A stretch of 64,000 bases of DNA from Photobacterium sp. TY1-4 (GTDB lineage: Bacteria > Pseudomonadota > Gammaproteobacteria > Enterobacterales > Vibrionaceae), in the NCBI RefSeq assembly GCF_025398175.1, contig NZ_CP099734.1, positions 62,001-126,000 of the forward strand. The letters run 5' to 3'. The position numbers and the translations under genes are program-made. Shown here one piece after another: positions 1 to 64,000 of this stretch. The notes below the pieces were generated by a model. That model ran no database searches and was not told the origin of the DNA. It saw nothing but the letters and a program-made list of their open reading frames with translations. The first letter of the stretch is position 1. The number at the start of each line of letters is the position of its first letter.

Positions 1-670
1 TGATTTCGTAGGTCACTTCTCCAATGGGTGGATTGTAGTTCGGATCATGCGCCCTGCGGGCGTCGAGTGCACAGACTCTGCCCTGGCCGTCTTTCTTCTT
101 AATGATAATGTTGGCGAGGCGCACATGAAGTGGCGCGTAGATCACTTCATTTGACCTGAAATTCTGCTCAATATAGCGCTGGCTTTGATTTAAGTGGGTA
201 ACTGCCTCTTCAACCGAGACGAGATCTAAAGCCAACTTGCCTGCGCTGTTGTCCAGAAAGCTGAGATCGAGGCCTTGTAGTTGCTGTTGGAATTCCGGGG
301 AGGATAATGCTTGACTCATTAATAGGATCTCTTCGCGGTTTTGTGGCGTTTCGTCAAGCGACAGCAATAGCCGCGTCATATTAATGCTGCGGCTGGGCTG
401 GGTTGTTGAGGCTGTGGGGGTGATCACTTCCCGGCCCGAGAGTGTGGTCAACAGGTAGCTGTTGTCATCTTTGCCGAGAAAAAAGCTGATGACGTCTCCC
501 GGATGATATTGAAAGGCCCCTTTTTGGGTGGTCCCGGATAGATCTGAGCTGGTTTTGTAATACAACCCGGTCACCGGTGCATCAATAAAGTAACCGGTCT
601 TGGGTTGTTGTGCCTGGGTGGTCAGGGGGATGAGGCTGAGGATCACAGCCATGACAAGAGAGTACTTCAT
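1..670 (-). CDS. Secreted protein of unknown function (3' end outside window)
   Basis: The frame starts at 670 and runs off the left edge, so only about 223 residues are visible. It opens with a typical Sec signal peptide (Lys near the start, a hydrophobic stretch, then TTQA-QQ as a likely cleavage site). The mature part begins GYFIDAPVTGLYYKTSS followed by a Gly/Thr-rich beta-type stretch (LSGTTQKGAFQYHPGDVISFFLG), a pattern I have seen in marine gamma-proteobacterial surface or periplasmic proteins. Its ATG overlaps the TGA stop of the upstream kinase gene (ATGA, 667-670), which suggests translational coupling and a shared operon. Function is unknown; it may be an export-side partner of the kinase, but that is inference. 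Confidence 0.8.
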   Translation of the reverse strand, partial: MKYSLVMAVILSLIPLTTQAQQPKTGYFIDAPVTGLYYKTSSDLSGTTQKGAFQYHPGDVISFFLGKDDNSYLLTTLSGREVITPTASTTQPSRSINMTRLLLSLDETPQNREEILLMSQALSSPEFQQQLQGLDLSFLDNSAGKLALDLVSVEEAVTHLNQSQRYIEQNFRSNEVIYAPLHVRLANIIIKKKDGQGRVCALDARRAHDPNYNPPIGEVTYEI

Positions 671-2043
671 TGGGTTACGCCTTCTGGATCACTTTGCGTC
701 TGACAACCGCCCTGAACAAACTGACAGCCGGGGCTAATGTTGTGCTTCTCCGGAATGGGGGTGATCATGGCCAGTAATATTTTTTGTTTGATGTGCTTCG
801 GGATCTCTGGGTTGGACAAAATCCTGCGCCGTGTGAGTTCAAGCATAGTGTTGACGCTGAGGTGTTTGGTCTCGGCCGCCTTGCTGTGAAACATCAAGCT
901 GGTCACTTCATACATCATCTCTTCTGCAATCATTTTTTCCTGTGCCAGCTGGCGATTTTTGCTGATTAAAGTGCTGGTGAAGAAAATCCCGGCCAGGATC
1001 AGCAAGGTCAGTAAAAAGGTTGGTACGGGCCTGCGTTGGATCAGTCTTTGAACGCTGTAAAGGGGCGCATGTAGCTTGAGTGAAATCGGACGGTACGCCA
1101 GCACATGCTCAATATCATGCCGTAGTTCACTGACGCTGGAGTAACGCTGTGCTGCTTCGGGCTCCGTCGCTTTACGACCTATTAAATGAATGTCGGAGTG
1201 ACTGCGCTCTTGAGGAAACATCCATAGGAGGATTTTCCCCAGCGAATAAAGATCACTTTGTTGCGTGAGGAAGGCGCCGGCTTTTTGTTCAGGGCTGGCG
1301 TACTTTTCGCTGTAAGCAATGCATGGATGATCAGCGCTGGCCGGCGTGCCACTGACTTTTTGCGTGAGGTTAAAGTCGAGTAATTTCGGATTCTGTTCGC
1401 GGTCGATCAGGATATTGTCCGGCGTCAGATCGGCATGCAGTACCTGATTTTGGTGAGCGTGTTCAATGGCCTGGCAAATTTTGCTCAAAAGTTGCAGTTT
1501 ACTGGTTGGTGTCAGATGCGTGTCTTGCAGATACTGGTTCAGCGTCCTGCCTTCAATCTGCTCCATCACAATATAAACCGAGTCCTGATGGATGCCGCCA
1601 TCAAAAATTTTCGCGATATAGGGATGACTTAACCGTGCCAGCAATTGGGCTTCTTCGAACAGTGCCCGTTTTCCCAGAACCCGGCTCAGGCTGGGCTGAA
1701 TGAATTTGATCGCCAGGTCTTGCTCAAACGTTTCATCGGCCCGTCGAGCGGCGTAGACAATGGCGATACCGCCACGGCCAAGCTCATGACGAAGCTGATA
1801 TTTGTCGATTGACTGGTTGCTGAAATCCAGTTCATCTTCAGTGGCTTGTCGGGCATGGAAGGTCAGCAAATCGGTAAACGGGTCGGCGGCTTCACTGTTC
1901 AATAATGCCGAGACCTCGTGAAACAGCCCGGGCTGTTGTCCTTGTATTTGCGCGAGCAGCTGTTGTTGTTCATTGTGCTCCAGATCCAGGAGGTGATAAA
2001 ACAACTCGGTGGCGTGGTGCCCTGTCTGGAAGTGAGATGTCAT
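667..2043 (-). CDS. Membrane-anchored Ser/Thr protein kinase, atypical catalytic motifs
   Basis: A 458-residue protein with an N-terminal helical region (about 1-80), a Hanks-type kinase domain (about 81-330) and one transmembrane helix near 343-363 (PTFLLTLLILAGIFF), then a short C-terminal tail. Visible kinase signatures are the glycine-rich loop GRGGIAIVYAA, the ATP-anchoring lysine in LAIKF, and a YASPEQ motif equivalent to APE. The catalytic loop reads HADLTPDNIL rather than HRDLKxxN, and the metal-binding motif is DFN rather than DFG. The Asp and Asn needed for chemistry and metal binding are present, but the loop lysine is Thr. It may be weakly active or a scaffold. It overlaps the downstream secreted-protein gene by four bases. 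Confidence 0.85.
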   Translation of the reverse strand: MTSHFQTGHHATELFYHLLDLEHNEQQQLLAQIQGQQPGLFHEVSALLNSEAADPFTDLLTFHARQATEDELDFSNQSIDKYQLRHELGRGGIAIVYAARRADETFEQDLAIKFIQPSLSRVLGKRALFEEAQLLARLSHPYIAKIFDGGIHQDSVYIVMEQIEGRTLNQYLQDTHLTPTSKLQLLSKICQAIEHAHQNQVLHADLTPDNILIDREQNPKLLDFNLTQKVSGTPASADHPCIAYSEKYASPEQKAGAFLTQQSDLYSLGKILLWMFPQERSHSDIHLIGRKATEPEAAQRYSSVSELRHDIEHVLAYRPISLKLHAPLYSVQRLIQRRPVPTFLLTLLILAGIFFTSTLISKNRQLAQEKMIAEEMMYEVTSLMFHSKAAETKHLSVNTMLELTRRRILSNPEIPKHIKQKILLAMITPIPEKHNISPGCQFVQGGCQTQSDPEGVTQ

Positions 2044-2456
2044 GATGATGATCTAATCAGCTGCGTTTTATCCGGGGGGATGGTTGATGTTGGCTTGTAA
2101 CTGAACAGACAATGTGTTCGAAAGATGAATGTCATCCCCATTGATGGTGAGGCCGCAATGGTATGCGCCGCGGGTCGTCAAAATACAATTGGTCTATCTA
2201 TCCGTTCAATGTTGATAGACCCGTTTATAGTATCGGATGCATATTTACAGGAAGGCGTATTTTTGATCAATGTCTCATTTTTGTGTCTGTGATACCGGGC
2301 AAATTATTTTATAAATCAACACAAGCAAATGTCCTGCGCAGGGTGTTTTTAGGGAGATGCATAACTGACCGAGGATGACTCGCACTCACCCGGTGGCCGG
2401 AAAACAAAAAGCCAGCTGCAGGCAGCTGGCTTTAACGGGACAAAGGTTGGATGACC
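2044..2456. other. Intergenic region upstream of the kinase gene
   Basis: About 410 bases with no convincing gene. It should hold the promoter of the leftward kinase operon and carries the terminator of the yjiH-like gene at its right end (2408-2433). The middle is AT-richer than its neighbours. A possible 71-codon rightward frame at 2163-2378 lacks a ribosome binding site and any recognisable similarity, so I do not call it. Confidence 0.6.
2408..2433 (-). terminator. Rho-independent terminator of the yjiH-like gene
   Basis: A perfect 12-bp stem (AAAGCCAGCTGC and its complement) with a very short 2-base apex sits just after the leftward gene. Read on the minus strand it is followed by a T-rich run (TTTTTGTTTT). 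Confidence 0.85.
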
Positions 2457-3824
2457 TTAGAAGATCAGGTGACCCATCAGCGCGATGACTGGCAGGGTGA
2501 TCAGGGTCCGCAGGATGAAGATCAGGAACAGCTCCCATGGTTTGACCGGGATTTTACTGCCGATCAGCAGGGCGCCGATTTCTGACATATAAATCAGCTG
2601 CGTGACCGACATCGCTGCAATCACGAAGCGGGTCAGGTCGCTCTCGATGCCCGAGGCCAGAATTGATGGCAGGAACATATCGGCAAAACCGACCACAATG
2701 GTTTCAGAGGCGGCGGCCGCTTCCGGGATCTGCAGCAGTTCCAGGAACGGGATGAATGGCTTGCCCAGGATGCTGAACACCGGGGTGTTTTCCGCAATCA
2801 CCAGAGCCACGGTCCCGATGGCCATCACCACCGGCAGGACGCCAAACACCATATCGACTGCGTTGTGCACGCCTTCTTTGAGCACTTTGCGCAGGCTGGT
2901 GACTTCGCTGGCTTTTTCCAGCGCTTGCTCCAGGCCAAAACCAATCACGCTCTTGCCGGCCGGCACGGCTTCTAAATCTTCAGTTGGAGCGGTGTCATCA
3001 ATAAAGCGATCTTTTTTCCATGACAGCGGCGGCAGGCGTGGCACGATCACAGCAGCGACGAAACCGGCCAGACAGACCGTCAGGTAGAAAGGCACAAACA
3101 TGTGCTCCAGGTTGACCTGGGCGATCACCACCAGGCTGAAGGTGATCGACACTGCAGTGAAGGTCGTGCCGATCACGGCTGCTTCACGTTCTGTATAAAT
3201 CTTGCTTTCGTACTGTTTGCTGGTCATCAGCACACCGACACTGCCATCGCCCAGCCAGGAGGCGATACAGTTGACCGCCGAGCGACCCGGCAGGTTAAAC
3301 AGTGGACGCATGATGCGGGTAAACAGCGCACCGACAAACTCCAGCAGGCCGAAATTCAGCAGCAGCGGCAGCAGCAGGCCGGCAAAAATAAACACGGACA
3401 GCAGCACGGGCAGCAGATCATTGAGTACCAGGCCACCGGTTGCGCCATCGTGGATCATCGCCGGGCCGACCTTGAAATAAGTCATCAGCACGAACAGTGC
3501 GCCAAGTTGCTGGACCACAAACCAAGGCAGGCTCGGATTGAACAGGCCGCTGAGGAGCCGGCTATTGAGAATGGCACGTGGCTTGAAGGTTTTGGTAAAA
3601 AGGGTCGCCACAGCTGCCAGGGTGATCACGAAGGTGACCATGGTGGTCAGCATGCCGTCCAAGAGCGTCTGGACGGATTTGGCCAGGACCGCAATCGGGA
3701 TGGTGAGCGCATCCTGGTATTGGATGGGCGCCATAAATAAAAATACCCCCAAGAAAGAGGGAATAAAGAACATCAGCCAGTTTGCTTTGCGTGAGGGTGA
3801 TGTTGTGAGTGCCTGTTCCTGCAT
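2457..3824 (-). CDS. YjiH family membrane protein (nucleoside-recognition GATE domain)
   Basis: A 455-residue polytopic inner-membrane protein with about ten hydrophobic segments. It resembles the YjiH/nucleoside-recognition (GATE) family, whose members are putative transporters of uncertain substrate. Supporting stretches are the conserved glycine and serine-rich loops (GRSAVNCIASWLGDGSVGVLM near the middle, and SETIVVGFADMFLPSILASG in the C-terminal half). A cytoplasmic linker around residues 275-290 is acidic. It stands alone, has its own terminator, and is not in an obvious operon. The substrate cannot be read from sequence. Confidence 0.8.
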   Translation of the reverse strand: MQEQALTTSPSRKANWLMFFIPSFLGVFLFMAPIQYQDALTIPIAVLAKSVQTLLDGMLTTMVTFVITLAAVATLFTKTFKPRAILNSRLLSGLFNPSLPWFVVQQLGALFVLMTYFKVGPAMIHDGATGGLVLNDLLPVLLSVFIFAGLLLPLLLNFGLLEFVGALFTRIMRPLFNLPGRSAVNCIASWLGDGSVGVLMTSKQYESKIYTEREAAVIGTTFTAVSITFSLVVIAQVNLEHMFVPFYLTVCLAGFVAAVIVPRLPPLSWKKDRFIDDTAPTEDLEAVPAGKSVIGFGLEQALEKASEVTSLRKVLKEGVHNAVDMVFGVLPVVMAIGTVALVIAENTPVFSILGKPFIPFLELLQIPEAAAASETIVVGFADMFLPSILASGIESDLTRFVIAAMSVTQLIYMSEIGALLIGSKIPVKPWELFLIFILRTLITLPVIALMGHLIF

Positions 3825-4402
3825 ATTCGACCTTTAACGTACTGTTTTCGTTCAGAGTGATGGCTATTGTTATTATTGGTGGAATAAATATTCACTGATT
3901 TTCCATAATCACGTAGTGAAAGATTACATTTTTTAGCTATGAAATGGAATACTTTGCGGTGTTTTCTGTGTTTCTATTCACTTTATGCTAAATTTGACTG
4001 TAATCACACCGCGCTAATGTTGACCTTTTGATAACAAATGATCAACAAGAAATTTAAGTCTGAATCCAACCGCGATCATAGTTTTGATAACTTTGTTGTT
4101 ATTTTCACGATTGCTGAGGTTTCGTTACGGTCGGTTGCGGGTGAATGAGTTGTCGCTGGAAATGGGCGAAATATGCTCATTTTTGCATTCGCACCGCCAG
4201 TTTTAGCGTCGGATCTGTGCAATCGGTTGTTGATGATGAGCGGGGATCGCCAGGGGATGGCTTGGGTGAGCATGCACCCGCCCTGGGGTGGCTGGGCGCA
4301 TCACACGGTGCAGCGAGGCGGATGGCAGTGCAATCGGCGATGTCACCCGGCATATTCATCATCTCTGCCGGGCTGCGCGCCATGGCCGGTTCTCGGGCAA
4401 GG
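3825..4402. other. Intergenic region between the chemoreceptor and yjiH-like genes
   Basis: About 580 bases. The right-of-yjiH half (3840-4080) is AT-rich and probably contains the leftward yjiH promoter; an 18-base imperfect inverted repeat near 4027-4044 (TTGATaacaaatgATCAA) could be a regulator site. The other half (4100-4402) lies downstream of the chemoreceptor and is GC-richer. It has open frames on both strands, but none with a ribosome binding site or recognisable protein. No strong terminator for the chemoreceptor was seen. Confidence 0.5.
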
Positions 4403-5635
4403 TTATGCGCGCTCGGCCCGGATGATATTCCGGCGCTGGGTGGAGTGCTCTGCGTCCGTGACGGTAAAGTTGTTGGTCAGGGAGTGCAGCTTATCACCCA
4501 GTTTGGTGATGTCGTTGCTCAAGATGGCGCAGAGCTCAATCACACGACGGGTTTCTTCAAAACTGCTGTCCATTTGCTGGAAATTGTCTGAGACGCCGGA
4601 CAGGACCCCGAGCTGTTCATGAATGGCATGGTCAATCTGGCTGACATGCGCTTCAATTGTATGCATCGCCGTTTCTATGTCAGCCCAGTTTGATTCGGTC
4701 TGGGTGACTTTGGCGGTGCAGTCTTCAGTCGACACCAGGCCTTTTTCCATGATCAGCGACAGGTGGGAGGTACTGCTACTGATGTTGTTGACCATATTGG
4801 TGACATCGTCGGTCGACTCCCGGGTCCGGGCGGCCAGGCCGCGGACTTCATCCGCCACCACAGCAAATCCCCGACCCATTTCTCCGGCCCGGGCGGCCTC
4901 AATTGAGGTATTCAGGGCCAGCAGGTTGGTTTGCTCGGCAATGCTGCTGATCACATCAACAATCCGGACAATTTCCTTGGCATCATTTTTCAGCTGGACC
5001 ACGGCGCTGGAAACATCGCCAATTTCCTGCTTGAGCTCCTGCATTTTCGCGACGGTGGTACTGACGGCTTTGCGGCCGTTGCTGACTTCGTTGGTGGCAT
5101 TCTCGGCGGCGGCTTTGATGTTGCTCAGCTCGCTCTCAACCGTGCGGCTGGCGGCCAGCGACTGGGTCAGTTCATCTTTCGCGCCCAGCGGAGCCGGATT
5201 TCGGGCAATCAAGGCCGACTGAAATGACTGCGCTCGGTCCGATAAACCGGAAAGCATCTGGCTGACGTCGGCGGTGCTGCCCGGGTTCAGAGCGGTAAAC
5301 TGGCGGGAAAACTGGTTTTGGTAGTAATCCGTCAGCGCCGGATCGGCGGTTTGGGTGAGGGGCCGTTGAAAGAAGGCCTGATTAAATGCCTGCATGGCCT
5401 CGATATACATCAGGTTGTCTGACGTGGTGTTGATTTGACCGTAAGCCGTCGAAAAATAGTTCTCAACCTGCATCGCAGCCTGATTTCGGCTGGCGACCAG
5501 CTGGTTTTGTGCGTTGACCAGCAAGAGCTGCCGCGCTTCGTTGAGAGTCAGTGAGCCGAGGATCAGGCTACTGACGATGACAAAGGTAATAGCCAGGGCT
5601 GTGGTACTGAACAGCAGTTTTGATTGTAGCTTCAT
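4403..5635 (-). CDS. Methyl-accepting chemotaxis protein with internal deletion (no second TM, no HAMP)
   Basis: Start chosen at 5635 because GGATCGAG precedes that ATG; an alternative lies at 5647. The 410-residue product has one transmembrane helix at about 8-30, roughly 125 residues of the start of a sensor domain, and then from about residue 160 a cytoplasmic signalling domain containing the conserved hairpin tip region ([31 protein letters not shown]). Typical receptors of this kind are 600 residues or more, with a full periplasmic sensor, a second membrane helix and HAMP before the signalling domain. Here the frame passes directly from [13 protein letters not shown] into the signalling coil near base 5170. 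As written, the predicted topology would leave the signalling part on the wrong side of the membrane, so it may be non-functional or differently inserted. Confidence 0.85.
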
Positions 5636-5823
5636 CACTCGATCCATGAATGTAGAAAAAATGCGTTGATCCTAGACTAGCATACAGGCGCATATGTGCT
5701 GTTGTGAGTGGGTTAATCGGGATGTTTGCGGATAAGGCTATCGCAGAACACGGTCCGCCAAAAGGAAGCGAGCGCAGATGATTTACGAGTGACTTGCAAG
5801 GGGATAGCGTGGTTGGGGAAAGT

Positions 5824-5850
5824 ACAGGGCGCAATGATCGCGCGCCCTGT
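5824..5850 (-). terminator. Probable terminator of gorA
   Basis: A 9-bp perfect stem ACAGGGCGC / GCGCCCTGT with a 9-base loop lies 15 bases beyond the gorA stop. The following minus-strand sequence is only weakly T-rich, so termination strength is uncertain. Confidence 0.5.
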
Positions 5851-5865
5851 GTCGCTGTGATGCGC

Positions 5866-7221
5866 TTAGCGCATGGTCACAAACTCTTCCGAGCCCGTCG
5901 GGTGGATCGCCACCACGCTGTCGAAGTCCGCCTTGGTGGCGCCCATCTTCATTGCAACGCCGAAGCCCTGGATCATCTCATCCACGGTAAAGCCGATGCC
6001 GTGCAGGCCGACCACGGTTTCTTCCGGACCGGCACAAACCAGCTTCATCTTACATGGCTGACGGTTGCTGGTGACTGCGGTGTACATGGCGGTAAAGCCG
6101 GATTTGTACACTTTGACGTTGTCTTCGCCGTACTGGGCAATGGCTTCCGGCTCGGTCAGGCCGATGGTGCCGATTGGCGGGTGGCTGAAGACCACGGTCG
6201 GCACCAGCTTGTAATCCATCTTAGCGTTCGGCTTGTTGTTGAACAGGCGCTCAGACAGCTGGCGACCTGCTTTGACTGCGACCGGCGTCAGCTCGATCCC
6301 GCCTTCCATGATATCGCCGACACAGTAGATGCCCTCAACATTGGTTTGCTGGTACTCATCCACTTTGATGTAGCCGCGATCGTTGGTTTCCACCCCGGCT
6401 GCCGCCAGGTTGATTTTGTCCGTGGTCGGATTGCGGCCGATGGCCCAGATCAGCAGGTCTGTGTTGTGGGACTCACCGTTTTCAAAGTGCAGGGTGGTGG
6501 TGCCGTCGGCTTCTTTGACCACTTCTTTTGGCACGGAGTGGGTGTGCAGCGTCGGACCTTCGTTGTCCATCACTTCAACCAGCGTCTCAACGATCATCGG
6601 ATCAAAGCTGCGCAGCGGCGACTCTTTACGCACAAACAGGTGGGTTTCAGTGCCCAGGGCATGCAATACTCCGGCAATCTCAACTGCAATATAGCCAGCG
6701 CCGACAACCGCGGTGCGTTTTGGCTGCTCGTTCAGGGCAAAGAAGCCGTCGGAGTCGATCCCGTGCTCGGCACCCGGAATATTCGGGATGGTCGGCTCGC
6801 CGCCGACGGCGATCAGGATGTGATCGGCGCTGTAATGCTCGCCGTTCACTTCTACGGTTTTCTCATCAACAAAGCGGGCAAACCCGTTGATCACTTCAAT
6901 TTTGTTGTTGCCCAGCACGTTGTCGTAGGCGGTGTGGATCCGGCTGATGTAGGCTTCACGGCTTGCAACCAGCTTGCTCCAGTCGAATTGCTTCACTTCC
7001 ACATCAAAGCCGTAATCTTTGGCGTACAGGTGCATGGCTTCTGCAATCTGGGCGCCGTGCCACATGACTTTTTTCGGCACACAACCGACATTGACACAGG
7101 TACCGCCCAGAGCTTTGGCTTCAATCAGCGCGACTTTGGCGCCATACATTGCCGCCCGGTTTGCCGATGCAATCCCGCCGCTACCACCACCGATACAAAT
7201 GTAATCAAAATGCTTCGCCAT
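5866..7221 (-). CDS. gorA: Glutathione-disulfide reductase
   Basis: The 451-residue cytoplasmic flavoprotein reduces oxidised glutathione using NADPH. The N-terminus carries the FAD Rossmann motif ([16 protein letters not shown]) followed by the redox-active disulfide [13 protein letters not shown]. An NADPH-binding motif ([15 protein letters not shown]) lies near residue 172, and the second FAD motif (IYCVGDI) near 300. The C-terminal dimer segment ends [12 protein letters not shown], with the His that acts as the proton relay partner at the neighbouring subunit's active site. Length matches E. coli GorA (450). It is a single gene whose neighbour rlmJ/prlC arrangement is also typical in Vibrionaceae and enterics. 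Confidence 0.97.
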
Positions 7222-7349
7222 GACTTTCTCCGCTTGGATAATTCGATATATTCGCCTGCGACAGGTTGAGCGCTGCAGGGGAAACTGGCCCTAGTGTAAT
7301 CAAGAAAGTTGAGAGTTACGAGTACCGGGCTGGAATAACTCATGGCCAG

Positions 7350-7372
7350 AAAAAAGCGGGCCGGAGCCCGCT
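7350..7372 (-). terminator. Terminator of rlmJ
   Basis: Stem AGCGGGC / GCCCGCT with a 4-base loop; on the minus strand it is followed by a run of T residues. It lies about 40 bases after the rlmJ stop. Confidence 0.85.
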
Positions 7373-7411
7373 GTTGTGGAAGGTTGGTCAGAGAGCGCGT
7401 CGGCCGCCGGG

Positions 7412-8251
7412 TTACTCCGGAACGATCCAGTCCACTTTATAGAAGCCGTGGGTCGGGGCGATGGCCTGTTGCAGCCACGGCAGGATGGCCTGCATCTGGC
7501 TTTCCAGCTTCCACGGCGGGTTAATCACGATCATGCCCGAGGCCGTCATGCCGCGCTCGGTCGTATCCGGCTCCACGCCCAGCTCGATTTGCAGAATTTT
7601 ACGGATCCCCAGGCCTTCCAGACCGGCAATCATCTGGTCGATATTCTCGCGGTACACCACCGGATACCAGATCGCGTAAGTGCCGGTCGCCCAGCGCTTG
7701 TAGCTTGCTTTGATCGCTTTCACCACGTCCATGTACTCGTGTTTGAGCTCATAGGGCGGGTCAATCAGCACTACCCCGCGGCGCTCTTTCGGCGGCAGGC
7801 TGCCCTTGAGGCGGGCAAAGGCATCTTCTTTATAGATTTTGACTTGGCGATCGCCGCGAAACTCCTGCAGCAGCAGGGGGAAATCAGTCGGATGCAGCTC
7901 GGTCAGCACCATGCGGTCCTGCTCGCGGAGCTGGGCGCGGGCAACACGGGGAGAGCCCGGGTAATAGCGCAGCGCATCGCCCTGGTTCAGTGTCTTGATC
8001 GCTTCAATGTAGCAGGCGATGTCGGCCGGCATATCGTCCCGCTGCCAGATCCGGGCAATGCCCTGCTTGAACTCGCCGGTTTTTTCGCTGCGCTCATCTT
8101 CCAGATCGTAGCGGCCCACACCGGAGTGGGTGTCGTGGTAGACAAAGGCTTTGTCCTTTTGCTTCAGGGCATCGAGGATCAGGCTCTGGACGATGTGTTT
8201 CACAACGTCGGCATGGTTGCCGGCATGGAAACTGTGGCGATAGCTCAACAT
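7412..8251 (-). CDS. rlmJ: 23S rRNA (adenine(2030)-N6)-methyltransferase
   Basis: The 279-residue protein matches RlmJ/YhiR, which methylates A2030 of 23S rRNA using S-adenosylmethionine. The N-terminus MLSYRHSFHAGNHADVVKH is the family hallmark. The catalytic motif appears as LIDPPYE around residue 164, an N6-adenine methyltransferase D/N-PP-Y/F signature. Size matches E. coli RlmJ (280). It is divergent from prlC, as in E. coli, with about 230 bases between the two starts. Confidence 0.96.
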   Translation of the reverse strand: MLSYRHSFHAGNHADVVKHIVQSLILDALKQKDKAFVYHDTHSGVGRYDLEDERSEKTGEFKQGIARIWQRDDMPADIACYIEAIKTLNQGDALRYYPGSPRVARAQLREQDRMVLTELHPTDFPLLLQEFRGDRQVKIYKEDAFARLKGSLPPKERRGVVLIDPPYELKHEYMDVVKAIKASYKRWATGTYAIWYPVVYRENIDQMIAGLEGLGIRKILQIELGVEPDTTERGMTASGMIVINPPWKLESQMQAILPWLQQAIAPTHGFYKVDWIVPE

Positions 8252-8478
8252 TGCAAGGCTCTCTACAGGTCAGGGTGGAATAGGGCGCCTATTATGGCGG
8301 AAACGCGGTGGGGCGCAATAGCGGCGGATCTCCGCAGCAGGGGCGATGCTTTTGCCGGGCAGGGGACGGATTCCGGGTTAGACTATAAGGATAAAGGTGG
8401 AATTACCGCCCTTAAGGGATTGAATTTATAAGTTTGAAGACACATCTTGTCAGGAACAGACAAATTAAGGATTAGCGC

Positions 8479-10521
8479 ATGTCGAACCCATTACTCACCA
8501 TGACGGATCTGCCTCCGTTTTCTCAGATCGAAGCGGCACATGTTAAACCGGCCATTGAGCAGGCGATTGCCGATTGCCGTGCCAAGGTTGAAGCGGTGCT
8601 GGCCAACGAGGCGCTGCCGAGCTGGGACACCATTTGCGCGCCGCTGGCCGAAACCGACGATCGCCTGAGCCGGATCTGGTCGCCGATTAGCCACCTGAAC
8701 GCGGTCAAAAACAGCGATCAGCTGCGCGAAGCATACGAGAGCTGCCTGCCGTTGCTGTCGGATTACGGCACCTGGGTCGGGCAACATAAAGGGCTCTATG
8801 AAGCGTATAAAGCGATCAAAGCCGATGCCGGGTTCAGCCAATTGAGCCAGGCCCAGCAGAAATCAGTGACCGATGCGCTGAAAGAGTTTGAACTGTCCGG
8901 GATTGGCCTGCCGGCGGCGGAGCAGCACCGCTATGGCGAGATCAGCAAGCGCTTGTCTGAGCTGTCGTCGACGTTCAGCAACAATGTGCTGGATGCCACT
9001 ATGGGCTGGACCAAGCTGGTGACGGATGAAGCTGAGCTGGCCGGCATGCCGGAGTCGGCGTTGCTCGCGGCGAAAGCTGCTGCCGAAGACAAAGATCTCG
9101 ACGGATACCTGCTGACGCTGGAGATCCCGTCTTACCTGCCGGTGATGACCTACTGCGAGAATCGCGCGTTGCGCCGGGAGATGTATGAAGCCTTTGCCAC
9201 TCGCGCTTCGGACCGCGGCCCGAATGCCGGCAAGTGGGACAACAGCGAAATTATTGCCGAGAAGCTCAAGCTGAGCCACGAGCTGGCACGCTTGCTGGGC
9301 TTCAATTGCTACAGTGAGAAGTCCCTGGCGACCAAGATGGCCGAGACACCGGATCAGGTGCTGGGATTCCTCAATGATCTGGCTGCCCGCGCCAAGCCGC
9401 AGGGTGAGCGGGAAGTGGCGGATCTGCGTGAGTACGCTGCGGCTGAATTCGGCGCGACTGATCTGGAACCGTGGGATCTGGGCTTTTATGCCGAGAAGCT
9501 CAAGCAGCACCGCTACAGCATTTCCGACGAGCAGCTGCGTCCGTATTTCCCGGAGCATAAGGTCGTGGCCGGACTGTTCGAAGTCCTCAAGCGGGTATTC
9601 GGCATGGACGTTCAGGAGCGGCAAGGCGTTGATACCTGGCATGAATCGGTGAAGTTTTTTGATATTTTCGACGCCAAAGGTGCCCTGCGCGGCAGCTTCT
9701 ATCTGGATCTGTACGCTCGTGATAACAAGCGTGGCGGGGCTTGGATGGACGAGTGTCTGGTGCGCCGAACCCGTATGGACGGCAGCCTGCAAGCTCCGGT
9801 GGCTTACCTGACCTGTAACTTCAACAAGCCGGTGGGCGGCAAGCCAGCGTTGTTTACCCACGATGAAGTCGTCACCCTGTTCCACGAAACCGGTCACGGT
9901 ATTCACCACATGCTGACTCAGGTCGATATCCCGGCGGTATCCGGCATTAACGGCGTGCCATGGGATGCGGTCGAGCTGCCAAGCCAGTTTCTGGAAAACT
10001 GGTGCTGGGAAGAAGAGGCGCTGTCGTTTATTTCCGGCCACTATGAAACCGGTGAGCCGCTGCCGAAAGCAATGCTGGAGAAAATGCTGGCGGCCAAGAA
10101 CTTCCATTCGGCCATGGGGATCCTGCGCCAGCTGGAATTCGGCCTGTTCGATTTCAGCCTTTACACCGATTACGATCCGGAAGTCGGCGCCCAGGTGCTG
10201 GAAACCCTTCGCAACGTGAAATCCCGGGTCTCCGTGGTTCAAGCGCCTGAATGGGGCCGTTTCCCGCACAGCTTCAGCCATATCTTTGCCGGTGGCTACA
10301 GCGCAGGTTACTACAGCTACCTGTGGGCGGAAGTGCTGTCCTCCGATGCCTACGCCCGCTTCGAGGAAGAAGGGATTTTCAACCCGCAAACCGGGGCTGA
10401 TTTCCTCGACTGCATCCTAGAGCGCGGCGGCAGCGAAGAGCCAATGGCGCTGTTTAAGCGCTTCCGGGGCCGGGAGCCGAAGATTGATGCACTGCTCCGT
10501 CATTCCGGCATCACCGGATAA
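8479..10521 (+). CDS. prlC: Oligopeptidase A (M3 family zinc metallopeptidase)
   Basis: The 680-residue cytoplasmic endopeptidase degrades peptides, including cleaved signal peptides. The zinc site HExxH is visible as LFHETGHGIHHML near residue 470, with the downstream glutamate region (ELPSQFLENWCWE) supplying the third ligand. Length equals E. coli PrlC (680). The ATG is preceded by TTAAGGATTAGCGC, an acceptable ribosome binding site. It is divergent from rlmJ. A very long antisense frame overlaps this gene but is a composition effect. Confidence 0.97.
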   Translation: MSNPLLTMTDLPPFSQIEAAHVKPAIEQAIADCRAKVEAVLANEALPSWDTICAPLAETDDRLSRIWSPISHLNAVKNSDQLREAYESCLPLLSDYGTWVGQHKGLYEAYKAIKADAGFSQLSQAQQKSVTDALKEFELSGIGLPAAEQHRYGEISKRLSELSSTFSNNVLDATMGWTKLVTDEAELAGMPESALLAAKAAAEDKDLDGYLLTLEIPSYLPVMTYCENRALRREMYEAFATRASDRGPNAGKWDNSEIIAEKLKLSHELARLLGFNCYSEKSLATKMAETPDQVLGFLNDLAARAKPQGEREVADLREYAAAEFGATDLEPWDLGFYAEKLKQHRYSISDEQLRPYFPEHKVVAGLFEVLKRVFGMDVQERQGVDTWHESVKFFDIFDAKGALRGSFYLDLYARDNKRGGAWMDECLVRRTRMDGSLQAPVAYLTCNFNKPVGGKPALFTHDEVVTLFHETGHGIHHMLTQVDIPAVSGINGVPWDAVELPSQFLENWCWEEEALSFISGHYETGEPLPKAMLEKMLAAKNFHSAMGILRQLEFGLFDFSLYTDYDPEVGAQVLETLRNVKSRVSVVQAPEWGRFPHSFSHIFAGGYSAGYYSYLWAEVLSSDAYARFEEEGIFNPQTGADFLDCILERGGSEEPMALFKRFRGREPKIDALLRHSGITG

Positions 10522-10541
10522 TTGACTGATTGGGCTGGTTA

Positions 10542-10617
10542 TTTCACCTCATTGCTGCATCGGACATGCTCATTGATAGTTATCAACTCCGCGTGTCCTT
10601 TTTGCTCTGAGGTGAAA
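10542..10617. repeat. Nested palindromic intergenic element, copy 1
   Basis: Outer arms TTTCACCTCA (10542-10551) and TGAGGTGAAA (10608-10617) are perfect complements. Inside them are GGACATGC (10562-10569) against GCGTGTCC (10591-10598, one G-T pair), and at the core TTGATA-GT-TATCAA. The result could be a long hairpin or cruciform. It follows the prlC stop. A degenerate second copy lies 30 bases downstream. It may be a REP-like family, or the folded 3' end of prlC mRNA. Confidence 0.65.
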
Positions 10618-10650
10618 TTCCTGCGCCGAATCAGCAATGATAATTTTGCA

Positions 10651-10722
10651 GGCGAAGGGCATGCTCATGGATGGTGATGAACGCCGCGTGCTGGCTTAGC
10701 TCTGGAACGAAATACCGGCGCT
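10651..10722. repeat. Nested palindromic intergenic element, degenerate copy 2
   Basis: This stretch aligns with copy 1 over its central part: GGCATGCTCATgGATgGT, then CGCCGCGTG, then TTAGCTCTGG and GAAATnCCnGCGC in the same order and at similar spacing. The inner palindrome is partly lost (GGATGGTGATGAA instead of TTGATAGTTATCAA). That indicates a decayed tandem copy of the same element. Confidence 0.5.
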
Positions 10723-10736
10723 GAACATCAGAAAAT

Positions 10737-10761
10737 AAAAAAGCACCCGATTGGGTGCTTT
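10737..10761 (-). terminator. Terminator of gppA (possibly bidirectional with prlC)
   Basis: Stem AAAGCACCC / GGGTGCTTT with loop GATT. T-rich runs lie on both sides depending on strand, so it could serve both converging genes. Confidence 0.85.
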
Positions 10762-10792
10762 CTTGTTTGGCGCTTTGTTGTTTTGGAGCCTG

Positions 10793-12280
10793 TTAGCTTT
10801 CGATCAGCGTCAGGGGCCAACCCATATCGGTTTGGCGGTTGGCTTCCTGTTGCAGCTCGGACCGGGTGAGCGGGTTGTCGGCCAGCCAGTGCGCCGGGAG
10901 GGTCAGGGTCAGTTGGTTGTCCTTGACCGTCAGGGTGGCGGGTGGCTGATTGCTGTCGTCGCGGCGGTGACACAGGATCACGGCCAGACGCAGCAAGCGC
11001 AACAGGCGGGTGGCCGTCTGGGCCGAGACCGCATGTTGCTCCGGCAGGCTGCTCAGCTGCTCGCGGAAGCGGCGCAGCAGTTCGGCAATCAGGTGTTTCT
11101 GGGCCCGGGTGAAGCCGGGCAGATCGAGATGATGGATCAGATAGGCGGCATGTTCGCCGCTTTGCTTGAACTCAATACAGGTGCCGATCTCATGCAGGGA
11201 GGTACAGGCATGGAGCAGACACTCGGCCTGCGGCTCCAGTTGCCAGTGCGGCTCACAGCTGGCCAGCAGGGCCATCGCCGTTTGGGTCACGGTCTCGGCA
11301 TGCTGGCTGTCGAGCTGGAAGCGGGCATGCAGGCTGTCCAGGGTTCGGGTCCGTACGTCATGATGACGCATCTGGCTCATCATTTCGTACACCATCCCTT
11401 CGCGCAGCGCACCCCCGGCCAGGGTCATCGACTCAATGCCCAGGGTTTCGAAGATCGCGATTAGAATCGACAGACCGCTCGGGAACACCAGGGCGCGCTC
11501 GAGGGTCAGTCCTTCAATATCCAGATCTTCAAGATGCTTGTATTGCATCGCCTGACGTTGCATGCGTTTGAGTTTGGGGAGGGTGATCAGTTCGTCCATC
11601 CCTTGTGCCAGCATGATTTCCTGCAAGGCCTGGACGGTGCCGCTGGCGCCGACACAGGTCTCCCAGCCCAGGGACTGGTAGTGCTCAATCATCGGCTCAA
11701 TCGCCAGCTTGGCTGCCTGAATTGCCGCCTCGAAGTTTTCCGTGTTGAGGCAACGATCCTTGAAATAGCGCTCAAGCCAGGTCACACAGCCGATTTTCAG
11801 GCTGGTCAGGGCACTGGCATCGAGCCCTTCGCCGATCACGACTTCAGTACTGGCCCCGCCGATATCGACCACCAGGCGCTTGCCGCCGCCACCGGAGGTG
11901 TGGGCAACGCCCTGGTAGATGATCCGGGCTTCTTCTTCGCCGGGAATGATGGCGATTGGGTGGCCCAGAATCGTTTGGGCTCTGGAAAGAAAGACATCGG
12001 CATTGACGGCGGTCCGCAGGGCTGCGGTACCGACAATCCGAATCCGCTCCGCCGGGATATCCTGCAGTCGTTCGGCAAACAGGCTCAGGCAGTCCCAGCC
12101 GCGTTGCATGGCATCATCGCTGAGCTCGTTATGTTCGTTCAGCCCGGCAGCCAGGCGCACTTTGCGCTTGATCTTTGCCAGGGTATGCACGCTGCCGGCG
12201 ACTTCCCGGACGATCCACATATGGAAACTGTTCGAGCCTAAGTCAATGGCGGCATACAGCGGGGAGACGGTTCTTTCCAT
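10793..12280 (-). CDS. gppA: Guanosine-5'-triphosphate,3'-diphosphate pyrophosphatase
   Basis: The 495-residue protein belongs to the Ppx/GppA phosphatase family and converts pppGpp to ppGpp in the stringent response. Two sugar-kinase-like phosphate-binding motifs are visible: [16 protein letters not shown] at the N-terminus and [16 protein letters not shown] near residue 147. The C-terminal half is an HD-like helical domain. The start lies 8 bases after the rhlB stop, so the two genes form an rhlB-gppA operon as in E. coli and Vibrio. That synteny favours GppA over exopolyphosphatase Ppx. Confidence 0.93.
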
Positions 12281-12288
12281 AGCTTATC

Positions 12289-13596
12289 TTATTGTTGTTT
12301 CTGTGGTGGGCGACGGCGGCTACGCTGACGCGATTGCCCCTGACCTTTGCGCTGCGACGAGCCACTGCGGCGGTTGCCACCCTGGCGCGGTGCGCGTGGG
12401 ATGCTGACTGGTGCCGGCAGGTCGGTCAGGAGCGCTTCACTGTCGTACTTGGACTGCGGGATCGTATGTTCAATGTATTGCTCGATAGCCGGCAGGTTAA
12501 TGGCATATTCTTCACAGGCAAAGCTGATGGAATGGCCGCTGGCCCCGGCACGTCCGGTCCGGCCGATACGGTGCACGTAATCTTCGGCATCGTCAGGCAG
12601 GTCGTAGTTAAAGACATGCGTTACCTGCGGAATATGCAGGCCGCGGGCAGCCACGTCGGTCGCCACCAGAATATCGACTTCGCCCTGGGTGAACTGCTCC
12701 AGGATCCGCACGCGTTTTTTCTGCGGGACGTCACCGGTCAGCAAACCTACGCGATGTTGGTCGGCGGCCAGGTGGGCCCAGATATCTTCACAGCGGTGTT
12801 TGGTATTGGCAAAGACGATCGCGCGATCCGGCCATTCTTCTTCGAGCAGGGTTTGCAGCAGGCGCATTTTTTCCTGGTTCGACGGGTAGAACAGCTCTTC
12901 TTTGATCCGGTGGCCGGTTTTCTGCTCCGGTTCGACCACAACGCTTTCCGGGTTGTTCATGTGTTCGAATGCCAGTTCTTTCACCCGGTAGGACAGGGTG
13001 GCAGAGAACAGCATGTTCATGCGTGCTTTCGGTGCCGGCATACGACGGAACAGGAAGCGAATGTCTTTAATAAAGCCCAGATCGAACATGCGATCGGCTT
13101 CGTCCAGTACCACGACCTGAATCGAGCGCAGGTCAATGACGCGTTGCTTATAAAAGTCGATGATCCGGCCGCAGGTGCCGATCAGAATATCGACGCCGTC
13201 TTCCAGGGTCTTCTGTTGCTTTTCATAGGCTTCGCCGCCATAGGCCAGGCCGGCTTTGAGGCCGGTACTGTCGAGCAGCGGTTGGGCATCATTGAAAATC
13301 TGAATGGCCAGCTCGCGTGTAGGTGCCATAATGATGGCACGGGGGTGATTTGGCTTACGGTCCTCCGGTGCCGGATTCAGCAGCAATTGGTTGAAAGTCG
13401 CCGTCAGGAACGCCAGGGTCTTTCCGGTCCCTGTCTGCGCCTGACCAGCAATGTCTCGGCCGGTGAGCACTACCGGCAATGCCAGCGCCTGGATCGGCGT
13501 ACAATGATGGAACCCTTTGGCTTCCAGTCCTTGTAATACCAGGGGGTGTAATCCCAGGTCGGCAAATTTCTGCTCTGTGATGTGAGTCGTCTTCAT
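12289..13596 (-). CDS. rhlB: ATP-dependent RNA helicase RhlB
   Basis: The 435-residue DEAD-box helicase is the RNA-unwinding partner of RNase E in the degradosome. Motifs in order are the Q motif ([11 protein letters not shown]), motif I (AQTGTGKT), motif II ([13 protein letters not shown]), motif III (SAT) and motif VI (HRIGRTGR). The last 35 or so residues are rich in Arg, Gln and Gly, the basic tail that contacts RNA and RNase E. It is transcribed leftward with gppA and diverges from trxA, exactly the E. coli gppA-rhlB/trxA-rho arrangement. Confidence 0.97.
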
Positions 13597-13709
13597 TCGT
13601 ATAGAATATCAGCTTAGGGTTGCAATACGAAACGGATTCCATTCAAATAGAGCATCGATTTGCTGGTTAAAATCAAATCAGCCAACAAAATCAACCATTG
13701 GAGTGGAAG

Positions 13710-14036
13710 ATGAGCGACAAGATTGTGCAGCTGACAGACGCAAGTTTTGAAAGCGATGTAATTAATGCTGCGGGCCCTGTTTTAGTCGATTTCTGGGCTG
13801 AATGGTGCGGGCCTTGTAAAATGATTGCCCCGATTCTTGACGAAATTGCGGATGAGTACGAAGGTAAGCTGACGATCGGCAAACTGAATATCGACCAAAA
13901 TGCAGGCACTCCGCCGAAGTTTGGGATTCGCGGTATTCCGACGCTGCTGTTGTTCAAAGACGGTGGTGTGGCTGCGACTAAAGTCGGTGCCCTGTCCAAA
14001 ACTCAACTGAAAGAGTTCCTGGACGCGAACCTGTAA
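13710..14036 (+). CDS. trxA: Thioredoxin 1
   Basis: A 108-residue cytoplasmic disulfide reductase with the active site AEWCGPCKM and the cis-proline loop ([10 protein letters not shown]). The ATG at 13710 is chosen over an in-frame TTG at 13698 because TTGGAGTGGAAG forms a ribosome binding site just upstream and the product then matches the usual 108-109 residues. It is divergent from rhlB and followed by a strong terminator and rho. Confidence 0.97.
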
Positions 14037-14048
14037 GCCGCTTTCAGT

Positions 14049-14081
14049 AAACCATGCACAATTTCTCGTTGTGCATGGTTT
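14049..14081 (+). terminator. Terminator after trxA
   Basis: A perfect 13-bp stem (AAACCATGCACAA and complement) with a 7-base loop, ending in TTT. It separates trxA from the rho leader. Confidence 0.85.
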
Positions 14082-14231
14082 GACTTCCGACTATGCTAGA
14101 CGGACAGCATCTTTAGTGCTAACTTATTGCACGTTAATTGTATATTTGTTCATTCCTTGACCAGCCCCATTGGTCGACTCTATCTCAACTAACATAGAAC
14201 CCCGATTTTGACTGACAAGAAACCCACCACT

Positions 14232-15497
14232 ATGAATCTAACAGAACTGAAAAACCAACCTATTTCCAAGTTGGTTGCGCTTGGAGAAAGCTTAGGACTC
14301 GAGAACCTGGCGCGTTTGAGAAAACAAGACATTATCTTCGCAATTCTCAAGCAGCATGCAAAAAGTGGTGAGGACATTTTTGGCGATGGTGTTCTGGAAA
14401 TCCTTCAAGATGGCTTCGGCTTCCTCCGCTCAGCAGACAGTTCTTATCTTGCCGGTCCCGACGACATCTACGTTTCTCCTAGCCAAATCCGCCGCTTTAA
14501 CCTTCGCACTGGTGACACCATTTCCGGCAAGATCCGTCCGCCGAAAGATGGCGAGCGTTACTTCGCGCTGTTGAAAGTGAACGAGGTGAACTACGACAAG
14601 CCGGACAACGCGCGTAACAAGATCCTGTTTGAAAACCTGACCCCGCTGCATGCGAACGAGCGTATGCGGATGGAACGCGGCAACGGTTCGACAGAAGATA
14701 TTACCGCGCGTGTGCTGGATCTGGCATCGCCAATCGGTAAAGGTCAGCGTGGTCTGATCGTGGCGCCACCGAAAGCGGGTAAAACCATGCTGCTGCAAAA
14801 CATTGCACAAAGCATTGCTTACAACCACCCGGAATGTGAGCTGATGGTTCTGCTGATTGACGAACGTCCGGAAGAAGTGACCGAGATGCAGCGTCTGGTG
14901 AAAGGGGAAGTGGTCGCGTCGACGTTCGATGAGCCGGCCTCTCGTCACGTTCAGGTCGCAGAGATGGTGATCGAAAAAGCCAAGCGTCTGGTTGAGCATA
15001 AGAAAGATGTGGTGATCCTGCTGGACTCCATCACGCGTCTGGCCCGTGCCTACAACACCGTGGTGCCGTCTTCCGGCAAAGTCCTGACCGGTGGTGTGGA
15101 TGCCAACGCCCTGCATCGTCCGAAGCGTTTCTTCGGTGCGGCCCGTAATGTCGAAGAAGGCGGTAGCCTGACCATTATTGCCACCGCGCTGGTGGATACC
15201 GGCTCGAAGATGGACGAAGTGATCTACGAAGAGTTCAAGGGTACCGGTAACATGGAACTGCACCTGTCGCGTAAGATTGCAGAAAAACGCGTCTTCCCTG
15301 CGATTGACTTCAACCGCTCAGGCACCCGCCGCGAAGAGCTGCTGGCGAAAGCTGATGAGCTGCAGAAAATGTGGATCCTGCGCAAGATTGTTCACCCGAT
15401 GAGTGAAACAGATAGCATGGAATTCCTGATCGATAAGCTGTCGATGACCAAGACCAACGATGAGTTCTTCGATGCGATGCGTCGCCAGAAGTCTTAA
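14232..15497 (+). CDS. rho: Transcription termination factor Rho
   Basis: A 421-residue hexameric RNA helicase. The start ATG at 14232 gives the canonical [15 protein letters not shown]; an upstream in-frame TTG at 14208 would add eight non-conserved residues. The N-terminal RNA-binding domain contains [22 protein letters not shown], followed by the P-loop region [12 protein letters not shown] and the Walker B region [16 protein letters not shown]. The ATPase half includes GGVDANAL and the arginine-finger region. In E. coli rho is autoregulated through its leader; the roughly 150-base leader at 14082-14231 here may play the same part. Confidence 0.98.
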
Positions 15498-15524
15498 TTT
15501 CGTCGGCTGACTCACAGTTTATTT

Positions 15525-15551
15525 AAACGCCACCTTGTGTGGCGTTTTTTA
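15525..15551 (+). terminator. Terminator of rho
   Basis: Stem AAACGCCAC / GTGGCGTTT with a 5-base loop followed directly by TTTTATTA. Confidence 0.9.
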
Positions 15552-15757
15552 TTATCGGCGCTTGTCGCATAATCGGCGGAGTCGTCTGGCTGTGTCGGCG
15601 CAGTCACGGAAAGCGGTTGTGAGGGTTATACTGTCATCCTTTCGACACACAGCGACACTATACTGCGCGTACCCGCAAGGAATGCCCGCGCGCTGCCAGG
15701 ATGGCGGTTGACCGGGGGCGGGACGGATGATGTTTTATTCACCATAAGGAGGTGGTG

Positions 15758-16762
15758 ATGATGATGCGACAAACATGGGGTCTCATGTTGCTGTTGTTCG
15801 CAGGCAGTTTGCACCCGGCGGTTGCCGCCCAGGAAGTATCCCAGCAGCAACTGGCACAAGTGGCGGCCTCGGCCCGGGTTCAGGATCGGGTGACAGCACT
15901 GACCAAGCTCTACAATCGCAGCGATTTCCGGGCGCTGGAATTTAACCTCTCCCAGCTGCCGCGTCTGCAGCAGGAAGCGGTTCGCGCCCAGCTGGTGGCC
16001 CATGCAATGGCCCACGGGGCGCTGGATCAGGCCAAAGCGGATTGGCTCCAGGTACAGGCCGAACGCAAGCAGGCCTTTACGGTGGTGGAGCAGGGTGACG
16101 GCTACCAAATTACCCAGTCCGCGTTTCATTATCCGGCTCAGGCCCGTAGCCTGGTGCGGCAATGGCAGGAAACCCAGCTCGGGCAGCAGATGGTGGCCCA
16201 GGCCGAAGCCGGCGAGCTGGTGCTGTCACGCTGGCTGGCCGGGGATCTCCATACCCAGCAAACCCGCCGGGATCTCTTTTTGCAACGCCTGCCGCAACTC
16301 TCTGCGTCGGCGGTTGCCAATCTGGTGGCCCAGTTTGCTTCTGATAGCCAGCTGATGTGGCTGCCGGATAACGGGGTGATCGCGCATCTGGCTGCGGTAT
16401 CCGGTGATCCGGCTATGTATCATCTGCTCTGGCGGCGGCGCACGGATCGCTACAGCCAGGCTGAGCTGAACCGGCTGGCGAGCCAGGCGCCGGAACCAAC
16501 GGCCGTGACCCAGCTGATGGCGGCCACGATGAACCCTTCCCTCAAACCGCAGGCCTATAAGGCCCTGATCACGTTGAAGCCGTTACCGGCGGAGGCTCGC
16601 GCTTTCCTGTCCCAGAAACTGGATGAAGTTGATGACGGCCATCTGGTGGCTTCGGAGCTGGCCCGCCATGGGTATCGTCAATGGCTGGCCCAGTTGGCTT
16701 CCGATAGCCGGAATCCGTTGCGCAAAAAGCACTTACAAGCAGCCCTGGCCCTTGAACCCTGA
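15758..16762 (+). CDS. Secreted helical protein of unknown function
   Basis: About 334 residues. AAGGAGG at 15746-15752 sets the start at one of three adjacent ATGs (15758, 15761 or 15764). A clear signal peptide ([20 protein letters not shown]) predicts export to the periplasm. The mature part is rich in Ala, Leu and Gln and looks like a chain of short helices with repeated LARLQ/LVAQ-type segments, as in HEAT- or TPR-like solenoids, but no definite repeat register was established. No enzyme motif is visible. It stands alone between rho and ubiD. Function is unknown. Confidence 0.8.
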
Positions 16763-16896
16763 GTCTTGGGGTTGATTTTCCCAGTGTGCTCAGGTTAACA
16801 ACTCGTTATAATGACGCCCAATTTATTGCAGATCCCGGCCCGTGGCGATACGGTGCCGGGGTTTGGCGCGCTGAAGATAACGAGAATCACGAGCCT

Positions 16897-18759
16897 ATGA
16901 AATTCAAGGATCTGCGAGATTTTATCCACTTTCTGGAGCAGGCAGGGGAACTGAAGCGAATCACCCACCCGGTCGATCCGGATCAGGAAATGACCGAAAT
17001 CTGTGACCGCACCCTGCGTGCCGGTGGCCCGGCGCTGCTGTTTGAAAACCCGATCGGCTACGACATGCCGGTGTTGGCCAACCTGTTCGGCACCCCGAAA
17101 CGGGTGGCGCTTGGCATGGGCCGCGAGGACGTGCTGGAGTTGCGTGAAGTCGGCAAGTTGCTGGCGTATCTCAAAGAGCCGGAGCCGCCGCGTGGTTTTC
17201 GCGATGCCATCGACAAGCTGCCGGTGTTCAAGCAAGTACTGAACATGCCGGCCAAGCGGCTGCGCAAGGCGCCGTGCCAGGAGATTGTCTGGCAAGGTGA
17301 CGCAGTTGATCTGGATAAAGTGCCGGTGATGAGTTGTTGGCCCGGTGATGTGGCCCCACTGCTGACCTGGGGCCTCACCGTGACCCGAGGTCCGAACAAG
17401 AAACGCCAGAACCTGGGCATTTACCGTCAGCAGAAGCTGGGGAAAAACAAGGTGATCATGCGCTGGCTGGCCCACCGGGGCGGCGCGCTGGATTTGCGCG
17501 ACTGGATGGAAACCCATCCGGGCAAGCCGTTTCCGGTCTCGGTCGCTTTTGGCGCCGATCCGGCGACGATTCTCGGGGCGGTGACGCCGGTGCCCGATAC
17601 CCTGTCTGAGTATGCTTTCGCCGGGTTGCTGCGCGGCAGCAAAACCGAGGTGGTCAAGAGCATCAGTAACGATCTGGATGTACCGGCCAGCGCCGAAATG
17701 GTCCTGGAAGGTTACATCGACCCGAATGAGTTTGCCGATGAGGGGCCGTATGGCGACCATACCGGCTACTACAATGAGGTCGAACGCCACCATGTGTTCA
17801 CCATTACCCATATCACGATGCGCAAGGATCCGATCTACCACAGTACCTACACCGGTCGTCCGCCGGATGAGCCTGCGGTGCTGGGCGTGGCGCTCAATGA
17901 GGTGTTTGTCCCGATCTTGAGCAAGCAGTTCCCGGAGATTGTTGACTTCTACCTGCCGCCGGAAGGCTGTTCGTACCGGATGGCCGTGGTGACCATGAAG
18001 AAGCAGTATCCTGGCCATGCCAAGCGGGTCATGATGGGCGTGTGGTCGTTCCTGCGCCAGTTCATGTACACCAAGTTCGTGATTGTGTGTGACGAAGACG
18101 TCAATGCGCGAGACTGGAACAGTGTGGTTCAGGCGATGAGCACCCACATGGCGCCGGCGCGTGATACGCTGATGATCGACAGCACGCCGATAGATTCGCT
18201 CGACTTTGCCTCCCCTGTGGTAGGGCTGGGGTCGAAAATGGGGCTGGATGCCACCCGGAAATGGGAGGCTGAAACAGCGCTCACGCCCACTGCTGACCGG
18301 TCGGCGCTCCAGGATGCCGCCGCGTTCGACGGCGAGGCGATCACCCGGGCCATTCAGGCGCAGTTTCCGGAGGCGGTGGATTGTTACTTGCCGCCGGCGG
18401 CCGCGGGCGGCATGGTGATGGTCAGCATGAAGAAGACGGCGGCGGATCATGCCCGCCGCTTGATTGACGGACTCTGGTCGGTGCTGACGCCGCAGCTCGG
18501 CACTCCGTTCCTGATCCTCTGCGATGAGGATGTCAATGTCCGGGACTGGCATGATGTGATCTGGGCGGTGACCACACGGATGGATCCGAGCCGGGATACC
18601 CACATGGGCGAGTCCGATCTGGGGTCGCGCATGGCGCTGGACGCCACCAATAAATGGCCGGATGAGGTGCAGCGCGAATGGGGTACCCCGATCGCCAAAG
18701 CACCGGCAGTTGTGGCCAAGGTCGATGCGATCTGGGAGACGCTCGGTATCCTGCGTTAA
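16897..18759 (+). CDS. ubiD: 4-hydroxy-3-polyprenylbenzoate decarboxylase UbiD with duplicated C-terminal module
   Basis: UbiD removes the ring carboxyl in ubiquinone synthesis using the prenylated flavin made by UbiX. The start at 16897 gives the family N-terminus [15 protein letters not shown]. The prFMN/metal-binding region is recognisable ([23 protein letters not shown] split over residues 170-195, and [11 protein letters not shown] near 283). The protein is 620 residues, against 497 in E. coli. The excess comes from a second copy of the C-terminal module: residues about 345-457 and 489-600 both run FPE-x2-D-x-YLPP, VxMKK, a hydrophobic strand, CDEDVNxRDW, and a DATxKW ending. Confidence 0.95.
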
Positions 18760-18820
18760 GCGGCGGGCCTGCGACACCGATTGCCAGTACGCTGAAAGCA
18801 AGAGTGATCGACAGCTCGAT

Positions 18821-18868
18821 CAACAATCAGCAAGATCAACAACCAGCAAGATCAACAACCAGCAAGAT
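18821..18868. repeat. Three 16-bp tandem repeats
   Basis: Unit CAACAACCAGCAAGAT is repeated three times (18821-18836 with one C-to-T change, 18837-18852, 18853-18868) and is followed by a partial fourth start (CAACC). It lies between ubiD and the ferredoxin gene, within the presumed ferredoxin leader. Unit number could vary between strains. Confidence 0.9.
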
Positions 18869-18879
18869 CAACCGAAAGC

Positions 18880-18899
18880 GGCCGGCAGTGATGCCGGCC
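18880..18899 (+). other. GC-rich hairpin before the ferredoxin gene
   Basis: A perfect 7-bp stem GGCCGGC / GCCGGCC with loop AGTGAT ends six bases before the first possible ferredoxin start. There is no T-run, so it is not a simple terminator. It would occlude the ribosome binding region and may limit translation. Confidence 0.55.
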
Positions 18900-18905
18900 A
18901 GATGA

Positions 18906-19178
18906 GTGACCGATATGCACCAAGTACGCCTGTTGCCGCATCACATCACGTTTTTTGCCGACGAGCAGGAGACTGTTTTGCAGGCAGCGCTCAACGCAGG
19001 CGTCGCGTTTCCTAACCGGTGTCAGGTCGGGGTGTGTGCCATGTGTCTGTGCCGCAAACTCTCTGGCGAGATAAGTTACCAGCTTGAACCTATGCTTACT
19101 GAGAATGAGCAAGCCGAAGGTTGGATCTTTACCTGTCAGGCCACGGCCAAAAGCGACCTGGTACTCCAGTTAGACTAG
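18906..19178 (+). CDS. Plant-type [2Fe-2S] ferredoxin
   Basis: A small electron-transfer protein of 90 residues from GTG at 18906 or 87 from ATG at 18915; neither start has a strong ribosome binding site. Cluster ligands are visible as RCQVGVCAMCLC (C-x4-C-x2-C) and a distal Cys in IFTCQ, the plant-type ferredoxin arrangement. The fre flavin reductase starts 9 bases after its stop, so the two are probably co-transcribed. This suggests, but does not prove, a reductase-ferredoxin pairing. Confidence 0.88.
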   Translation: MTDMHQVRLLPHHITFFADEQETVLQAALNAGVAFPNRCQVGVCAMCLCRKLSGEISYQLEPMLTENEQAEGWIFTCQATAKSDLVLQLD

Positions 19179-19187
19179 AGGAAAACA

Positions 19188-19898
19188 ATGTCAATACAAT
19201 GCGAAGTAAAGTCAGTTGAACCGCTTGCGTGTAATACCTACCGTATTCTGCTTCAGCCGGAACAGCATCTGGACTATAAAGCCGGTCAGTACCTGCTGGC
19301 GGTGATGGGTGAAAAAGACAAGCGTCCGTTCTCGATCGCCAGCAGCCCGTGCCGTGCCGGTGAGATTGAGCTGCACATCGGTGCGGCCGACCACAATCCG
19401 TTTGCGATGGAAGTGGTTGATGCGATGAAAGCAGCCATGGCCGCCGGACGTCCGTTTACCGTGGAAGCGCCGCATGGTGATGCCTGGGTACGGGAAGACA
19501 GCGACAAACCACTGCTGATGATTGCCGGCGGCACCGGATTCTCGTACGTGCGCAGTATCCTGGATAACTGCTTGAGCCGTGGTGTCACCCAGCCGATCTT
19601 CGTCTACTGGGGCGGTCGGGATGAATGCCAGCTGTATGCCCATGAGGAGCTGCAAGCCCTGGCAGCCCAACACCGCAACCTGACCTATGTGCCGGTGGTC
19701 GAAACCGCGCCGGCAAACTGGCAGGGCAAAGTCGGCAATGTGCTTGAAGCGGTCAGTGACGATTTTGTCAGCCTGTCGGCGTACGACATTTATCTATGTG
19801 GCCGGTTTGAAATGGCCGGCGCGGCGCGTGAGCAGTTCATAGCGGAGAAAGGTGCCGAGCGCGAGCGGATGTTTGCCGACGCGTTTGCGTTCATCTAA
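19188..19898 (+). CDS. fre: NAD(P)H-flavin reductase
   Basis: A 236-residue cytoplasmic enzyme that reduces free FMN, FAD or riboflavin with NAD(P)H; relatives (LuxG, Fre) feed reduced flavin to luciferase or iron release. The flavin-binding motif RPFSIASSP near residue 44 and the nucleotide-binding motif [16 protein letters not shown] near 108 mark the ferredoxin-reductase fold, and the C-terminus has [13 protein letters not shown]. Length equals family norms (about 233-237). The start ATG follows AGAGGAAAACA. Confidence 0.95.
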
Positions 19899-19924
19899 TC
19901 CTGTTGGAGCGCACCGGCTGTGAT

Positions 19925-20001
19925 GTAAAAGCCGTACAGTAAAAGCTGTTTAGTAAAATGCTGTGTAGTAAAAGCTATACAGTAAAAGCTGTGCAGCAAA
20001 A
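19925..20001. repeat. Degenerate 14-bp tandem repeat array
   Basis: Unit AGTAAAAGCTGTNN is repeated about five and a half times with small changes (one unit has an extra T). The array fills the gap between the fre stop and its terminator. The phase of 14 does not keep a reading frame, so it is unlikely to be coding. Confidence 0.85.
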
Positions 20002-20023
20002 GGCGAGTCAGAGACTCGCCTTT
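19998..20023 (+). terminator. Terminator of fre
   Basis: Stem GGCGAGTC / GACTCGCC with loop AGA, flanked by AAAA and TTTG. It abuts the 14-bp repeat array. Confidence 0.8.
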
Positions 20024-20066
20024 GTTGTTTTTGCAGTTGTCATGTTTCGCCGTGGCGGCTGTTTCC

Positions 20067-20939
20067 TCAGGCGCGCGCGGTGGCGATTTTGCGCTTGACC
20101 CAGGTTTCGTTGAGCCACAGCGAGGCGATGATGATCACCCCGCCGGCGATCAGGCGCGGATAGTCGACATCGCGGTTCCAGATCAAGATATTGACGATCA
20201 GACCGGCCGGGACCAGCGCATTATTCATGATCGCCAGGGCTCCGGTGTTGACCAGGGTTGCCCCTTTGTTCCAGATAAAATAGCCCAGGCCGGAGGCTAC
20301 GATGCCGAGGTAGATCAGAATGCCCCATTGGGTCTCTGTAGTCGGTAGCTTCTCGGTGTTGCCGAACAGCAGGAACATCGGCAGCGCGACGCAGATGGCA
20401 CCGAGGTAGAACAGGCCGAACACGGTATGCTGCGGCAGATCGGCCTGCTCCTGCTCCATGATCCGCTTGTAGCCGACCTGGCCGATGGCAAAGCACAGGT
20501 TGGCCCCCTGGACAATCAGGAAACCGACGATGAAGTCTTCGTTGATCCCCTCAAATTTGATGACGGCCGCGCCCAGCACGGCAATGGCCGCCGTCAGCAG
20601 GTACCAGGCCGAGAACTGCTTGTGCAGCAGATCGTAAATCAGGGTGACGTAAACCGGGGTGAAAATGGTAAACAGCAGCACTTCCGGCACACTGAGGTAG
20701 AGGAAAGACTGGTAGTAGAAGCAGTACATCAGCCCGAGCTGGCAGGCACCGACAAACATCAGCTTCAGGGCGAGGGCCGGGCGCAGGTGCTGTTTACGCA
20801 GAAACGGCAGGAACACCAGGGCAGCCAGGCTGACCCGGGTCAGGACCGAGAACCAGGCGTCGACCTGTCCGGCCAGATACACCCCGATCAGGCTGAACGA
20901 AAATGCCCACAGCAGGGTGACGGCAGATAAATATCCCAT
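20067..20939 (-). CDS. yigM: EamA-type permease YigM (biotin transporter)
   Basis: A 290-residue inner-membrane protein with ten hydrophobic segments in two EamA halves. It aligns from end to end by eye with E. coli YigM, a biotin uptake permease: LLWAFSFSLIGVYLAGQVD at the start, VRxxLAALVFLPFLR, QLGLMYCFYYQSFLYLSVPEVLLFT, FAIGQVGYKRIME, and GYFIWNKGATLVNTGALAIMNN. In E. coli yigM neighbours yigL, pldB and rhtB. Here those genes lie 15 kb to the right, so the cluster has been split by intervening genes. Confidence 0.88.
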   Translation of the reverse strand: MGYLSAVTLLWAFSFSLIGVYLAGQVDAWFSVLTRVSLAALVFLPFLRKQHLRPALALKLMFVGACQLGLMYCFYYQSFLYLSVPEVLLFTIFTPVYVTLIYDLLHKQFSAWYLLTAAIAVLGAAVIKFEGINEDFIVGFLIVQGANLCFAIGQVGYKRIMEQEQADLPQHTVFGLFYLGAICVALPMFLLFGNTEKLPTTETQWGILIYLGIVASGLGYFIWNKGATLVNTGALAIMNNALVPAGLIVNILIWNRDVDYPRLIAGGVIIIASLWLNETWVKRKIATARA

Positions 20940-21081
20940 AGCTACAATTCGATTCCAGATGATGAAGGCCGCCAGTGTACCTGATCCTGCGGTGCTGAAA
21001 TATCACAAATCGACATTTGAGATACGTCCCGGCACCGGTAGCGCAGCGGTTGATTTCGGCGGGTGAAGCGGCGTTCAGGCA

Positions 21082-21108
21082 TAAAAAAGCGATCCCGGGG
21101 GATCGCTT
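21082..21108 (-). terminator. Terminator of uspA
   Basis: GC-rich stem AAGCGATCCC / GGGATCGCTT around a short loop, with six T residues following on the minus strand. Confidence 0.85.
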
Positions 21109-21129
21109 CAGGTCGGGGCAAAGGCTGAT

Positions 21130-21552
21130 TTATTTCAGCGGCACCATCAGCAGATCGACCGGGGTGCGGTTGATCAGCTGCTTGGCTGAAGAGAGGACCT
21201 TGCTCCAGAAATCCTGGTGATGGCCGCAAACAACCAGCTCGACGTTGATATCACTGATGGCATGGCAGATTTCTTCGCTGAGATCGCCGCTGCCGACCAG
21301 GGTATGAGAAACCGGGTAGTTGGCTTTGTCAGCCAGCGACTGCAGCTGTTTCTGGGCATCTTCCGCCATGCGATGCTGGGCTTCGGCCAGGTTGATATCA
21401 ATCAGGCCGGTATACAGTTCGGCATAGTTCACATCAATATGGATCAGCGAAAGCTTGGCATCCAGTACTTTCGCCAGTTCTGCTGCCTTGGCAACCAGAG
21501 TATAGCTGTCGTCAGACAGATCGACTGCCACCATAATGTGTTGATAGGCCAT
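21130..21552 (-). CDS. uspA: Universal stress protein A
   Basis: A 140-residue cytoplasmic stress protein that begins MAYQHIMVAVDLSDDSYTLV, as E. coli UspA does. The ATG at 21552 is chosen because CGGAG lies 8 bases before it; an in-frame GTG lies three codons upstream. Like true UspA, it lacks the full ATP-binding Gly-x2-Gly-x9-Gly(S/T) motif. It faces the ftnA-uspB pair, matching the uspA/uspB neighbourhood in E. coli. Confidence 0.94.
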   Translation of the reverse strand: MAYQHIMVAVDLSDDSYTLVAKAAELAKVLDAKLSLIHIDVNYAELYTGLIDINLAEAQHRMAEDAQKQLQSLADKANYPVSHTLVGSGDLSEEICHAISDINVELVVCGHHQDFWSKVLSSAKQLINRTPVDLLMVPLK

Positions 21553-21670
21553 TGTTTGCACTCCGTGTCATATGTTTGCACTCATGCTAGCATTGAACCG
21601 GATTGAAAAATATCGGTCTGATCGCATCCTGGGGGCCTGGCAAAGCGGGCGATCTACGAAAAGGATTTCT

Positions 21671-21687
21671 TTGAGTTGCATTCTCAA
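21671..21687. promoter_or_regulatory. Possible Fur box upstream of ftnA
   Basis: TTGAGTTGCATTCTCAA has matching ends (TTGAG/CTCAA), and its right half ATTCTCAA is Fur-like. Its place between uspA and the ferritin gene fits iron control. The left half departs from consensus, so this is tentative. Confidence 0.35.
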
Positions 21688-21770
21688 TGTCGCATTGTGA
21701 CAATGGGTTATCGGCGATTTCTTACCAATCCATAGGATTGGTATACACTAGAATAGATAGGAGTAGTGCG

Positions 21771-22298
21771 ATGCTAGCTCAGGCAATGGTTGAAAAACTA
21801 AACGAGCAAATCAACTTGGAGTTCTTTTCTTCGAACCTGTACCTGCAGATGAGCGCTTGGTGTGAAGACAAAGGATTTGAAGGAGCGGCCGAGTTTTTGC
21901 GAGCCCATGCGGTCGAAGAAATGGAGCATATGCAACGTTTGTTCACCTATGTGAGCGAAACCGGTTCGATGCCAATCCTGGGTGCGATTGAAGCGCCGAA
22001 GCATGAGTTTGCATCGCTTGGGGATGTATTCCGCGAAACGTATGAGCATGAGCAGTTCATCACTCAGAAGATCAACACACTGGCTCATGTCGCGTTTACT
22101 TCCCAAGACTACTCCACGTTTAACTTCTTGCAGTGGTATGTTGCAGAACAACACGAAGAAGAAAAATTGTTTAAGGGTATCCTGGATAAGATTGAGCTGG
22201 TTGGTGAAGACGGTAAAGCATTGTTCTTTATTGATAAAGATCTTGCTGCACTGGCCAAGGCTGAATCGTCATCCGTGATGGATACACCAGCTGGCTAA
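21771..22298 (+). CDS. ftnA: Non-heme ferritin
   Basis: A 175-residue iron-storage protein that forms 24-mers and oxidises Fe(II). The N-terminus [30 protein letters not shown] is classic bacterial ferritin. Ferroxidase residues are seen in the [12 protein letters not shown] helix and the [10 protein letters not shown] helix. The ATG at 21771 is preceded by GATAGGAGTAG. No haem-binding Met pattern of bacterioferritin is apparent. Confidence 0.95.
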
Positions 22299-22372
22299 CG
22301 CCGCCGGGGCGCTGTGAGGTGCCCCGAGTTTCGCCCGGCCAGCCTGTGATGACACGTTGTTCGGGGGTTGTT

Positions 22373-22711
22373 ATGATCAGTGGTGATGCGCTTCTTTTAG
22401 CTCTCTTTTTTGTCGCAGTCGTGAATATTTCCCGCTATGTCAGCACGTTAAAAACCCTGCTGGCGGTGATGCGCGAATGTGATCCGCTTCTCTATCAACA
22501 GGTCGACGGGCGTGGCTTCTTCTCTTCCCAGGGGAATGTCAGCAAGCAGATCCGCCTGTTTCATTATATCCGCAGCCAGCAATACCAGAATCACCATGAT
22601 CCGATTTTTATGGAGAAGTGTGTCAAGGTGCGCAAGCTGTTCATCCTGGCCAGTACGTTTCTGACGGTCTTTTTGGTATCGATTTTTGTCGTCGCCTATC
22701 TGGGCATTTAA
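22373..22711 (+). CDS. uspB: Universal stress protein B
   Basis: A 112-residue inner-membrane protein similar to E. coli UspB (111 residues): MISGDALLLALFF start, NISRYVSTLKTLL, CDPLLYQQVDGRGFFSSQG, and a C-terminal membrane helix. In E. coli uspB is RpoS-dependent and lies next to uspA. Here ftnA lies between them. Biochemical role is unknown. Confidence 0.92.
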   Translation: MISGDALLLALFFVAVVNISRYVSTLKTLLAVMRECDPLLYQQVDGRGFFSSQGNVSKQIRLFHYIRSQQYQNHHDPIFMEKCVKVRKLFILASTFLTVFLVSIFVVAYLGI

Positions 22712-22824
22712 TGTATTGCTCATAAATGTGTCACTTGCTGCATAGATCATGTTTTTTCATTGATTGAACAAAACGTTGCGATTAATTTATCGCCATTTGT
22801 TCCAAAAAATTGAAAGCGGTGTCT

Positions 22825-23928
22825 ATGAACAGAGTGTATGTATGGTGGGCGGCCCTGGAGCGCGGGGTGAGCCAGGACTGGATGAGCAATGTAGGCTTGT
22901 TGCTGTTGCTCAGCGCTTGTCTGTGGGGAGCCTGGCTCCTGTTGACCCGTCATTTGCTGGTCGCGGTCGGGAAAACCCGGCTGGTGTGGGACGATGCGTT
23001 GGTCCATGCGGTCCGGCGCCCGGTCAGCTGGTTGATCTGGCTCTGGCCGGCCGCGTTCTCACTGGGCGTGGTGATCGAAAATACCTCAGATTATCCGACG
23101 CAATTTCTCTCCGTCGTCCGACACCTGATGCTGGTGTGGACCTTCATCTGGGTGCTGCTGCGGCTGATCACCAACGCCGAAGATGCAATCAGCGAGACCG
23201 CCAAGGACGTCACCACCATCAATGCCATCTCCAAGGTACTGCGCCTGATGGTGCTGGTGATCGGTGGCCTGGTGATGATGCAGAATCTCGGATTGAGCTT
23301 GTCCGGTGTGCTGACCTTTGGCGGGGTCGGTGGTCTGATTGTCGGTATGGCGGCCAAGGATTTGCTGGCCAACTTTTTCGGCGCGATCATGATTTACTTT
23401 GACAAGCCGTTCAAGCTGGGCGACTGGATCCGTAGTCCGGATCGCGAGATTGAAGGCACCGTGGAGCGGATTGGCTTTCGGATGACCGTGATCCGTACCT
23501 TTGATAAACGCCCGCTGTATGTACCGAATGCCGTATTCAGCTCGATTGTGGTGGAAAACCCGTCGCGGATGCTCAACCGCCGGATCAAGCAAAAGGTCGG
23601 ATTGCGCTACCAGGATGCCGCGGTGGTCGAGGATGTGGCCGCCGATATCAAGGCGATGTTGCAGGCGCACCCGGATATTGATACCAACCAGACCCTGATC
23701 GTGAATTTTGACAGCTATGGCCCGTCGTCGCTGGATATTCTGGTGTATACCTTTACCAAAACCACGCAATGGGTGGTGTTCCACGAGATCAAGCAGGATG
23801 TCATGCTCAAAATTGTCGAAATTGTTGAGCGCCACGGCGCGGAGTTTGCCTTTCCGACTTCGACGGTTCATCTTCCCGAACCGGAGCAGGTGGCTGTAGC
23901 CAAGTCTGCCCGGATGGCCCGGGTCTGA
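22825..23928 (+). CDS. MscS-family mechanosensitive ion channel
   Basis: About 367 residues from ATG at 22825 (an in-frame TTG lies at 22810). Four or so N-terminal membrane helices lead to the pore-lining helix with the family signature GVGGLIVGMAAKDLLANFFGA, then the soluble beta domain (FDKPFKLGDWI, GTVERIGFRMTVIRTFD, VPNAVFSSIVVENPSR). Such channels open under membrane tension to release solutes on osmotic downshock. It is larger than E. coli MscS (286), closer to YnaI/YbdG-type homologues. Confidence 0.93.
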   Translation: MNRVYVWWAALERGVSQDWMSNVGLLLLLSACLWGAWLLLTRHLLVAVGKTRLVWDDALVHAVRRPVSWLIWLWPAAFSLGVVIENTSDYPTQFLSVVRHLMLVWTFIWVLLRLITNAEDAISETAKDVTTINAISKVLRLMVLVIGGLVMMQNLGLSLSGVLTFGGVGGLIVGMAAKDLLANFFGAIMIYFDKPFKLGDWIRSPDREIEGTVERIGFRMTVIRTFDKRPLYVPNAVFSSIVVENPSRMLNRRIKQKVGLRYQDAAVVEDVAADIKAMLQAHPDIDTNQTLIVNFDSYGPSSLDILVYTFTKTTQWVVFHEIKQDVMLKIVEIVERHGAEFAFPTSTVHLPEPEQVAVAKSARMARV

Positions 23929-24171
23929 CGCCCGCCTGCCCGCTTGTCTGCGGGGGAGGCAGCGACTGGCGTGCAATGCACGCTGATGTGACATGTCGGG
24001 TCTGAAGCGCTTGGGTGTACAGCGCGCTGATGAGAAAGTAGGGTGGCAATCCGTCCCGGTCGCGGTAAAATAGCCCGGATTTTGAGGGATGCAAGCAGTG
24101 TGCGGGCATCCCTTTTTCATTGGCAGGCGAACGTGATAGAGAAAAGGGCTGGCGTGGTGAGCGGGACGGAT

Positions 24172-25359
24172 ATGGCAGAAAAGTTTGATGTGGTAATTAT
24201 CGGTGCCGGGGCTGCCGGGCTGATGTGCGCAGCCGAAGCGGGCAAGCGGGGCCGCTCGGTGCTGGTGGTGGATCACGGCAAGAAGCCGGGCCGGAAAATT
24301 CTGATCTCCGGCGGCGGGCGCTGTAATTTTACTAACTATGATGTCACGGCCGGGAATTACCTGTGCCGGAACCCGCATTTTGTGAAGTCTGCGCTGTCTC
24401 AGTACACCCAGTGGGATTTCATTGCCATGGTTGCCAAGCATGGGATTGCTTTTGAAGAGCGTGATCACGGTCAGCTGTTCTGCGAAGACTCGGCTAAAGA
24501 CATCGTCAAGATGCTGCTGGCGGAGTGTGACTTGCCGTCGGTTCAGCAGCGCTACCAAGCCGACGTCCACCAGATTGAACAAACCGAGACTGGCTTTCGC
24601 CTGATGCTCAACACCGATGTGGTTGCCTGTGACTCGCTGGTGATTGCGACCGGTGGCCTGTCGATGCCGAAGCTGGGTGCGACGCCGTTCGGCTACCAGG
24701 TGGCCGAGCAGTTCGGCCTGCCGGTGGTGCCGACGACCGCCGGGCTGGTGCCGTTTACCCTGCACAAAGAAGAGAAAGAAGCCTATGCCGAGCTGTCCGG
24801 GATCTCGGTCCCAGTGGTGGTGGAAGCAGCCGATGGCACCAGTTTCAAGGAAAGCCTGCTGTTTACCCACCGAGGCCTGTCCGGCCCGGTGATCCTGCAA
24901 ATCTCCTCCTACTGGACGCCGGGTCAGGCGGTCACCATTGATTTGCTGCCGGATCTGGATTTGCAGGAGACGCTTGAGGCGATGCGGGACAAGCATCCGA
25001 ACCAGAGCCTGAAAAACTCGTTGGCACGGCTGCTGCCCAAGCGCTTTATCGAAGTGCTGATTGCTCGCGGCGATATTCAGGACAAGCCGCTCAAGCAGTT
25101 CAATGCCAAAGAGCTGACGGCTCTGGCAACTTATTTCCACCAGTGGTCGGTTGCGCCGAACGGCACCGAAGGTTACCGCACGGCCGAGGTGACGCTGGGC
25201 GGTGTCGATACCGATTCATTGTCTTCCAAAACCATGGAAGCCAAACAGGTGAAGGGGTTGTACTTTATCGGGGAAGTGATGGACGTCAGCGGCTGGCTCG
25301 GCGGCTACAACTTCCAGTGGGCCTGGAGCTCCGGTTTCGTCGCCGGACAGCATGTATGA
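24172..25359 (+). CDS. BaiN/YhiN-family FAD-dependent oxidoreductase
   Basis: A 395-residue HI0933-like flavoprotein. The start at 24172 places the FAD motif VVIIGAGAAGLMCAAEAGKRG at the N-terminus. Family signatures are GKKPGRKILISGGGRCNFTN near residue 37 and the C-terminal TLGGVDTDSLSSKTMEAKQVKGLYFIGEVMDVSGWLGGYNFQWAWSSG (quoted in two parts: residues about 340-361 and 362-388). The substrate in proteobacteria is not established. It stands alone with its own terminator. Confidence 0.93.
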   Translation: MAEKFDVVIIGAGAAGLMCAAEAGKRGRSVLVVDHGKKPGRKILISGGGRCNFTNYDVTAGNYLCRNPHFVKSALSQYTQWDFIAMVAKHGIAFEERDHGQLFCEDSAKDIVKMLLAECDLPSVQQRYQADVHQIEQTETGFRLMLNTDVVACDSLVIATGGLSMPKLGATPFGYQVAEQFGLPVVPTTAGLVPFTLHKEEKEAYAELSGISVPVVVEAADGTSFKESLLFTHRGLSGPVILQISSYWTPGQAVTIDLLPDLDLQETLEAMRDKHPNQSLKNSLARLLPKRFIEVLIARGDIQDKPLKQFNAKELTALATYFHQWSVAPNGTEGYRTAEVTLGGVDTDSLSSKTMEAKQVKGLYFIGEVMDVSGWLGGYNFQWAWSSGFVAGQHV

Positions 25360-25395
25360 TGCGCTGAATTCGTCGCGCTCGTGTGTTGAATGATG

Positions 25396-25430
25396 AATGC
25401 CCGGCAACACTCGGTATGGCCGGGCATTTT
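25396..25430 (+). terminator. Terminator after the BaiN-family gene
   Basis: Stem AATGCCCGGC / GCCGGGCATT with a 13-base loop, then TTT. Confidence 0.85.
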
Positions 25431-25459
25431 TGATCGGATGTTCCGTCGTTATCCGCGGC

Positions 25460-26656
25460 TCAGGCGGTGTGCATCGCCGTTTGAGGAGACAATTGACGGC
25501 TGCAACCCCAGGCGCACAGCAGCACCGCGGCACCGGCAGCCAGGGTGACCCCAAACCCCTGCTGGACCCCGGCGATATCAATCACCCAGCCTGCAATCGC
25601 AGCGCCGGCGGCCACGCCGATCCCCAGGCCGGTGATCATCCAAGTCAGTCCCTCCGTTAACTGCGAGGCCGGCACCAGACGCTCGGCCAGCCCCATGGCA
25701 ATGATCATGGTCGGCGCAAAGAACAGTCCGGCCACAAATACCGTCACCGAGAGCGCCAGGATGCTGTTGACCGCCAGCAGCGGCAGGGTCATGGCGGCGG
25801 TGGCCGTGGCCGCTATCAGCAGCTGTTTCGACAGCGGCAGGCGAACGTTCATCGCCCCGAACACCAGTCCGGCCAGGCAAGAGCCGACGGCGTAGACCGA
25901 CAGCACCACACTGGCAGCGACCGGTTGCCCCTGCGCTTTGGCAAACGCCACGCTGATCACATCAATGGTGCCGACAATCATCCCCAGCGCCAGGAGCGCC
26001 AGAACCAGCAGTTTCATCGACAGGCTGGCTAAGGCTGAGCCCGTGTGGGATGTGGCAGCAGCCTGGATTGGGGGCTCCGTTTGTTTCTGCTGTACAAAAG
26101 CCAGGACGCCGACTGCCTGGAGCAGAGCGGCTGCCAGCGGACCGGCCTCCGGGAAGACGGCGACGCTGAGCCCGACGGCGAGCGGCGGACCGAGGATAAA
26201 GCAAACTTCATCGAGGACCGACTCAAAGGCATACGCTGTTTGTAGTTGCGGTGTGTCGCGGTAAATCGCCGTCCATCGCGCTCTCACCATCGCCGGCATA
26301 CTGGGCATACATCCGGCTAGGGCCGCCCAGACATAGAGGGTCCATGTCGGTGCCTGGAAATGGGTGCTCAGGAGCAGGAGCAGCATGCCCACCACACTGA
26401 TCGCGGTTGCGAAAGGCAGTACCCGGCATTGCCCGTAGCGATCGACGGCCCGTGAAATTTGCGGGGCAGCCACCGCCATGGTCAGGGTAAACGTGGCAGC
26501 AACGGTCCCGGCGAGCCAGTAGGAGCCTTGCAACTGTGACAGCATTGTAATCAGCCCGATCCCGGTCATTGAGATCGGCATCCGGGCAACCAGCCCCGCC
26601 AGTGAAAAAGCGACGGTCCCGGGCGCGTGGAATAAGGCGCGGTATGGGTTGGCCAT
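25460..26656 (-). CDS. Major facilitator superfamily efflux-type transporter
   Basis: A 398-residue protein with about twelve membrane segments. The start at 26656 is chosen because GGAGGTTTT precedes the ATG perfectly. The N-half has PISMTGIGLITML and a short basic loop between segments 2 and 3 (RAVDRYGQCR), the place where MFS motif A occurs. It diverges from a TetR regulator, with two palindromic operators between, the usual layout of a repressor-controlled exporter. Substrate is unknown. Confidence 0.88.
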   Translation of the reverse strand: MANPYRALFHAPGTVAFSLAGLVARMPISMTGIGLITMLSQLQGSYWLAGTVAATFTLTMAVAAPQISRAVDRYGQCRVLPFATAISVVGMLLLLLSTHFQAPTWTLYVWAALAGCMPSMPAMVRARWTAIYRDTPQLQTAYAFESVLDEVCFILGPPLAVGLSVAVFPEAGPLAAALLQAVGVLAFVQQKQTEPPIQAAATSHTGSALASLSMKLLVLALLALGMIVGTIDVISVAFAKAQGQPVAASVVLSVYAVGSCLAGLVFGAMNVRLPLSKQLLIAATATAAMTLPLLAVNSILALSVTVFVAGLFFAPTMIIAMGLAERLVPASQLTEGLTWMITGLGIGVAAGAAIAGWVIDIAGVQQGFGVTLAAGAAVLLCAWGCSRQLSPQTAMHTA

Positions 26657-26699
26657 AAAACCTCCAAAAAGTGATCGAAAGCGCCCTACGCAACAACTC

Positions 26700-26716
26700 A
26701 CATACGGGGCCTATGT
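26700..26716. promoter_or_regulatory. Second TetR operator (imperfect)
   Basis: ACATACG-GGG-CCTATGT has the same arm sequence and 3-base centre as the perfect site at 26725-26747, with one mismatch in the core arms. It lies nearer the MFS start. Two sites with centres 28 bases apart suggest cooperative or dual control. Confidence 0.65.
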
Positions 26717-26724
26717 AAAACTAA

Positions 26725-26747
26725 TTGACATACGCTCCGTATGTCAA
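26725..26747. promoter_or_regulatory. TetR operator (perfect palindrome)
   Basis: Ten-base arms TTGACATACG and CGTATGTCAA are exact complements around CTC. The site lies 37 bases before the tetR start and 69 bases before the MFS start. TTGACA at its left edge could double as a -35 element, which would explain repression. Confidence 0.8.
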
Positions 26748-26783
26748 ATATAACGAAGAAAAATCTTTGGCAGAGGAAAGACG

Positions 26784-27401
26784 ATGGCGCGTAAAACCCG
26801 TTCAGAAACCATGGCGGAGACACGGCAGAAATTGCTGTCGACCGGTCGCGAGCTCTTTGGCACGGTGGGGTATGCCGAAACGGTGATGGATGATCTGACC
26901 GCCAAGGTAGGGCTGACCCGCGGCGCGCTGTATCACCATTTCGGGGATAAAAAGGGGCTGTTTCTTGCTGTGCTGCAAGCTCTGGATGCTGACATGGATG
27001 CACGTCTGGCACATATTTCCGAGCAGGCACCTGATCCCTGGCAGGCATTCCAGCGCCGCTGCCGGGCCTATCTGGAGATGGCGACCGAGCCGGAAGTACA
27101 ACGGATCATGTTGCGTGATGCCGCGTCGGTGCTGGCGGCGGAGCAGTTGCAGGCGATGCAGCTCAACTGTGTGGCGTCGATCGCCGGGATGCTGGATGCG
27201 ATGATGCAACAGGGGTTGATCCCACCGGCTTCCCCGCAGATGTTGGCGCGTTTTATCAACGGCGGTTTGACGGAAACTGCGTTGTGGATTGCCCACAGCG
27301 AGGATGCCCCGGCAGCACTGACCGAGGCGCTGGCGGGTCTGGAGGTGTGGCTGGCCGGGCTGGTGGCCGCGCGGGCCGCCTCACTCTCAGCTCCTGAGTG
27401 A
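26784..27401 (+). CDS. TetR family repressor of the adjacent MFS gene
   Basis: A 205-residue protein. The N-terminal helix-turn-helix is typical: TRELFGTVGYAETVMDDLTAKVGLTRGALYHHFGDKKGLF (positions about 17-58, read in parts). The ligand-binding domain resembles the C-terminal domain of the QacR/AcrR-type group. It diverges from the MFS exporter and probably controls both genes through the two palindromes at 26700-26747. The inducer is unknown. Confidence 0.93.
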   Translation: MARKTRSETMAETRQKLLSTGRELFGTVGYAETVMDDLTAKVGLTRGALYHHFGDKKGLFLAVLQALDADMDARLAHISEQAPDPWQAFQRRCRAYLEMATEPEVQRIMLRDAASVLAAEQLQAMQLNCVASIAGMLDAMMQQGLIPPASPQMLARFINGGLTETALWIAHSEDAPAALTEALAGLEVWLAGLVAARAASLSAPE

Positions 27402-27423
27402 GCGGTGAGGTTGGGGTTGCATC

Positions 27424-28326
27424 TCAGCCGGAGCTCGCGTGGTAATAGGCCAGCACGTCTTCGATAAAGGTGCGCAGCTTAGCCGTGCGGTATTGGTCCC
27501 GGGTATAGAGTAAATGAACCGGCCGCGCCGGCCCTTCAAATTCAGGGAACAGGCGGATCAGCCGTCCGTCTGCCAGGGCATCGCGGACCATTACCTCGGG
27601 CGCCATGGCTATCCCGGCGCCACGCAGCGTTGCTGCGAGTAAAGCCGTACTTTCGTTGATGTTCAGCCGGGAGGTGATCGGGATTTTCACGCCGGGCTGC
27701 CCCGGTTGATGGAAATGCCACATCTGGCAGGTGCTGGCGTTGGCCAGCAGGTAGCTCAGGCATTCGTGGTGGTTCAACTGGTCCGGATGGGTCGGCGTGC
27801 CCGCTCGGGCGAGATAGCTCGGGGCAGCACAGGCCACCATCCGGTAAGGCGGTAGCGGTCGGGCGATCAGAGAGGAGTCCGGCAGCGTGCCGAAACGAAA
27901 CGCCGCTTCAAATCCTGCTTCATTCAGATCGACCCTACGGTCGGTCATCACCAGCTCCAGTTCAATCTCGGGATAGCGAGCCATGAAATCAGTGATAAAC
28001 GGCATCAGGCTGTAGGTTCCGAAGGTTTTCGGCGCGCTGATCTTCAGTTTTCCGCGCGGGATCTGATCCAGCTCCTGGGATAACCGCTCCGCTTCCCGCA
28101 CCGCACCGAGGATCTGCCGGCATCGTGCCAGGTATTGCTCGCCGAAGATCGTCAGGCTTTGCCTACGGGTGGTGCGGTTGAGCAGTTTAGCCCCCAGATG
28201 CTGCTCCAGCTGGGCAATTGATTTGGCCACCTGCTGCTGGGAGACACCGAGCTGCGCCCCGGCGGCAGTAAATGTGCCAGCCTCGACCGCGGCGACGAAA
28301 GTTTCCATACTCCGGAATCGATCCAT
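27424..28326 (-). CDS. LysR family transcriptional regulator
   Basis: About 300 residues from the ATG at 28326, giving MDRFRSMETFVAAVEAGTF; an in-frame ATG 33 bases upstream (28359) is possible, and neither has a good ribosome binding site. The winged helix-turn-helix reads FTAAGAQLGVSQQQVAKSIAQLE. The C-terminal part is the LysR substrate-binding fold (GKLKISAPKTFG, RFGTLPDSSLIARPL). It diverges from the NAD(P)-binding oxidoreductase gene, which it probably regulates, with about 150 bases between. Confidence 0.92.
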   Translation of the reverse strand: MDRFRSMETFVAAVEAGTFTAAGAQLGVSQQQVAKSIAQLEQHLGAKLLNRTTRRQSLTIFGEQYLARCRQILGAVREAERLSQELDQIPRGKLKISAPKTFGTYSLMPFITDFMARYPEIELELVMTDRRVDLNEAGFEAAFRFGTLPDSSLIARPLPPYRMVACAAPSYLARAGTPTHPDQLNHHECLSYLLANASTCQMWHFHQPGQPGVKIPITSRLNINESTALLAATLRGAGIAMAPEVMVRDALADGRLIRLFPEFEGPARPVHLLYTRDQYRTAKLRTFIEDVLAYYHASSG

Positions 28327-28474
28327 GATTAACAACTTTGGGTTGTGAGTTTTCAGCATGTTAGGCCATTTATGCTCAATTCGTAAATCAATAAGCTGTG
28401 CCTGTAGCTAGTTGCCGCAGCACTTTGTGACTGGCGGTTGTATCACGGACATGGATTGAAAGAGGAAAACGAGG

Positions 28475-29155
28475 ATGAAAATCGGAGTGATTGGTGCCGG
28501 GTTTGTCGGCCAGGCGGTCGGACGTTTGTTGCTCAAGGCCGGACACCAGGTGTTGCTGAGTAACTCGCGCGGGCCGCAGACCCTGTTCAGCTTGTATGGC
28601 GGGGTGCCGGGTTGTGAAATCGGCACGGTTGAACAGGCTTGTGAATATGGCGAGATGGTTCTGGTCGCTGTGCCGCTGGCCAGCTATCAGCAGCTCCCGC
28701 GCGACAAACTGGCCGGCAAGATTGTCCTGGATGCCGTGAATTATTATCCGGAACGCGATGGCCAGATCGCTGCGCTGGAGAATCGTCAAACCACGACCAG
28801 TGCGTTGTTGGCAGCGCATCTGGACCGGTCGGTGGTGGTGAAGGTGTTCAACGCCATTATGGCCCGGGATGTGGTGGTCGACGCCCGTCCGGCCGGGGAT
28901 GCGGAACGCCGCGCATTGCCGGTGGCCGGGGATGATCCGGTGGCGAAGGGTCAGGTGATCCGATTGCTGGACCAACTGGGCTACGATGCGGTCGATGCCG
29001 GTAGTCTGGCAGAGAGTTGGCGTTTTGAACGTTCAAAGCCGGCGTATTGTTTTCCGCAAAACATCGCGGCGTTGCAGCAGGCGCTGGCCGCTGCTGAGCG
29101 GGATGTGGCGTTGCCGCTGAGTGCCTGGCATGCGGTTTTACAGCGCGAGCTCTAG
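28475..29155 (+). CDS. NAD(P)-binding protein, F420-dependent NADP reductase-like
   Basis: A 226-residue Rossmann-fold protein beginning MKIGVIGAGFVGQAVGRLLLKAGH, with the next strand ending in SNSRG, a pattern that prefers NADP. It fits the NADPH-dependent F420 reductase-like family found in many bacteria that make no F420, so the true substrate is unknown. The conserved stretch KVFNAIMARD lies near residue 125. GAGGAAAACGAGG precedes the ATG. It is paired divergently with the LysR gene. Confidence 0.88.
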   Translation: MKIGVIGAGFVGQAVGRLLLKAGHQVLLSNSRGPQTLFSLYGGVPGCEIGTVEQACEYGEMVLVAVPLASYQQLPRDKLAGKIVLDAVNYYPERDGQIAALENRQTTTSALLAAHLDRSVVVKVFNAIMARDVVVDARPAGDAERRALPVAGDDPVAKGQVIRLLDQLGYDAVDAGSLAESWRFERSKPAYCFPQNIAALQQALAAAERDVALPLSAWHAVLQREL

Positions 29156-29200
29156 GGATCGCACCCGGCGGTGGTCATGCCGTTGGCCCCGCCCGGGATA

Positions 29201-29234
29201 TGACAGATGTCACGTTCGGGTGTGAAGAGTCACA
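29201..29234. promoter_or_regulatory. Paired palindromes upstream of lipoprotein 1
   Basis: TGACA-GA-TGTCA (29201-29212) and TGTGA-AGAG-TCACA (29221-29234) are both perfect inverted repeats. They recur at the same spacing before the second lipoprotein gene, where only the centres differ. The second has CRP-like arms but a centre of 4 rather than 6, so it is probably not a normal CRP site. Confidence 0.55.
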
Positions 29235-29328
29235 AAAATTAAACAAATGACTGTGATGGATGAATTATAACTGTTGAATTTGACTAGTCTGTTTTTTAGC
29301 CTGTTCAAAAATAACAAATAGGTTTCAT

Positions 29329-30744
29329 ATGAAGGTTAGTCAACACAACGCAATTCTTCCGCTGCTGATCAGCCTGGCGCTCGTCGGGTGTGGGGGTGGA
29401 GACAGCAACAATACAACACCAACGCCGGGGACGGGTACGCCGCCGGGGAGCGGTACACCCAATGCAGTGACGATTTCTGTCATTGACGGCTATCTGGGGG
29501 ATGCCCGTGTGTGCGTCGATCGCAATCAGAATCGCAGCTGTGATGCGGATGAATGGTTGGCCGCGGCCACTGATGCGCGAGGGCAAGTGCAGCTCGCTGA
29601 AGCGGATACCCAGTATGGGGTGATCGCGCAAATCAGTGCCGGTGAAACCCGGGACAGCGATCGCATCGGGTATGTCGCGACCTCGTATCAGCTGTATGCG
29701 TCCCCCGGCAGTGCGCAGGTGACGCCGTTTACCACGTTGGCGACCTTAAAAAACGTCTCCCTCTCGACGCTGGCGAGTCAGCTGAGTCTGCCGGAATCCG
29801 TGATCAGTGGGGATTTTGTGGCCCAGAAAGCGGGCAATCCGGATGCGGTATATGCCCACCTGATGGCGCGCAGCCTGGTACCGCAGTTGGCTGGCACACT
29901 TGCAGAAAACGATGTCCCAGCACTGGAGACGGAATTAGCGTTGATCAAGACTGAGATTGATCGCCAGGTCAACCTCGGCACCGATCTCAACGCCATTGAG
30001 GTGCGCATTGATCACCAGGGACAGGCGGTCACCAAACGGCTGACCGGGGATCTGGCCGGTTATCTGGATAACAAAAGCTTCTGGTTTATTCCGATGACGA
30101 ATGTTGATTTCATTCCGGTTCCGGTGACGTTCAAAGATCAAATCTATTCTTCGAGCATATCCGATCGTGTTTTTCCCTACACGGTTGAAGATAATGTTCT
30201 GCGTTTTGACCGTTTCAGTGACACCTTTATCCACGCTTCTGAGGATTTAGCCTTGAGTCTGAGCGAGGAAGGTCGGTTATATCTGTGGTCTGAGCAGGAT
30301 TTTTGGGAGCAGGTGCTACCGCTGACGGCGGAGCGCTTTGCCGGAAAAACCTGGTATCACCTGCGTGATTTAGGTTGGAGTGACACCGAGACGAAGCCTG
30401 CTTTGACAAAACTTGATTTCGCCGAGAACAATGGAGTGACTGTGACGCCGCAAGGAGAAGCGGCCATTACCGGCAGTTGGGAGATGGTGACGTTGACACT
30501 GGCCGACAAATCGACCTTACTGACCTTGAGAATCACCCTGCCGGAAGGCACCAATAGTGAGGGGTTGGCCGGGGAGACTCAGTGGACGCTGGGTGCTGTA
30601 CTCGATGCCGGTGAGTTGATCATGGTGTTCAATAACGATTCTGGGCTGGCTGCTGATGATCTCCTGTTCCAGGATCCTGCATTTGCCCGGTCTGTCGCCG
30701 AGGCGTGGGTGGCTGCGGTCACGGCTGCGAATAATGCATCTTAG
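29329..30744 (+). CDS. Predicted lipoprotein, paralogue 1
   Basis: A 471-residue protein with a lipoprotein signal peptide: ISLALVGCGGG gives lipobox LVGC, then a Ser/Asn/Thr/Pro/Gly linker (residues about 25-50). The next domain has VIDGYLGDARVCVDRNQNRSCDADEWL, in which D-x-N-x-N-x-S-x-D-x-x-E fits an EF-hand-type calcium loop, with two Cys near it. The rest has no recognised fold and ends FQDPAFARSVAEAWVAAVTAANNAS. The N-terminal half is nearly identical to the gene at 31129-32496. Likely anchored to the outer membrane; function unknown. Confidence 0.85.
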   Translation: MKVSQHNAILPLLISLALVGCGGGDSNNTTPTPGTGTPPGSGTPNAVTISVIDGYLGDARVCVDRNQNRSCDADEWLAAATDARGQVQLAEADTQYGVIAQISAGETRDSDRIGYVATSYQLYASPGSAQVTPFTTLATLKNVSLSTLASQLSLPESVISGDFVAQKAGNPDAVYAHLMARSLVPQLAGTLAENDVPALETELALIKTEIDRQVNLGTDLNAIEVRIDHQGQAVTKRLTGDLAGYLDNKSFWFIPMTNVDFIPVPVTFKDQIYSSSISDRVFPYTVEDNVLRFDRFSDTFIHASEDLALSLSEEGRLYLWSEQDFWEQVLPLTAERFAGKTWYHLRDLGWSDTETKPALTKLDFAENNGVTVTPQGEAAITGSWEMVTLTLADKSTLLTLRITLPEGTNSEGLAGETQWTLGAVLDAGELIMVFNNDSGLAADDLLFQDPAFARSVAEAWVAAVTAANNAS

Positions 30745-30777
30745 CCGTCAATCAGTCCTGTTGCCGGAACGTGCCCG

Positions 30778-30920
30778 TTAGGGGGCGACCGGCGCCATAA
30801 GATCTGAAATGCCCCCGTCTGAAACGCTGGCTGTGCTGCCAGCAATGGGTTCTCGGCAGCAAAGTGGCCGTTGCCAGAAATGGCTGTGGCAAAAGTTCAG
30901 TACCAGAGGCTCCGGCAGCG
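30778..30920 (-). pseudogene. Truncated 3' fragment of a tetR gene
   Basis: This stretch matches the last 155 or so bases of the intact tetR gene at 32529-33164, including its stop codon, but lacks the 10 bases ACAAGCCCTG near the end and so is frameshifted. It has no start or DNA-binding domain. It is the scar of the tandem duplication and shows that the right breakpoint fell inside tetR. Confidence 0.88.
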
Positions 30921-31000
30921 CATTAGTCGTCGATGGTGAGGGTGTTTACGCCATGTGGCCCGAGATGTGGCGGTCATGCCGTTGGCCCCGCTCGGGGATA

Positions 31001-31034
31001 TGACAAATGTCACGTTCGGCTGTGAAGGGTCACA
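31001..31034. promoter_or_regulatory. Paired palindromes upstream of lipoprotein 2
   Basis: TGACA-AA-TGTCA and TGTGA-AGGG-TCACA, at the same spacing as in the left copy. Arms are kept while centres have changed, which suggests selection on the arms, although the copies are young enough that chance is possible. Confidence 0.5.
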
Positions 31035-31128
31035 AAAATTAAACAAATTGCTGTGATAGGTGAATTATTACTGTTGAATTTGACCAGTCTATTTTTTAGC
31101 CTGTTAAAAAATAATCAATAGGTTTCAT

Positions 31129-32496
31129 ATGAAGATTAGCAAATACAACATAAGTAAACGTCACCTAAGCCTCCCGCTGCTGATCAGCCTGGCGCTCGTC
31201 GGGTGTGGCGGTGGAGATGACAATGCGGCGCCCAAAGTCACGGTGATTGATGGTTACCTGAGTGATGCCCGTGTGTGTGTCGATCGCAATCAGAATCGCA
31301 GCTGTGATGCAGATGAATGGTTGGCCGCGGCCACTGATGCGCAAGGGCAAGTGCAGCTCGCTGAAGCGGATACCCAGTATGGGGTGATCGCGCAAATCAG
31401 TGCCGGTGAAACCCGGGACAACGATCGCATCGGGTATGTCGCGACCTCGTATCAGCTGTATGCGGCCCCCGGCAGCGCGCAGGTGACGCCGTTTACCACG
31501 TTGGCGACCTTAAAAAACGTCTCCCTCTCGACGCTGGCGAGTCAGTTGAATCTGCCGGAATCGGTGATCGGCGGGGATTTTGTGGCCCAAAAAGCGGGCA
31601 ATCCGGATGCGGTATATGCCCACCTGATGGCGCGCAGCCTGGTACCGCAATTGGCAGAATCGCTTGCTGAAAACAATGTTACGGCACTGGAGACCGAATT
31701 AGCGTTGATCAAGACCGAGATTGATCGCCAGGTCAACCTCGGCACCGATCTCAACGCCATTGAGGTGCGCATTGATCACCAGGGACAGGCGGTCACCAAA
31801 CGGCTGACCGGGGAACTGGCCGGTTATCTGGATAACAAAAGCTTCTGGTATATTCCGTTGTCGAATAGTGACCATATCCTTAATAAAATAATTTTGGAAG
31901 ATCAGCTGTATAAGTCGGGTATGTACGGCAAAGATATCCCGTATACCGTTGAGGATAATGTCCTGAAATTTTACCTGTTCAGTGACACTTTTATCCACGC
32001 CACGGAAGATTTAGCCTTGAGCCTGAGCGAGGATGGTCGGTTGTGTCTGTGGTCTGAGCAAGATTTTGAGACGCGAGTACTCCCGCTGACTGCGGCGCGT
32101 TTTGCAGGAAAAACCTGGTATCACCTGCGTGATTTAGGGCAAAAAACGCCGGAGATGAAGCCGATCCTGACCAAGCTTGCATTGGCTGAGGACGGTACAG
32201 TGACAGTCACCCCGCAAGGGGAGGCCGCGGTGAGCGGTCAATGGGAGATGGTGGCCTTAAAGGACTCGACCCATTTGGGGCTGAAAATTACCTTGCCCCC
32301 AGAGACGAACAGCGCCGGTTTAGGCGGAGAAACTGAATGGACGCTCAGTGCCTCGCTTGATGCCGGAGAGCTGATGATTGTCAATAATGAAGGCTCTGCG
32401 TTGAAGGCCGATAACCTGCTGTTCCAGGATCCGGCGTTTGCCCGGTCCGTCGCCGAGGCGTGGGTGGCTGCGGTCACGGCCGCGAATGCGTCTTAG
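31129..32496 (+). CDS. Predicted lipoprotein, paralogue 2
   Basis: A 455-residue paralogue of the previous lipoprotein, with lipobox LVGC and a shorter linker. Residues about 40-235 are almost identical to paralogue 1, including the EF-hand-like loop D-R-N-Q-N-R-S-C-D-A-D-E. A short patch after NKSFW differs sharply (YIPLSNSDHILNKIILEDQ against FIPMTNVDFIPVPVTFKDQ), then similarity returns at YTVEDNVL. The C-terminus is again FQDPAFARSVAEAWVAA. It converges on the tetR gene. Function unknown; probably a surface or periplasmic-face lipoprotein. Confidence 0.85.
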   Translation: MKISKYNISKRHLSLPLLISLALVGCGGGDDNAAPKVTVIDGYLSDARVCVDRNQNRSCDADEWLAAATDAQGQVQLAEADTQYGVIAQISAGETRDNDRIGYVATSYQLYAAPGSAQVTPFTTLATLKNVSLSTLASQLNLPESVIGGDFVAQKAGNPDAVYAHLMARSLVPQLAESLAENNVTALETELALIKTEIDRQVNLGTDLNAIEVRIDHQGQAVTKRLTGELAGYLDNKSFWYIPLSNSDHILNKIILEDQLYKSGMYGKDIPYTVEDNVLKFYLFSDTFIHATEDLALSLSEDGRLCLWSEQDFETRVLPLTAARFAGKTWYHLRDLGQKTPEMKPILTKLALAEDGTVTVTPQGEAAVSGQWEMVALKDSTHLGLKITLPPETNSAGLGGETEWTLSASLDAGELMIVNNEGSALKADNLLFQDPAFARSVAEAWVAAVTAANAS

Positions 32497-32528
32497 CCGC
32501 CAACCAGTTTGTTGCCGGGACGTGCCCG

Positions 32529-33164
32529 TTAGGGGGCGACCGGCGACAAGCCCTGCCATAAGATCTGAAATGCTCCCGCTTGAAACTCTGGCTGCGCTGC
32601 CAGCGCCGGGCTCTCGGCAAACAGAGCGGCCGTTGCCAGGAAATGGCTGTGGCAAAAGTTCAATACCAGAGGCTCCGGCAGCGGCGCGATCTGTCCTGCT
32701 GCCCGGGCCTGGGTGAGTAACGCAATTAAATAAGTCATCGACGTCGCCATCAGCGCGCGATGTTGTTCACTGCTGCAGTAAGGGTTGTGGGCCATGTGCT
32801 GCATAAAGCGGATCTTGTCCGGATGGCGCTGGGCCCAGGTCAGAGCCTGTTGCCAGCAATCACTCACTTTGTCCCGGAGTTCCTCGCAGGTTGGCGCGGG
32901 TTGCATCACCTGGCCGAGCTCGGTTTTCACCATCTGGTACAGGGCGAGGATCAGTTCCTGTTTGTTGGCAAAGTGGTGAAACAGGGTGCCGGTTGCCACA
33001 TCGGCCTGTTTGGCGATGCTGGCGGTGGACGTAGCCTCGATCCCCTGCTGGGCAAACAGGGTCAGCGCGGCGTTGAGGATTTGCTGTTTCTTGTGGGTCA
33101 TCGTGCTGCCGCTGGTCATGCATTTACTCGTCATGCTGTTGTGAGTGATGGTCCTGCCGGACAT
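32529..33164 (-). CDS. TetR family regulator, downstream of the aldehyde dehydrogenase
   Basis: About 211 residues if started at 33164; shorter starts at 33134, 33119 and 33101 are possible, and none has a clear ribosome binding site. The helix-turn-helix part reads ALTLFAQQGIEATSTASIAKQADVATGTLFHHFANKQEL in sections. It lies 61 bases after the aldehyde dehydrogenase gene on the same strand. The operator-like palindrome at 34710-34733 would let it control both genes. Its 3' end was copied into the duplication scar at 30778-30920. Confidence 0.88.
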   Translation of the reverse strand: MSGRTITHNSMTSKCMTSGSTMTHKKQQILNAALTLFAQQGIEATSTASIAKQADVATGTLFHHFANKQELILALYQMVKTELGQVMQPAPTCEELRDKVSDCWQQALTWAQRHPDKIRFMQHMAHNPYCSSEQHRALMATSMTYLIALLTQARAAGQIAPLPEPLVLNFCHSHFLATAALFAESPALAAQPEFQAGAFQILWQGLSPVAP

Positions 33165-33225
33165 TATGGAATACTCGCGATGGATCCTATCATGGCGGCC
33201 CTGCATAGAGCAGGGCCGGGATGTG

Positions 33226-34662
33226 CTAGCGGAGGAAAAACGCCAGCATCAGCTTTTGTAACCAGCCGCCGTACGGCGGGGTGATCAGTTTGCCGGTGCT
33301 GAATTTGCCGCGGCTGAGCACGGTTTTGGCTTTGGAAAAGGTCAGAAACCCTTCCTTGCCGTGATAGTGACCCATCCCGGACGGACCGATCCCGCCAAAG
33401 GGCGCATCGTCGGCGGCAACGTGGAACACGGCATCATTGATGCACATCCCGCCAGCGTGGGTGGTGGTTTTGATCTGCTGTTGCAACGCCGGATCCAGGC
33501 TCATCAGGTACAGGGCCAGCGGACGCGGCTGGCGGCGAATTCTCGCCAGCGCCTCGTCCAGGCTGTGGTACGGGATCACCGGCAGCAAGGGGCCGAAAAT
33601 CTCTTCCTGCATCAATTGTATCTGCTCGTTGGTCTCAAGCACCAGGTGAGTGATCATCCGGTGCTGCTCATCATCACGTGCCTCAGGATGGCAGGGGATC
33701 ACCTTTGCGCCTTGCTGCTCGGCGTCCGCCAGCCATGCGCGCAGGCGATCATACTGCTTGCGGTTAATCACAGAAGTGAAATCGTTACTGGCGACCCCCT
33801 GGGGATACATGGCCTGAAATTGTTTCTGGTATTCGGCTACAAAGGCGTCGTGCTGGTCCGCCGGGACCAGCACATAGTCCGGGGCCACGCAGATTTGCCC
33901 GGCATTGAGGCTTTTGCCGTAAATCAGGCGCTCTACGGCCAGTGGGATCGGTATATCCGGGGCGATCAGGGCCGGGGACTTCCCGCCCAGCTCCAGAGTC
34001 ACCGGGGTGAGGTTGTCGGCGGCGGCGCGCATCACATGGCGGCCGACCTGTGTGGATCCGGTAAAGAGCAAGTGATCAAACGGCAGCGCGCTGAACGCTG
34101 CCGCAATGTCGGCCTCACCCTCAATCACCGCCACAGTCTCCGGCTCGAACTGGCTGGCCAGCAAGTCGCGCAGCACCTGGTTGGTGGCCGGGGTAAATTC
34201 ACTCAGTTTGATCATCGCCCGGTTACCTGCCGCCAGTGCGGTGATCAGCGGCCCCAGGCTGAGCATGACCGGGAAATTCCACGGCACGACAATGCCGACG
34301 ACGCCCAGCGGTTGGTACACCACCTCGACTTTAGCCGGGGTGAGCATCAGACCGGCATGGCGCCGGGCCGGCTTCATCCATTTTTTCAGATGCTTGAGGG
34401 TGTAATTCAACTGGGCGACACAAGGCAGGATGTCAGCGATCAGGGTGTCGTGATGACTGCGGCGGCCATAGTCCTGATTCAGGGCTTCGCACAAGGCCGT
34501 TTTGTGGTTTAGCAGTGCAGCTTTCAGGGCTTTCAGCTGATGAGTACGCTGTTCGAGCGAAGGCATCGGATTGGCGCGAAATGCCGCTTGCTGCGCATGC
34601 AGGATCGCCTGCATCTGGGGACGGTCGGTGGCTTGAATCGGCAGTGTCTCGATGGCGGTCAT
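33226..34662 (-). CDS. Aldehyde dehydrogenase, coniferyl-aldehyde dehydrogenase type
   Basis: A 478-residue NAD(P)-dependent dehydrogenase. Catalytic features are WNFPVMLS (oxyanion Asn), FTGSTQVGRHVM (cofactor loop), LELGGKSPAL (general base Glu) and GQICVAPDYVL (nucleophile Cys). This motif set, with GQICVAPDY, resembles the class that includes coniferyl aldehyde dehydrogenases, which act on a broad range of aldehydes. The C-terminus is hydrophobic and basic (GGWLQKLMLAFFLR). It is the first gene of a unit with tetR, which suggests aldehyde-responsive detoxification. Confidence 0.9.
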   Translation of the reverse strand: MTAIETLPIQATDRPQMQAILHAQQAAFRANPMPSLEQRTHQLKALKAALLNHKTALCEALNQDYGRRSHHDTLIADILPCVAQLNYTLKHLKKWMKPARRHAGLMLTPAKVEVVYQPLGVVGIVVPWNFPVMLSLGPLITALAAGNRAMIKLSEFTPATNQVLRDLLASQFEPETVAVIEGEADIAAAFSALPFDHLLFTGSTQVGRHVMRAAADNLTPVTLELGGKSPALIAPDIPIPLAVERLIYGKSLNAGQICVAPDYVLVPADQHDAFVAEYQKQFQAMYPQGVASNDFTSVINRKQYDRLRAWLADAEQQGAKVIPCHPEARDDEQHRMITHLVLETNEQIQLMQEEIFGPLLPVIPYHSLDEALARIRRQPRPLALYLMSLDPALQQQIKTTTHAGGMCINDAVFHVAADDAPFGGIGPSGMGHYHGKEGFLTFSKAKTVLSRGKFSTGKLITPPYGGWLQKLMLAFFLR

Positions 34663-34709
34663 GGCTGGCTCCCTGTGCTGTTTGCATCCGGTGCGGGTAA
34701 TGGTTACGA

Positions 34710-34733
34710 AAAACCGACTAGTCAGTCGGTTTT
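34710..34733. promoter_or_regulatory. TetR-type operator upstream of the aldehyde dehydrogenase
   Basis: Arms AAAACCGACT and AGTCGGTTTT are exact complements around AGTC. ACCGACT/AGTCGGT arms are common for TetR-family repressors. It lies 48 bases before the dehydrogenase start. The tetR gene two positions downstream is the likely binder. Confidence 0.8.
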
Positions 34734-34772
34734 GAAAGTATAGCCAACTTGCCTGAATGGCGCTTGAAATTT

Positions 34773-35351
34773 TTACCCTTTGCGATGACCGCTCTGCTCT
34801 GCCGGAAAAGTGTCGATAAAGGTTTGATAATAATGGCTGAGTTGCGCGGCTTGCTGCGGCTCGCCGATTAAATCGAGCAGGGCAATCCCGGCTTCGCAGG
34901 TACAGAGGTTACCGGCTTGCTGATTGCGGCGCAGGGTGTACGTCGAGGTATCGGTGACCGACAGGCTCAGGCGTGGTAAGTCGGCCAGCCAGGGACTTTT
35001 GCGCACCATCTTTCGGGCTTCCTGCCAGGTGGCATCGAGCACAATAAACAGCGGCTGTTTACTAGGCTCGGCCTGAAACGGTGCAGCCGGGTGCTGCGCG
35101 TCCGCAGGAAACAGCAGCCAGGGTTGTAGATCCGGCTGGCGCAACTGGTCCAGTAAGGTCTGTGGCGGATTGACCCGATCCCAGATCTCCCGGCGGCAGT
35201 GGGGCAGCGTCCGCAGCATCAGGGCCCCGGTATTGGTGGTTTTGCTCAGCTCGCGGGGATGGGTCAGCAGGACAAACCGGGCCTGGCTGGTCAGTGTCGG
35301 CTCGGCCGGGCAAATACAGTTATAGTGAAAATGGCAGCGGGGACAGGACAC
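34773..35351 (-). CDS. DTW-domain protein, tRNA-uridine aminocarboxypropyltransferase-like
   Basis: A 192-residue protein. Proteins of this fold (E. coli TapT/YfiP) add a 3-amino-3-carboxypropyl group from S-adenosylmethionine to tRNA uridine. Visible features are an N-terminal Cys cluster (CPRCHFHYNCIC) that may bind zinc, the TNTGALMLRTLP stretch, and the DTW-like signature LDATWQEARKMVRKSPWL. It is shorter than E. coli TapT (232), so which tRNA position it modifies is uncertain. It stands alone. Confidence 0.88.
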   Translation of the reverse strand: MSCPRCHFHYNCICPAEPTLTSQARFVLLTHPRELSKTTNTGALMLRTLPHCRREIWDRVNPPQTLLDQLRQPDLQPWLLFPADAQHPAAPFQAEPSKQPLFIVLDATWQEARKMVRKSPWLADLPRLSLSVTDTSTYTLRRNQQAGNLCTCEAGIALLDLIGEPQQAAQLSHYYQTFIDTFPAEQSGHRKG

Positions 35352-35527
35352 GCAGTGACTCTTCTTTCTTCAGATGGCGGCAGTGTGGCACAGTTCCGGC
35401 TGTGGGTGCAATCTTCCGTACCGGTCGGCGTAGCCGATGACTTGTGCGTCCCGGCGGCTATGGTAGGCTGGGCGGCTGAATGTATGTCACCCGCCGGATG
35501 TCCCGGCCACAACGAGTGAGAGGAACG

Positions 35528-35986
35528 ATGGCCTATTGGTTATTTAAGACAGAGCCGGATACGTTTTCGATCGATACCCTGAAAAAGCAGACGGTGTCCT
35601 GCTGGGAAGGGGTGCGCAACTACCAAGCCCGGAACATGATGCGTGATGACATCAAGCTCGGCGATCAGGTGTTGATTTATCATTCATCGTGCAAGGATGT
35701 CGGGGTGGCCGGGGTTGCGACCGTGGTGAAAGAAGCTTATCCGGATCATTTTCAGTTTGACCCGGAGAGTCCGTATTACGATCCCAAGTCGGACCCGGAC
35801 AATCCGCGCTGGGTGATGGTGGATGTCGAGTACCAGCGCCACCTGCGTCTGGTGTCGCTCAAACGAATCAAAGCCAATCCGGCGCTGGCTGAAATGCCGC
35901 TGGTGAAGCGCGGCAGCCGGCTCAGTATTATGCCGGTCACAGAAGCGCAGTGGCAGGAAATTCTGGCGATGACCGGTCAGTTCTGA
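35528..35986 (+). CDS. EVE domain protein
   Basis: A 152-residue single-domain protein with a typical EVE (PUA-like) start MAYWLFKTEPDTFSIDTL, then WEGVRNYQARNMMRD, DQVLIYHSSC and NPRWVMVDVEYQ. EVE domains bind modified bases in DNA or RNA. Here the gene stands alone, not in a restriction or defence cluster, as the housekeeping version does in many proteobacteria. AGAGGAACG precedes the ATG. Confidence 0.93.
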   Translation: MAYWLFKTEPDTFSIDTLKKQTVSCWEGVRNYQARNMMRDDIKLGDQVLIYHSSCKDVGVAGVATVVKEAYPDHFQFDPESPYYDPKSDPDNPRWVMVDVEYQRHLRLVSLKRIKANPALAEMPLVKRGSRLSIMPVTEAQWQEILAMTGQF

Positions 35987-36000
35987 CCGCTCCGCCGACG

Positions 36001-36030
36001 CTGCCACAGGCCACCCTGAGCCTGTGGCAG
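36001..36030 (+). terminator. Hairpin after the EVE gene
   Basis: A perfect 11-bp stem CTGCCACAGGC / GCCTGTGGCAG with an 8-base loop lies 14 bases after the stop. It has no T-run, so it may be a weak or Rho-assisted terminator. Confidence 0.55.
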
Positions 36031-36119
36031 TCGCGTGCTGCAATAAAAGCCGGTGCCCGTTAGGAGCAGCCCCCCGGTCCTCACCGGCCCTGGACTGCGG
36101 GCCTTTTATCGCCGGTCAA

Positions 36120-36917
36120 TCACAACAAGTGCTCGGCCAGATAGCGGGCAACCGCTTCCTCGCTGCTGCTGCCGATGACGCCGTTATCCGGCAGGGCCTG
36201 CTTGACCTTCTCGTGGGCGGTGCCCATCACCAGCCCTTTGCCGGCCATGGTCAGCATTTCCACATCGTTCATCCCGTCGCCGAACGCCAGGCAGTCCGCC
36301 AGGGTGTAACCTTTCTCTTTCGCGACGGCTTCCAGCGCATGGCCTTTGGACACCTTGGCATCCATCACTTCCAGGCACCAGGGGGTGGAGAAAGCGATGT
36401 TGGCGCGATGGCCGAAGATCTGCTTGAATTTATCTTCCCACAACGCCAGTTGGTCATGGTCCTGATCGTCGCGGATAAAGAACACTTTGGCGACGCCTGC
36501 CAGCGGCGGGTTGTCGACATCGAACAGCTGGTAGGTAAAGGACTGGTGGTACTCTTTGAGGTTTTCATCTTCGGTGCTGATCAGCCAGTCGTCATTGCGG
36601 TAAATATGGATTTTCAGTGCCGGATCATGCTTGGTCAGGTCGATCAGGCCCTGGATCACTTCCGGATGTAAATCCTGCTGGAAGATGACTTCGCCCTGGC
36701 AGTTGTGCACCCGGGCCCCGTTGGAGGTGATCATGTACGCCGGGATCCCCAGCTCATCGCGCATGTCGGCCACGTCAATGTGGTGGCGGCCTGTGGCAAA
36801 GATAAAGTCCTTGCCTTGCTGGTGGAGGCGGGTGAGGACGTCCTTGGTGAACGGGGTGATTTGATGGTCCGGGGTGAGCAGGGTTCCGTCCAGATCGGAT
36901 GCGACAATTTTATACAT
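36120..36917 (-). CDS. yigL: HAD-superfamily phosphatase YigL
   Basis: A 265-residue Cof-type HAD-IIB hydrolase. Motif I is ASDLDGTLLTPDH, with the nucleophile Asp; ATGRHHIDVADMRDELG and MITSNGARVH match E. coli YigL; motifs III/IV are VSKGHALEAVAKEKG and FGDGMNDVEML. YigL dephosphorylates sugar phosphates and pyridoxal phosphate, and in E. coli relieves sugar-phosphate stress. It lies just downstream of pldB, the E. coli order. Confidence 0.93.
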   Translation of the reverse strand: MYKIVASDLDGTLLTPDHQITPFTKDVLTRLHQQGKDFIFATGRHHIDVADMRDELGIPAYMITSNGARVHNCQGEVIFQQDLHPEVIQGLIDLTKHDPALKIHIYRNDDWLISTEDENLKEYHQSFTYQLFDVDNPPLAGVAKVFFIRDDQDHDQLALWEDKFKQIFGHRANIAFSTPWCLEVMDAKVSKGHALEAVAKEKGYTLADCLAFGDGMNDVEMLTMAGKGLVMGTAHEKVKQALPDNGVIGSSSEEAVARYLAEHLL

Positions 36918-36944
36918 GGCAACTCTCGGCTGATTGAAACACGC

Positions 36945-36965
36945 CCCCCGGCGATGCGCCGGGGG
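36945..36965 (-). other. GC-rich hairpin between pldB and yigL
   Basis: A perfect stem CCCCCGGCG / CGCCGGGGG with a 3-base loop. There is no clear T-run, so it may be an intra-operon processing or attenuation hairpin. Confidence 0.6.
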
Positions 36966-37015
36966 AACAACACGGTCAATCTTAAACCAGTTTGGTGTCG
37001 AGAAAAGAGGTTAAT

Positions 37016-38017
37016 TTACGGTTCGATCGTTTCCGCTTTCCGGAAATGGGCGATGGTTGCGCCTAACACGGGGTGACGGTATTTGTCTTCCTCAAAAAGC
37101 AGCTCGTGGCGGGCGCCCTCGATGATCTTGAGCTGGCAGTCGCGTCCGGCCTGCTGCATGGTGTGGCAGAACAGGTTCTGGGCCTGGTTATCGACAATGC
37201 TGTCGTCGCTGCCCTGAAGCAGCAAGATCGGGGTGGTGATATCCGGGGCGCGGGCAATGCAGCGCCGGGCCGCGGCCAGTCCCTGCCAGACCCAACGGGC
37301 ACTGGGGCCGCCGATTTTCAGCTCCGGTTTCTGCTCATACAGATCGCGGAACCACTGGTAGCGGATCTGACTCTGGCACAGGGGGTTATCGGAAAACGGT
37401 TTTGGGTAGTAGGGAACCTGCCCCGGGGCATAGTTAGGCTGGCGTTGTAATTGCTCCACCACCCGGGCCAGTGGGGACGCGATGGGCTTCATCCAGTTGT
37501 TGATGTTGATCCCGTGCATCGGGGCACTGAGCACCGCGCGGTCAATCAGTCCCGGATGTTCGGCCAGAAACAGGCTGGCAATGGTGCCGCCCATGGAATG
37601 GGCCAGCATGAAGTGCTGGCGGTAGTCGCGCGGGGCAATTTCACGCTCGAAGAAGGTTTTGAGATCGGTGACATAATCATCAAATTCTTCGATATGACCC
37701 AGTTCGGTATCTTCGGCCAGCCGATCGGAGACCCCCTGACCGCGGTGATCCAGGGCGAACACATCATAGCCCTGCTGCACCAGGTCGTAGAACAGCTCCT
37801 GGTATTTCCAGTAACTTTCGATCCGCCCGTTGACCACAATAATGGCTTTATCGTGATTGAAGCCGGTCAGGCTGACCCAGCCGACCTTGAGCTGGTCGAC
37901 GCCTTCGAACATCCCTTCCCGTCGGTGTTGCCACAGCGACGCCACCGGTCCGGCCATGGTTTCACCAAACTGGGATTCCCGGGAAAACTGAAAGTAATGT
38001 GGGGGTTGGACTGTCAT
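37016..38017 (-). CDS. pldB: Lysophospholipase L2
   Basis: A 333-residue alpha/beta hydrolase. The nucleophile elbow is LAHSMGGTIASLF, and the catalytic Asp/His region includes LLLQGSDDSIVDN and GARHELLFEEDKYR. The DHRGQGVSDR loop is typical of the family. E. coli PldB hydrolyses lysophospholipids at the inner membrane. The ATG at 38017 is chosen over an in-frame TTG 12 bases upstream. The rhtB-pldB-yigL order matches E. coli. Confidence 0.92.
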   Translation of the reverse strand: MTVQPPHYFQFSRESQFGETMAGPVASLWQHRREGMFEGVDQLKVGWVSLTGFNHDKAIIVVNGRIESYWKYQELFYDLVQQGYDVFALDHRGQGVSDRLAEDTELGHIEEFDDYVTDLKTFFEREIAPRDYRQHFMLAHSMGGTIASLFLAEHPGLIDRAVLSAPMHGININNWMKPIASPLARVVEQLQRQPNYAPGQVPYYPKPFSDNPLCQSQIRYQWFRDLYEQKPELKIGGPSARWVWQGLAAARRCIARAPDITTPILLLQGSDDSIVDNQAQNLFCHTMQQAGRDCQLKIIEGARHELLFEEDKYRHPVLGATIAHFRKAETIEP

Positions 38018-38270
38018 GGCAATTCTCAACGTCGCAAATCATTTAATCGTCAGGGAAGCCGAGTGGAGAAAATCGGCAAAAATCTAGCTTCATTATAACC
38101 TGCTTTTCTTCCTGTCGGGGTGACAAGCATATGCATTGAGTGATCTGTTGTTAACCTCTGGTGTTTGTCGGTCGCCTTATCCTACATGGGTCGTTTATAC
38201 TGCTGCGAGAATATGGGTGTTGGTGCCGGATGTAACCTCGGCGCCGACGATGAACAGGGGAAAGGGAAAG

Positions 38271-38888
38271 ATGAGTGTTGAAATCTGGTTCGCCTATCTG
38301 GCAACGGCCGTGGTCTTTAGTTTGGCGCCCGGCTCAGGTACGGTGAACTCCATCAGTAACGGCATGGTCTATGGCTGGCGCAAGTCCCTGGCCTCGATTC
38401 TCGGGTTGCAGGTCGGGTTGGGCATTCATATTTTGCTGGTGGGCGTTGGCCTGGGCGCGATTGTGGCGCAGTCGGCTACGGCCTTCACGATGATCAAATG
38501 GGTTGGGGTGGTGTATTTGATCTGGCTCGGTATTCAGAAATGGCGTGAGCCGGCCCCAACTGCGGCTGCAGGTGCCAAAGGTGGCGCCAGTGCCTGGCAG
38601 CTGTTCCGTCGTGCGGTGTTGGTGAACCTGACCAACCCGAAAAGTATCGTGTTCCTGGTGGCCCTGTTTCCGCAGTTTATCGACCCCAACGGTTCGCAGT
38701 CCGGGCAACTGATGGTGCTCGGGATCACCACCTTAGTGATCGACGCGCTGGTGATGTTGGGCTATGTCACCCTTTCCTCCAAGCTGACCGGTTATTTACG
38801 CTCCGGTAAAGTGATGGGTGGCCTCAACCGGGTCTTTGGCTCGATGTTTATCGGCTGCGGCGCCTTGTTGGCCACCGCCAAAGCCTGA
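38271..38888 (+). CDS. rhtB: Homoserine/homoserine lactone efflux protein
   Basis: A 205-residue LysE/RhtB-family exporter with six membrane segments. It matches E. coli RhtB in WFAYLATAVVFSLAPGSG, ASILGLQVGLGIHILLVGVGLG, WVGVVYLIWLGIQKWR and FVNLTNPKSIVFLVALFPQF-like stretches (here VLVNLTNPKSIVFLV). It diverges from pldB as in E. coli. The ATG follows GGGAAAGGGAAAG. Confidence 0.92.
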   Translation: MSVEIWFAYLATAVVFSLAPGSGTVNSISNGMVYGWRKSLASILGLQVGLGIHILLVGVGLGAIVAQSATAFTMIKWVGVVYLIWLGIQKWREPAPTAAAGAKGGASAWQLFRRAVLVNLTNPKSIVFLVALFPQFIDPNGSQSGQLMVLGITTLVIDALVMLGYVTLSSKLTGYLRSGKVMGGLNRVFGSMFIGCGALLATAKA

Positions 38889-38969
38889 GCACGCTCAGGT
38901 GCCGGATTTTTGTTATAATGACAAACTATTTATTTACATCTTCACCAGTCGAGAGGCACTCAAGGCATT

Positions 38970-40229
38970 ATGTACTCTTATGTCGCACGCCAGCCTATTT
39001 TTAACCGTAAGCAGCGCACGGTAGGCTACGAGCTGCTGTTTCGGGACGGCGAAAGTAATGCGTTTCCGGTGATCGAGGCGAATCAAGCGACATGTCGCCT
39101 GCTGGTTGAAAACTATATGGCTGTCGGGGACAACCCGGCAACGGCCGGTCAGCGTACGTTTATCAACTTTCCCCACGAAAGCCTGATACGCCTGTTGCCG
39201 CTGTTGCTGCCCAAGCGCAAGGTGATCATCGAGGTGCTGGAAACCTGTACGCCGGACGAGGAGCTGTTTGCGGCGATCAAGCATCTCTACCGCCAGGGCT
39301 ATGTGATTGCGCTGGACGACTTTGAGCTGGATCCGCAATGGCATCGTTTCCTGCCGTATGTTCACCTGATCAAGCTGGACTTTATGACCCTCGGGGCCGA
39401 GAAGGCTTGCGCATATGTGCGCAAGCATCAGGATCGCAAGCTCAAGTTTCTGGCCGAAAAGGTAGAAACCCGGGAGGAGTTTGAAGCCGCATCGGAAGCC
39501 GGATTTCATTTCTTTCAGGGCTACTATTTCAGCAAGCCCGAGTTGATGAAAAATCGCCAGGTACAGCCGGAAAAACTTACCACGGTGCGGTTGTTGCAGG
39601 AAATCTGCCGTGAAGAAGTCAACTTTCAGCGGGTTGAGCAGATCATTGCCGGCGATGTCCCGCTGTCTTACCTGCTGCTGCGCTATGTCAATACGGCGGC
39701 GCACCGCACGATTGAGCCGATCAGCTCTTTTCGTCAGGCACTGGTGTATCTGGGTGAAGAAAAAGTCAAAATGTTTGTCAGCGCCGTGGCCACCGCGCAC
39801 GCGGGAGTCGACAAACCCAAGGAGCTGTATGCCCTGTCTCTGCTGCGGGCCCGGATGTGCGAGATGCTGGCGGCCCACAGCCGTCTGGCACCGATGAAGG
39901 ACAAAGCCTTCCTGACCGGGATGTTTTCCCTGCTTGATGCGTTGCTGGATAACACCCTGGCGCAGATCCTCGGCGTGCTGCCGCTCGCCGCGGAAGTCCG
40001 GGAAGCCCTGTTGCATCGGGAGGGGGATTTGGGCCAGATGCTGGCCCTGATTGATGCCTACGAGCAGGCCGACTGGGAGCAGGTGAGCGTGTGCTGCCGG
40101 GCACTGGCTATCCAGGAGTCTCTGGTCGCCAAAAGCTACCAGCAGGCGATGCGGTGGTCGCAGAATTACCTCGATACCTCGGCCAGCACCGCGGGGATCC
40201 CGCCACCGGCGGCTTCCCCGGATAGCTAG
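38970..40229 (+). CDS. EAL-HDOD signalling protein
   Basis: A 419-residue protein of the YuxH type: an N-terminal EAL-like domain (about 1-200) and a C-terminal HDOD domain (about 205-400). EAL landmarks are GYELLFR, FINFPHE, IIEVLE, ALDDFEL, IKLD, LAEKVE and FFQGYYF. The segment after DDF (ELDPQWHRF) replaces the usual loop-6 GxGYSSL, so cyclic-di-GMP hydrolysis is doubtful. The HDOD part has LLRYVNTAAHR and FRQALVYLGEEKVKMF. Probably a regulatory binder rather than an enzyme. Confidence 0.9.
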   Translation: MYSYVARQPIFNRKQRTVGYELLFRDGESNAFPVIEANQATCRLLVENYMAVGDNPATAGQRTFINFPHESLIRLLPLLLPKRKVIIEVLETCTPDEELFAAIKHLYRQGYVIALDDFELDPQWHRFLPYVHLIKLDFMTLGAEKACAYVRKHQDRKLKFLAEKVETREEFEAASEAGFHFFQGYYFSKPELMKNRQVQPEKLTTVRLLQEICREEVNFQRVEQIIAGDVPLSYLLLRYVNTAAHRTIEPISSFRQALVYLGEEKVKMFVSAVATAHAGVDKPKELYALSLLRARMCEMLAAHSRLAPMKDKAFLTGMFSLLDALLDNTLAQILGVLPLAAEVREALLHREGDLGQMLALIDAYEQADWEQVSVCCRALAIQESLVAKSYQQAMRWSQNYLDTSASTAGIPPPAASPDS

Positions 40230-40362
40230 ATCTGGCAGCGGGCCCCAACAGCGGGCGCTCGTGAAACTTTGGTGAAAACGCGGTCACAGGCTTTCTCTGT
40301 GGCCGCGTTTTTGTTTACACTGATTTTTCTTTTTGGACTACACAAGGTCGGAGGCTGCGGCC

Positions 40363-41259
40363 GTGTCGGGGATCGCTTTAGGATTAGTCATGTTGTCGGC
40401 CGTGATCCATGCCGCCTGGAATCTGCTGGGCAAATCGCGTAAGCCCTCACCGGCGTTTTTCGCGGTGGCCAGTCTCGGGGCCGGCGGCTTGCTGATCCCG
40501 GTGATGGCCGCTGTGTTGGGAAGGGCGGGGGTGTTGCCGGGCGAGTTCTGGTGGGTGTTGCTCGGCAGTGGCTTTTGTCAGATGGTCTATCTGGCCAGCC
40601 TGGCCCGGGCGTATCAGCAAGCCGACGTCGGCGTGGTTTATCCGATTGCCCGGGCGTTGCCGGTGCTGATGGTGGCCACCGTCAGCAGTCTGCTGGGGCA
40701 GGGGCTCCCCCCGCTGGCTTGGTTCGGGATGGGGTTGGTGACGGTCGGTTGTTTGTTGGTGCCGGTGGTGAGCTTTCGCCGCTGGCGCTGGCAGGCGTAT
40801 GGTCAGGCCGGGTGTCTCTGGGCCTTGCTGGCTGCGCTCGGGACGGCGGGCTATTCGGTGCTTGATGATCGGGCACTGCTCCTGATGGCCGGCCACTTTT
40901 CGCCGGACATGGCACCGGCTCTGGTGGCGTTTACCTATTTGGGGATGCAGTTTCTGGTGACCGGCGCCTGGCTGATGCTGTGGTGCCTGCACGCTGCCGG
41001 GCGGGCGCAGCTGCGTCAGAGCGGTGCCGACTGGCGGGTCGCCCTGCTGACCGGGATCATGATGGGGGGAACGTATGGCCTGGTGTTGCTGGCGATGAGT
41101 CTGACCGAGAATGTCAGCTATGTGGTCGCCCTGCGCCAGCTCAGTATTCCGGTCGGGGTCGCGCTCGGGGTCTGGCTGCTGCGTGAGCCGGCGCATCGTC
41201 CGCGCTTGATCGGCGCAAGCCTGGTGTGTGCTGGGCTGGTGGCGGTGTCGCTGAAATAG
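40363..41259 (+). CDS. EamA/DMT-family permease
   Basis: A 298-residue membrane protein with about ten hydrophobic segments. GTG at 40363 is chosen because GGAGG sits 8 bases before it. The N-terminus IHAAWNLLGKSRKPSPAFFA and ADVGVVYPIARALPVLMV are typical of drug/metabolite transporters. Substrate is unknown. It converges on the abgT-type gene. Confidence 0.87.
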   Translation: MSGIALGLVMLSAVIHAAWNLLGKSRKPSPAFFAVASLGAGGLLIPVMAAVLGRAGVLPGEFWWVLLGSGFCQMVYLASLARAYQQADVGVVYPIARALPVLMVATVSSLLGQGLPPLAWFGMGLVTVGCLLVPVVSFRRWRWQAYGQAGCLWALLAALGTAGYSVLDDRALLLMAGHFSPDMAPALVAFTYLGMQFLVTGAWLMLWCLHAAGRAQLRQSGADWRVALLTGIMMGGTYGLVLLAMSLTENVSYVVALRQLSIPVGVALGVWLLREPAHRPRLIGASLVCAGLVAVSLK

Positions 41260-41276
41260 CGGTGAGATGCCGGGAT

Positions 41277-41303
41277 GAAAAAAGCCGGGACAGGTCCCGG
41301 CTT
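41277..41303 (-). terminator. Terminator of the abgT-type gene
   Basis: Stem AAGCCGGGA / TCCCGGCTT with loop CAGG; on the minus strand it runs into TTTTTTC. Confidence 0.85.
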
Positions 41304-41354
41304 GTGAAGGTTTCGTCTGTGGTCTGCCGCGTGTTGGCTTAGCCGCCCACGGGA

Positions 41355-42953
41355 TTAACCACCGACGTTGTAGTAGGTTGCAGCACCCGGACCAACCGGG
41401 ATCCCCAGGATAAATACCCAGACGTAGAACATCAGGCTCCAGCCGACGATGAAGACCATCGAGTACGGCAGCATGGTTGAGATCAGCGTGCCCAGCCCAA
41501 GATTCTTCTGGTAGCGTGTGGCGACGGCCAGGATCATCCCGAAGTAGCTCATCATCGGGGTGATGATGTTGGTCACTGAGTCCCCGATTCGGTACGCCGC
41601 CTGAATCGTCTCCGGCGCGTAGCCGACCAGCATCAGCATCGGCACGAAGATCGGCGCCGTGACGGCCCACTGGGCAGAGGCGGAGCCAATCATCAGGTTG
41701 ATGAAGCCACACATCAGGATAAAGGCGAAGAACAGGGCCGGTCCGGTCAGGCCGATGGTTTGCAGGAAGTCAGCACCGCCGACAGCAAACACCTGGCCGA
41801 AGTTGGTCCACTTGAAGAACGCTACGAACTGCGCAGCAAAGAAAACCAGTACAATGTACATGCCCATCGAAGACATGGACTTCGCCATGGCGTCAATCAC
41901 ATCCCGGTCATTCTTCATCGTCCCGACGACTTTACCGTAGACAAAGCCCGGGATGGCGAAGAAGACAAAGATAAAGGCCACAATTCCTTTCAGGAACGGG
42001 GAGCCGGCAACCAGACCGGTTTCCGGATGACGCAGGATGCCGTTTTCCGGCACGATGGTCAGGGCCAGCAGTACCGAGACCACCAGCGCAGCCAGACCGG
42101 CTGCCTTCAGACCTTTTTTCTCCAGCGCCGTCAGTTTGCCCATGTTGTCGCTACCCAGATCTTCGCTGGCCTCTTCCGGGTTGTATTGACCCAGTTTCGG
42201 CTCGACGATTTTCTCGGTCACGAAGGCGCCCATGATGGTGATGGCGAACGTCGATGCGAACATGAAGTACCAGTTCACTTCCGGACCCACGGTGTAGGTC
42301 GGGTCGATCATTTGCGCGGCAGTTTCCGTGATCCCGGACAGCAGCGGGTCAACCGTTCCCAGCAGCAGGTTGGCGCTGTAGCCACCGGAAACCCCGGCAA
42401 ATGCTGCAGCCAGACCGGCCAGCGGGTGGCGACCCAGCGAGTGGAACAGCATGGCAGCCAGCGGCACCAGCACCACGTAGCCCAGCTCAGATGCGGTGTT
42501 GGAGACAATACCGGCAAACACCACTACCAGGGTGACCATGCGGCGTGAGGCGCCCATCACCAGGCCGCGCATCGCAGATGACAGCAGGCCGGAGTGTTCG
42601 GCAATCGCTACCCCCAGCATCGCAACCAGGACGGTACCGAGCGGCGCAAAGCCGGTGAAGTTTTTCACCAGGTTGGCAACGATTTTCTGTGCGCCGTCTT
42701 CGTTGAGCAGGCTAATCACATGGATCATGCCGTCGGCCGCGCGGCCGGGTGCGCCTTCCGGACGTGGGTCAACGACCGAGACGCCAAAATAACCGGCAAT
42801 GCCGGAAGCAATCAGAATCGCCAGACAGAACAGGGCAAACAGGGTAATTGGGTGTGGCAGCAGGTTCCCCAGCCATTCCACAGTATCCAGAAAGCGGGTA
42901 AACAAGGCTTTCTTTTTGGGTTGCAGCGTTTGTTGTGAAGCAGATGAGTGCAT
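41355..42953 (-). CDS. AbgT-family transporter
   Basis: A 532-residue polytopic protein; the start at 42953 is set by GGAGG five bases upstream. It matches the AbgT/MtrF family: FLDTVEWLGNLLPHPITLF at the start, SNTASELGYVVLVPLAAMLF, GVSGGYSANLLLGTVDPLL, and IGDSVTNIITPMMSYF. Members take up p-aminobenzoyl-glutamate (E. coli AbgT) or export sulfonamides (MtrF, YdaH). No abgA/abgB hydrolase lies next to it, so its substrate is uncertain. Confidence 0.93.
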   Translation of the reverse strand: MHSSASQQTLQPKKKALFTRFLDTVEWLGNLLPHPITLFALFCLAILIASGIAGYFGVSVVDPRPEGAPGRAADGMIHVISLLNEDGAQKIVANLVKNFTGFAPLGTVLVAMLGVAIAEHSGLLSSAMRGLVMGASRRMVTLVVVFAGIVSNTASELGYVVLVPLAAMLFHSLGRHPLAGLAAAFAGVSGGYSANLLLGTVDPLLSGITETAAQMIDPTYTVGPEVNWYFMFASTFAITIMGAFVTEKIVEPKLGQYNPEEASEDLGSDNMGKLTALEKKGLKAAGLAALVVSVLLALTIVPENGILRHPETGLVAGSPFLKGIVAFIFVFFAIPGFVYGKVVGTMKNDRDVIDAMAKSMSSMGMYIVLVFFAAQFVAFFKWTNFGQVFAVGGADFLQTIGLTGPALFFAFILMCGFINLMIGSASAQWAVTAPIFVPMLMLVGYAPETIQAAYRIGDSVTNIITPMMSYFGMILAVATRYQKNLGLGTLISTMLPYSMVFIVGWSLMFYVWVFILGIPVGPGAATYYNVGG

Positions 42954-43392
42954 CACGACCTCCATTTATCGTACTAATCCCATCAATGGGTACATCTCTT
43001 TTCGGTGGCGAAGGTTACGCTATTGTTAATACCTTAAACAAGGCAAAAGTATGTCTAAATATTTCAAATGGTGGTTTTTTGTCTAATTTTGGTTAGTAAA
43101 TTGATGCAATATGCTGATTAACTCTGTGGCGAATGGTCAGAATATTGATTTCAACTATGAAAGTGGTTGAGGATTAGTCGGCGGTCTGATTTTTGAAGAA
43201 ACAAACACTTAGTTGACAGTATGAATGTCTGATGTGATCACTATCACGAAAATAAACATTGATGGCTGTTGGCCGCCAAAATTGAAACGGCTCGGTAACA
43301 TGTCGGTGGTCTTTTGCATGTCCTGATCGCACCGGTCGTGCGGCAGACTCAGTGCTATAGTGGAACAAACAAGTGGCAGGCAGGGGAAGCCG
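42954..43392. other. Intergenic region between the abgT-type and acyltransferase genes
   Basis: About 440 bases, AT-rich between 43000 and 43260, with no credible gene. The two genes diverge, so both promoters should be here. A CRP-like site lies at 43233-43248 and a TTGACA at 43213-43218 could be a rightward -35. Confidence 0.6.
43233..43248. promoter_or_regulatory. CRP-like binding site
   Basis: TGTGATCACTATCACG matches TGTGA-N6-TCACA with one mismatch. It lies 145 bases before the acyltransferase start and 280 bases before the abgT-type start. Which gene it serves is unclear. Confidence 0.5.
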
Positions 43393-44397
43393 GTGAGAGA
43401 GAAGGTGGTTTTTTTTGATGTGCTGCGCTGTGTGGCCGCCTTGGCAGTGGTGACCATTCACGTGCTGGGTCCTTACCGCGAGCAATTGGGGGTGATCAGC
43501 GACAGTGCGTGGAGCACGGCTATTGTCCTGAACAGCTTCAGTCGTTGGGCGGTACCGATTTTTATCATGATCACCGGTGCGCTGATGCTCTCCGATACCC
43601 GGCCGTTTGCGCCTGGGTATTATGTCCGGCGGCGGCTGGGCAAGGTGCTGATCCCGTTTCTGATCTGGTCTCTGTTTTATGCCGGCCTCTCAGGCCTGAG
43701 CGCGGACGGTTATGATGCCGGGCACGCCTGGGAAACACTGAAGCACATGCCTGAGCACGAAACCTATTACCATCTGGGTTTCTTCTACTACTTTCTGCCG
43801 TTGTATTTTGTGGTGCCATTTTTACGCTATTACGTCCAGCAGGCTGATCGGATCGGGACCCTGGGGCTGACGGTGACCTGGCTGGCGATGACGGGGTTGT
43901 ATTTGCTCTCGGTGGATGGCCTGTGGAGTGAGCAGTTGCTCCTTTACAGCGGCTATCTGTTGTTGGGATACAGTCTGTTTGTCTATCGCTGGCCGGCATT
44001 GCCCTGGCTTATTCTGCCGGGCATTGCGGCATTGTTGCTGACGGCTTATATGGTGATCAGCCATAGTCTGGCGGCGGGGGAATATACCGTGGGCCGTTGG
44101 CTGTCGTATAAAACACTGAACACGGCCGTGATTGCGGCATTGGTGTTTGCTCTGTGCCGGCACTGGAGTGAGCGGATGTCTGCGCGCTGGCTCCGCGGCG
44201 CAGCGTTTGTCAGTCGCTACAGTCTGGGCATTTATCTACTGCATCCGATCTTTCTCTGGCCGGTGCGGGCCTATGACTGGTACTTCGCCCATCCCCTCAT
44301 CATGATCCCTTTTTGGACCCTGATCATCACCGCCCTGGCGCTGGGAGCCAGCTGGTTGCTGGCGAGATACCGCCTGACTGCGTGGCTGGTGCCCTGA
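43393..44397 (+). CDS. Membrane acyltransferase (acyltransferase 3 family)
   Basis: About 334 residues with roughly ten membrane helices. GTG at 43393 is chosen because AGGGGAAG lies just upstream and the frame then begins at the family start REKVVFFDVLRCVAALAVVTIHVLGPY, with the conserved Arg and catalytic His. A second block is WAVPIFIMITGALML. WecH and OatA are relatives that O-acetylate surface sugars. The acceptor is unknown, and no glycan cluster is nearby. Confidence 0.88.
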   Translation: MREKVVFFDVLRCVAALAVVTIHVLGPYREQLGVISDSAWSTAIVLNSFSRWAVPIFIMITGALMLSDTRPFAPGYYVRRRLGKVLIPFLIWSLFYAGLSGLSADGYDAGHAWETLKHMPEHETYYHLGFFYYFLPLYFVVPFLRYYVQQADRIGTLGLTVTWLAMTGLYLLSVDGLWSEQLLLYSGYLLLGYSLFVYRWPALPWLILPGIAALLLTAYMVISHSLAAGEYTVGRWLSYKTLNTAVIAALVFALCRHWSERMSARWLRGAAFVSRYSLGIYLLHPIFLWPVRAYDWYFAHPLIMIPFWTLIITALALGASWLLARYRLTAWLVP

Positions 44398-44419
44398 GCA
44401 CAGCCTTGATCGGTTTGTG

Positions 44420-44752
44420 CTAGTCGCGCTGGAGCGCGAAATGGCGGAATGTCTGCCCCTGGTAGGTCATGGTGCCGCGATCGCCGGGGTTGAGCGCATG
44501 GTAGTAGTGAACACCAACCTCGAATTCCCGTTTCGGCCCGCCCCGAAGTGGCTGCACATAGATCCAATAGGCTTCGCTGTCTTCCCCCGGCCGCGCTCCG
44601 GTTACGGCAATGCTTTGTTTGTCCAGGATTTCGACCTGCACGGTTTTTTCCGGAGCTTGATCCCCCTGTACATGGCGGCGGTAGATCCGCAAGGCGTAGA
44701 AAGCAGAGAGGACCAGTAATCCGGTGACCATAAAAATGAGCGGGGTGGGCAT
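44420..44752 (-). CDS. yhhM: YhhM, DUF2500 membrane protein
   Basis: A 110-residue protein with an N-terminal membrane anchor (TPLIFMVTGLLVLSAFYAL) and a soluble beta-rich domain ending YYHALNPGDRGTMTYQGQTFRHF, close to E. coli YhhM (YHALTVGDKGTLSYKGTRF). The ATG at 44752 follows CCAGGAGTCAACC. Function is unknown. In E. coli yhhL-yhhM-yhhN are neighbours of rsmD; the same genes occur here, but spread over 4.5 kb. Confidence 0.87.
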   Translation of the reverse strand: MPTPLIFMVTGLLVLSAFYALRIYRRHVQGDQAPEKTVQVEILDKQSIAVTGARPGEDSEAYWIYVQPLRGGPKREFEVGVHYYHALNPGDRGTMTYQGQTFRHFALQRD

Positions 44753-45000
44753 GGTTGACTCCTGGCTGACGTGAGAGAGAGAAACCGCTGTATTATGAAA
44801 GAAGGGGCACCGCAGGCGTACCCCGGGACGGAGAAACTGTGACCTCTTTTGGTTTTCTGGACCGGGATGCAGGGCGTTGATACCTGGAGGGGATGATCCG
44901 GGATGGCTTTTAAGTCTATGATTTAACAATGTACAGAAGGCTTGCATCTCGTCCGTGGCACGATATGTTAGGGAAGAGAGAAGTCGACAGGAGTTCGGGG

Positions 45001-45366
45001 ATGGCGAATATTGAGTTAGTGGTAACACGCACACGGCGCATTGAGCACTTACTGCGCCAGCATTACCATGCGGAAGGCAAGGGGCTGCATCAGCTCATCA
45101 CCAGTTGTGAGGAGCGTCTGCCCCACGAGATTATCCCGAAATTGCGTTTTGTGGCCACGGTGCGCAATAAAATTGTTCACGAAGATGGTTATCAGCTGGA
45201 TGACAAAGCAGGATTCCTGGCCGCTTGCAAGGCGTGTGAGTCGGAACTGACGCCACGCAGTGGCCGTTTTGTCTGGACCGTAGCCGCGCTGGTCGTGTTG
45301 GGCTTTACGGCGCTGGCCGTGTGGTTTTATTCAGAAAACTGGCACCATATCCGGCTGCTGCCCTGA
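45001..45366 (+). CDS. Membrane-anchored HEPN-like (DUF4145-type) protein
   Basis: A 121-residue protein. Residues 1-85 are helical and include LRFVATVRNKIVHEDGYQLDD, where R-N-K-I-V-H is an R-x4-H motif like that of HEPN/DUF4145 proteins, many of which are RNases or their relatives. Residues about 94-112 form a membrane helix (FVWTVAALVVLGFTALAVWF) leaving a short outer tail. CAGGAG precedes the ATG. No nucleotidyltransferase antitoxin is adjacent, so a toxin role is not supported by context. Confidence 0.75.
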   Translation: MANIELVVTRTRRIEHLLRQHYHAEGKGLHQLITSCEERLPHEIIPKLRFVATVRNKIVHEDGYQLDDKAGFLAACKACESELTPRSGRFVWTVAALVVLGFTALAVWFYSENWHHIRLLP

Positions 45367-45462
45367 TCGGCCCGGCGATTCTTACCCTACCAGTCAACGG
45401 CCGCGAGCGGTGTCCGACGACAACCCCGTTGCGCGGCTGTCGTTTCACCCTGCCTGAAAATG

Positions 45463-45488
45463 AAAAAGGTGCCCTGAGGCACCTTTTT
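45463..45488. terminator. Bidirectional terminator
   Basis: A perfect 11-bp stem AAAAAGGTGCC / GGCACCTTTTT with loop CTGA. It serves the rightward HEPN-like gene and the leftward small gene at 45508-45588. Confidence 0.9.
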
Positions 45489-45507
45489 CGGCAAATTCTG
45501 TCGTGAT

Positions 45508-45588
45508 TTAGTAGATCACAGGCAGCGTCATTAAGCCCACAATGACTGCAATCATCACAAGTCCTTGTTTCTGAGAAGATGTAAACAT
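45508..45588 (-). CDS. 26-residue membrane miniprotein
   Basis: The frame encodes MFTSSQKQGLVMIAVIVGL followed by MTLPVIY, that is a short polar N-terminus and one membrane helix. AGGA lies 8 bases before the ATG, and a promoter-like TTGATC-17-TTAGTA precedes it. A strong terminator follows 20 bases after the stop. The length and pattern recall YnhF-type small membrane proteins, though the match is not certain. Function is unknown. Confidence 0.65.
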   Translation of the reverse strand: MFTSSQKQGLVMIAVIVGLMTLPVIY

Positions 45589-46423
45589 AAGAAAGATCCT
45601 CACTCTGCTGCTGTTGATTATATGTTCGACATACTAACACTTTATTCGGTGTTTGATCAATCTCATCTGGTTTTTTGTTATAAAAATAAATTTCATGGTG
45701 ATGTTTTGCAGCTTTTATCGATAGTTTTTGTTTGTTTTTGATGGGGTTGATTTTGGTTGTGATCGTTTTTGTTGCGTGGTTTTTTTCTTAAGCTGATGAT
45801 TTTAATGTGTTTATAATGTTAGATTCTTTGGGTCTTTTTTGGGTTCGATATATTATTGTTAGTTTTGTCGCCATATGGCTTCATCGGGTAAAAATTGGGG
45901 TTTTATTTTTATTTTAAATCTACTGTGATGGCGATTTGAAAGGGTTGAAAAGAAAGGTTGCATGAATATGCGAACTTTTGTCATATAAGATAATTTTATT
46001 CTGGTTATTCGCACTTATTTATCAAGATAGGTTGCAGTGGGCTAAAACAGTGTTTAGTTGACTTGTTGTTTGTTTACCTCCCTGATATATAAAAATAATT
46101 TATGTTTGTTCTCATAGGTCTTCTTGCCGGTTGTCTCATGATTTTGGGGAATTGGTGTCATGATGAGTCATTGTGAATGCTATTCAGTGACTATGGCGGT
46201 GGGAAACGTTTGCTTTTTTTATCTTGTTGAACAGTCGGTTTCGAGCTGCGGGCTGACAGCTGAGGTGATGTCAGTTTTTTCGGATAGCAGATTTGTTGTG
46301 ATTGGCAAATGCGTCGTGCGTGATTTTATAAGCGGGGTCTAGTTCTGACGGTTCGCTGCTAGACAATCCGAATTGGGTTCCTAAACTGTCCCTGCTTATA
46401 ACTATAATGATTTCGGTGATGTT
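45589..46423. other. Long AT-rich, G/T-skewed gap
   Basis: About 835 bases without a credible gene, the least GC-rich stretch in the window. From 45660 to 45900 the + strand is strongly rich in T and G and poor in C. It contains the promoter of the small gene at its left end and that of yhhN at its right. A 60-codon frame at 46160-46342 is not supported. It may be foreign, silenced, or a long leader. Confidence 0.6.
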
Positions 46424-47047
46424 ATGTGGGTTTGGTTAGCCATCTCATTCTCTGCCCTTTTACATATGACGGCGGCCTATCATGGCCCGAAGTGGCAGTA
46501 CTATGTGTTCAAGCCGCTGACGATGGTGCTGTTGCTGATCCTAGCCTGGCAATCCGGGCTCGACTCGGTCTACCGGCAGGCGATTTTTATCGGTCTGCTG
46601 CTGTCGACGGTTGGAGATGTGTTTCTCATGTTGCCCAAAGATCGGTTCATCCAGGGGTTGGCCAGTTTTTTGCTCGCCCATACCGCTTATTCGGTGGCAT
46701 TCTGGAGCCAGATTGATGGCCCGATGGTCTGGTGGTTACCGGCGATGCTGGTGGGCGGGGGGATTATTGTCTTTTTGCTTCTCCTGCCGACATTAGGGGC
46801 CATGGCGATGCCGGTCATGGCCTATATTGCGATGATTGTGCAGATGACCTGGGCGGCTGGGGAGTTCTGGTTGACGGTTGGTTCAACCGCGGGTTTGCTG
46901 GCGTTGATCGGCGCGTTGGTCTTTATCATCTCGGACACGGTACTGGCTGTCGATCGGTTTCGCGGCCCTTTCCGTGCCTCTACCGGCGTGATCATGACCA
47001 GCTATTACTTGGCCCAGGCCTTGTTTACGGCCACATTACTGGTGTAG
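46424..47047 (+). CDS. yhhN: YhhN family (lysoplasmalogenase-like) membrane protein
   Basis: A 207-residue protein with about eight membrane segments. Family features are the buried acidic sites in IFIGLLLSTVGDVFLML and LVFIISDTVLAVDRF, which align with the lysoplasmalogenase TMEM86/YhhN family that cleaves vinyl-ether lysolipids. Bacterial substrates are mostly unknown. It is part of the yhhL-yhhM-yhhN group near rsmD. Confidence 0.9.
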   Translation: MWVWLAISFSALLHMTAAYHGPKWQYYVFKPLTMVLLLILAWQSGLDSVYRQAIFIGLLLSTVGDVFLMLPKDRFIQGLASFLLAHTAYSVAFWSQIDGPMVWWLPAMLVGGGIIVFLLLLPTLGAMAMPVMAYIAMIVQMTWAAGEFWLTVGSTAGLLALIGALVFIISDTVLAVDRFRGPFRASTGVIMTSYYLAQALFTATLLV

Positions 47048-47119
47048 CGAGCACCCGCTCACGGGGGCGTTTCAAGCACCGTGCGGCCCACGATGGCTGG
47101 TCGGAGTGAAGGAGTGATG

Positions 47120-47431
47120 ATGGCGGCATCCTGGATCCGGGTATATCAGGCAACCAATAATCTGGAAGCCCATAGCCTCAAGGGCATGCTGGAACATGCA
47201 CAGATTGAGGTTGCGCTCAGCGGAGAAAATCTCGCTGCCGCCGCAGGGGAACTGCCTGCGGATGTCCTCCAGGTGAGTCTGTGGGTTCCGGCGGCGCAGG
47301 CTGATCGGGCGCGGGCGCTATTGAAGGCGTATGAATCTGCCGGGGAGCGCGAATGGTGTTGTCCGACGTGCGGGGAGCTGAACAGCGGCGCTTTTGAGAT
47401 CTGTTGGCAGTGCGGGGAAACGCAGCCCTGA
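47120..47431 (+). CDS. DUF2007 protein with RanBP2-type zinc finger
   Basis: A 103-residue protein. AAGGAG at 47109-47114 favours the second of two adjacent ATGs. Residues 1-70 are the DUF2007 signal-transducing-like fold (WIRVYQATNNLEAHSLKGMLEHAQIEV). The C-terminus has W-C-C-P-T-C-GELN and C-W-Q-C, that is C-x2-C-x10-C-x2-C with Trp and Asn as in RanBP2 zinc fingers. The role is unknown, perhaps protein or RNA contact. Confidence 0.85.
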   Translation: MAASWIRVYQATNNLEAHSLKGMLEHAQIEVALSGENLAAAAGELPADVLQVSLWVPAAQADRARALLKAYESAGEREWCCPTCGELNSGAFEICWQCGETQP

Positions 47432-47615
47432 GCGACCCGAATGGAACGTCGTCAAACAGAGCTCCGAAATATTCAACATGGCGTTGACCTATCAAACATG
47501 TCTTTGCTCTACTAAACATAGATTTGAAATGACACTTTTTTGCGCTGGGTCAACGCCGTCGCGAGCGGGTGTGATTTAATCGGTGTTCCAGTCAAGCGCC
47601 CAGATGAGGACAACG

Positions 47616-47855
47616 ATGAATTCAATCCATGCCCATACGGTACTGAACCTGTTGCTGGCGGCAGAAACGCCGTATACCGAGCAGTCGCTGCAGCAGGCCA
47701 TTGCGGCGAGTTATGGTGAGCACGCCCGGTTTCATACCTGCAGCCTGCAAGATCTGACTTTAGAAGCATTACTGGTATTTTTCCTGGAACGCGGCAAAGT
47801 CGTGCGCGAAGGCGATACCATTGTGGCTAACCCGGCCATGATGTGCAGCCACTGA
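47616..47855 (+). CDS. yecH: YecH family metal-binding protein
   Basis: A 79-residue protein close to E. coli YecH: NSIHAHTVLNLLL, GEHARFHTCSLQDLT, then a C-terminal Cys/His pair (MMCSH). The conserved His and Cys residues suggest metal binding. ATG at 47616 follows GATGAGGACAACG. Function is unknown. Confidence 0.88.
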   Translation: MNSIHAHTVLNLLLAAETPYTEQSLQQAIAASYGEHARFHTCSLQDLTLEALLVFFLERGKVVREGDTIVANPAMMCSH

Positions 47856-48014
47856 CCGCGAGCGAACCGCGCCTGCCGCAATGATCCGGGTGGTAAAAAA
47901 GTCGCCACCCGGGTGCTCAGTTGTTATACTCTCCTGCCGTCGCTCGATCGCCTGGTCGATGCTGCCCACTATCTCTAATCTTCTGAATATTTTTCTCTTT
48001 TTGAGGTCTGCTCT

Positions 48015-48608
48015 GTGGAAATTATCTCTGCAGCGGTCATGCTGTTTCTGATCATGGACCCGCTCGGCAATTTGCCGGTGATGCTGTCGATCCTGCGCCA
48101 TATTGAACCGAAACGACGTCGGATTATCATGATCCGGGAGTTATGTATTGCACTGGTGATCCTGCTGGCGTTCTTGTTCGGCGGCCAGAAAATGCTCAAC
48201 TTTCTCCATGTTTCCACGGAAACCGTCAGTATCTCGGGCGGCATCATCTTGTTTCTGATCGCGATCCGAATGATCTTCCCGACCCCGGGTGGGGTGACCG
48301 GTCTGGCGGCCGGTGAGGAGCCTTTTATCGTGCCGATGGCGATCCCGATGATAGCCGGTCCGTCGGTGCTGGCGTCGCTGTTGCTGCTGTCGAATCAGGA
48401 GCCGGGGCGGATGTGGGACTGGGTGGCGGCCGTGTGCCTGGCCTGGGGGGCGACCTTTGTGATTTTGATGTTTTATGAGGTGTTTAACCGCTTGTTGGGC
48501 GAGAGAGGCCTGAAAGCCGTGGAACGACTGATGGGCCTGTTGCTGATCATGATTTCGACCCAGATGTTCCTGGACGGGATCCGAAAATTCTTCCAGTTGG
48601 GTGTCTAG
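48015..48608 (+). CDS. yhgN: MarC/NAAT family membrane protein YhgN
   Basis: A 197-residue, six-helix membrane protein that starts with GTG and aligns along its length with E. coli YhgN: FLIMDPLGNLPVMLS, PKRRRIIMIRELCIAL, VSISGGIILFLIAIRMIFP, EEPFIVPMAIPMIAGPSV and ERLMGLLLIMISTQMFLDGI. Transport activity has not been established for the family. It converges on yhhL-rsmD. Confidence 0.93.
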   Translation: MEIISAAVMLFLIMDPLGNLPVMLSILRHIEPKRRRIIMIRELCIALVILLAFLFGGQKMLNFLHVSTETVSISGGIILFLIAIRMIFPTPGGVTGLAAGEEPFIVPMAIPMIAGPSVLASLLLLSNQEPGRMWDWVAAVCLAWGATFVILMFYEVFNRLLGERGLKAVERLMGLLLIMISTQMFLDGIRKFFQLGV

Positions 48609-48653
48609 TCGGCGGGCCAGAGACAGCGCGAGGCCGGTGGGCCTCGCGTTGGG

Positions 48654-48920
48654 TTACATCATGTGCTTGCGGCGGATATCCAGTAGCGCGAAGATGCCGA
48701 AGATCAGGATCGACCATTTCTCCCAGCGGCTCATGGCGATCTTGTCGCCGAAGGCGCCGAGGAAAATCAGCATTTGCAGGCCGTGCATCATCAGCAGGAA
48801 GCCGGTCATGATGTACAGGGCCATTGCGGCCACGCCCGGGAAGGGATAGAAAATATTGATGAGCAGAATCAGCCAGACAAAGCCGATGGCTGCTTTCGCC
48901 AGGGTAATTAGCACTTTCAT
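48654..48920 (-). CDS. yhhL: YhhL-type DUF1145 membrane protein
   Basis: An 88-residue protein with two or three membrane helices (AAIGFVWLILLINIFYPFPG, ALYIMTGFLLMMHGLQML). The PFPG and MHGLQ stretches match E. coli YhhL. Its ATG overlaps the rsmD stop by four bases (ATGA at 48917-48920), so the two are translationally coupled, as in E. coli. Function is unknown. Confidence 0.88.
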   Translation of the reverse strand: MKVLITLAKAAIGFVWLILLINIFYPFPGVAAMALYIMTGFLLMMHGLQMLIFLGAFGDKIAMSRWEKWSILIFGIFALLDIRRKHMM

Positions 48921-49522
48921 GATGCGTCTCTCTCGTAGAGCCGGTAGCTGACCTGACCGGCAGTTTTTTCCTTGTATAAATGCCAATGGGCCGGCGTTTC
49001 CGGTAAGCCCAGCTCCTTTTCCGCCTCGATATAGATGATGGCACGGGGTGCCAGCCAGCCATTATTTTCCAGTCGCAGGATCACTTCAGGCAGTAAGTGC
49101 TTGCGAAATGGCGGATCAATAAAGATGATATCAAACGGCGTACCCGGTTTGTCGAGAAAAACCAGGCTGTCGGTTTGATGGATACGGGCATTGTCGGCCC
49201 CCAGAGTCTGGCGGTTTTGTTCCAGTTGCGTGGCCGCCTGGCGGTCCAGCTCCAGCATGGTGACGCTGTCGACCCCGCGGGAGAGCGCTTCAAAGCTCAG
49301 GCTGCCGCTGCCGGTAAACAGATCCAGGCAGTTCGCCTGATACAAATCGGGAGCCAACCAGTTAAAGACGGTTTCTTTGACCCGGTCGGTCGTTGGTCGG
49401 AGACCTTCAACATCGTGTACTGGCAGTTTGCGTCCGCGCCAGCGTCCGCCGATGATCCTTACGACCCCTTCCCGGCGGTGATCGGGCTGATTTCGCCCGG
49501 ATTGTTGCCTGCGTCTCGTCAT
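48917..49522 (-). CDS. rsmD: 16S rRNA (guanine(966)-N2)-methyltransferase
   Basis: A 201-residue methyltransferase that modifies G966 of 16S rRNA. Motifs are VVRIIGGRWRGRKLPV, RPTTDRVKETVFNWL, the cofactor site LDLFTGSGSLSFEALSRG, and the catalytic FIDPPFRK. ATG at 49522 starts MTRRRQQSG; longer frames upstream are not conserved. It diverges from ftsY, a widespread arrangement. Confidence 0.96.
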   Translation of the reverse strand: MTRRRQQSGRNQPDHRREGVVRIIGGRWRGRKLPVHDVEGLRPTTDRVKETVFNWLAPDLYQANCLDLFTGSGSLSFEALSRGVDSVTMLELDRQAATQLEQNRQTLGADNARIHQTDSLVFLDKPGTPFDIIFIDPPFRKHLLPEVILRLENNGWLAPRAIIYIEAEKELGLPETPAHWHLYKEKTAGQVSYRLYERDAS

Positions 49523-49606
49523 AGATTTATTCGACCGTTGAGAAAATGTTAGTATACAGCAGTTTTTAAGCTGCAAATTGTACCAATCAAGCTTTAGGAT
49601 TTGCCA

Positions 49607-50974
49607 ATGGCAGAAAAAAAGAAACGCGGATTATTTTCGTGGCTGGGTTTTGGTTCTGAAGAACAAACCGAGCAAACCGAGCAACAAGCCGCCCAGGCGG
49701 AAGAGAAAGCAACATCGGCGGACGACGCAACGCTGACTTCGCAGGAGTCGTCGACGGCGCAGTCAGCCACGGAACAGCCTGCGCCGGAAACGGCTGAGAC
49801 GAGCCGCGAGGCCGTGCAGGACGTTGAGCCGGAAGTTGTTGTTGTTGCGCCGCATGAGGCTGCCGAGATCGAGCAGCCTGCTACAGCGGAACAACCGTCG
49901 GCCCAGGTATCTGAAACACAAGCACCGGAAACCCTGGCACCTGAAACAAAAGCACCTGAAGCCCAGGTTGCAGAAGCACAGGGTTCAGAAGCCGAGCAAC
50001 CGGCCGACGAAGGCAGTGCGGTTCAGAGCGCCGAGCAGGAAAAACCGAAAAGTGAAGGCTTCTTCGCCCGCCTGATGCGCGGCCTGAAGAAAACCAAATC
50101 CAATATCGGGTCTGGCTTTGTCGGTTTATTCCGCGGCAAGCAGATCGACGATGATCTGTTTGAGGAGCTGGAAGAGCAGCTGCTGGTGTCCGATGTCGGG
50201 ATGGATACCACGCTCAAGATCATTGAGAGCCTGACCGAAAAAGCCGATCGCAAGGCCCTGAAAGATGGCGAAGCGCTGTATGGTTTGCTGAAAGAAGAGC
50301 TGGGTGAGATGCTGGCGAAAGTCGAGCAGCCGCTGGTGATCGACACCACGCGCAAGCCATACGTGATCCTGATGGTCGGGGTGAACGGCGTCGGGAAAAC
50401 CACCACCATCGGCAAGCTGGCCAAGCAGTTCCAGAGCCAGGGTAAATCCGTGATGCTGGCTGCCGGGGATACCTTCCGCGCCGCGGCGGTGGAGCAGTTG
50501 CAGGTGTGGGGTGAGCGCAACAATGTGCCGGTGGTGGCCCAGCATACCGGCGCCGACAGTGCATCGGTGATTTTCGATGCGATCGAGTCGGCCCGCGCCA
50601 AAAACGTTGATGTGGTGATTGCCGATACGGCCGGCCGCCTGCAGAACAAGAGCAACCTGATGGAAGAGCTGCGCAAGATTGTACGGGTGATGAAGAAAGT
50701 CGACCCGCAGGCGCCGCACGAAATCATGCTGACAGTCGATGCCGGGACCGGGCAGAATGCGATCAGCCAGGCCAAGCTGTTCAGTGACGTGGCGCCGGTG
50801 ACCGGGATCACCCTGACCAAGCTGGACGGGACCGCCAAGGGCGGGGTGATTTTTGCCATTGCCGATCAGTTCAATATCCCGATCCGCTACATTGGTATCG
50901 GCGAGGGGATTGACGATCTCCGTCCATTCGCGGCCAATGAGTTTATTGAAGCACTCTTTAGCGACGAGGAGTAA
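49607..50974 (+). CDS. ftsY: Signal recognition particle receptor FtsY
   Basis: A 455-residue GTPase that docks SRP-bound ribosomes at the inner membrane. Residues about 5-145 are the acidic A domain, rich in Glu, Ala, Pro and Gln with PETxAPE-type repeats. The NG domain follows: VGVNGVGKTTTIGKLA (G1), AAGDTFRAAAVEQL, IADTAGRLQNKSNLM (G3), and TLTKLDGTAKGG (G4/G5). ATG at 49607 follows TAGGATTTGCCA. First gene of ftsY-ftsE-ftsX. Confidence 0.97.
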   Translation: MAEKKKRGLFSWLGFGSEEQTEQTEQQAAQAEEKATSADDATLTSQESSTAQSATEQPAPETAETSREAVQDVEPEVVVVAPHEAAEIEQPATAEQPSAQVSETQAPETLAPETKAPEAQVAEAQGSEAEQPADEGSAVQSAEQEKPKSEGFFARLMRGLKKTKSNIGSGFVGLFRGKQIDDDLFEELEEQLLVSDVGMDTTLKIIESLTEKADRKALKDGEALYGLLKEELGEMLAKVEQPLVIDTTRKPYVILMVGVNGVGKTTTIGKLAKQFQSQGKSVMLAAGDTFRAAAVEQLQVWGERNNVPVVAQHTGADSASVIFDAIESARAKNVDVVIADTAGRLQNKSNLMEELRKIVRVMKKVDPQAPHEIMLTVDAGTGQNAISQAKLFSDVAPVTGITLTKLDGTAKGGVIFAIADQFNIPIRYIGIGEGIDDLRPFAANEFIEALFSDEE

Positions 50975-50977
50975 ATC

Positions 50978-51646
50978 GTGATCCGGTTTCAGCAGGTCAG
51001 TAAAGCTTATCGGGGCGGGCGTCAGGCCCTGCAAAAAGTGGATTTCCACCTTCAACCAGCGGAAATGGCGTTTTTAACCGGACACTCCGGGGCCGGTAAG
51101 AGTACCTTGCTGAAACTGATCTGTGCCATTGAGCGGCCGAGTGACGGCCAGATTTTTTTCAATGGCCACGAGATTACCCGAATTGAAAACAAGCATATCC
51201 CGTTCTTGCGCCGCAATATCGGGATTATCTTTCAGGATCATAAGCTGTTGATGGACCGCAGTGTCTACGACAACGTGGCCTTGCCGCTGCGGGTCGAGCT
51301 GGCTTCGGAAGCGGAAATTAAACGCCGGGTGTCGGCGGCGCTGGATAAAGTCGGGTTGCTCGACAAGGCCCGCTGCCTGCCGCTCCAGCTCTCGGGCGGG
51401 GAGCAGCAGCGGGTGGGCATTGCCCGGGCGGTGGTGAACAAACCGCGGTTGTTGCTGGCCGACGAGCCGACCGGGAACCTGGACGCAGCCTTGTCGCAAC
51501 AAGTCATGCAGCTGTTTGAAGAGTTTAACCGGGTGGGGGTGAGCGTATTGATGGCCACCCATGATACCTCCTTGCTCAGCACCCATAATTACCGGCGTCT
51601 GGATCTGCACCAGGGGCACCTACGGGAGGTCGCACGTGGCGCGTAA
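50978..51646 (+). CDS. ftsE: Cell division ATP-binding protein FtsE
   Basis: A 222-residue ABC ATPase that drives FtsX and so activates periplasmic cell-wall hydrolases at the septum. It starts with GTG three bases after the ftsY stop. Walker [13 protein letters not shown], signature [15 protein letters not shown], Walker [13 protein letters not shown] and the switch His in LMATHDTSL are all present. Its end overlaps the ftsX start by 11 bases. Confidence 0.97.
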
Positions 51647-52562
51647 ACAACCGGGCTTTTTTGCCGTCCATAAAATGCAATGCCTCGGGGCGCTGTCGGA
51701 GCTGATGCGACGGCCGTTGGGCAATCTGCTAACCCTGGCGGTGCTGGCGTTTGCCCTGACGTTGCCGGCCAGTTTTTACCTGCTGGCGAAAAATATCACT
51801 CTGGTGGCTCAGGCCTGGCAGAATCCGACGCAGCTGACGGTGTATCTGGCACCGCAGGTATCACCGGGCACCGCGACTCAGCTCTCCGAGCAACTTGCTG
51901 CCTGGCCGGAAGTGGAGAATGTGCGCTATATCTCGCCGCAGCAGGGGCTGACAGAGTTTCGGGAGCAGGCCGGGTTTGCCCAGGCGCTGACATTGCTGGA
52001 GGAAAACCCGCTGCCGGCTGTGGTGGTGATCCGTCCGGTGGCGGCGTGGCAGGGCAGTGATCAGGCCGCACAGCTGGCAGCGAAATTGCGTGCTGAGGCG
52101 ACGGTGGACGAAGTGCGGCTCGACAGCGACTGGCTGCAGCGTCTGGCGGCGATTAAGTCGCTGGCGATCACCCTGGCGGCGCTGATTTCCGGCCTGATGC
52201 TGTTTGCGGTGTTTCTGATTGTCGGCAACACCTTGCGCCTGCAGGTGCTCAACCAGAAAGACGAGATCCAGGTGATGAAGCTGGTGGGCGCGACCGACAG
52301 TTTCATCCTGCGCCCGTATCTCTATACCGGGGCCTGGTATGGTTTGTTGGGCGGGATCGCCGCTTGGGTGCTGGCCGCAATCGTCACTATACTGCTAGAT
52401 GGCGCGGTCGCGCAGTTGGCCGCACTCTACGACAGCGGGTTCCGGTTGGTCGGCCTGAGCTGGGATGAGACCCTGATCCTGTTGATGACGGCGGCGTTTC
52501 TCGGGCTGCTGGCGGCCCGGTTGTCGGCCGGACGTCATCTGAAAGAAATTGAACCTGTGTAA
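51636..52562 (+). CDS. ftsX: Cell division protein FtsX
   Basis: A 308-residue membrane partner of FtsE. GTG at 51636 is chosen because GGGAGG lies just upstream within ftsE. There is one N-terminal membrane helix, a periplasmic domain of about 115 residues (the part that recruits EnvC-like activators), then three membrane helices with the conserved LVGATDSFILRPYLYTG block. Length compares with 352 in E. coli. Confidence 0.95.
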   Translation: MARKQPGFFAVHKMQCLGALSELMRRPLGNLLTLAVLAFALTLPASFYLLAKNITLVAQAWQNPTQLTVYLAPQVSPGTATQLSEQLAAWPEVENVRYISPQQGLTEFREQAGFAQALTLLEENPLPAVVVIRPVAAWQGSDQAAQLAAKLRAEATVDEVRLDSDWLQRLAAIKSLAITLAALISGLMLFAVFLIVGNTLRLQVLNQKDEIQVMKLVGATDSFILRPYLYTGAWYGLLGGIAAWVLAAIVTILLDGAVAQLAALYDSGFRLVGLSWDETLILLMTAAFLGLLAARLSAGRHLKEIEPV

Positions 52563-52693
52563 ATTTTCGGACTCTACAGATGGGTCATGTGGCGAGAATG
52601 CACATGACGGCTTGCAATGTTGGCCCTTTTCCGGGCATCATTACAGGTTATGACGATGTTCCATCAGTACACAAAACACACGAGGTTTGTTGA

Positions 52694-53554
52694 ATGGCAC
52701 AAGAAATGACTTCATTGGCGTTAGTTTCTACAGACAGCCTGGACAGCTACGTTCAGAGTGTCAACGGCTACCCGATGCTGTCGGCGGAGCAGGAACGTGA
52801 GCTGGCGGAGCGCCTGCATTACGAGGGCGATATTGATGCGGCAAAGTCGCTGGTCATGTCCCACCTGCGATTCGTAGTGCACGTGGCGCGCGGGTATTCC
52901 GGCTATGGTTTGCCGATGGCGGATCTGGTTCAGGAAGGCAACATCGGCCTGATGAAGGCGGTGAAGCGGTTTAATCCGGAAGTCGGCGTGCGTCTGGTGT
53001 CGTTTGCGGTCCACTGGATCAAAGCTGAAATTCATGAGTATGTGCTGCGCAACTGGCGTATTGTCAAAGTCGCCACCACCAAGGCGCAGCGCAAACTGTT
53101 CTTCAACCTGCGCAAGGCGAAAAAGCGCCTGGGCTGGTTCAATAACGACGAAGTCAACATGGTTGCAGAGCAGCTCGGGGTCGATGCCAGCGAGGTCCGT
53201 GAAATGGAGTCCCGTCTGGCGGCGCAGGATCCGACCTTTGAAAGCCCGGTTGATGATGATGATCGCGACAGCGGCTTCAGCGCGCCGGTTTATTTCCTGG
53301 AAGACAAATCATCCGATGTGGCCCTGAGTTATGAAGAGAATAACTGGGAAAGCCATGCCACCAATCGCCTGTCTCAGGCGTTGGCCTGTCTGGATGAGCG
53401 CAGTCAGCACATTGTCCGCTCCCGCTGGCTGGATGAGCAGAAAGCAACCCTGCAGGAGCTGGCTGAGCATTACGGAGTGTCTGCGGAAAGGATCCGTCAG
53501 CTCGAAAAAAATGCGATGAAAAAGCTCAAAGAAGCGGTGGGTGACAGTCTCTGA
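52694..53554 (+). CDS. rpoH: RNA polymerase heat-shock sigma factor (sigma-32)
   Basis: A 286-residue sigma factor that directs transcription of chaperones and proteases. Region 2 is [26 protein letters not shown] (core and -10 contact), followed by the RpoH box [15 protein letters not shown], which is diagnostic against other sigma factors. Region 4 ends [25 protein letters not shown]. The order ftsX-rpoH is conserved across gamma-proteobacteria. Its translation is expected to respond to mRNA folding, but I did not work out that fold. Confidence 0.98.
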
Positions 53555-53590
53555 GGATCCTTGGAAACTATCCACAACGATCCGCACAAG

Positions 53591-53615
53591 AAACCGGCCT
53601 GGCGCCGGTTTTTTT
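53591..53615 (+). terminator. Terminator of rpoH
   Basis: Stem AAACCGGC / GCCGGTTT with loop CTGGC, then TTTT. Confidence 0.9.
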
Positions 53616-54063
53616 GTGCTTGATTTCTGGGGCGCAGGTCACATTTATGGCCTGAAATTCGAATGAAAGGTAAACTTATCCACAGATTATGATCGGATCC
53701 GATCTACATGTAGTGGATCCTCTGGGCACGAAACACATTATCAACGCTATTCACAGATTTTTCCACAGCTGGTGATTATTTGTGCGTCTGGTGGGCGCAG
53801 AGGTTTGGCAGGAGACCTTCAACCCTGGCATGGCCTGGATGAGTGCCCCCGGGAGCCGTCGGGTCAAAGCCCTACTTTCTGTGCGAGGTTGTGAGTAACT
53901 TTGTGGGGTACAATGGCGTCCTGCGCTGACGACTTTGGACCGTCGCTCGGGGAACCCAAAACGGAGGATCATCACAGTTTTGGACCGGGGCGGATCCTGG
54001 CGGGATCAGCAACGCAATAACCCTAATGCTGACAAGGTCAGCAGGACTTCAGTGAGGCAATGA
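53616..54063. other. Intergenic region rpoH-glpE with DnaA-box cluster
   Basis: About 450 bases without a gene. The left part holds DnaA-box-like sites and clustered GATC (53676-53767). The right part holds small hairpins: CCAAAAC / GTTTTGG (53956-53983, loop 14) and GCTGAC-AAG-GTCAGC (54028-54042), the latter just before glpE. The glpE promoter is probably here. Confidence 0.55.
53676..53767. promoter_or_regulatory. DnaA-box and GATC cluster
   Basis: TTATCCACA at 53676-53684 is a perfect consensus DnaA box, TTTTCCACA at 53759-53767 fits TTWTNCACA, and CTATTCACA at 53747-53755 is one base off. Between them GATC occurs at 53691, 53696, 53701 and 53716, and 53691-53704 is a perfect 14-base palindrome (GATCGGATCCGATC). 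The mix is like DnaA-binding control or titration loci; function is inferred. Confidence 0.5.
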
Positions 54064-54387
54064 ATGGATCAGTTCGAGCATATATCGGTAGAGCAGGCGT
54101 TTGAGCTGCTGCAACAAGCGGACACCGGGGCCGTGCTGGCCGACATCCGCGACCCGCAGTCGTTTGGTCTGGCGCATCCGGAGTCGGCGTTTCACCTGAC
54201 CAACGAGACCATGGTCGCGTTTATGGAGCAGGTCGATTTCGAGCAGCCGGTGATCGTGATGTGCTACCACGGGATCAGCAGCCAGGGCGCGGCCCAGTAT
54301 TTGATTAATCAGGGCTATGAGACGGTTTACAGCCTGGATGGCGGGTTTGAAGCCTGGCGTCGACAGGCGTATCCTTGTCACCAATAG
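54064..54387 (+). CDS. glpE: Thiosulfate sulfurtransferase GlpE
   Basis: A 107-residue single-domain rhodanese that transfers sulfur from thiosulfate to cyanide or thioredoxin. The active-site loop is [18 protein letters not shown], with the nucleophilic Cys. [20 protein letters not shown] is the conserved rhodanese N-part. Length matches E. coli GlpE (108). It is followed by glpG after 23 bases. Confidence 0.95.
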
Positions 54388-54410
54388 GTATCATCCTCAC
54401 GGAGACTCAG

Positions 54411-55253
54411 ATGTATCGGTTAGCCGGATTAAACAACCCCCGCCTGGCGCAGGCATTTATTGACTATATGGCGTCACGGGGGATCCCTATGAGTCTGGCG
54501 CCGGAGCCGGAAGGGCGGTTCGCGATCTGGCTGGAAGACAGCCAGTATCTGGTAGAAGCCGAGGCTGAACTGAGTTTGTTTCTGGCCAATCCCGACGATA
54601 GCAAATACCAAGCGGCCTCGTGGGCGATGGCTGAGTCCCGCACGGCTCGGTTTTCCTACCATAGTCCGGATCTGCTGGCGATCATCCGCGCCCGGGCCGG
54701 GCCGTTTACCCTGGCGGTGATGATAGCTGCGATGGGGATTTACGGCTTGTGGCTGTTCGGGTTCGAGCAGCCGGTGTTCCGCTGGCTGCATTTTCCGCTG
54801 ATGCAGGGGGATGAGTGGCAGCTCTGGCGTTTTTTCTCCCACGCGCTGCTCCATTTCTCGACCTTGCATATCCTGTTCAACTGCCTGTGGTGGTGGTTGC
54901 TCGGCGGTCAGCTGGAGCGCCACAGCGGCAGCGCCAAGCTGTTGCAGGTGTTTCTGCTCTCGGCCCTGATCTCCGGATTCGCCCAATTCTGGTTTTACGG
55001 TCCGGGTTTCGGGGGGCTTTCCGGCGTGGTGTATGCCCTGTTGGGGTATGTGTGGTGGATGGGATGGCTGGCGCCTGAGCGCGGTCTGGCGATCCCCAAA
55101 CCTTACGTTGTCTTTATGCTGGTGTGGTTGGTGATTGGTTTTGCTCAGCCGATGGGGATGTCGATTGCCAATATGGCCCACTTGTTCGGGTTATTCAGCG
55201 GTTGTGCGATTGCGCTGGTCGACGGGAAGCTGCGTCGCCCGGCCCGCAGCTAG
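54411..55253 (+). CDS. glpG: Rhomboid intramembrane serine protease GlpG
   Basis: A 280-residue inner-membrane protease. The cytosolic N-terminal domain (1-85) is followed by six membrane helices. The catalytic Ser is in GFGGLSGVVYALLGY, the catalytic His in ANMAHLFGLFSG, and the oxyanion Asn region is HILFNCLWWWLLGGQLE. ATG at 54411 follows CACGGAGACTCAG. glpE-glpG is an operon, next to glpR in E. coli. Confidence 0.96.
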   Translation: MYRLAGLNNPRLAQAFIDYMASRGIPMSLAPEPEGRFAIWLEDSQYLVEAEAELSLFLANPDDSKYQAASWAMAESRTARFSYHSPDLLAIIRARAGPFTLAVMIAAMGIYGLWLFGFEQPVFRWLHFPLMQGDEWQLWRFFSHALLHFSTLHILFNCLWWWLLGGQLERHSGSAKLLQVFLLSALISGFAQFWFYGPGFGGLSGVVYALLGYVWWMGWLAPERGLAIPKPYVVFMLVWLVIGFAQPMGMSIANMAHLFGLFSGCAIALVDGKLRRPARS

Positions 55254-55477
55254 GCGAGGCCCGAAGCGGCGAATGCTGCTCGGCTGAACCGACCGGGTGG
55301 CGAACCGAATGGAGCCGATACCCGGCACTCCCGCGACTCCGAAGATCGGTACGCAAGCCTGCTCAATTCCTCTTTCTCCCTTCATGTTCACTGAACCTGT
55401 TGATCTGTCAGCCTACGTCTTACTTTTTACAAAAAAGATAGAGTTAATACTCTATATGTTAATAATTAATCTTCGTT

Positions 55478-55493
55478 TTTGATTCCTTTCACA
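55478..55493. promoter_or_regulatory. CRP-like site upstream of glpT
   Basis: TTTGATTCCTTTCACA fits TGTGA-N6-TCACA with one mismatch (TTTGA for TGTGA). CRP control of glpT is established in E. coli, so the context supports it. Confidence 0.5.
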
Positions 55494-55499
55494 TTTTAT

Positions 55500-55560
55500 T
55501 ATCGTCTTTCGAGCAATAATTTGCACATTATGAGTACTTTTGAGTATTTTCGCTCATCAT
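55500..55560. promoter_or_regulatory. GlpR operator-like sites before glpT
   Basis: Half-sites TTTCGAGCAATA (near 55508) and TATTTTCGCTCATCAT (near 55545) resemble the TTCG/CGAGCAT halves of the better glpD site at 57992-58009. Several imperfect copies in a row fit how GlpR binds glp promoters. Confidence 0.4.
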
Positions 55561-55617
55561 TTTTTTGCGTTTACGCAAACCATCGCTAACAGAACGACAA
55601 CTTCTAAGGAAACTTTT

Positions 55618-56988
55618 ATGTTTGGCATTTTCAAACCCGCCATGCATACGGATCGGCTACCGGACGGCCAGATCGATCCTGTGTATAAGCGCCTGCGCTG
55701 GCAGCTCTTTTTCGGTATTTTCTTTGGTTACGCCGGGTACTACCTGGTGCGCAAGAACTTCAGTCTGGCAATGCCGCACCTGATTGAAGAATACGGCTAC
55801 AGCCGTGGTGATCTGGGTGTGGCCCTGGCCGCGGTATCGATCGCTTACGGTTTGTCGAAGTTCCTGATGGGGAGTGTCTCGGACCGCTCCAACCCGAGAT
55901 ATTTCCTGGCCGCCGGTTTGACGATGTCGGCCCTGGTGATGCTGTGCTTCGGCTTTATGCCGTGGGCAACCGGCAGCATTGCGGCGATGTTTATCCTGCT
56001 GTTTCTAAACGGTTGGTTCCAGGGCATGGGCTGGCCGGCGTGTGGCCGGACCATGGTGCACTGGTGGTCGCGCAAGGAGCGTGGTGAGATTGTGTCGATC
56101 TGGAACGTGGCCCATAACGTGGGCGGCGGCTTGATCGGTCCGATGTTCCTGCTGGGCCTGTGGGCGTTCAATGATGACTGGCGTGCGGCTTTCTACGTGC
56201 CGGCGTTCTTTGCCCTGCTGGTGGCGGCATTTACCCTGCTGGTGATGCGTGACACCCCGCAGTCGTGTGGTCTACCGTCGATTGAAGAGCACAACAATGA
56301 TTACCCGGACAGCTACGACAAATCCCATGAGCAGGAGATGACGGCGAAGGAAATCTTCTTCAAGTATGTCTTCAACAATAAGCTGCTGTGGTTCATCGCG
56401 GTTGCCAACGCCTTCGTTTACCTGATCCGCTACGGGGTGCTGGACTGGGCGCCGGTATACCTGAACGAAGTGAAACACTTTACCGTCGATAAGTCTTCCT
56501 GGGCTTACTTCCTGTACGAGTGGGCCGGGATCCCGGGCACCCTGCTGTGTGGCTGGATGTCGGATAAATTCTTTAAGGGCCGTCGTGCGCCGGCGGGTAT
56601 CCTGTTCATGGCGTTGGTCACCATTGCGGTATTGGTCTACTGGTTCAACCCACCGGGCAACCCAACGGTTGATATGTTGGCGCTGGTTGCAATTGGCTTC
56701 CTGATCTATGGTCCGGTGATGCTGATTGGTCTGTACGCCCTGGAGCTGGCACCGAAAAAAGCGGCAGGGACGGCTGCGGGTCTGACCGGCCTGTTCGGTT
56801 ACCTGGGCGGCGCAGTGGCAGCGAATGCGATCCTGGGTTACACCGTGGATCACTTCGGCTGGGACGGCGGCTTTATGGTGCTGACGGCGTCTTGTGGTCT
56901 GGCCATCTTCTTCCTGACCCTGGCCCTGATTGGCGAGAGCAAGCTGCATAAGGAAGTTGTGCAAGCGCAGGCCGGGCAAAATGCGTGA
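55618..56988 (+). CDS. glpT: Glycerol-3-phosphate:phosphate antiporter
   Basis: A 456-residue MFS antiporter importing glycerol-3-phosphate in exchange for phosphate. The start at 55618 follows CTAAGGAAACTTTT. The N-terminus has [29 protein letters not shown] sequence (residues 37-60) with the substrate-binding Arg; a second conserved stretch is [21 protein letters not shown]. About 12 membrane helices. Length is close to E. coli GlpT (452). It lies upstream of glpR and glpD. Confidence 0.96.
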
Positions 56989-57034
56989 TTGAGATCGCCA
57001 TCATTGGCATCTTGGCAACGCACTAGGTAATATG

Positions 57035-57062
57035 ACAAGGCTTCGCATTCGCGGAGCCTTGT
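57035..57062 (+). terminator. Hairpin between glpT and glpR
   Basis: Stem ACAAGGCT / AGCCTTGT with a loop that can extend pairing (CGC/GCG). There is only a short T pair after it, so termination may be partial and glpR may get read-through. Confidence 0.6.
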
Positions 57063-57085
57063 TGCAACTAGGAGCCGCGTGAGCA

Positions 57086-57847
57086 GTGAAGCAAAGCAAA
57101 CGTCATCAGGAAATCATCGATCTCGTTAAAACCCAGGGGTACGTCAGCACCGACGATCTGGTAGAGCGTTTTAACGTGAGCCCGCAAACGATCCGTCGTG
57201 ACCTCAATGAGCTGGCGGCAGACAACAAAATCCGTCGTCATCATGGTGGCGCCACCATCCCATCCAGCTCGGTCAATACCTCATACAGCACTCGGAAGGT
57301 GATGCAGCTGGCGGAGAAAGACCGGATTGCCCAGGCGATGGTCCGGCATATTCCGGACGGGGCGACGTTGTTCATTGATATCGGCACCACGCCTGAGGCG
57401 GTGGCACGCGCGCTGCTCAACCACCACGATTTGCGGATTGTGACCAACAACCTCAATGTTGCCAGTATTCTGACCGGCAAGGATGATTTTCGGGTGATCC
57501 TGGCCGGCGGTGAAGTGCGCAACCGCGATGGCGGGATTGTTGGTGAAGCCACGCTGGACTTTATCTCCCAGTTCCGGCTCGATTTCGGCATCATGGGGAT
57601 CAGCGGCATTGACCTCGACGGCTCGCTGCTGGACTTCGATTACCATGAAGTGCGGGTGAAGCAGGCGATCATTGAAAACAGCCGTTGTGTGATGTTGGGG
57701 GTGGATCATACCAAGTTTGGCCGCAACGCCATGGTCAATCTGGGCGACATCAGCCAGATCGATATGCTGTTTACCGATCAGCAACCGCCGGAAGAGCTCA
57801 ATAAGCGCCTGGTGGAGAACGAGATCCACCTCGAAATCATCAACTGA
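57086..57847 (+). CDS. glpR: DeoR-family repressor of the glp regulon
   Basis: A 253-residue repressor with GTG start; GGAG lies about 12 bases upstream. The helix-turn-helix is GYVSTDDLVERFNVSPQTIRRDL, followed by the DeoR effector domain (FIDIGTTPEAVARAL, LAGGEVRNRDGGIVGEATLDF, FGIMGISGIDLDGSLLDFD). Glycerol-3-phosphate is the known inducer of GlpR. E. coli GlpR is 252 residues. Its place between glpT and glpD supports the call. Confidence 0.95.
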   Translation: MKQSKRHQEIIDLVKTQGYVSTDDLVERFNVSPQTIRRDLNELAADNKIRRHHGGATIPSSSVNTSYSTRKVMQLAEKDRIAQAMVRHIPDGATLFIDIGTTPEAVARALLNHHDLRIVTNNLNVASILTGKDDFRVILAGGEVRNRDGGIVGEATLDFISQFRLDFGIMGISGIDLDGSLLDFDYHEVRVKQAIIENSRCVMLGVDHTKFGRNAMVNLGDISQIDMLFTDQQPPEELNKRLVENEIHLEIIN

Positions 57848-57878
57848 GCCGTCGCTTTCCCCCGACCACGGACCCCTC

Positions 57879-57912
57879 ACGGGCTGCCTCAAAAAAGGCA
57901 GCCCGTTTTTTT
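57879..57912 (+). terminator. Terminator of glpR
   Basis: An 11-bp perfect stem ACGGGCTGCCT / AGGCAGCCCGT with a 6-base A-rich loop, then TTTTTT. Confidence 0.93.
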
Positions 57913-57991
57913 TCTATTCTTGTTACCTGTCTCATACTTATGTAACAAAGCGAAAATATAAATGATGATCTTCGTCAACACATGATCTATT

Positions 57992-58009
57992 ATGTTCGCA
58001 ATCGAGCAT
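57992..58009. promoter_or_regulatory. GlpR operator before glpD
   Basis: ATGTTCG-CAAT-CGAGCAT is an inverted repeat with one mismatch and closely matches known GlpR operators. A second, weaker half-site series (TTTTTGAGCGTTTTTGA) follows at about 58009-58026, ahead of the glpD start at 58054. Confidence 0.7.
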
Positions 58010-58053
58010 TTTTGAGCGTTTTTGAAATTTTTATTTTCGATTGAGGTGGGGAT

Positions 58054-59571
58054 ATGAAGGTTGCGACATCTGAAATTCTGGATTTGATTGTAGTCGGCGG
58101 TGGGATTAACGGTGCCGGGATTGCGGCTGATGCCGCCGGTCGCGGCCTGAAAGTCGGGTTGTTTGAAGCCAGCGACTTTGCCTCGGCGACCTCATCGGCC
58201 AGCTCGAAGCTGATCCACGGCGGCCTGCGTTACCTGGAGCACTATGAGTTCCGTTTGGTCGGGGAAGCCCTGGCAGAGCGGGAAGTGCTGCTGCGCAAGA
58301 TCCCTCATATTGCCCGCCCGATGCGCTTTCGTCTGCCGCATCGTCCGCATCTGCGCCCGGCCTGGATGATCCGTGCCGGCCTGTTCCTGTACGACCACCT
58401 GGGCAAGCGCACCACGCTGCCGGCCAGTCAGGGGCTGAAGTTCGGCGCTGACTCGGTGCTGGTGCCGGAAATCACCAAAGGTTTCGAATACTCAGATTGC
58501 TGGGTCGATGATGCGCGTTTGGTGATTTTAAATGCCATGGAAGTCGCGGCCCGCGGTGGCGAAGTGCGCAACCGCTGCAAAGTGGAAAAAGCTGAGCAGG
58601 ACGGCGTGCTGTGGCAGGTCACTGTTCGGGATACGATCACCGGCGAGACGTTTGAGCGCCGGGCCCGTGCGCTGGTGAATGCGGCCGGTCCTTGGGTGAA
58701 AGCGTTTTATGATCAGAGCCTGGCGACCAAATCCCCGCGCAACATTCGTCTGATCAAAGGCTCCCACATTGTGGTGCCGCGTGCCCATGACGAGCCGCAG
58801 GCCTATATTCTGCAAAACGAAGACAGCCGGATTGTGTTTGTGATCCCGTACCTGGACCGCTTCTCGATCATCGGCACCACGGATGTTGAGTACAAGGGCG
58901 ATCCGCGCGAAGTGGCGATCGACGACAGTGAAATCGACTATTTGCTGAAGGTTTACAACAATCACTTTACCCGCAAGATGGCCCGTGAAGATGTGGTGTG
59001 GACCTACAGTGGGGTGCGCCCGCTGTGTGATGATGAGTCGGACTCGCCGCAGGCAATCACCCGCGACTATACCCTGGAGCTGGAGCAGACCGGCAACCAG
59101 CCGCCATTGCTGTCTATTTTCGGCGGCAAGCTGACCACGTACCGTAAGCTGGCGGAAGCGGCGATGACCAAACTGGCACCGTTCTTTCCGCAAATGGGGC
59201 CGGCCTGGACGGCGGATGCGTTCCTGCCGGGCGGCGAAGCACACTTCGACGGCCAACAGCTGGCAACGCAGCTGCAGCAGCAGTGCCCGTGGCTGTCCCG
59301 CTTTACCGCAGAGCGTATGGCGACCAACTACGGGACCCGTGCCCTGACTCTGCTGGACGGGATCTGTGAAGAAGCTGAAATGGGCGAGCACTTCGGGGAA
59401 GGTTTCTATGCCCTGGAGCTGGATTACCTGATGAAGCATGAGTTTGTTCAGGATGCCGAGGATGCCCTGTGGCGTCGCAGCAAACTGGGCCTGTATCTCA
59501 GTGCGGCACAGCAGCAGGCAGTGGCGGGCTATATCGCCGCAAAGCAGTTGGCCCGCTCGGCTGCGGCCTGA
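58054..59571 (+). CDS. glpD: Aerobic glycerol-3-phosphate dehydrogenase
   Basis: A 505-residue membrane-associated flavoenzyme that oxidises glycerol-3-phosphate to dihydroxyacetone phosphate and passes electrons to ubiquinone. The FAD motif is LIVVGGGINGAGIAADAAGRG, followed by ASATSSASSKLIHGGLRYLE, and the C-terminal conserved stretches include SIFGGKLTTYRKLAE. Start ATG follows GAGGTGGGGAT. Length is close to E. coli GlpD (501). Confidence 0.97.
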   Translation: MKVATSEILDLIVVGGGINGAGIAADAAGRGLKVGLFEASDFASATSSASSKLIHGGLRYLEHYEFRLVGEALAEREVLLRKIPHIARPMRFRLPHRPHLRPAWMIRAGLFLYDHLGKRTTLPASQGLKFGADSVLVPEITKGFEYSDCWVDDARLVILNAMEVAARGGEVRNRCKVEKAEQDGVLWQVTVRDTITGETFERRARALVNAAGPWVKAFYDQSLATKSPRNIRLIKGSHIVVPRAHDEPQAYILQNEDSRIVFVIPYLDRFSIIGTTDVEYKGDPREVAIDDSEIDYLLKVYNNHFTRKMAREDVVWTYSGVRPLCDDESDSPQAITRDYTLELEQTGNQPPLLSIFGGKLTTYRKLAEAAMTKLAPFFPQMGPAWTADAFLPGGEAHFDGQQLATQLQQQCPWLSRFTAERMATNYGTRALTLLDGICEEAEMGEHFGEGFYALELDYLMKHEFVQDAEDALWRRSKLGLYLSAAQQQAVAGYIAAKQLARSAAA

Positions 59572-59585
59572 GCTGAATCAGCATG

Positions 59586-59614
59586 AAAAAGGCGCTCAAA
59601 ATGAGCGCCTTTTT
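59586..59614. terminator. Terminator between glpD and the FliL-like gene
   Basis: A 13-bp perfect stem AAAAAGGCGCTCA and complement with loop AAA. Symmetry suggests it works for both converging genes. Confidence 0.93.
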
Positions 59615-59635
59615 CTTTTGATGCCCAAGGGCCCG

Positions 59636-60049
59636 TTACTGGTACAGGTATTTGGTAAACAGCAATTCGGTGAGAATGCGCTGGCGGGTTTCCATGATCA
59701 GCAGCTCGTTGACCTTGTTCAGGCACGCCTGGCGGATTTCTTCCCGTCCGGCCAGCGATTTGATCCGGGCCTCCGGCTGCTCACCGATGATGTTGATAAT
59801 GGCATCGCGGATCAGCGGGGCGTGGTGCTCAACGTCTTTGATCAGGGACGGGTCGGCCACCATCAGGTCAACCTGGAGGCGCAGGTAACCCAGTTTTTTG
59901 CCTTGGGTGACATAGTTGGTCGTGATGTCCGGCTCCAGGGTGTAGTAAGTGTATTGCGGCGCAGCCGGGCCGTCCTCGTCAGCCATGGCCTGAAAAGGCA
60001 CCGTCAGCACGGTCGTACACAGGGCCAGGGCAAAAAATAGTGATCTCAT
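59636..60049 (-). CDS. FliL-like secreted/membrane protein
   Basis: A 137-residue protein with an N-terminal signal sequence or anchor (RSLFFALALCTTVLTVPFQAMA). The rest matches the FliL pattern: YYTLEPDITTNYVTQGKKLGYLRLQVDLMV, IRDAIINIIGEQ, and a C-terminus LLIMETRQRILTELLFTKYL. FliL stabilises flagellar stators, but no flagellar genes are near and the short N-terminus differs from true FliL. It is a known neighbour of ubiC in Vibrionaceae, as I recall. An alternative start lies at 60061. Confidence 0.78.
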   Translation of the reverse strand: MRSLFFALALCTTVLTVPFQAMADEDGPAAPQYTYYTLEPDITTNYVTQGKKLGYLRLQVDLMVADPSLIKDVEHHAPLIRDAIINIIGEQPEARIKSLAGREEIRQACLNKVNELLIMETRQRILTELLFTKYLYQ

Positions 60050-60222
60050 TATGACACTCATTCTGGATTGACCGCCGTTGGCCGGCGGTGAATTGCGTTC
60101 TTTCGATCGTAACGATATTCGTACCCGTTACGGCTTGCTACAATAGTGTTTCCTTATGGTAATCAATTAACAGAGCTCTACCAAGCCCTTGCTGGCGACG
60201 TGGTCGAGTTTTTATTATAAAG

Positions 60223-60771
60223 ATGTCGAAATTCAAGCAGTTGTACAAACCTTTGCTGGATGGTGCCCAGTGGCAGTGCCCGCAGGACATTGCCGTGGAA
60301 GACACAGCGTTCGGGCCCTGGTTGCTTGAACCCGATTCGCTGTCGCGACGTTTTCAGCGCTATTGCGAGCATTTCACCGTGACGCTGCTGGAGCAGCGGG
60401 TGATTGGAAATCACCAGTTGCAGGCCGACGAGCGGGCCTTGCTCGGCGAGGCCGACTGCCTACTGCGCAAGGTGGTGCTCAAAGGCGATGGGGTGCCCTG
60501 GGTGTTTGCCCGGACGCTGATCCCGCAGACCACCCTGACCGGTCAGGAGCAGGATCTGGAGCAGTTGGGCGAAATGCCGCTGGGCTTTCGGGTCTTTACC
60601 GACCGCAGCGCCCGCCGCGATGCGCTGATGGTGGCCCAGGTTCGTGAAGCGGCCCATTCCCTGTGGGCACGTCGCTCCCGGTTGTGGGTCAACGACAAGC
60701 CGATGTTGGTTGCTGAATTGTTTCTTGAACAGGCCCCGATCTATGCAAAGGAGACGCAAAGTTGGAATTAA
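60223..60771 (+). CDS. ubiC: Chorismate lyase
   Basis: A 182-residue enzyme that cleaves chorismate to 4-hydroxybenzoate and pyruvate, the entry step of ubiquinone synthesis. Conserved sequences are [12 protein letters not shown], the loop [20 protein letters not shown], and the C-terminal FLEQAPIY with the product-binding Glu. Slightly longer than E. coli UbiC (165). Its end overlaps the ubiA start by 10 bases. Confidence 0.93.
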
Positions 60772-61622
60772 GCAAAGCAAAAGCCTTTTGGCAACTCGCG
60801 CGATTTGACCGCCCGATTGGGAGCCTGCTGCTGCTGTGGCCGACCTTATGGGCGTTGTTCCTGGCCGCAGACGGTTGGCCGGATCCACGGGTGATGGTGG
60901 TTTTTGTCCTCGGGGTGTTCCTGATGCGAGCGGCCGGATGTGTCATCAACGATTATGCCGACCGTCATTTTGACGGCCACGTGAAGCGCACGGCGCAGCG
61001 GCCGATGCCGTCGGGGAAGGTGTCTGAGCGCGAAGCGTTAGGTCTGTTTGGGTTGCTGGTGGTGGCGTCCTTTTTGCTGGTGCTGACCATGAACCCGCTG
61101 ACGATCCAGCTGTCGGTGGTGGGTTTGCTGCTCGCTGCCGCATACCCGTTTATGAAGCGCTACACCCACCTGCCGCAACTGGTACTGGGGATGGCATTTG
61201 GCTGGTCGATCCCGATGGCCTATGCGGCGCAGGCCGGTGCGCTGCCGGAAACGGCCTGGTTGTTGTTTGTCGCCAATATTCTCTGGACCGTGGCTTATGA
61301 CACCCAGTATGCGATGGTCGATCGGGATGATGATTTGAAAATCGGCATCAAGTCGACGGCGATCCTGTTTGGCCGCTTTGACAAGATGATTGTCGGCCTG
61401 TTGCAGCTGGGGACGGTCCTGCTGCTGATTGTTGCCGGTTCTCTGCAGCAACTGCACCCGATCTACTTTTGGTTCCTGCTGCTGGCATCGGCGCTGTTTG
61501 TCTATCAGCAGAGGCTGATCCGCGGCCGCGAGCGTGAGCCTTGCTTTAAAGCCTTTTTGAACAACAACTACGTTGGCATGCTGGTGTGGTTGGGGATGGC
61601 GGTGAGTATCGCTTTGAGCTGA
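60762..61622 (+). CDS. ubiA: 4-hydroxybenzoate octaprenyltransferase
   Basis: A 286-residue membrane prenyltransferase. A TTG start at 60762 is chosen because AAGGAG lies 7-9 bases upstream inside ubiC and the conserved N-terminus ([26 protein letters not shown]) begins there. The two Asp-rich catalytic motifs are NDYADRHFD and [12 protein letters not shown]. About nine membrane helices. It works between UbiC and UbiD/UbiX steps. Confidence 0.95.
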
Positions 61623-61648
61623 TCGGTATATCTTTTTGACATCCTTTG

Positions 61649-61675
61649 AAAAAAGCGCCGAATGGCGCTTTTTTT
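61649..61675 (+). terminator. Terminator of ubiCA
   Basis: Stem AAAAAAGCGCC / GGCGCTTTTTT with loop GAAT followed by further T residues. Confidence 0.92.
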
Positions 61676-61805
61676 GTGGCCGCCGTGATCATGGTGACCA
61701 TGTCAGCAACCCGTTTGTGTTGTGGGCGAGGGGACGCGCGGGCAGGGCTTTTAGGCGGTCGTGTCCCCAAAGCTCAAACACCTGAACGCGGGTGGGCCGC
61801 GAGAT

Positions 61806-61831
61806 AAAAAAAGCTGGCCCGGAGGCCAGCT
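61806..61831 (-). terminator. Terminator of plsB
   Basis: Stem AGCTGGCC / GGCCAGCT with a 4-base loop; on the minus strand it is followed by seven T residues. It lies about 35 bases past the plsB stop. Confidence 0.88.
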
Positions 61832-61864
61832 CAGTGTTTCTGAGGTGAAAAGCAACTGCGCGTT

Positions 61865-64000
61865 TTAAGTCTCCGGCGTCACTTCTTCGACTTTCTCTTC
61901 CCGGCTCATGACGGCCTGAATGGTCAGTTTGACCTCCGGGGAAACCAGCGCGGCCAGCTGATCGGCCAGGGTTTCGACCGGGCGCGAGACGGCATGGCAA
62001 TCTTCGTTCAGATAGCCTTCGCTGCGCAGGGTCTTGACCAGGGTCGCGAACACGCCTTTATCGAAGAATTCTGGTGCATTGATGCCGTGCAGCCGGCTCA
62101 ATCGCTGGGCCATCATCTGGCTCTGTTGCTCCAGATCGCTCTTCATCAGTTGCGGCTCAGAGCGTAGCAGGGTCAGGGCAATGGCATAGCGTTGCAGGGT
62201 TTCGGTGATGGTGCGGGCCAGCAGTTGTAGCGGACCGATCCGGGCACTGTTGAGGGCCACGGTTGTGCCGTCGCGCAGGATCAGCCGCTGGCGGACCAGC
62301 TCGTCAATGTGGCCTTCGATGGCCTCGATCAGCTCTGCCTTGGTGTAGCGCAGGAACAGCTCGGCCTTGAGGAACGGGTAAAGCCGTTCGACCTGCACCC
62401 GGATCGCCTCGACGGACAGCTGCTGGTGCTGGACCACGATGTGGGCGATCAGCGACGGCAGCGCAAACAGGTGGATGATGTTATTGCGATAATAGGTCAT
62501 CAGGATCGACTGCTGGCGATCCAGCGACACGATCTCGCCCAGGCTGTCGCGCTCAACCAGGAATTTATCCATGCTCAGGGCATGTTCAACCAGCGTCGCG
62601 GTGTCGTCGGTCGGAATCGTACACTGCGAGGAATACGGCACGTTACGCAGCAACTGCAGGTAGCAGTCGATCTGCTGCTCCAGCTCTTCTCGGCTCAGGG
62701 CGCGTTGGCGCGAGGCCAGCAGGGCCAGGGCACACAGGGTCAGGGCATTGGTTGCCGCGGCATCGTTGATGTGGGTCATCATCTTGTTGGCCAGATCATT
62801 GACCACCGGGTTCAGCCATTGCGGGCGCTGCGGCTCAATCGGGTCGATGTCCTGATGCCAGGTCGGCACCTGCTCGTTGAGGTAGCTGTTGAGCGGGATC
62901 GGCTCGCCGAAGTTGACGTAGCCTTGGCCCAGATTGCGCAGTTTGCGCAGGGTCCGCAGTACCTGGCCGACATTTTCCTTCTCTTTGCGCTTGCCGCGCA
63001 GCTCTTTGGCGTAGGTGCCGACTTCCATCACGTGCTCGTAACCGATATACACCGGCACCAGGGTGACCGGGCGGTTCAGCCCGCGCAGCATCGCCTGGAT
63101 GGTCATCGACAGCATGCCGGTTTTGGCCGGCAGCAGGCGGCCGGTGCGGGAGCGGCCGCCTTCACTGAAGTATTCGACCGAATAGCCCTTGGCAAACAGC
63201 TCCGCCAGGTACTCGCGAAAGACCGTGGAGTAGAGGCGGTTGCCCTTGAAGCTGCGACGGATAAAGAATGCCCCGCCGCGGCGGAAAATCGGTCCGGCCG
63301 GGAAGAAGTTGAGGTTGATCCCGGCGGCAATGTGCGGCGGCACCATCCCCTCGCGATACAGCACGTACGACAACAATAGGTAGTCCATGTGGCTGCGGTG
63401 GCACGGCACGTAGACGATCTCATGGCCGTCCTGTGCCAGCTGGCGTACCCGCTGGGCATTGTGGACATTCAGGCCTTGGTAGAGCTTGTTCCACAGCCAG
63501 CCCAGGAAGCGATCGCCGCGTTTGATCAGCGAATAGGAGAAATCGGCCGCGATCTCTTCCATCATGTCGATGGCTTCTTTGCGGACTTTTTCGATCGGTA
63601 CATCCCGGCTTTGGGCTTCTTCGGCGACCACTTTTTCAATCGCTTTGGAGGCCAGTAGCCGCTTGAACAGCGCATGGCGGTCCGGCAGTTTCGGTCCGGA
63701 TGCGGCCAGTTGCTGTCGGGAAAAGTGGATCCGGGCGACCCGGGCCAGCTTGTGGGCGATGGAGTCATCGGTGCCGTGGCGGTCAGCCATGTAGCGCAGC
63801 GAAACCGGGGTGCTCAGGCGCACCATACAGTCGCGGCCGCTGCCCAGCACGGCGACAAATTTCTCCGGGCCGTTGAGCGGGCGCAGGATCGGCTTCTGGC
63901 TCTCTTCCCGGCCCGGCTTGCGGCCCCAGAGGATCGCGGCCGGGACCACCTGGACATCCAGCTCGGTGTCTTGTTTGTGCTGCTCTAGCAGGGCGGTGAA
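61865..64000 (-). CDS. plsB: Glycerol-3-phosphate O-acyltransferase PlsB (5' end outside window)
   Basis: The open frame continues past the right edge, so about 711 residues are visible of an expected 800 or so. PlsB adds the first acyl chain to glycerol-3-phosphate at the inner membrane. The catalytic H-x4-D motif is [18 protein letters not shown], followed by [25 protein letters not shown] (in parts), [15 protein letters not shown] and [24 protein letters not shown] sequence. It shares its substrate with GlpD/GlpT and converges on ubiA. Confidence 0.96.

Follow-up and report, generated by a model that had tools for sequence, protein, structure and literature searches.

A tandem lipoprotein gene pair in Photobacterium with a decayed duplication joint and a divergent C-terminal segment

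Spontaneous duplications in Salmonella are reported as rearrangements joined at short homologies, and duplication candidates with 7 and 9 bases are included in that set without verification there (PMC3411829). In the tandem pair PE_PGRS17/PE_PGRS18, a block of differences is described that moves between the paralogs by gene conversion, strains differing in the copy that carries it (PMC1762029). The locus described here, from Photobacterium sp. TY1-4, resembles the Salmonella duplications in having a joint with a few shared bases, its 7-base homology being at the short end of that set; unlike them, it is old, decayed at the joint, and both of its copies have counterparts in a second strain. With the PE_PGRS pair it has in common a tandem arrangement and a block of differences whose carrier copy varies by strain, but the divergence of the Photobacterium segment exceeds that of the gene's surroundings between species, the segment falls within a predicted structural half, and import from outside is more likely here than the copy-to-copy transfer of the PE_PGRS case. 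A literature search covering titles and abstract openings returned nothing on this locus.

Local alignment within the window (the whole analysed stretch of 64,000 nucleotides) demonstrated two direct, head-to-tail copies in the same direction, at positions 29170–30920 and 30969–32683, which align end to end with a score of 1943. The repeat proposed by an earlier sequence-only reading (29173–30920 and 30972–32683) is thus real, with ends within 3 bases of those given there and with the same content. Each copy consists of a leader (29170–29328 and 30969–31128, forward strand), a complete lipoprotein ORF (29329–30744, 471 aa, and 31129–32496, 455 aa, forward strand) and the 3' end of a leftward tetR gene, giving the order lipoprotein/tetR fragment/lipoprotein/intact tetR. 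The intact tetR gene occupies 32529–33206 on the reverse strand (ORF; TetR_N, E 3e-17). The fragment at 30745–30920, on the same strand, is dead: its 5' part is absent, the 10-base deletion noted earlier is present along with other gaps, and no frame tracks the intact C-terminus throughout. Similarity between the copies stops inside tetR at 30920/32683, and a search of the genome with copy 1 matched these two places only.

The 51-base spacer between the blocks had been read as unmatched in the window and as a possible record of the joining event. It does have a match, in the upstream gene for an NADP/F420-type oxidoreductase (28475–29155, forward strand; intact ORF; PF03807, E 2.4e-15), to which it aligns with a score of 45; when both strands of the window were cut into 700-base tiles, no other location scored above 23, and 500 shuffles of the spacer aligned to the oxidoreductase gene region alone scored at most 28. 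Foreign or filler DNA is ruled out by this alignment. Positions 30914–30975 (forward strand) correspond to 28810–28879; of 62 ungapped columns 8 are mismatched, and a further 8 columns are gaps. When the 14 columns that make up the two defining repeats are set aside, 7 of 48 columns differ, and wider stretches running into unmatched ends give 22/168 and 28/193. Judged from its sequence, the spacer is what is left of the oxidoreductase gene after decay and an internal deletion, and represents the opposite end of the duplicated unit. The unit, on the same grounds, measures about 2.1 kb and has its breakpoints in tetR and in the oxidoreductase gene, joined at GGCAGCG. This word forms the novel joint at 30914–30920, between the right unit end (tetR) and the left unit end (oxidoreductase), and is common to tetR (32677–32683, the right breakpoint) and the oxidoreductase gene (28810–28816, the left breakpoint); among 200000 breakpoint pairs placed at random, 126 shared 7 or more bases. 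Only this 7-base word was seen at the joint, and no mobile element was noticed on reading the sequence. The repeats GGTGGTC at 28873–28879 and 29170–29176 bound a stretch of 297 bases that copy 2 lacks, and the first seven bases of the copy 2 leader, GGCGGTC, are the joint of that loss.

These features are best explained by one tandem duplication of about 2.1 kb, which ran from within the oxidoreductase gene into tetR and doubled the lipoprotein gene by joining at the 7-base short homology. At the outer ends the oxidoreductase and tetR genes are still intact, the partial genes caught at the joint have decayed, and copy 2 later lost the 297 bases between the GGTGGTC repeats. The two breakpoints, their joint, this later loss and the single copy in the nearest genome compared were all read from sequence. 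Independent placement of two old genes is ruled out, since the joint carries the ends of both flanking genes, the oxidoreductase relic and the tetR fragment. Nothing was found in favour of two insertions unrelated to each other, or of misassembly, and such an origin is barely conceivable: parts of the two flanking genes lie at the joint in the order that a duplication leaves, about 20% of sites differ between the copies, and counterparts of both proteins are present in a second strain. The joint preserves well how a bacterial tandem duplication formed and then eroded, with breakpoints, short homology and later deletion all legible.

A single-copy state was found in a related genome at locus L039, where one lipoprotein gene lies between the same neighbours (flavoprotein/lipoprotein/tetR/aldehyde dehydrogenase) and the similarity of either copy to it begins at one and the same position, base 9165. 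With the gene order and the joint, it upholds the earlier proposal of one tandem duplication with a tetR breakpoint, while the unit of 1.7 kb proposed there is too short. L039 also lacks the oxidoreductase block and is therefore not the immediate predecessor of the duplication.

The near-neutral parts agree on the divergence between the copies, which differ at 15/159 bases in the leader, 17/178 at the 3' end and 8/62 in the relic, whose interval is 0.05–0.21, these clocks having wide intervals. Codon columns 60–256 give a dS of 0.116; this value leaves out the first 60 columns, with the signal peptide (dS 0.39 on 27 codons) and a linker that was not computable (11 codons, indels). Between the window and L039, dS is 0.46–0.73 in the six flanking genes compared. 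Another Photobacterium strain, MCCC 1A19761, has a counterpart of each copy at the protein level. Since these counterparts exist and the parts differ by about 0.09–0.13, the duplication is not recent on the strain scale, and the description of it as recent was overstated.

Identity along the copies is very uneven, being 96% across 300 nt of the first half as against 79% over 241 nt and 75% over 206 nt in the second. Synonymous divergence shifts abruptly, from 0.116 in columns 60–256 to 1.26 in columns 256–450, a value above the window-to-L039 range; 16 of 149 synonymous sites differ in the former and 82 of 134 in the latter (Fisher p 9.7e-20), and a synonymously identical run of 54 codons, as found here, was reached in 0 of 20000 shuffles. 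In comparison with L039, the two column ranges show no such imbalance (p 0.47 and 0.12). The identity steps cannot be put down to constraint, because the split is seen at synonymous sites and the pattern against L039 is even. The C-terminal segment of copy 1 (30082–30663, forward strand; A type, nearer a P. atrarenae-like allele) is at dS 0.70 from L039 and that of copy 2 (31846–32418, forward strand; B type, divergent, within the predicted beta-rich half) at 1.05. Taken alone, the C-terminal segment does look old. The age of the paralogs cannot be read from whole-gene identity, as the 80% between the copies mixes synonymous divergences of about 0.1 and about 1.3.

Gene conversion between tandem copies is a known process (PMC1762029, PMC6053082), and an old duplication, with its age taken from the C-terminal segment (dS about 1.3), might have had its leader, most of its N-terminal part and its 3' end re-homogenised by repeated conversion. 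The N-part identity between the copies (90–96%) is nearly that between strains (93–100%), and the first 60 columns and columns 180–210 are more divergent, as patchy conversion would leave. However, the relic outside the lipoprotein copies has a similarly low divergence to the leader and 3' end, so that independent conversions would all need to have yielded the same age, and columns 256–450 are at ortholog distance from L039 in copy 1, not in copy 2; we regard repeated conversion as unlikely. The locus resembles concerted evolution of prokaryote paralogs (PMC6053082) in that, in one gene part, the copies resemble each other far more than they resemble the other species; it differs in that this likeness is explained by a fairly young duplication, not by long-term homogenisation, and in that the other gene part behaves in the opposite way.

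Fast evolution of the C-terminal segment of one copy after duplication, by relaxed or diversifying selection and with no exchange, would agree with the high amino-acid change there (dN 0.26 between copies), but the roughly tenfold difference at synonymous sites is not readily produced by protein selection, and the B type groups in the C tree with P0003, a protein of another lineage known as protein only (ultrafast bootstrap 99); this explanation is very improbable. The N and C protein trees (8 proteins; 204 and 221 columns) reject each other, with AU p values of 1.1e-4 on the N data and 5.0e-8 on the C data. The N tree resolves the four window and MCCC 1A19761 proteins weakly (51–63), the outgroup hanging on the copy 2 side (61). 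The copies are mosaic. Copy 1 and its MCCC 1A19761 counterpart are 96–98% identical up to column 256, 55–74% in columns 256–430 and 97–100% after, whereas copy 2 and its counterpart are 89–100% identical in every block.

The probable course of events began with a duplication at a short homology, followed by decay of the gene ends caught at the joint and then by exchange of the C-terminal segment through recombination; each process is of a known kind. After the duplication, a segment of about 190 codons in one copy would have been replaced by a divergent allele, through homologous recombination in its conserved flanks, and this allele presumably circulates in related Photobacterium. As to direction, copy 2 was probably exchanged before the two known strains split, and copy 1 of MCCC 1A19761 was probably exchanged again later, an exchange between strains suggested by protein sequence. 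At 18 sites of the N part only copy 1 agrees with L039 and at 8 only copy 2 does, and copy 2 looks more derived there too. The dS between copies is 0.42 in columns 180–210 and 0.33 from column 455 on (20 codons); together with the first 60 columns, these patches possibly record more than one exchange or another change.

In both copies the signal peptide ends in a lipobox cysteine (LALVGC; Cys21 in copy 1, Cys26 in copy 2), as judged by eye against the lipobox consensus. No Pfam family scored above its cut-off for the lipoprotein, and Pfam, NCBIfam and PDB sequence searches gave no name for it; NCBIfam NF058595 matched 6 of 13 members weakly (best E 3.1e-4), and Foldseek against the PDB returned no match at E 0.001, whether the entire protein or its C-terminal half was the query. 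From the structure model of copy 2, the C-terminal half is predicted to be lipocalin-like (calycin), and a single cell with this pair would then possess a putative binding domain in two forms, each behind a similar leader. More speculatively, this half may be an exchangeable cassette traded between Photobacterium species, the duplication having locked competing A and B alleles in one genome; selection for two binding specificities would maintain both, in a bacterial parallel to fixed heterozygosity. Together with the domain exchange, the duplication makes this locus a small natural setting in which to ask whether a duplicated gene can let a genome keep two diverged domain alleles.

Of two scans of genome contigs, one found no relative and the other four distant loci with 32–48% identity in the best segment, in a collection that may omit records very near the window. 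Matches were present in five plasmid records; in the one ranked best, 57% of the query was covered, with 24.7% identity. Six loci (L040–L045) were examined as other tandem pairs and rejected as recurrent cases. In L040 and L041 the relatives lie next to each other, are of similar length and have a pS of 0.45 or more in every 60-column block, and these pairs are therefore old; L042–L044 have a neighbour of about 1,070–1,080 aa, and L045 has one relative only.

The promoter and terminator scan gave 3 and 1 sites, against 2.5 and 4.3 in shuffles. The leaders contain a palindrome, TGACAGATGTCA in copy 1 (29201–29212), present in L039 too, and TGACAAATGTCA in copy 2 (31001–31012); the former we take to be a candidate CRP-like box. 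As a family-wide control site the palindrome was not supported, 41 of 49 loci lacking it; the eight that bear it all represent the window's own region or that of L039. It occurs at 11 places in the genome, the nine others having mixed neighbours.

The duplicated locus consists of two blocks, 29170-30920 and 30969-32683, that align over their full length, each carrying the leader, a complete lipoprotein ORF (471 aa in copy 1, 29329-30744; 455 aa in copy 2, 31129-32496) as well as the 3' end of a tetR gene that runs leftward; of these tetR genes, only the right-hand one (32529-33206) is whole. Searching the own genome (5.6 Mb, four contigs) with copy 1 DNA found these blocks as the sole matching places, and among the best 7999 candidates scored the nearest named protein matches for the lipoprotein gene were from Photobacterium. 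The sequence-only reading had left the spacer 30921-30971 without a match; in fact it aligns to the 3' half of the oxidoreductase gene directly upstream (28475-29155, PF03807). The alignment score is 45, against 23 for the runner-up place among tiles on both strands of the window and a maximum of 28 for 500 shuffled spacers aligned to the oxidoreductase gene region. Over this relic, 30914-30975 differs from 28810-28879 by 8 mismatches in 62 ungapped columns, plus 8 gap columns; 14 of the 62 columns are the two short words defining the relic ends, and without them the count is 7/48.

At the joint, tetR sequence extends as far as GGCAGCG (32677-32683 in the intact tetR) and oxidoreductase sequence starts with the same word (28810-28816), an order of tetR / GGCAGCG / oxidoreductase that bears out the earlier proposal of a tandem duplication with a breakpoint in tetR. 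With breakpoints at both GGCAGCG words, the original duplicated unit therefore measured about 2104 bases, and its duplication left the outer oxidoreductase and tetR genes both intact. A loss of 297 bases at 30969 takes the relic from the GGTGGTC word at 28873 straight to the one at 29170. Random breakpoint pairs shared at least 7 bases in 126 of 200000 draws. The mechanism is of a known kind, short-homology duplication, and is comparable with the cases in PMC3411829.

The copies differ at 15/159 positions in the leader and 17/178 at the 3' end, which together with the relic gives 0.09-0.13 (wider stretches reaching into unmatched ends give 22/168 and 28/193); dS over codon-alignment columns 60-256 is 0.116. 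Set against a dS of 0.46-0.73 between the window and L039, the locus of a single-copy relative, in six flanking genes, the duplication is thus younger than the split of the two species. It had been described as recent, but among the best 7999 candidates scored, strain MCCC 1A19761 has one protein counterpart for each copy, P0002 (VV869_10650) for copy 1 and P0001 (VV869_10660) for copy 2, both on contigs of identical length, so at the level of strains the event is not recent.

L039 has the gene order flavoprotein, one lipoprotein, tetR and aldehyde dehydrogenase; its lipoprotein ORF contains the entire NCBI P. atrarenae protein P0005, and similarity to copy 1 and copy 2 alike starts at its base 9165. 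At the lipoprotein locus its genome lacks the 3.75-kb block 25441-29195 (MFS transporter, TetR, LysR, oxidoreductase), the GC content of which is 60.9% versus 56.5% for the window. The oxidoreductase was found in 2/52 genus-set genomes at 1e-20 and the MFS gene in 8/52 at 1e-60, the own genome counted in both, so the block looks accessory. It was likely acquired, and was already present when the lipoprotein duplication took place. Within the 52-genome set, lipoprotein relatives of at least 77% identity were limited to the two copies of the own genome and a single copy in G004, whereas 30 genomes gave some match at 1e-30.

The divergence between the copies is markedly uneven along the lipoprotein gene, with synonymous differences at 16/149 sites in columns 60-256 and 82/134 in columns 256-450 (p 9.7e-20), a clustering reached in none of 20000 shuffles; the same split against L039 is even (p 0.47, 0.12). 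Between the copies, dS reaches 1.26 in columns 256-450, more than the species baseline, with a dN of 0.26. Trees of 8 proteins from the N part and the C segment reject each other (AU p 1.1e-4 and 5.0e-8). The N tree pairs P0005 with P0003, a protein of another lineage (support 100), places the four window and MCCC proteins on short, weakly resolved branches (51-63) and attaches the outgroup weakly (61) on the copy 2 side, whereas the C tree unites copy 2, P0001, P0003 and P0002 (100), with copy 1 on the P0005 side. Compared with its MCCC counterpart, copy 1 shows 96-98% identity through column 256, 55-74% over columns 256-430 and 97-100% from there on; for copy 2, identity to its own counterpart is 89-100% in all blocks. 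The simplest account is that the C segment was replaced through homologous recombination, more than once. From the dS to L039 in this segment (0.70 for copy 1, 1.05 for copy 2) we infer which copy may have changed first. Exchange in tandem paralogs is a mechanism of known kind, and the TY1-4 pair is comparable with the examples in PMC1762029 and PMC6053082.

Just before the exchanged segment, 29944-30081 and 31708-31845 are unusually alike to the other species, that of L039, too, with dS 0.25-0.29 versus 0.46-0.73 in the flanking genes, as if they formed a crossover zone. Older neighbouring pairs from this lipoprotein family also occur in two other Photobacterium genomes (loci L040 and L041), where conservation is likewise higher in the first half than in the second.

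Some results fit less well. The N-part figures exclude the first 60 columns, where dS between the copies is 0.39 in the signal peptide (27 codons) and is not computable in the linker (11 codons with indels). Furthermore, dS is 0.42 in columns 180-210 and 0.33 in the last 20 codons, and columns 60-256 likewise show copy 2 as more derived than copy 1 (18 vs 8 sites). Given these features, some conversion or additional exchange may also have occurred.

Both leaders retain the palindrome TGACANNTGTCA (29201-29212 and 31001-31012), a putative CRP-like box also present in L039 (9170-9181). It is absent from the 41 other loci compared, so it is not a site shared by the whole family; the own genome has it in 11 places. 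At one of these, in L050 (position 1432), it lies just upstream of a gene judged by eye to encode a putative GntR/MocR regulator, beside a third member of the lipoprotein family.
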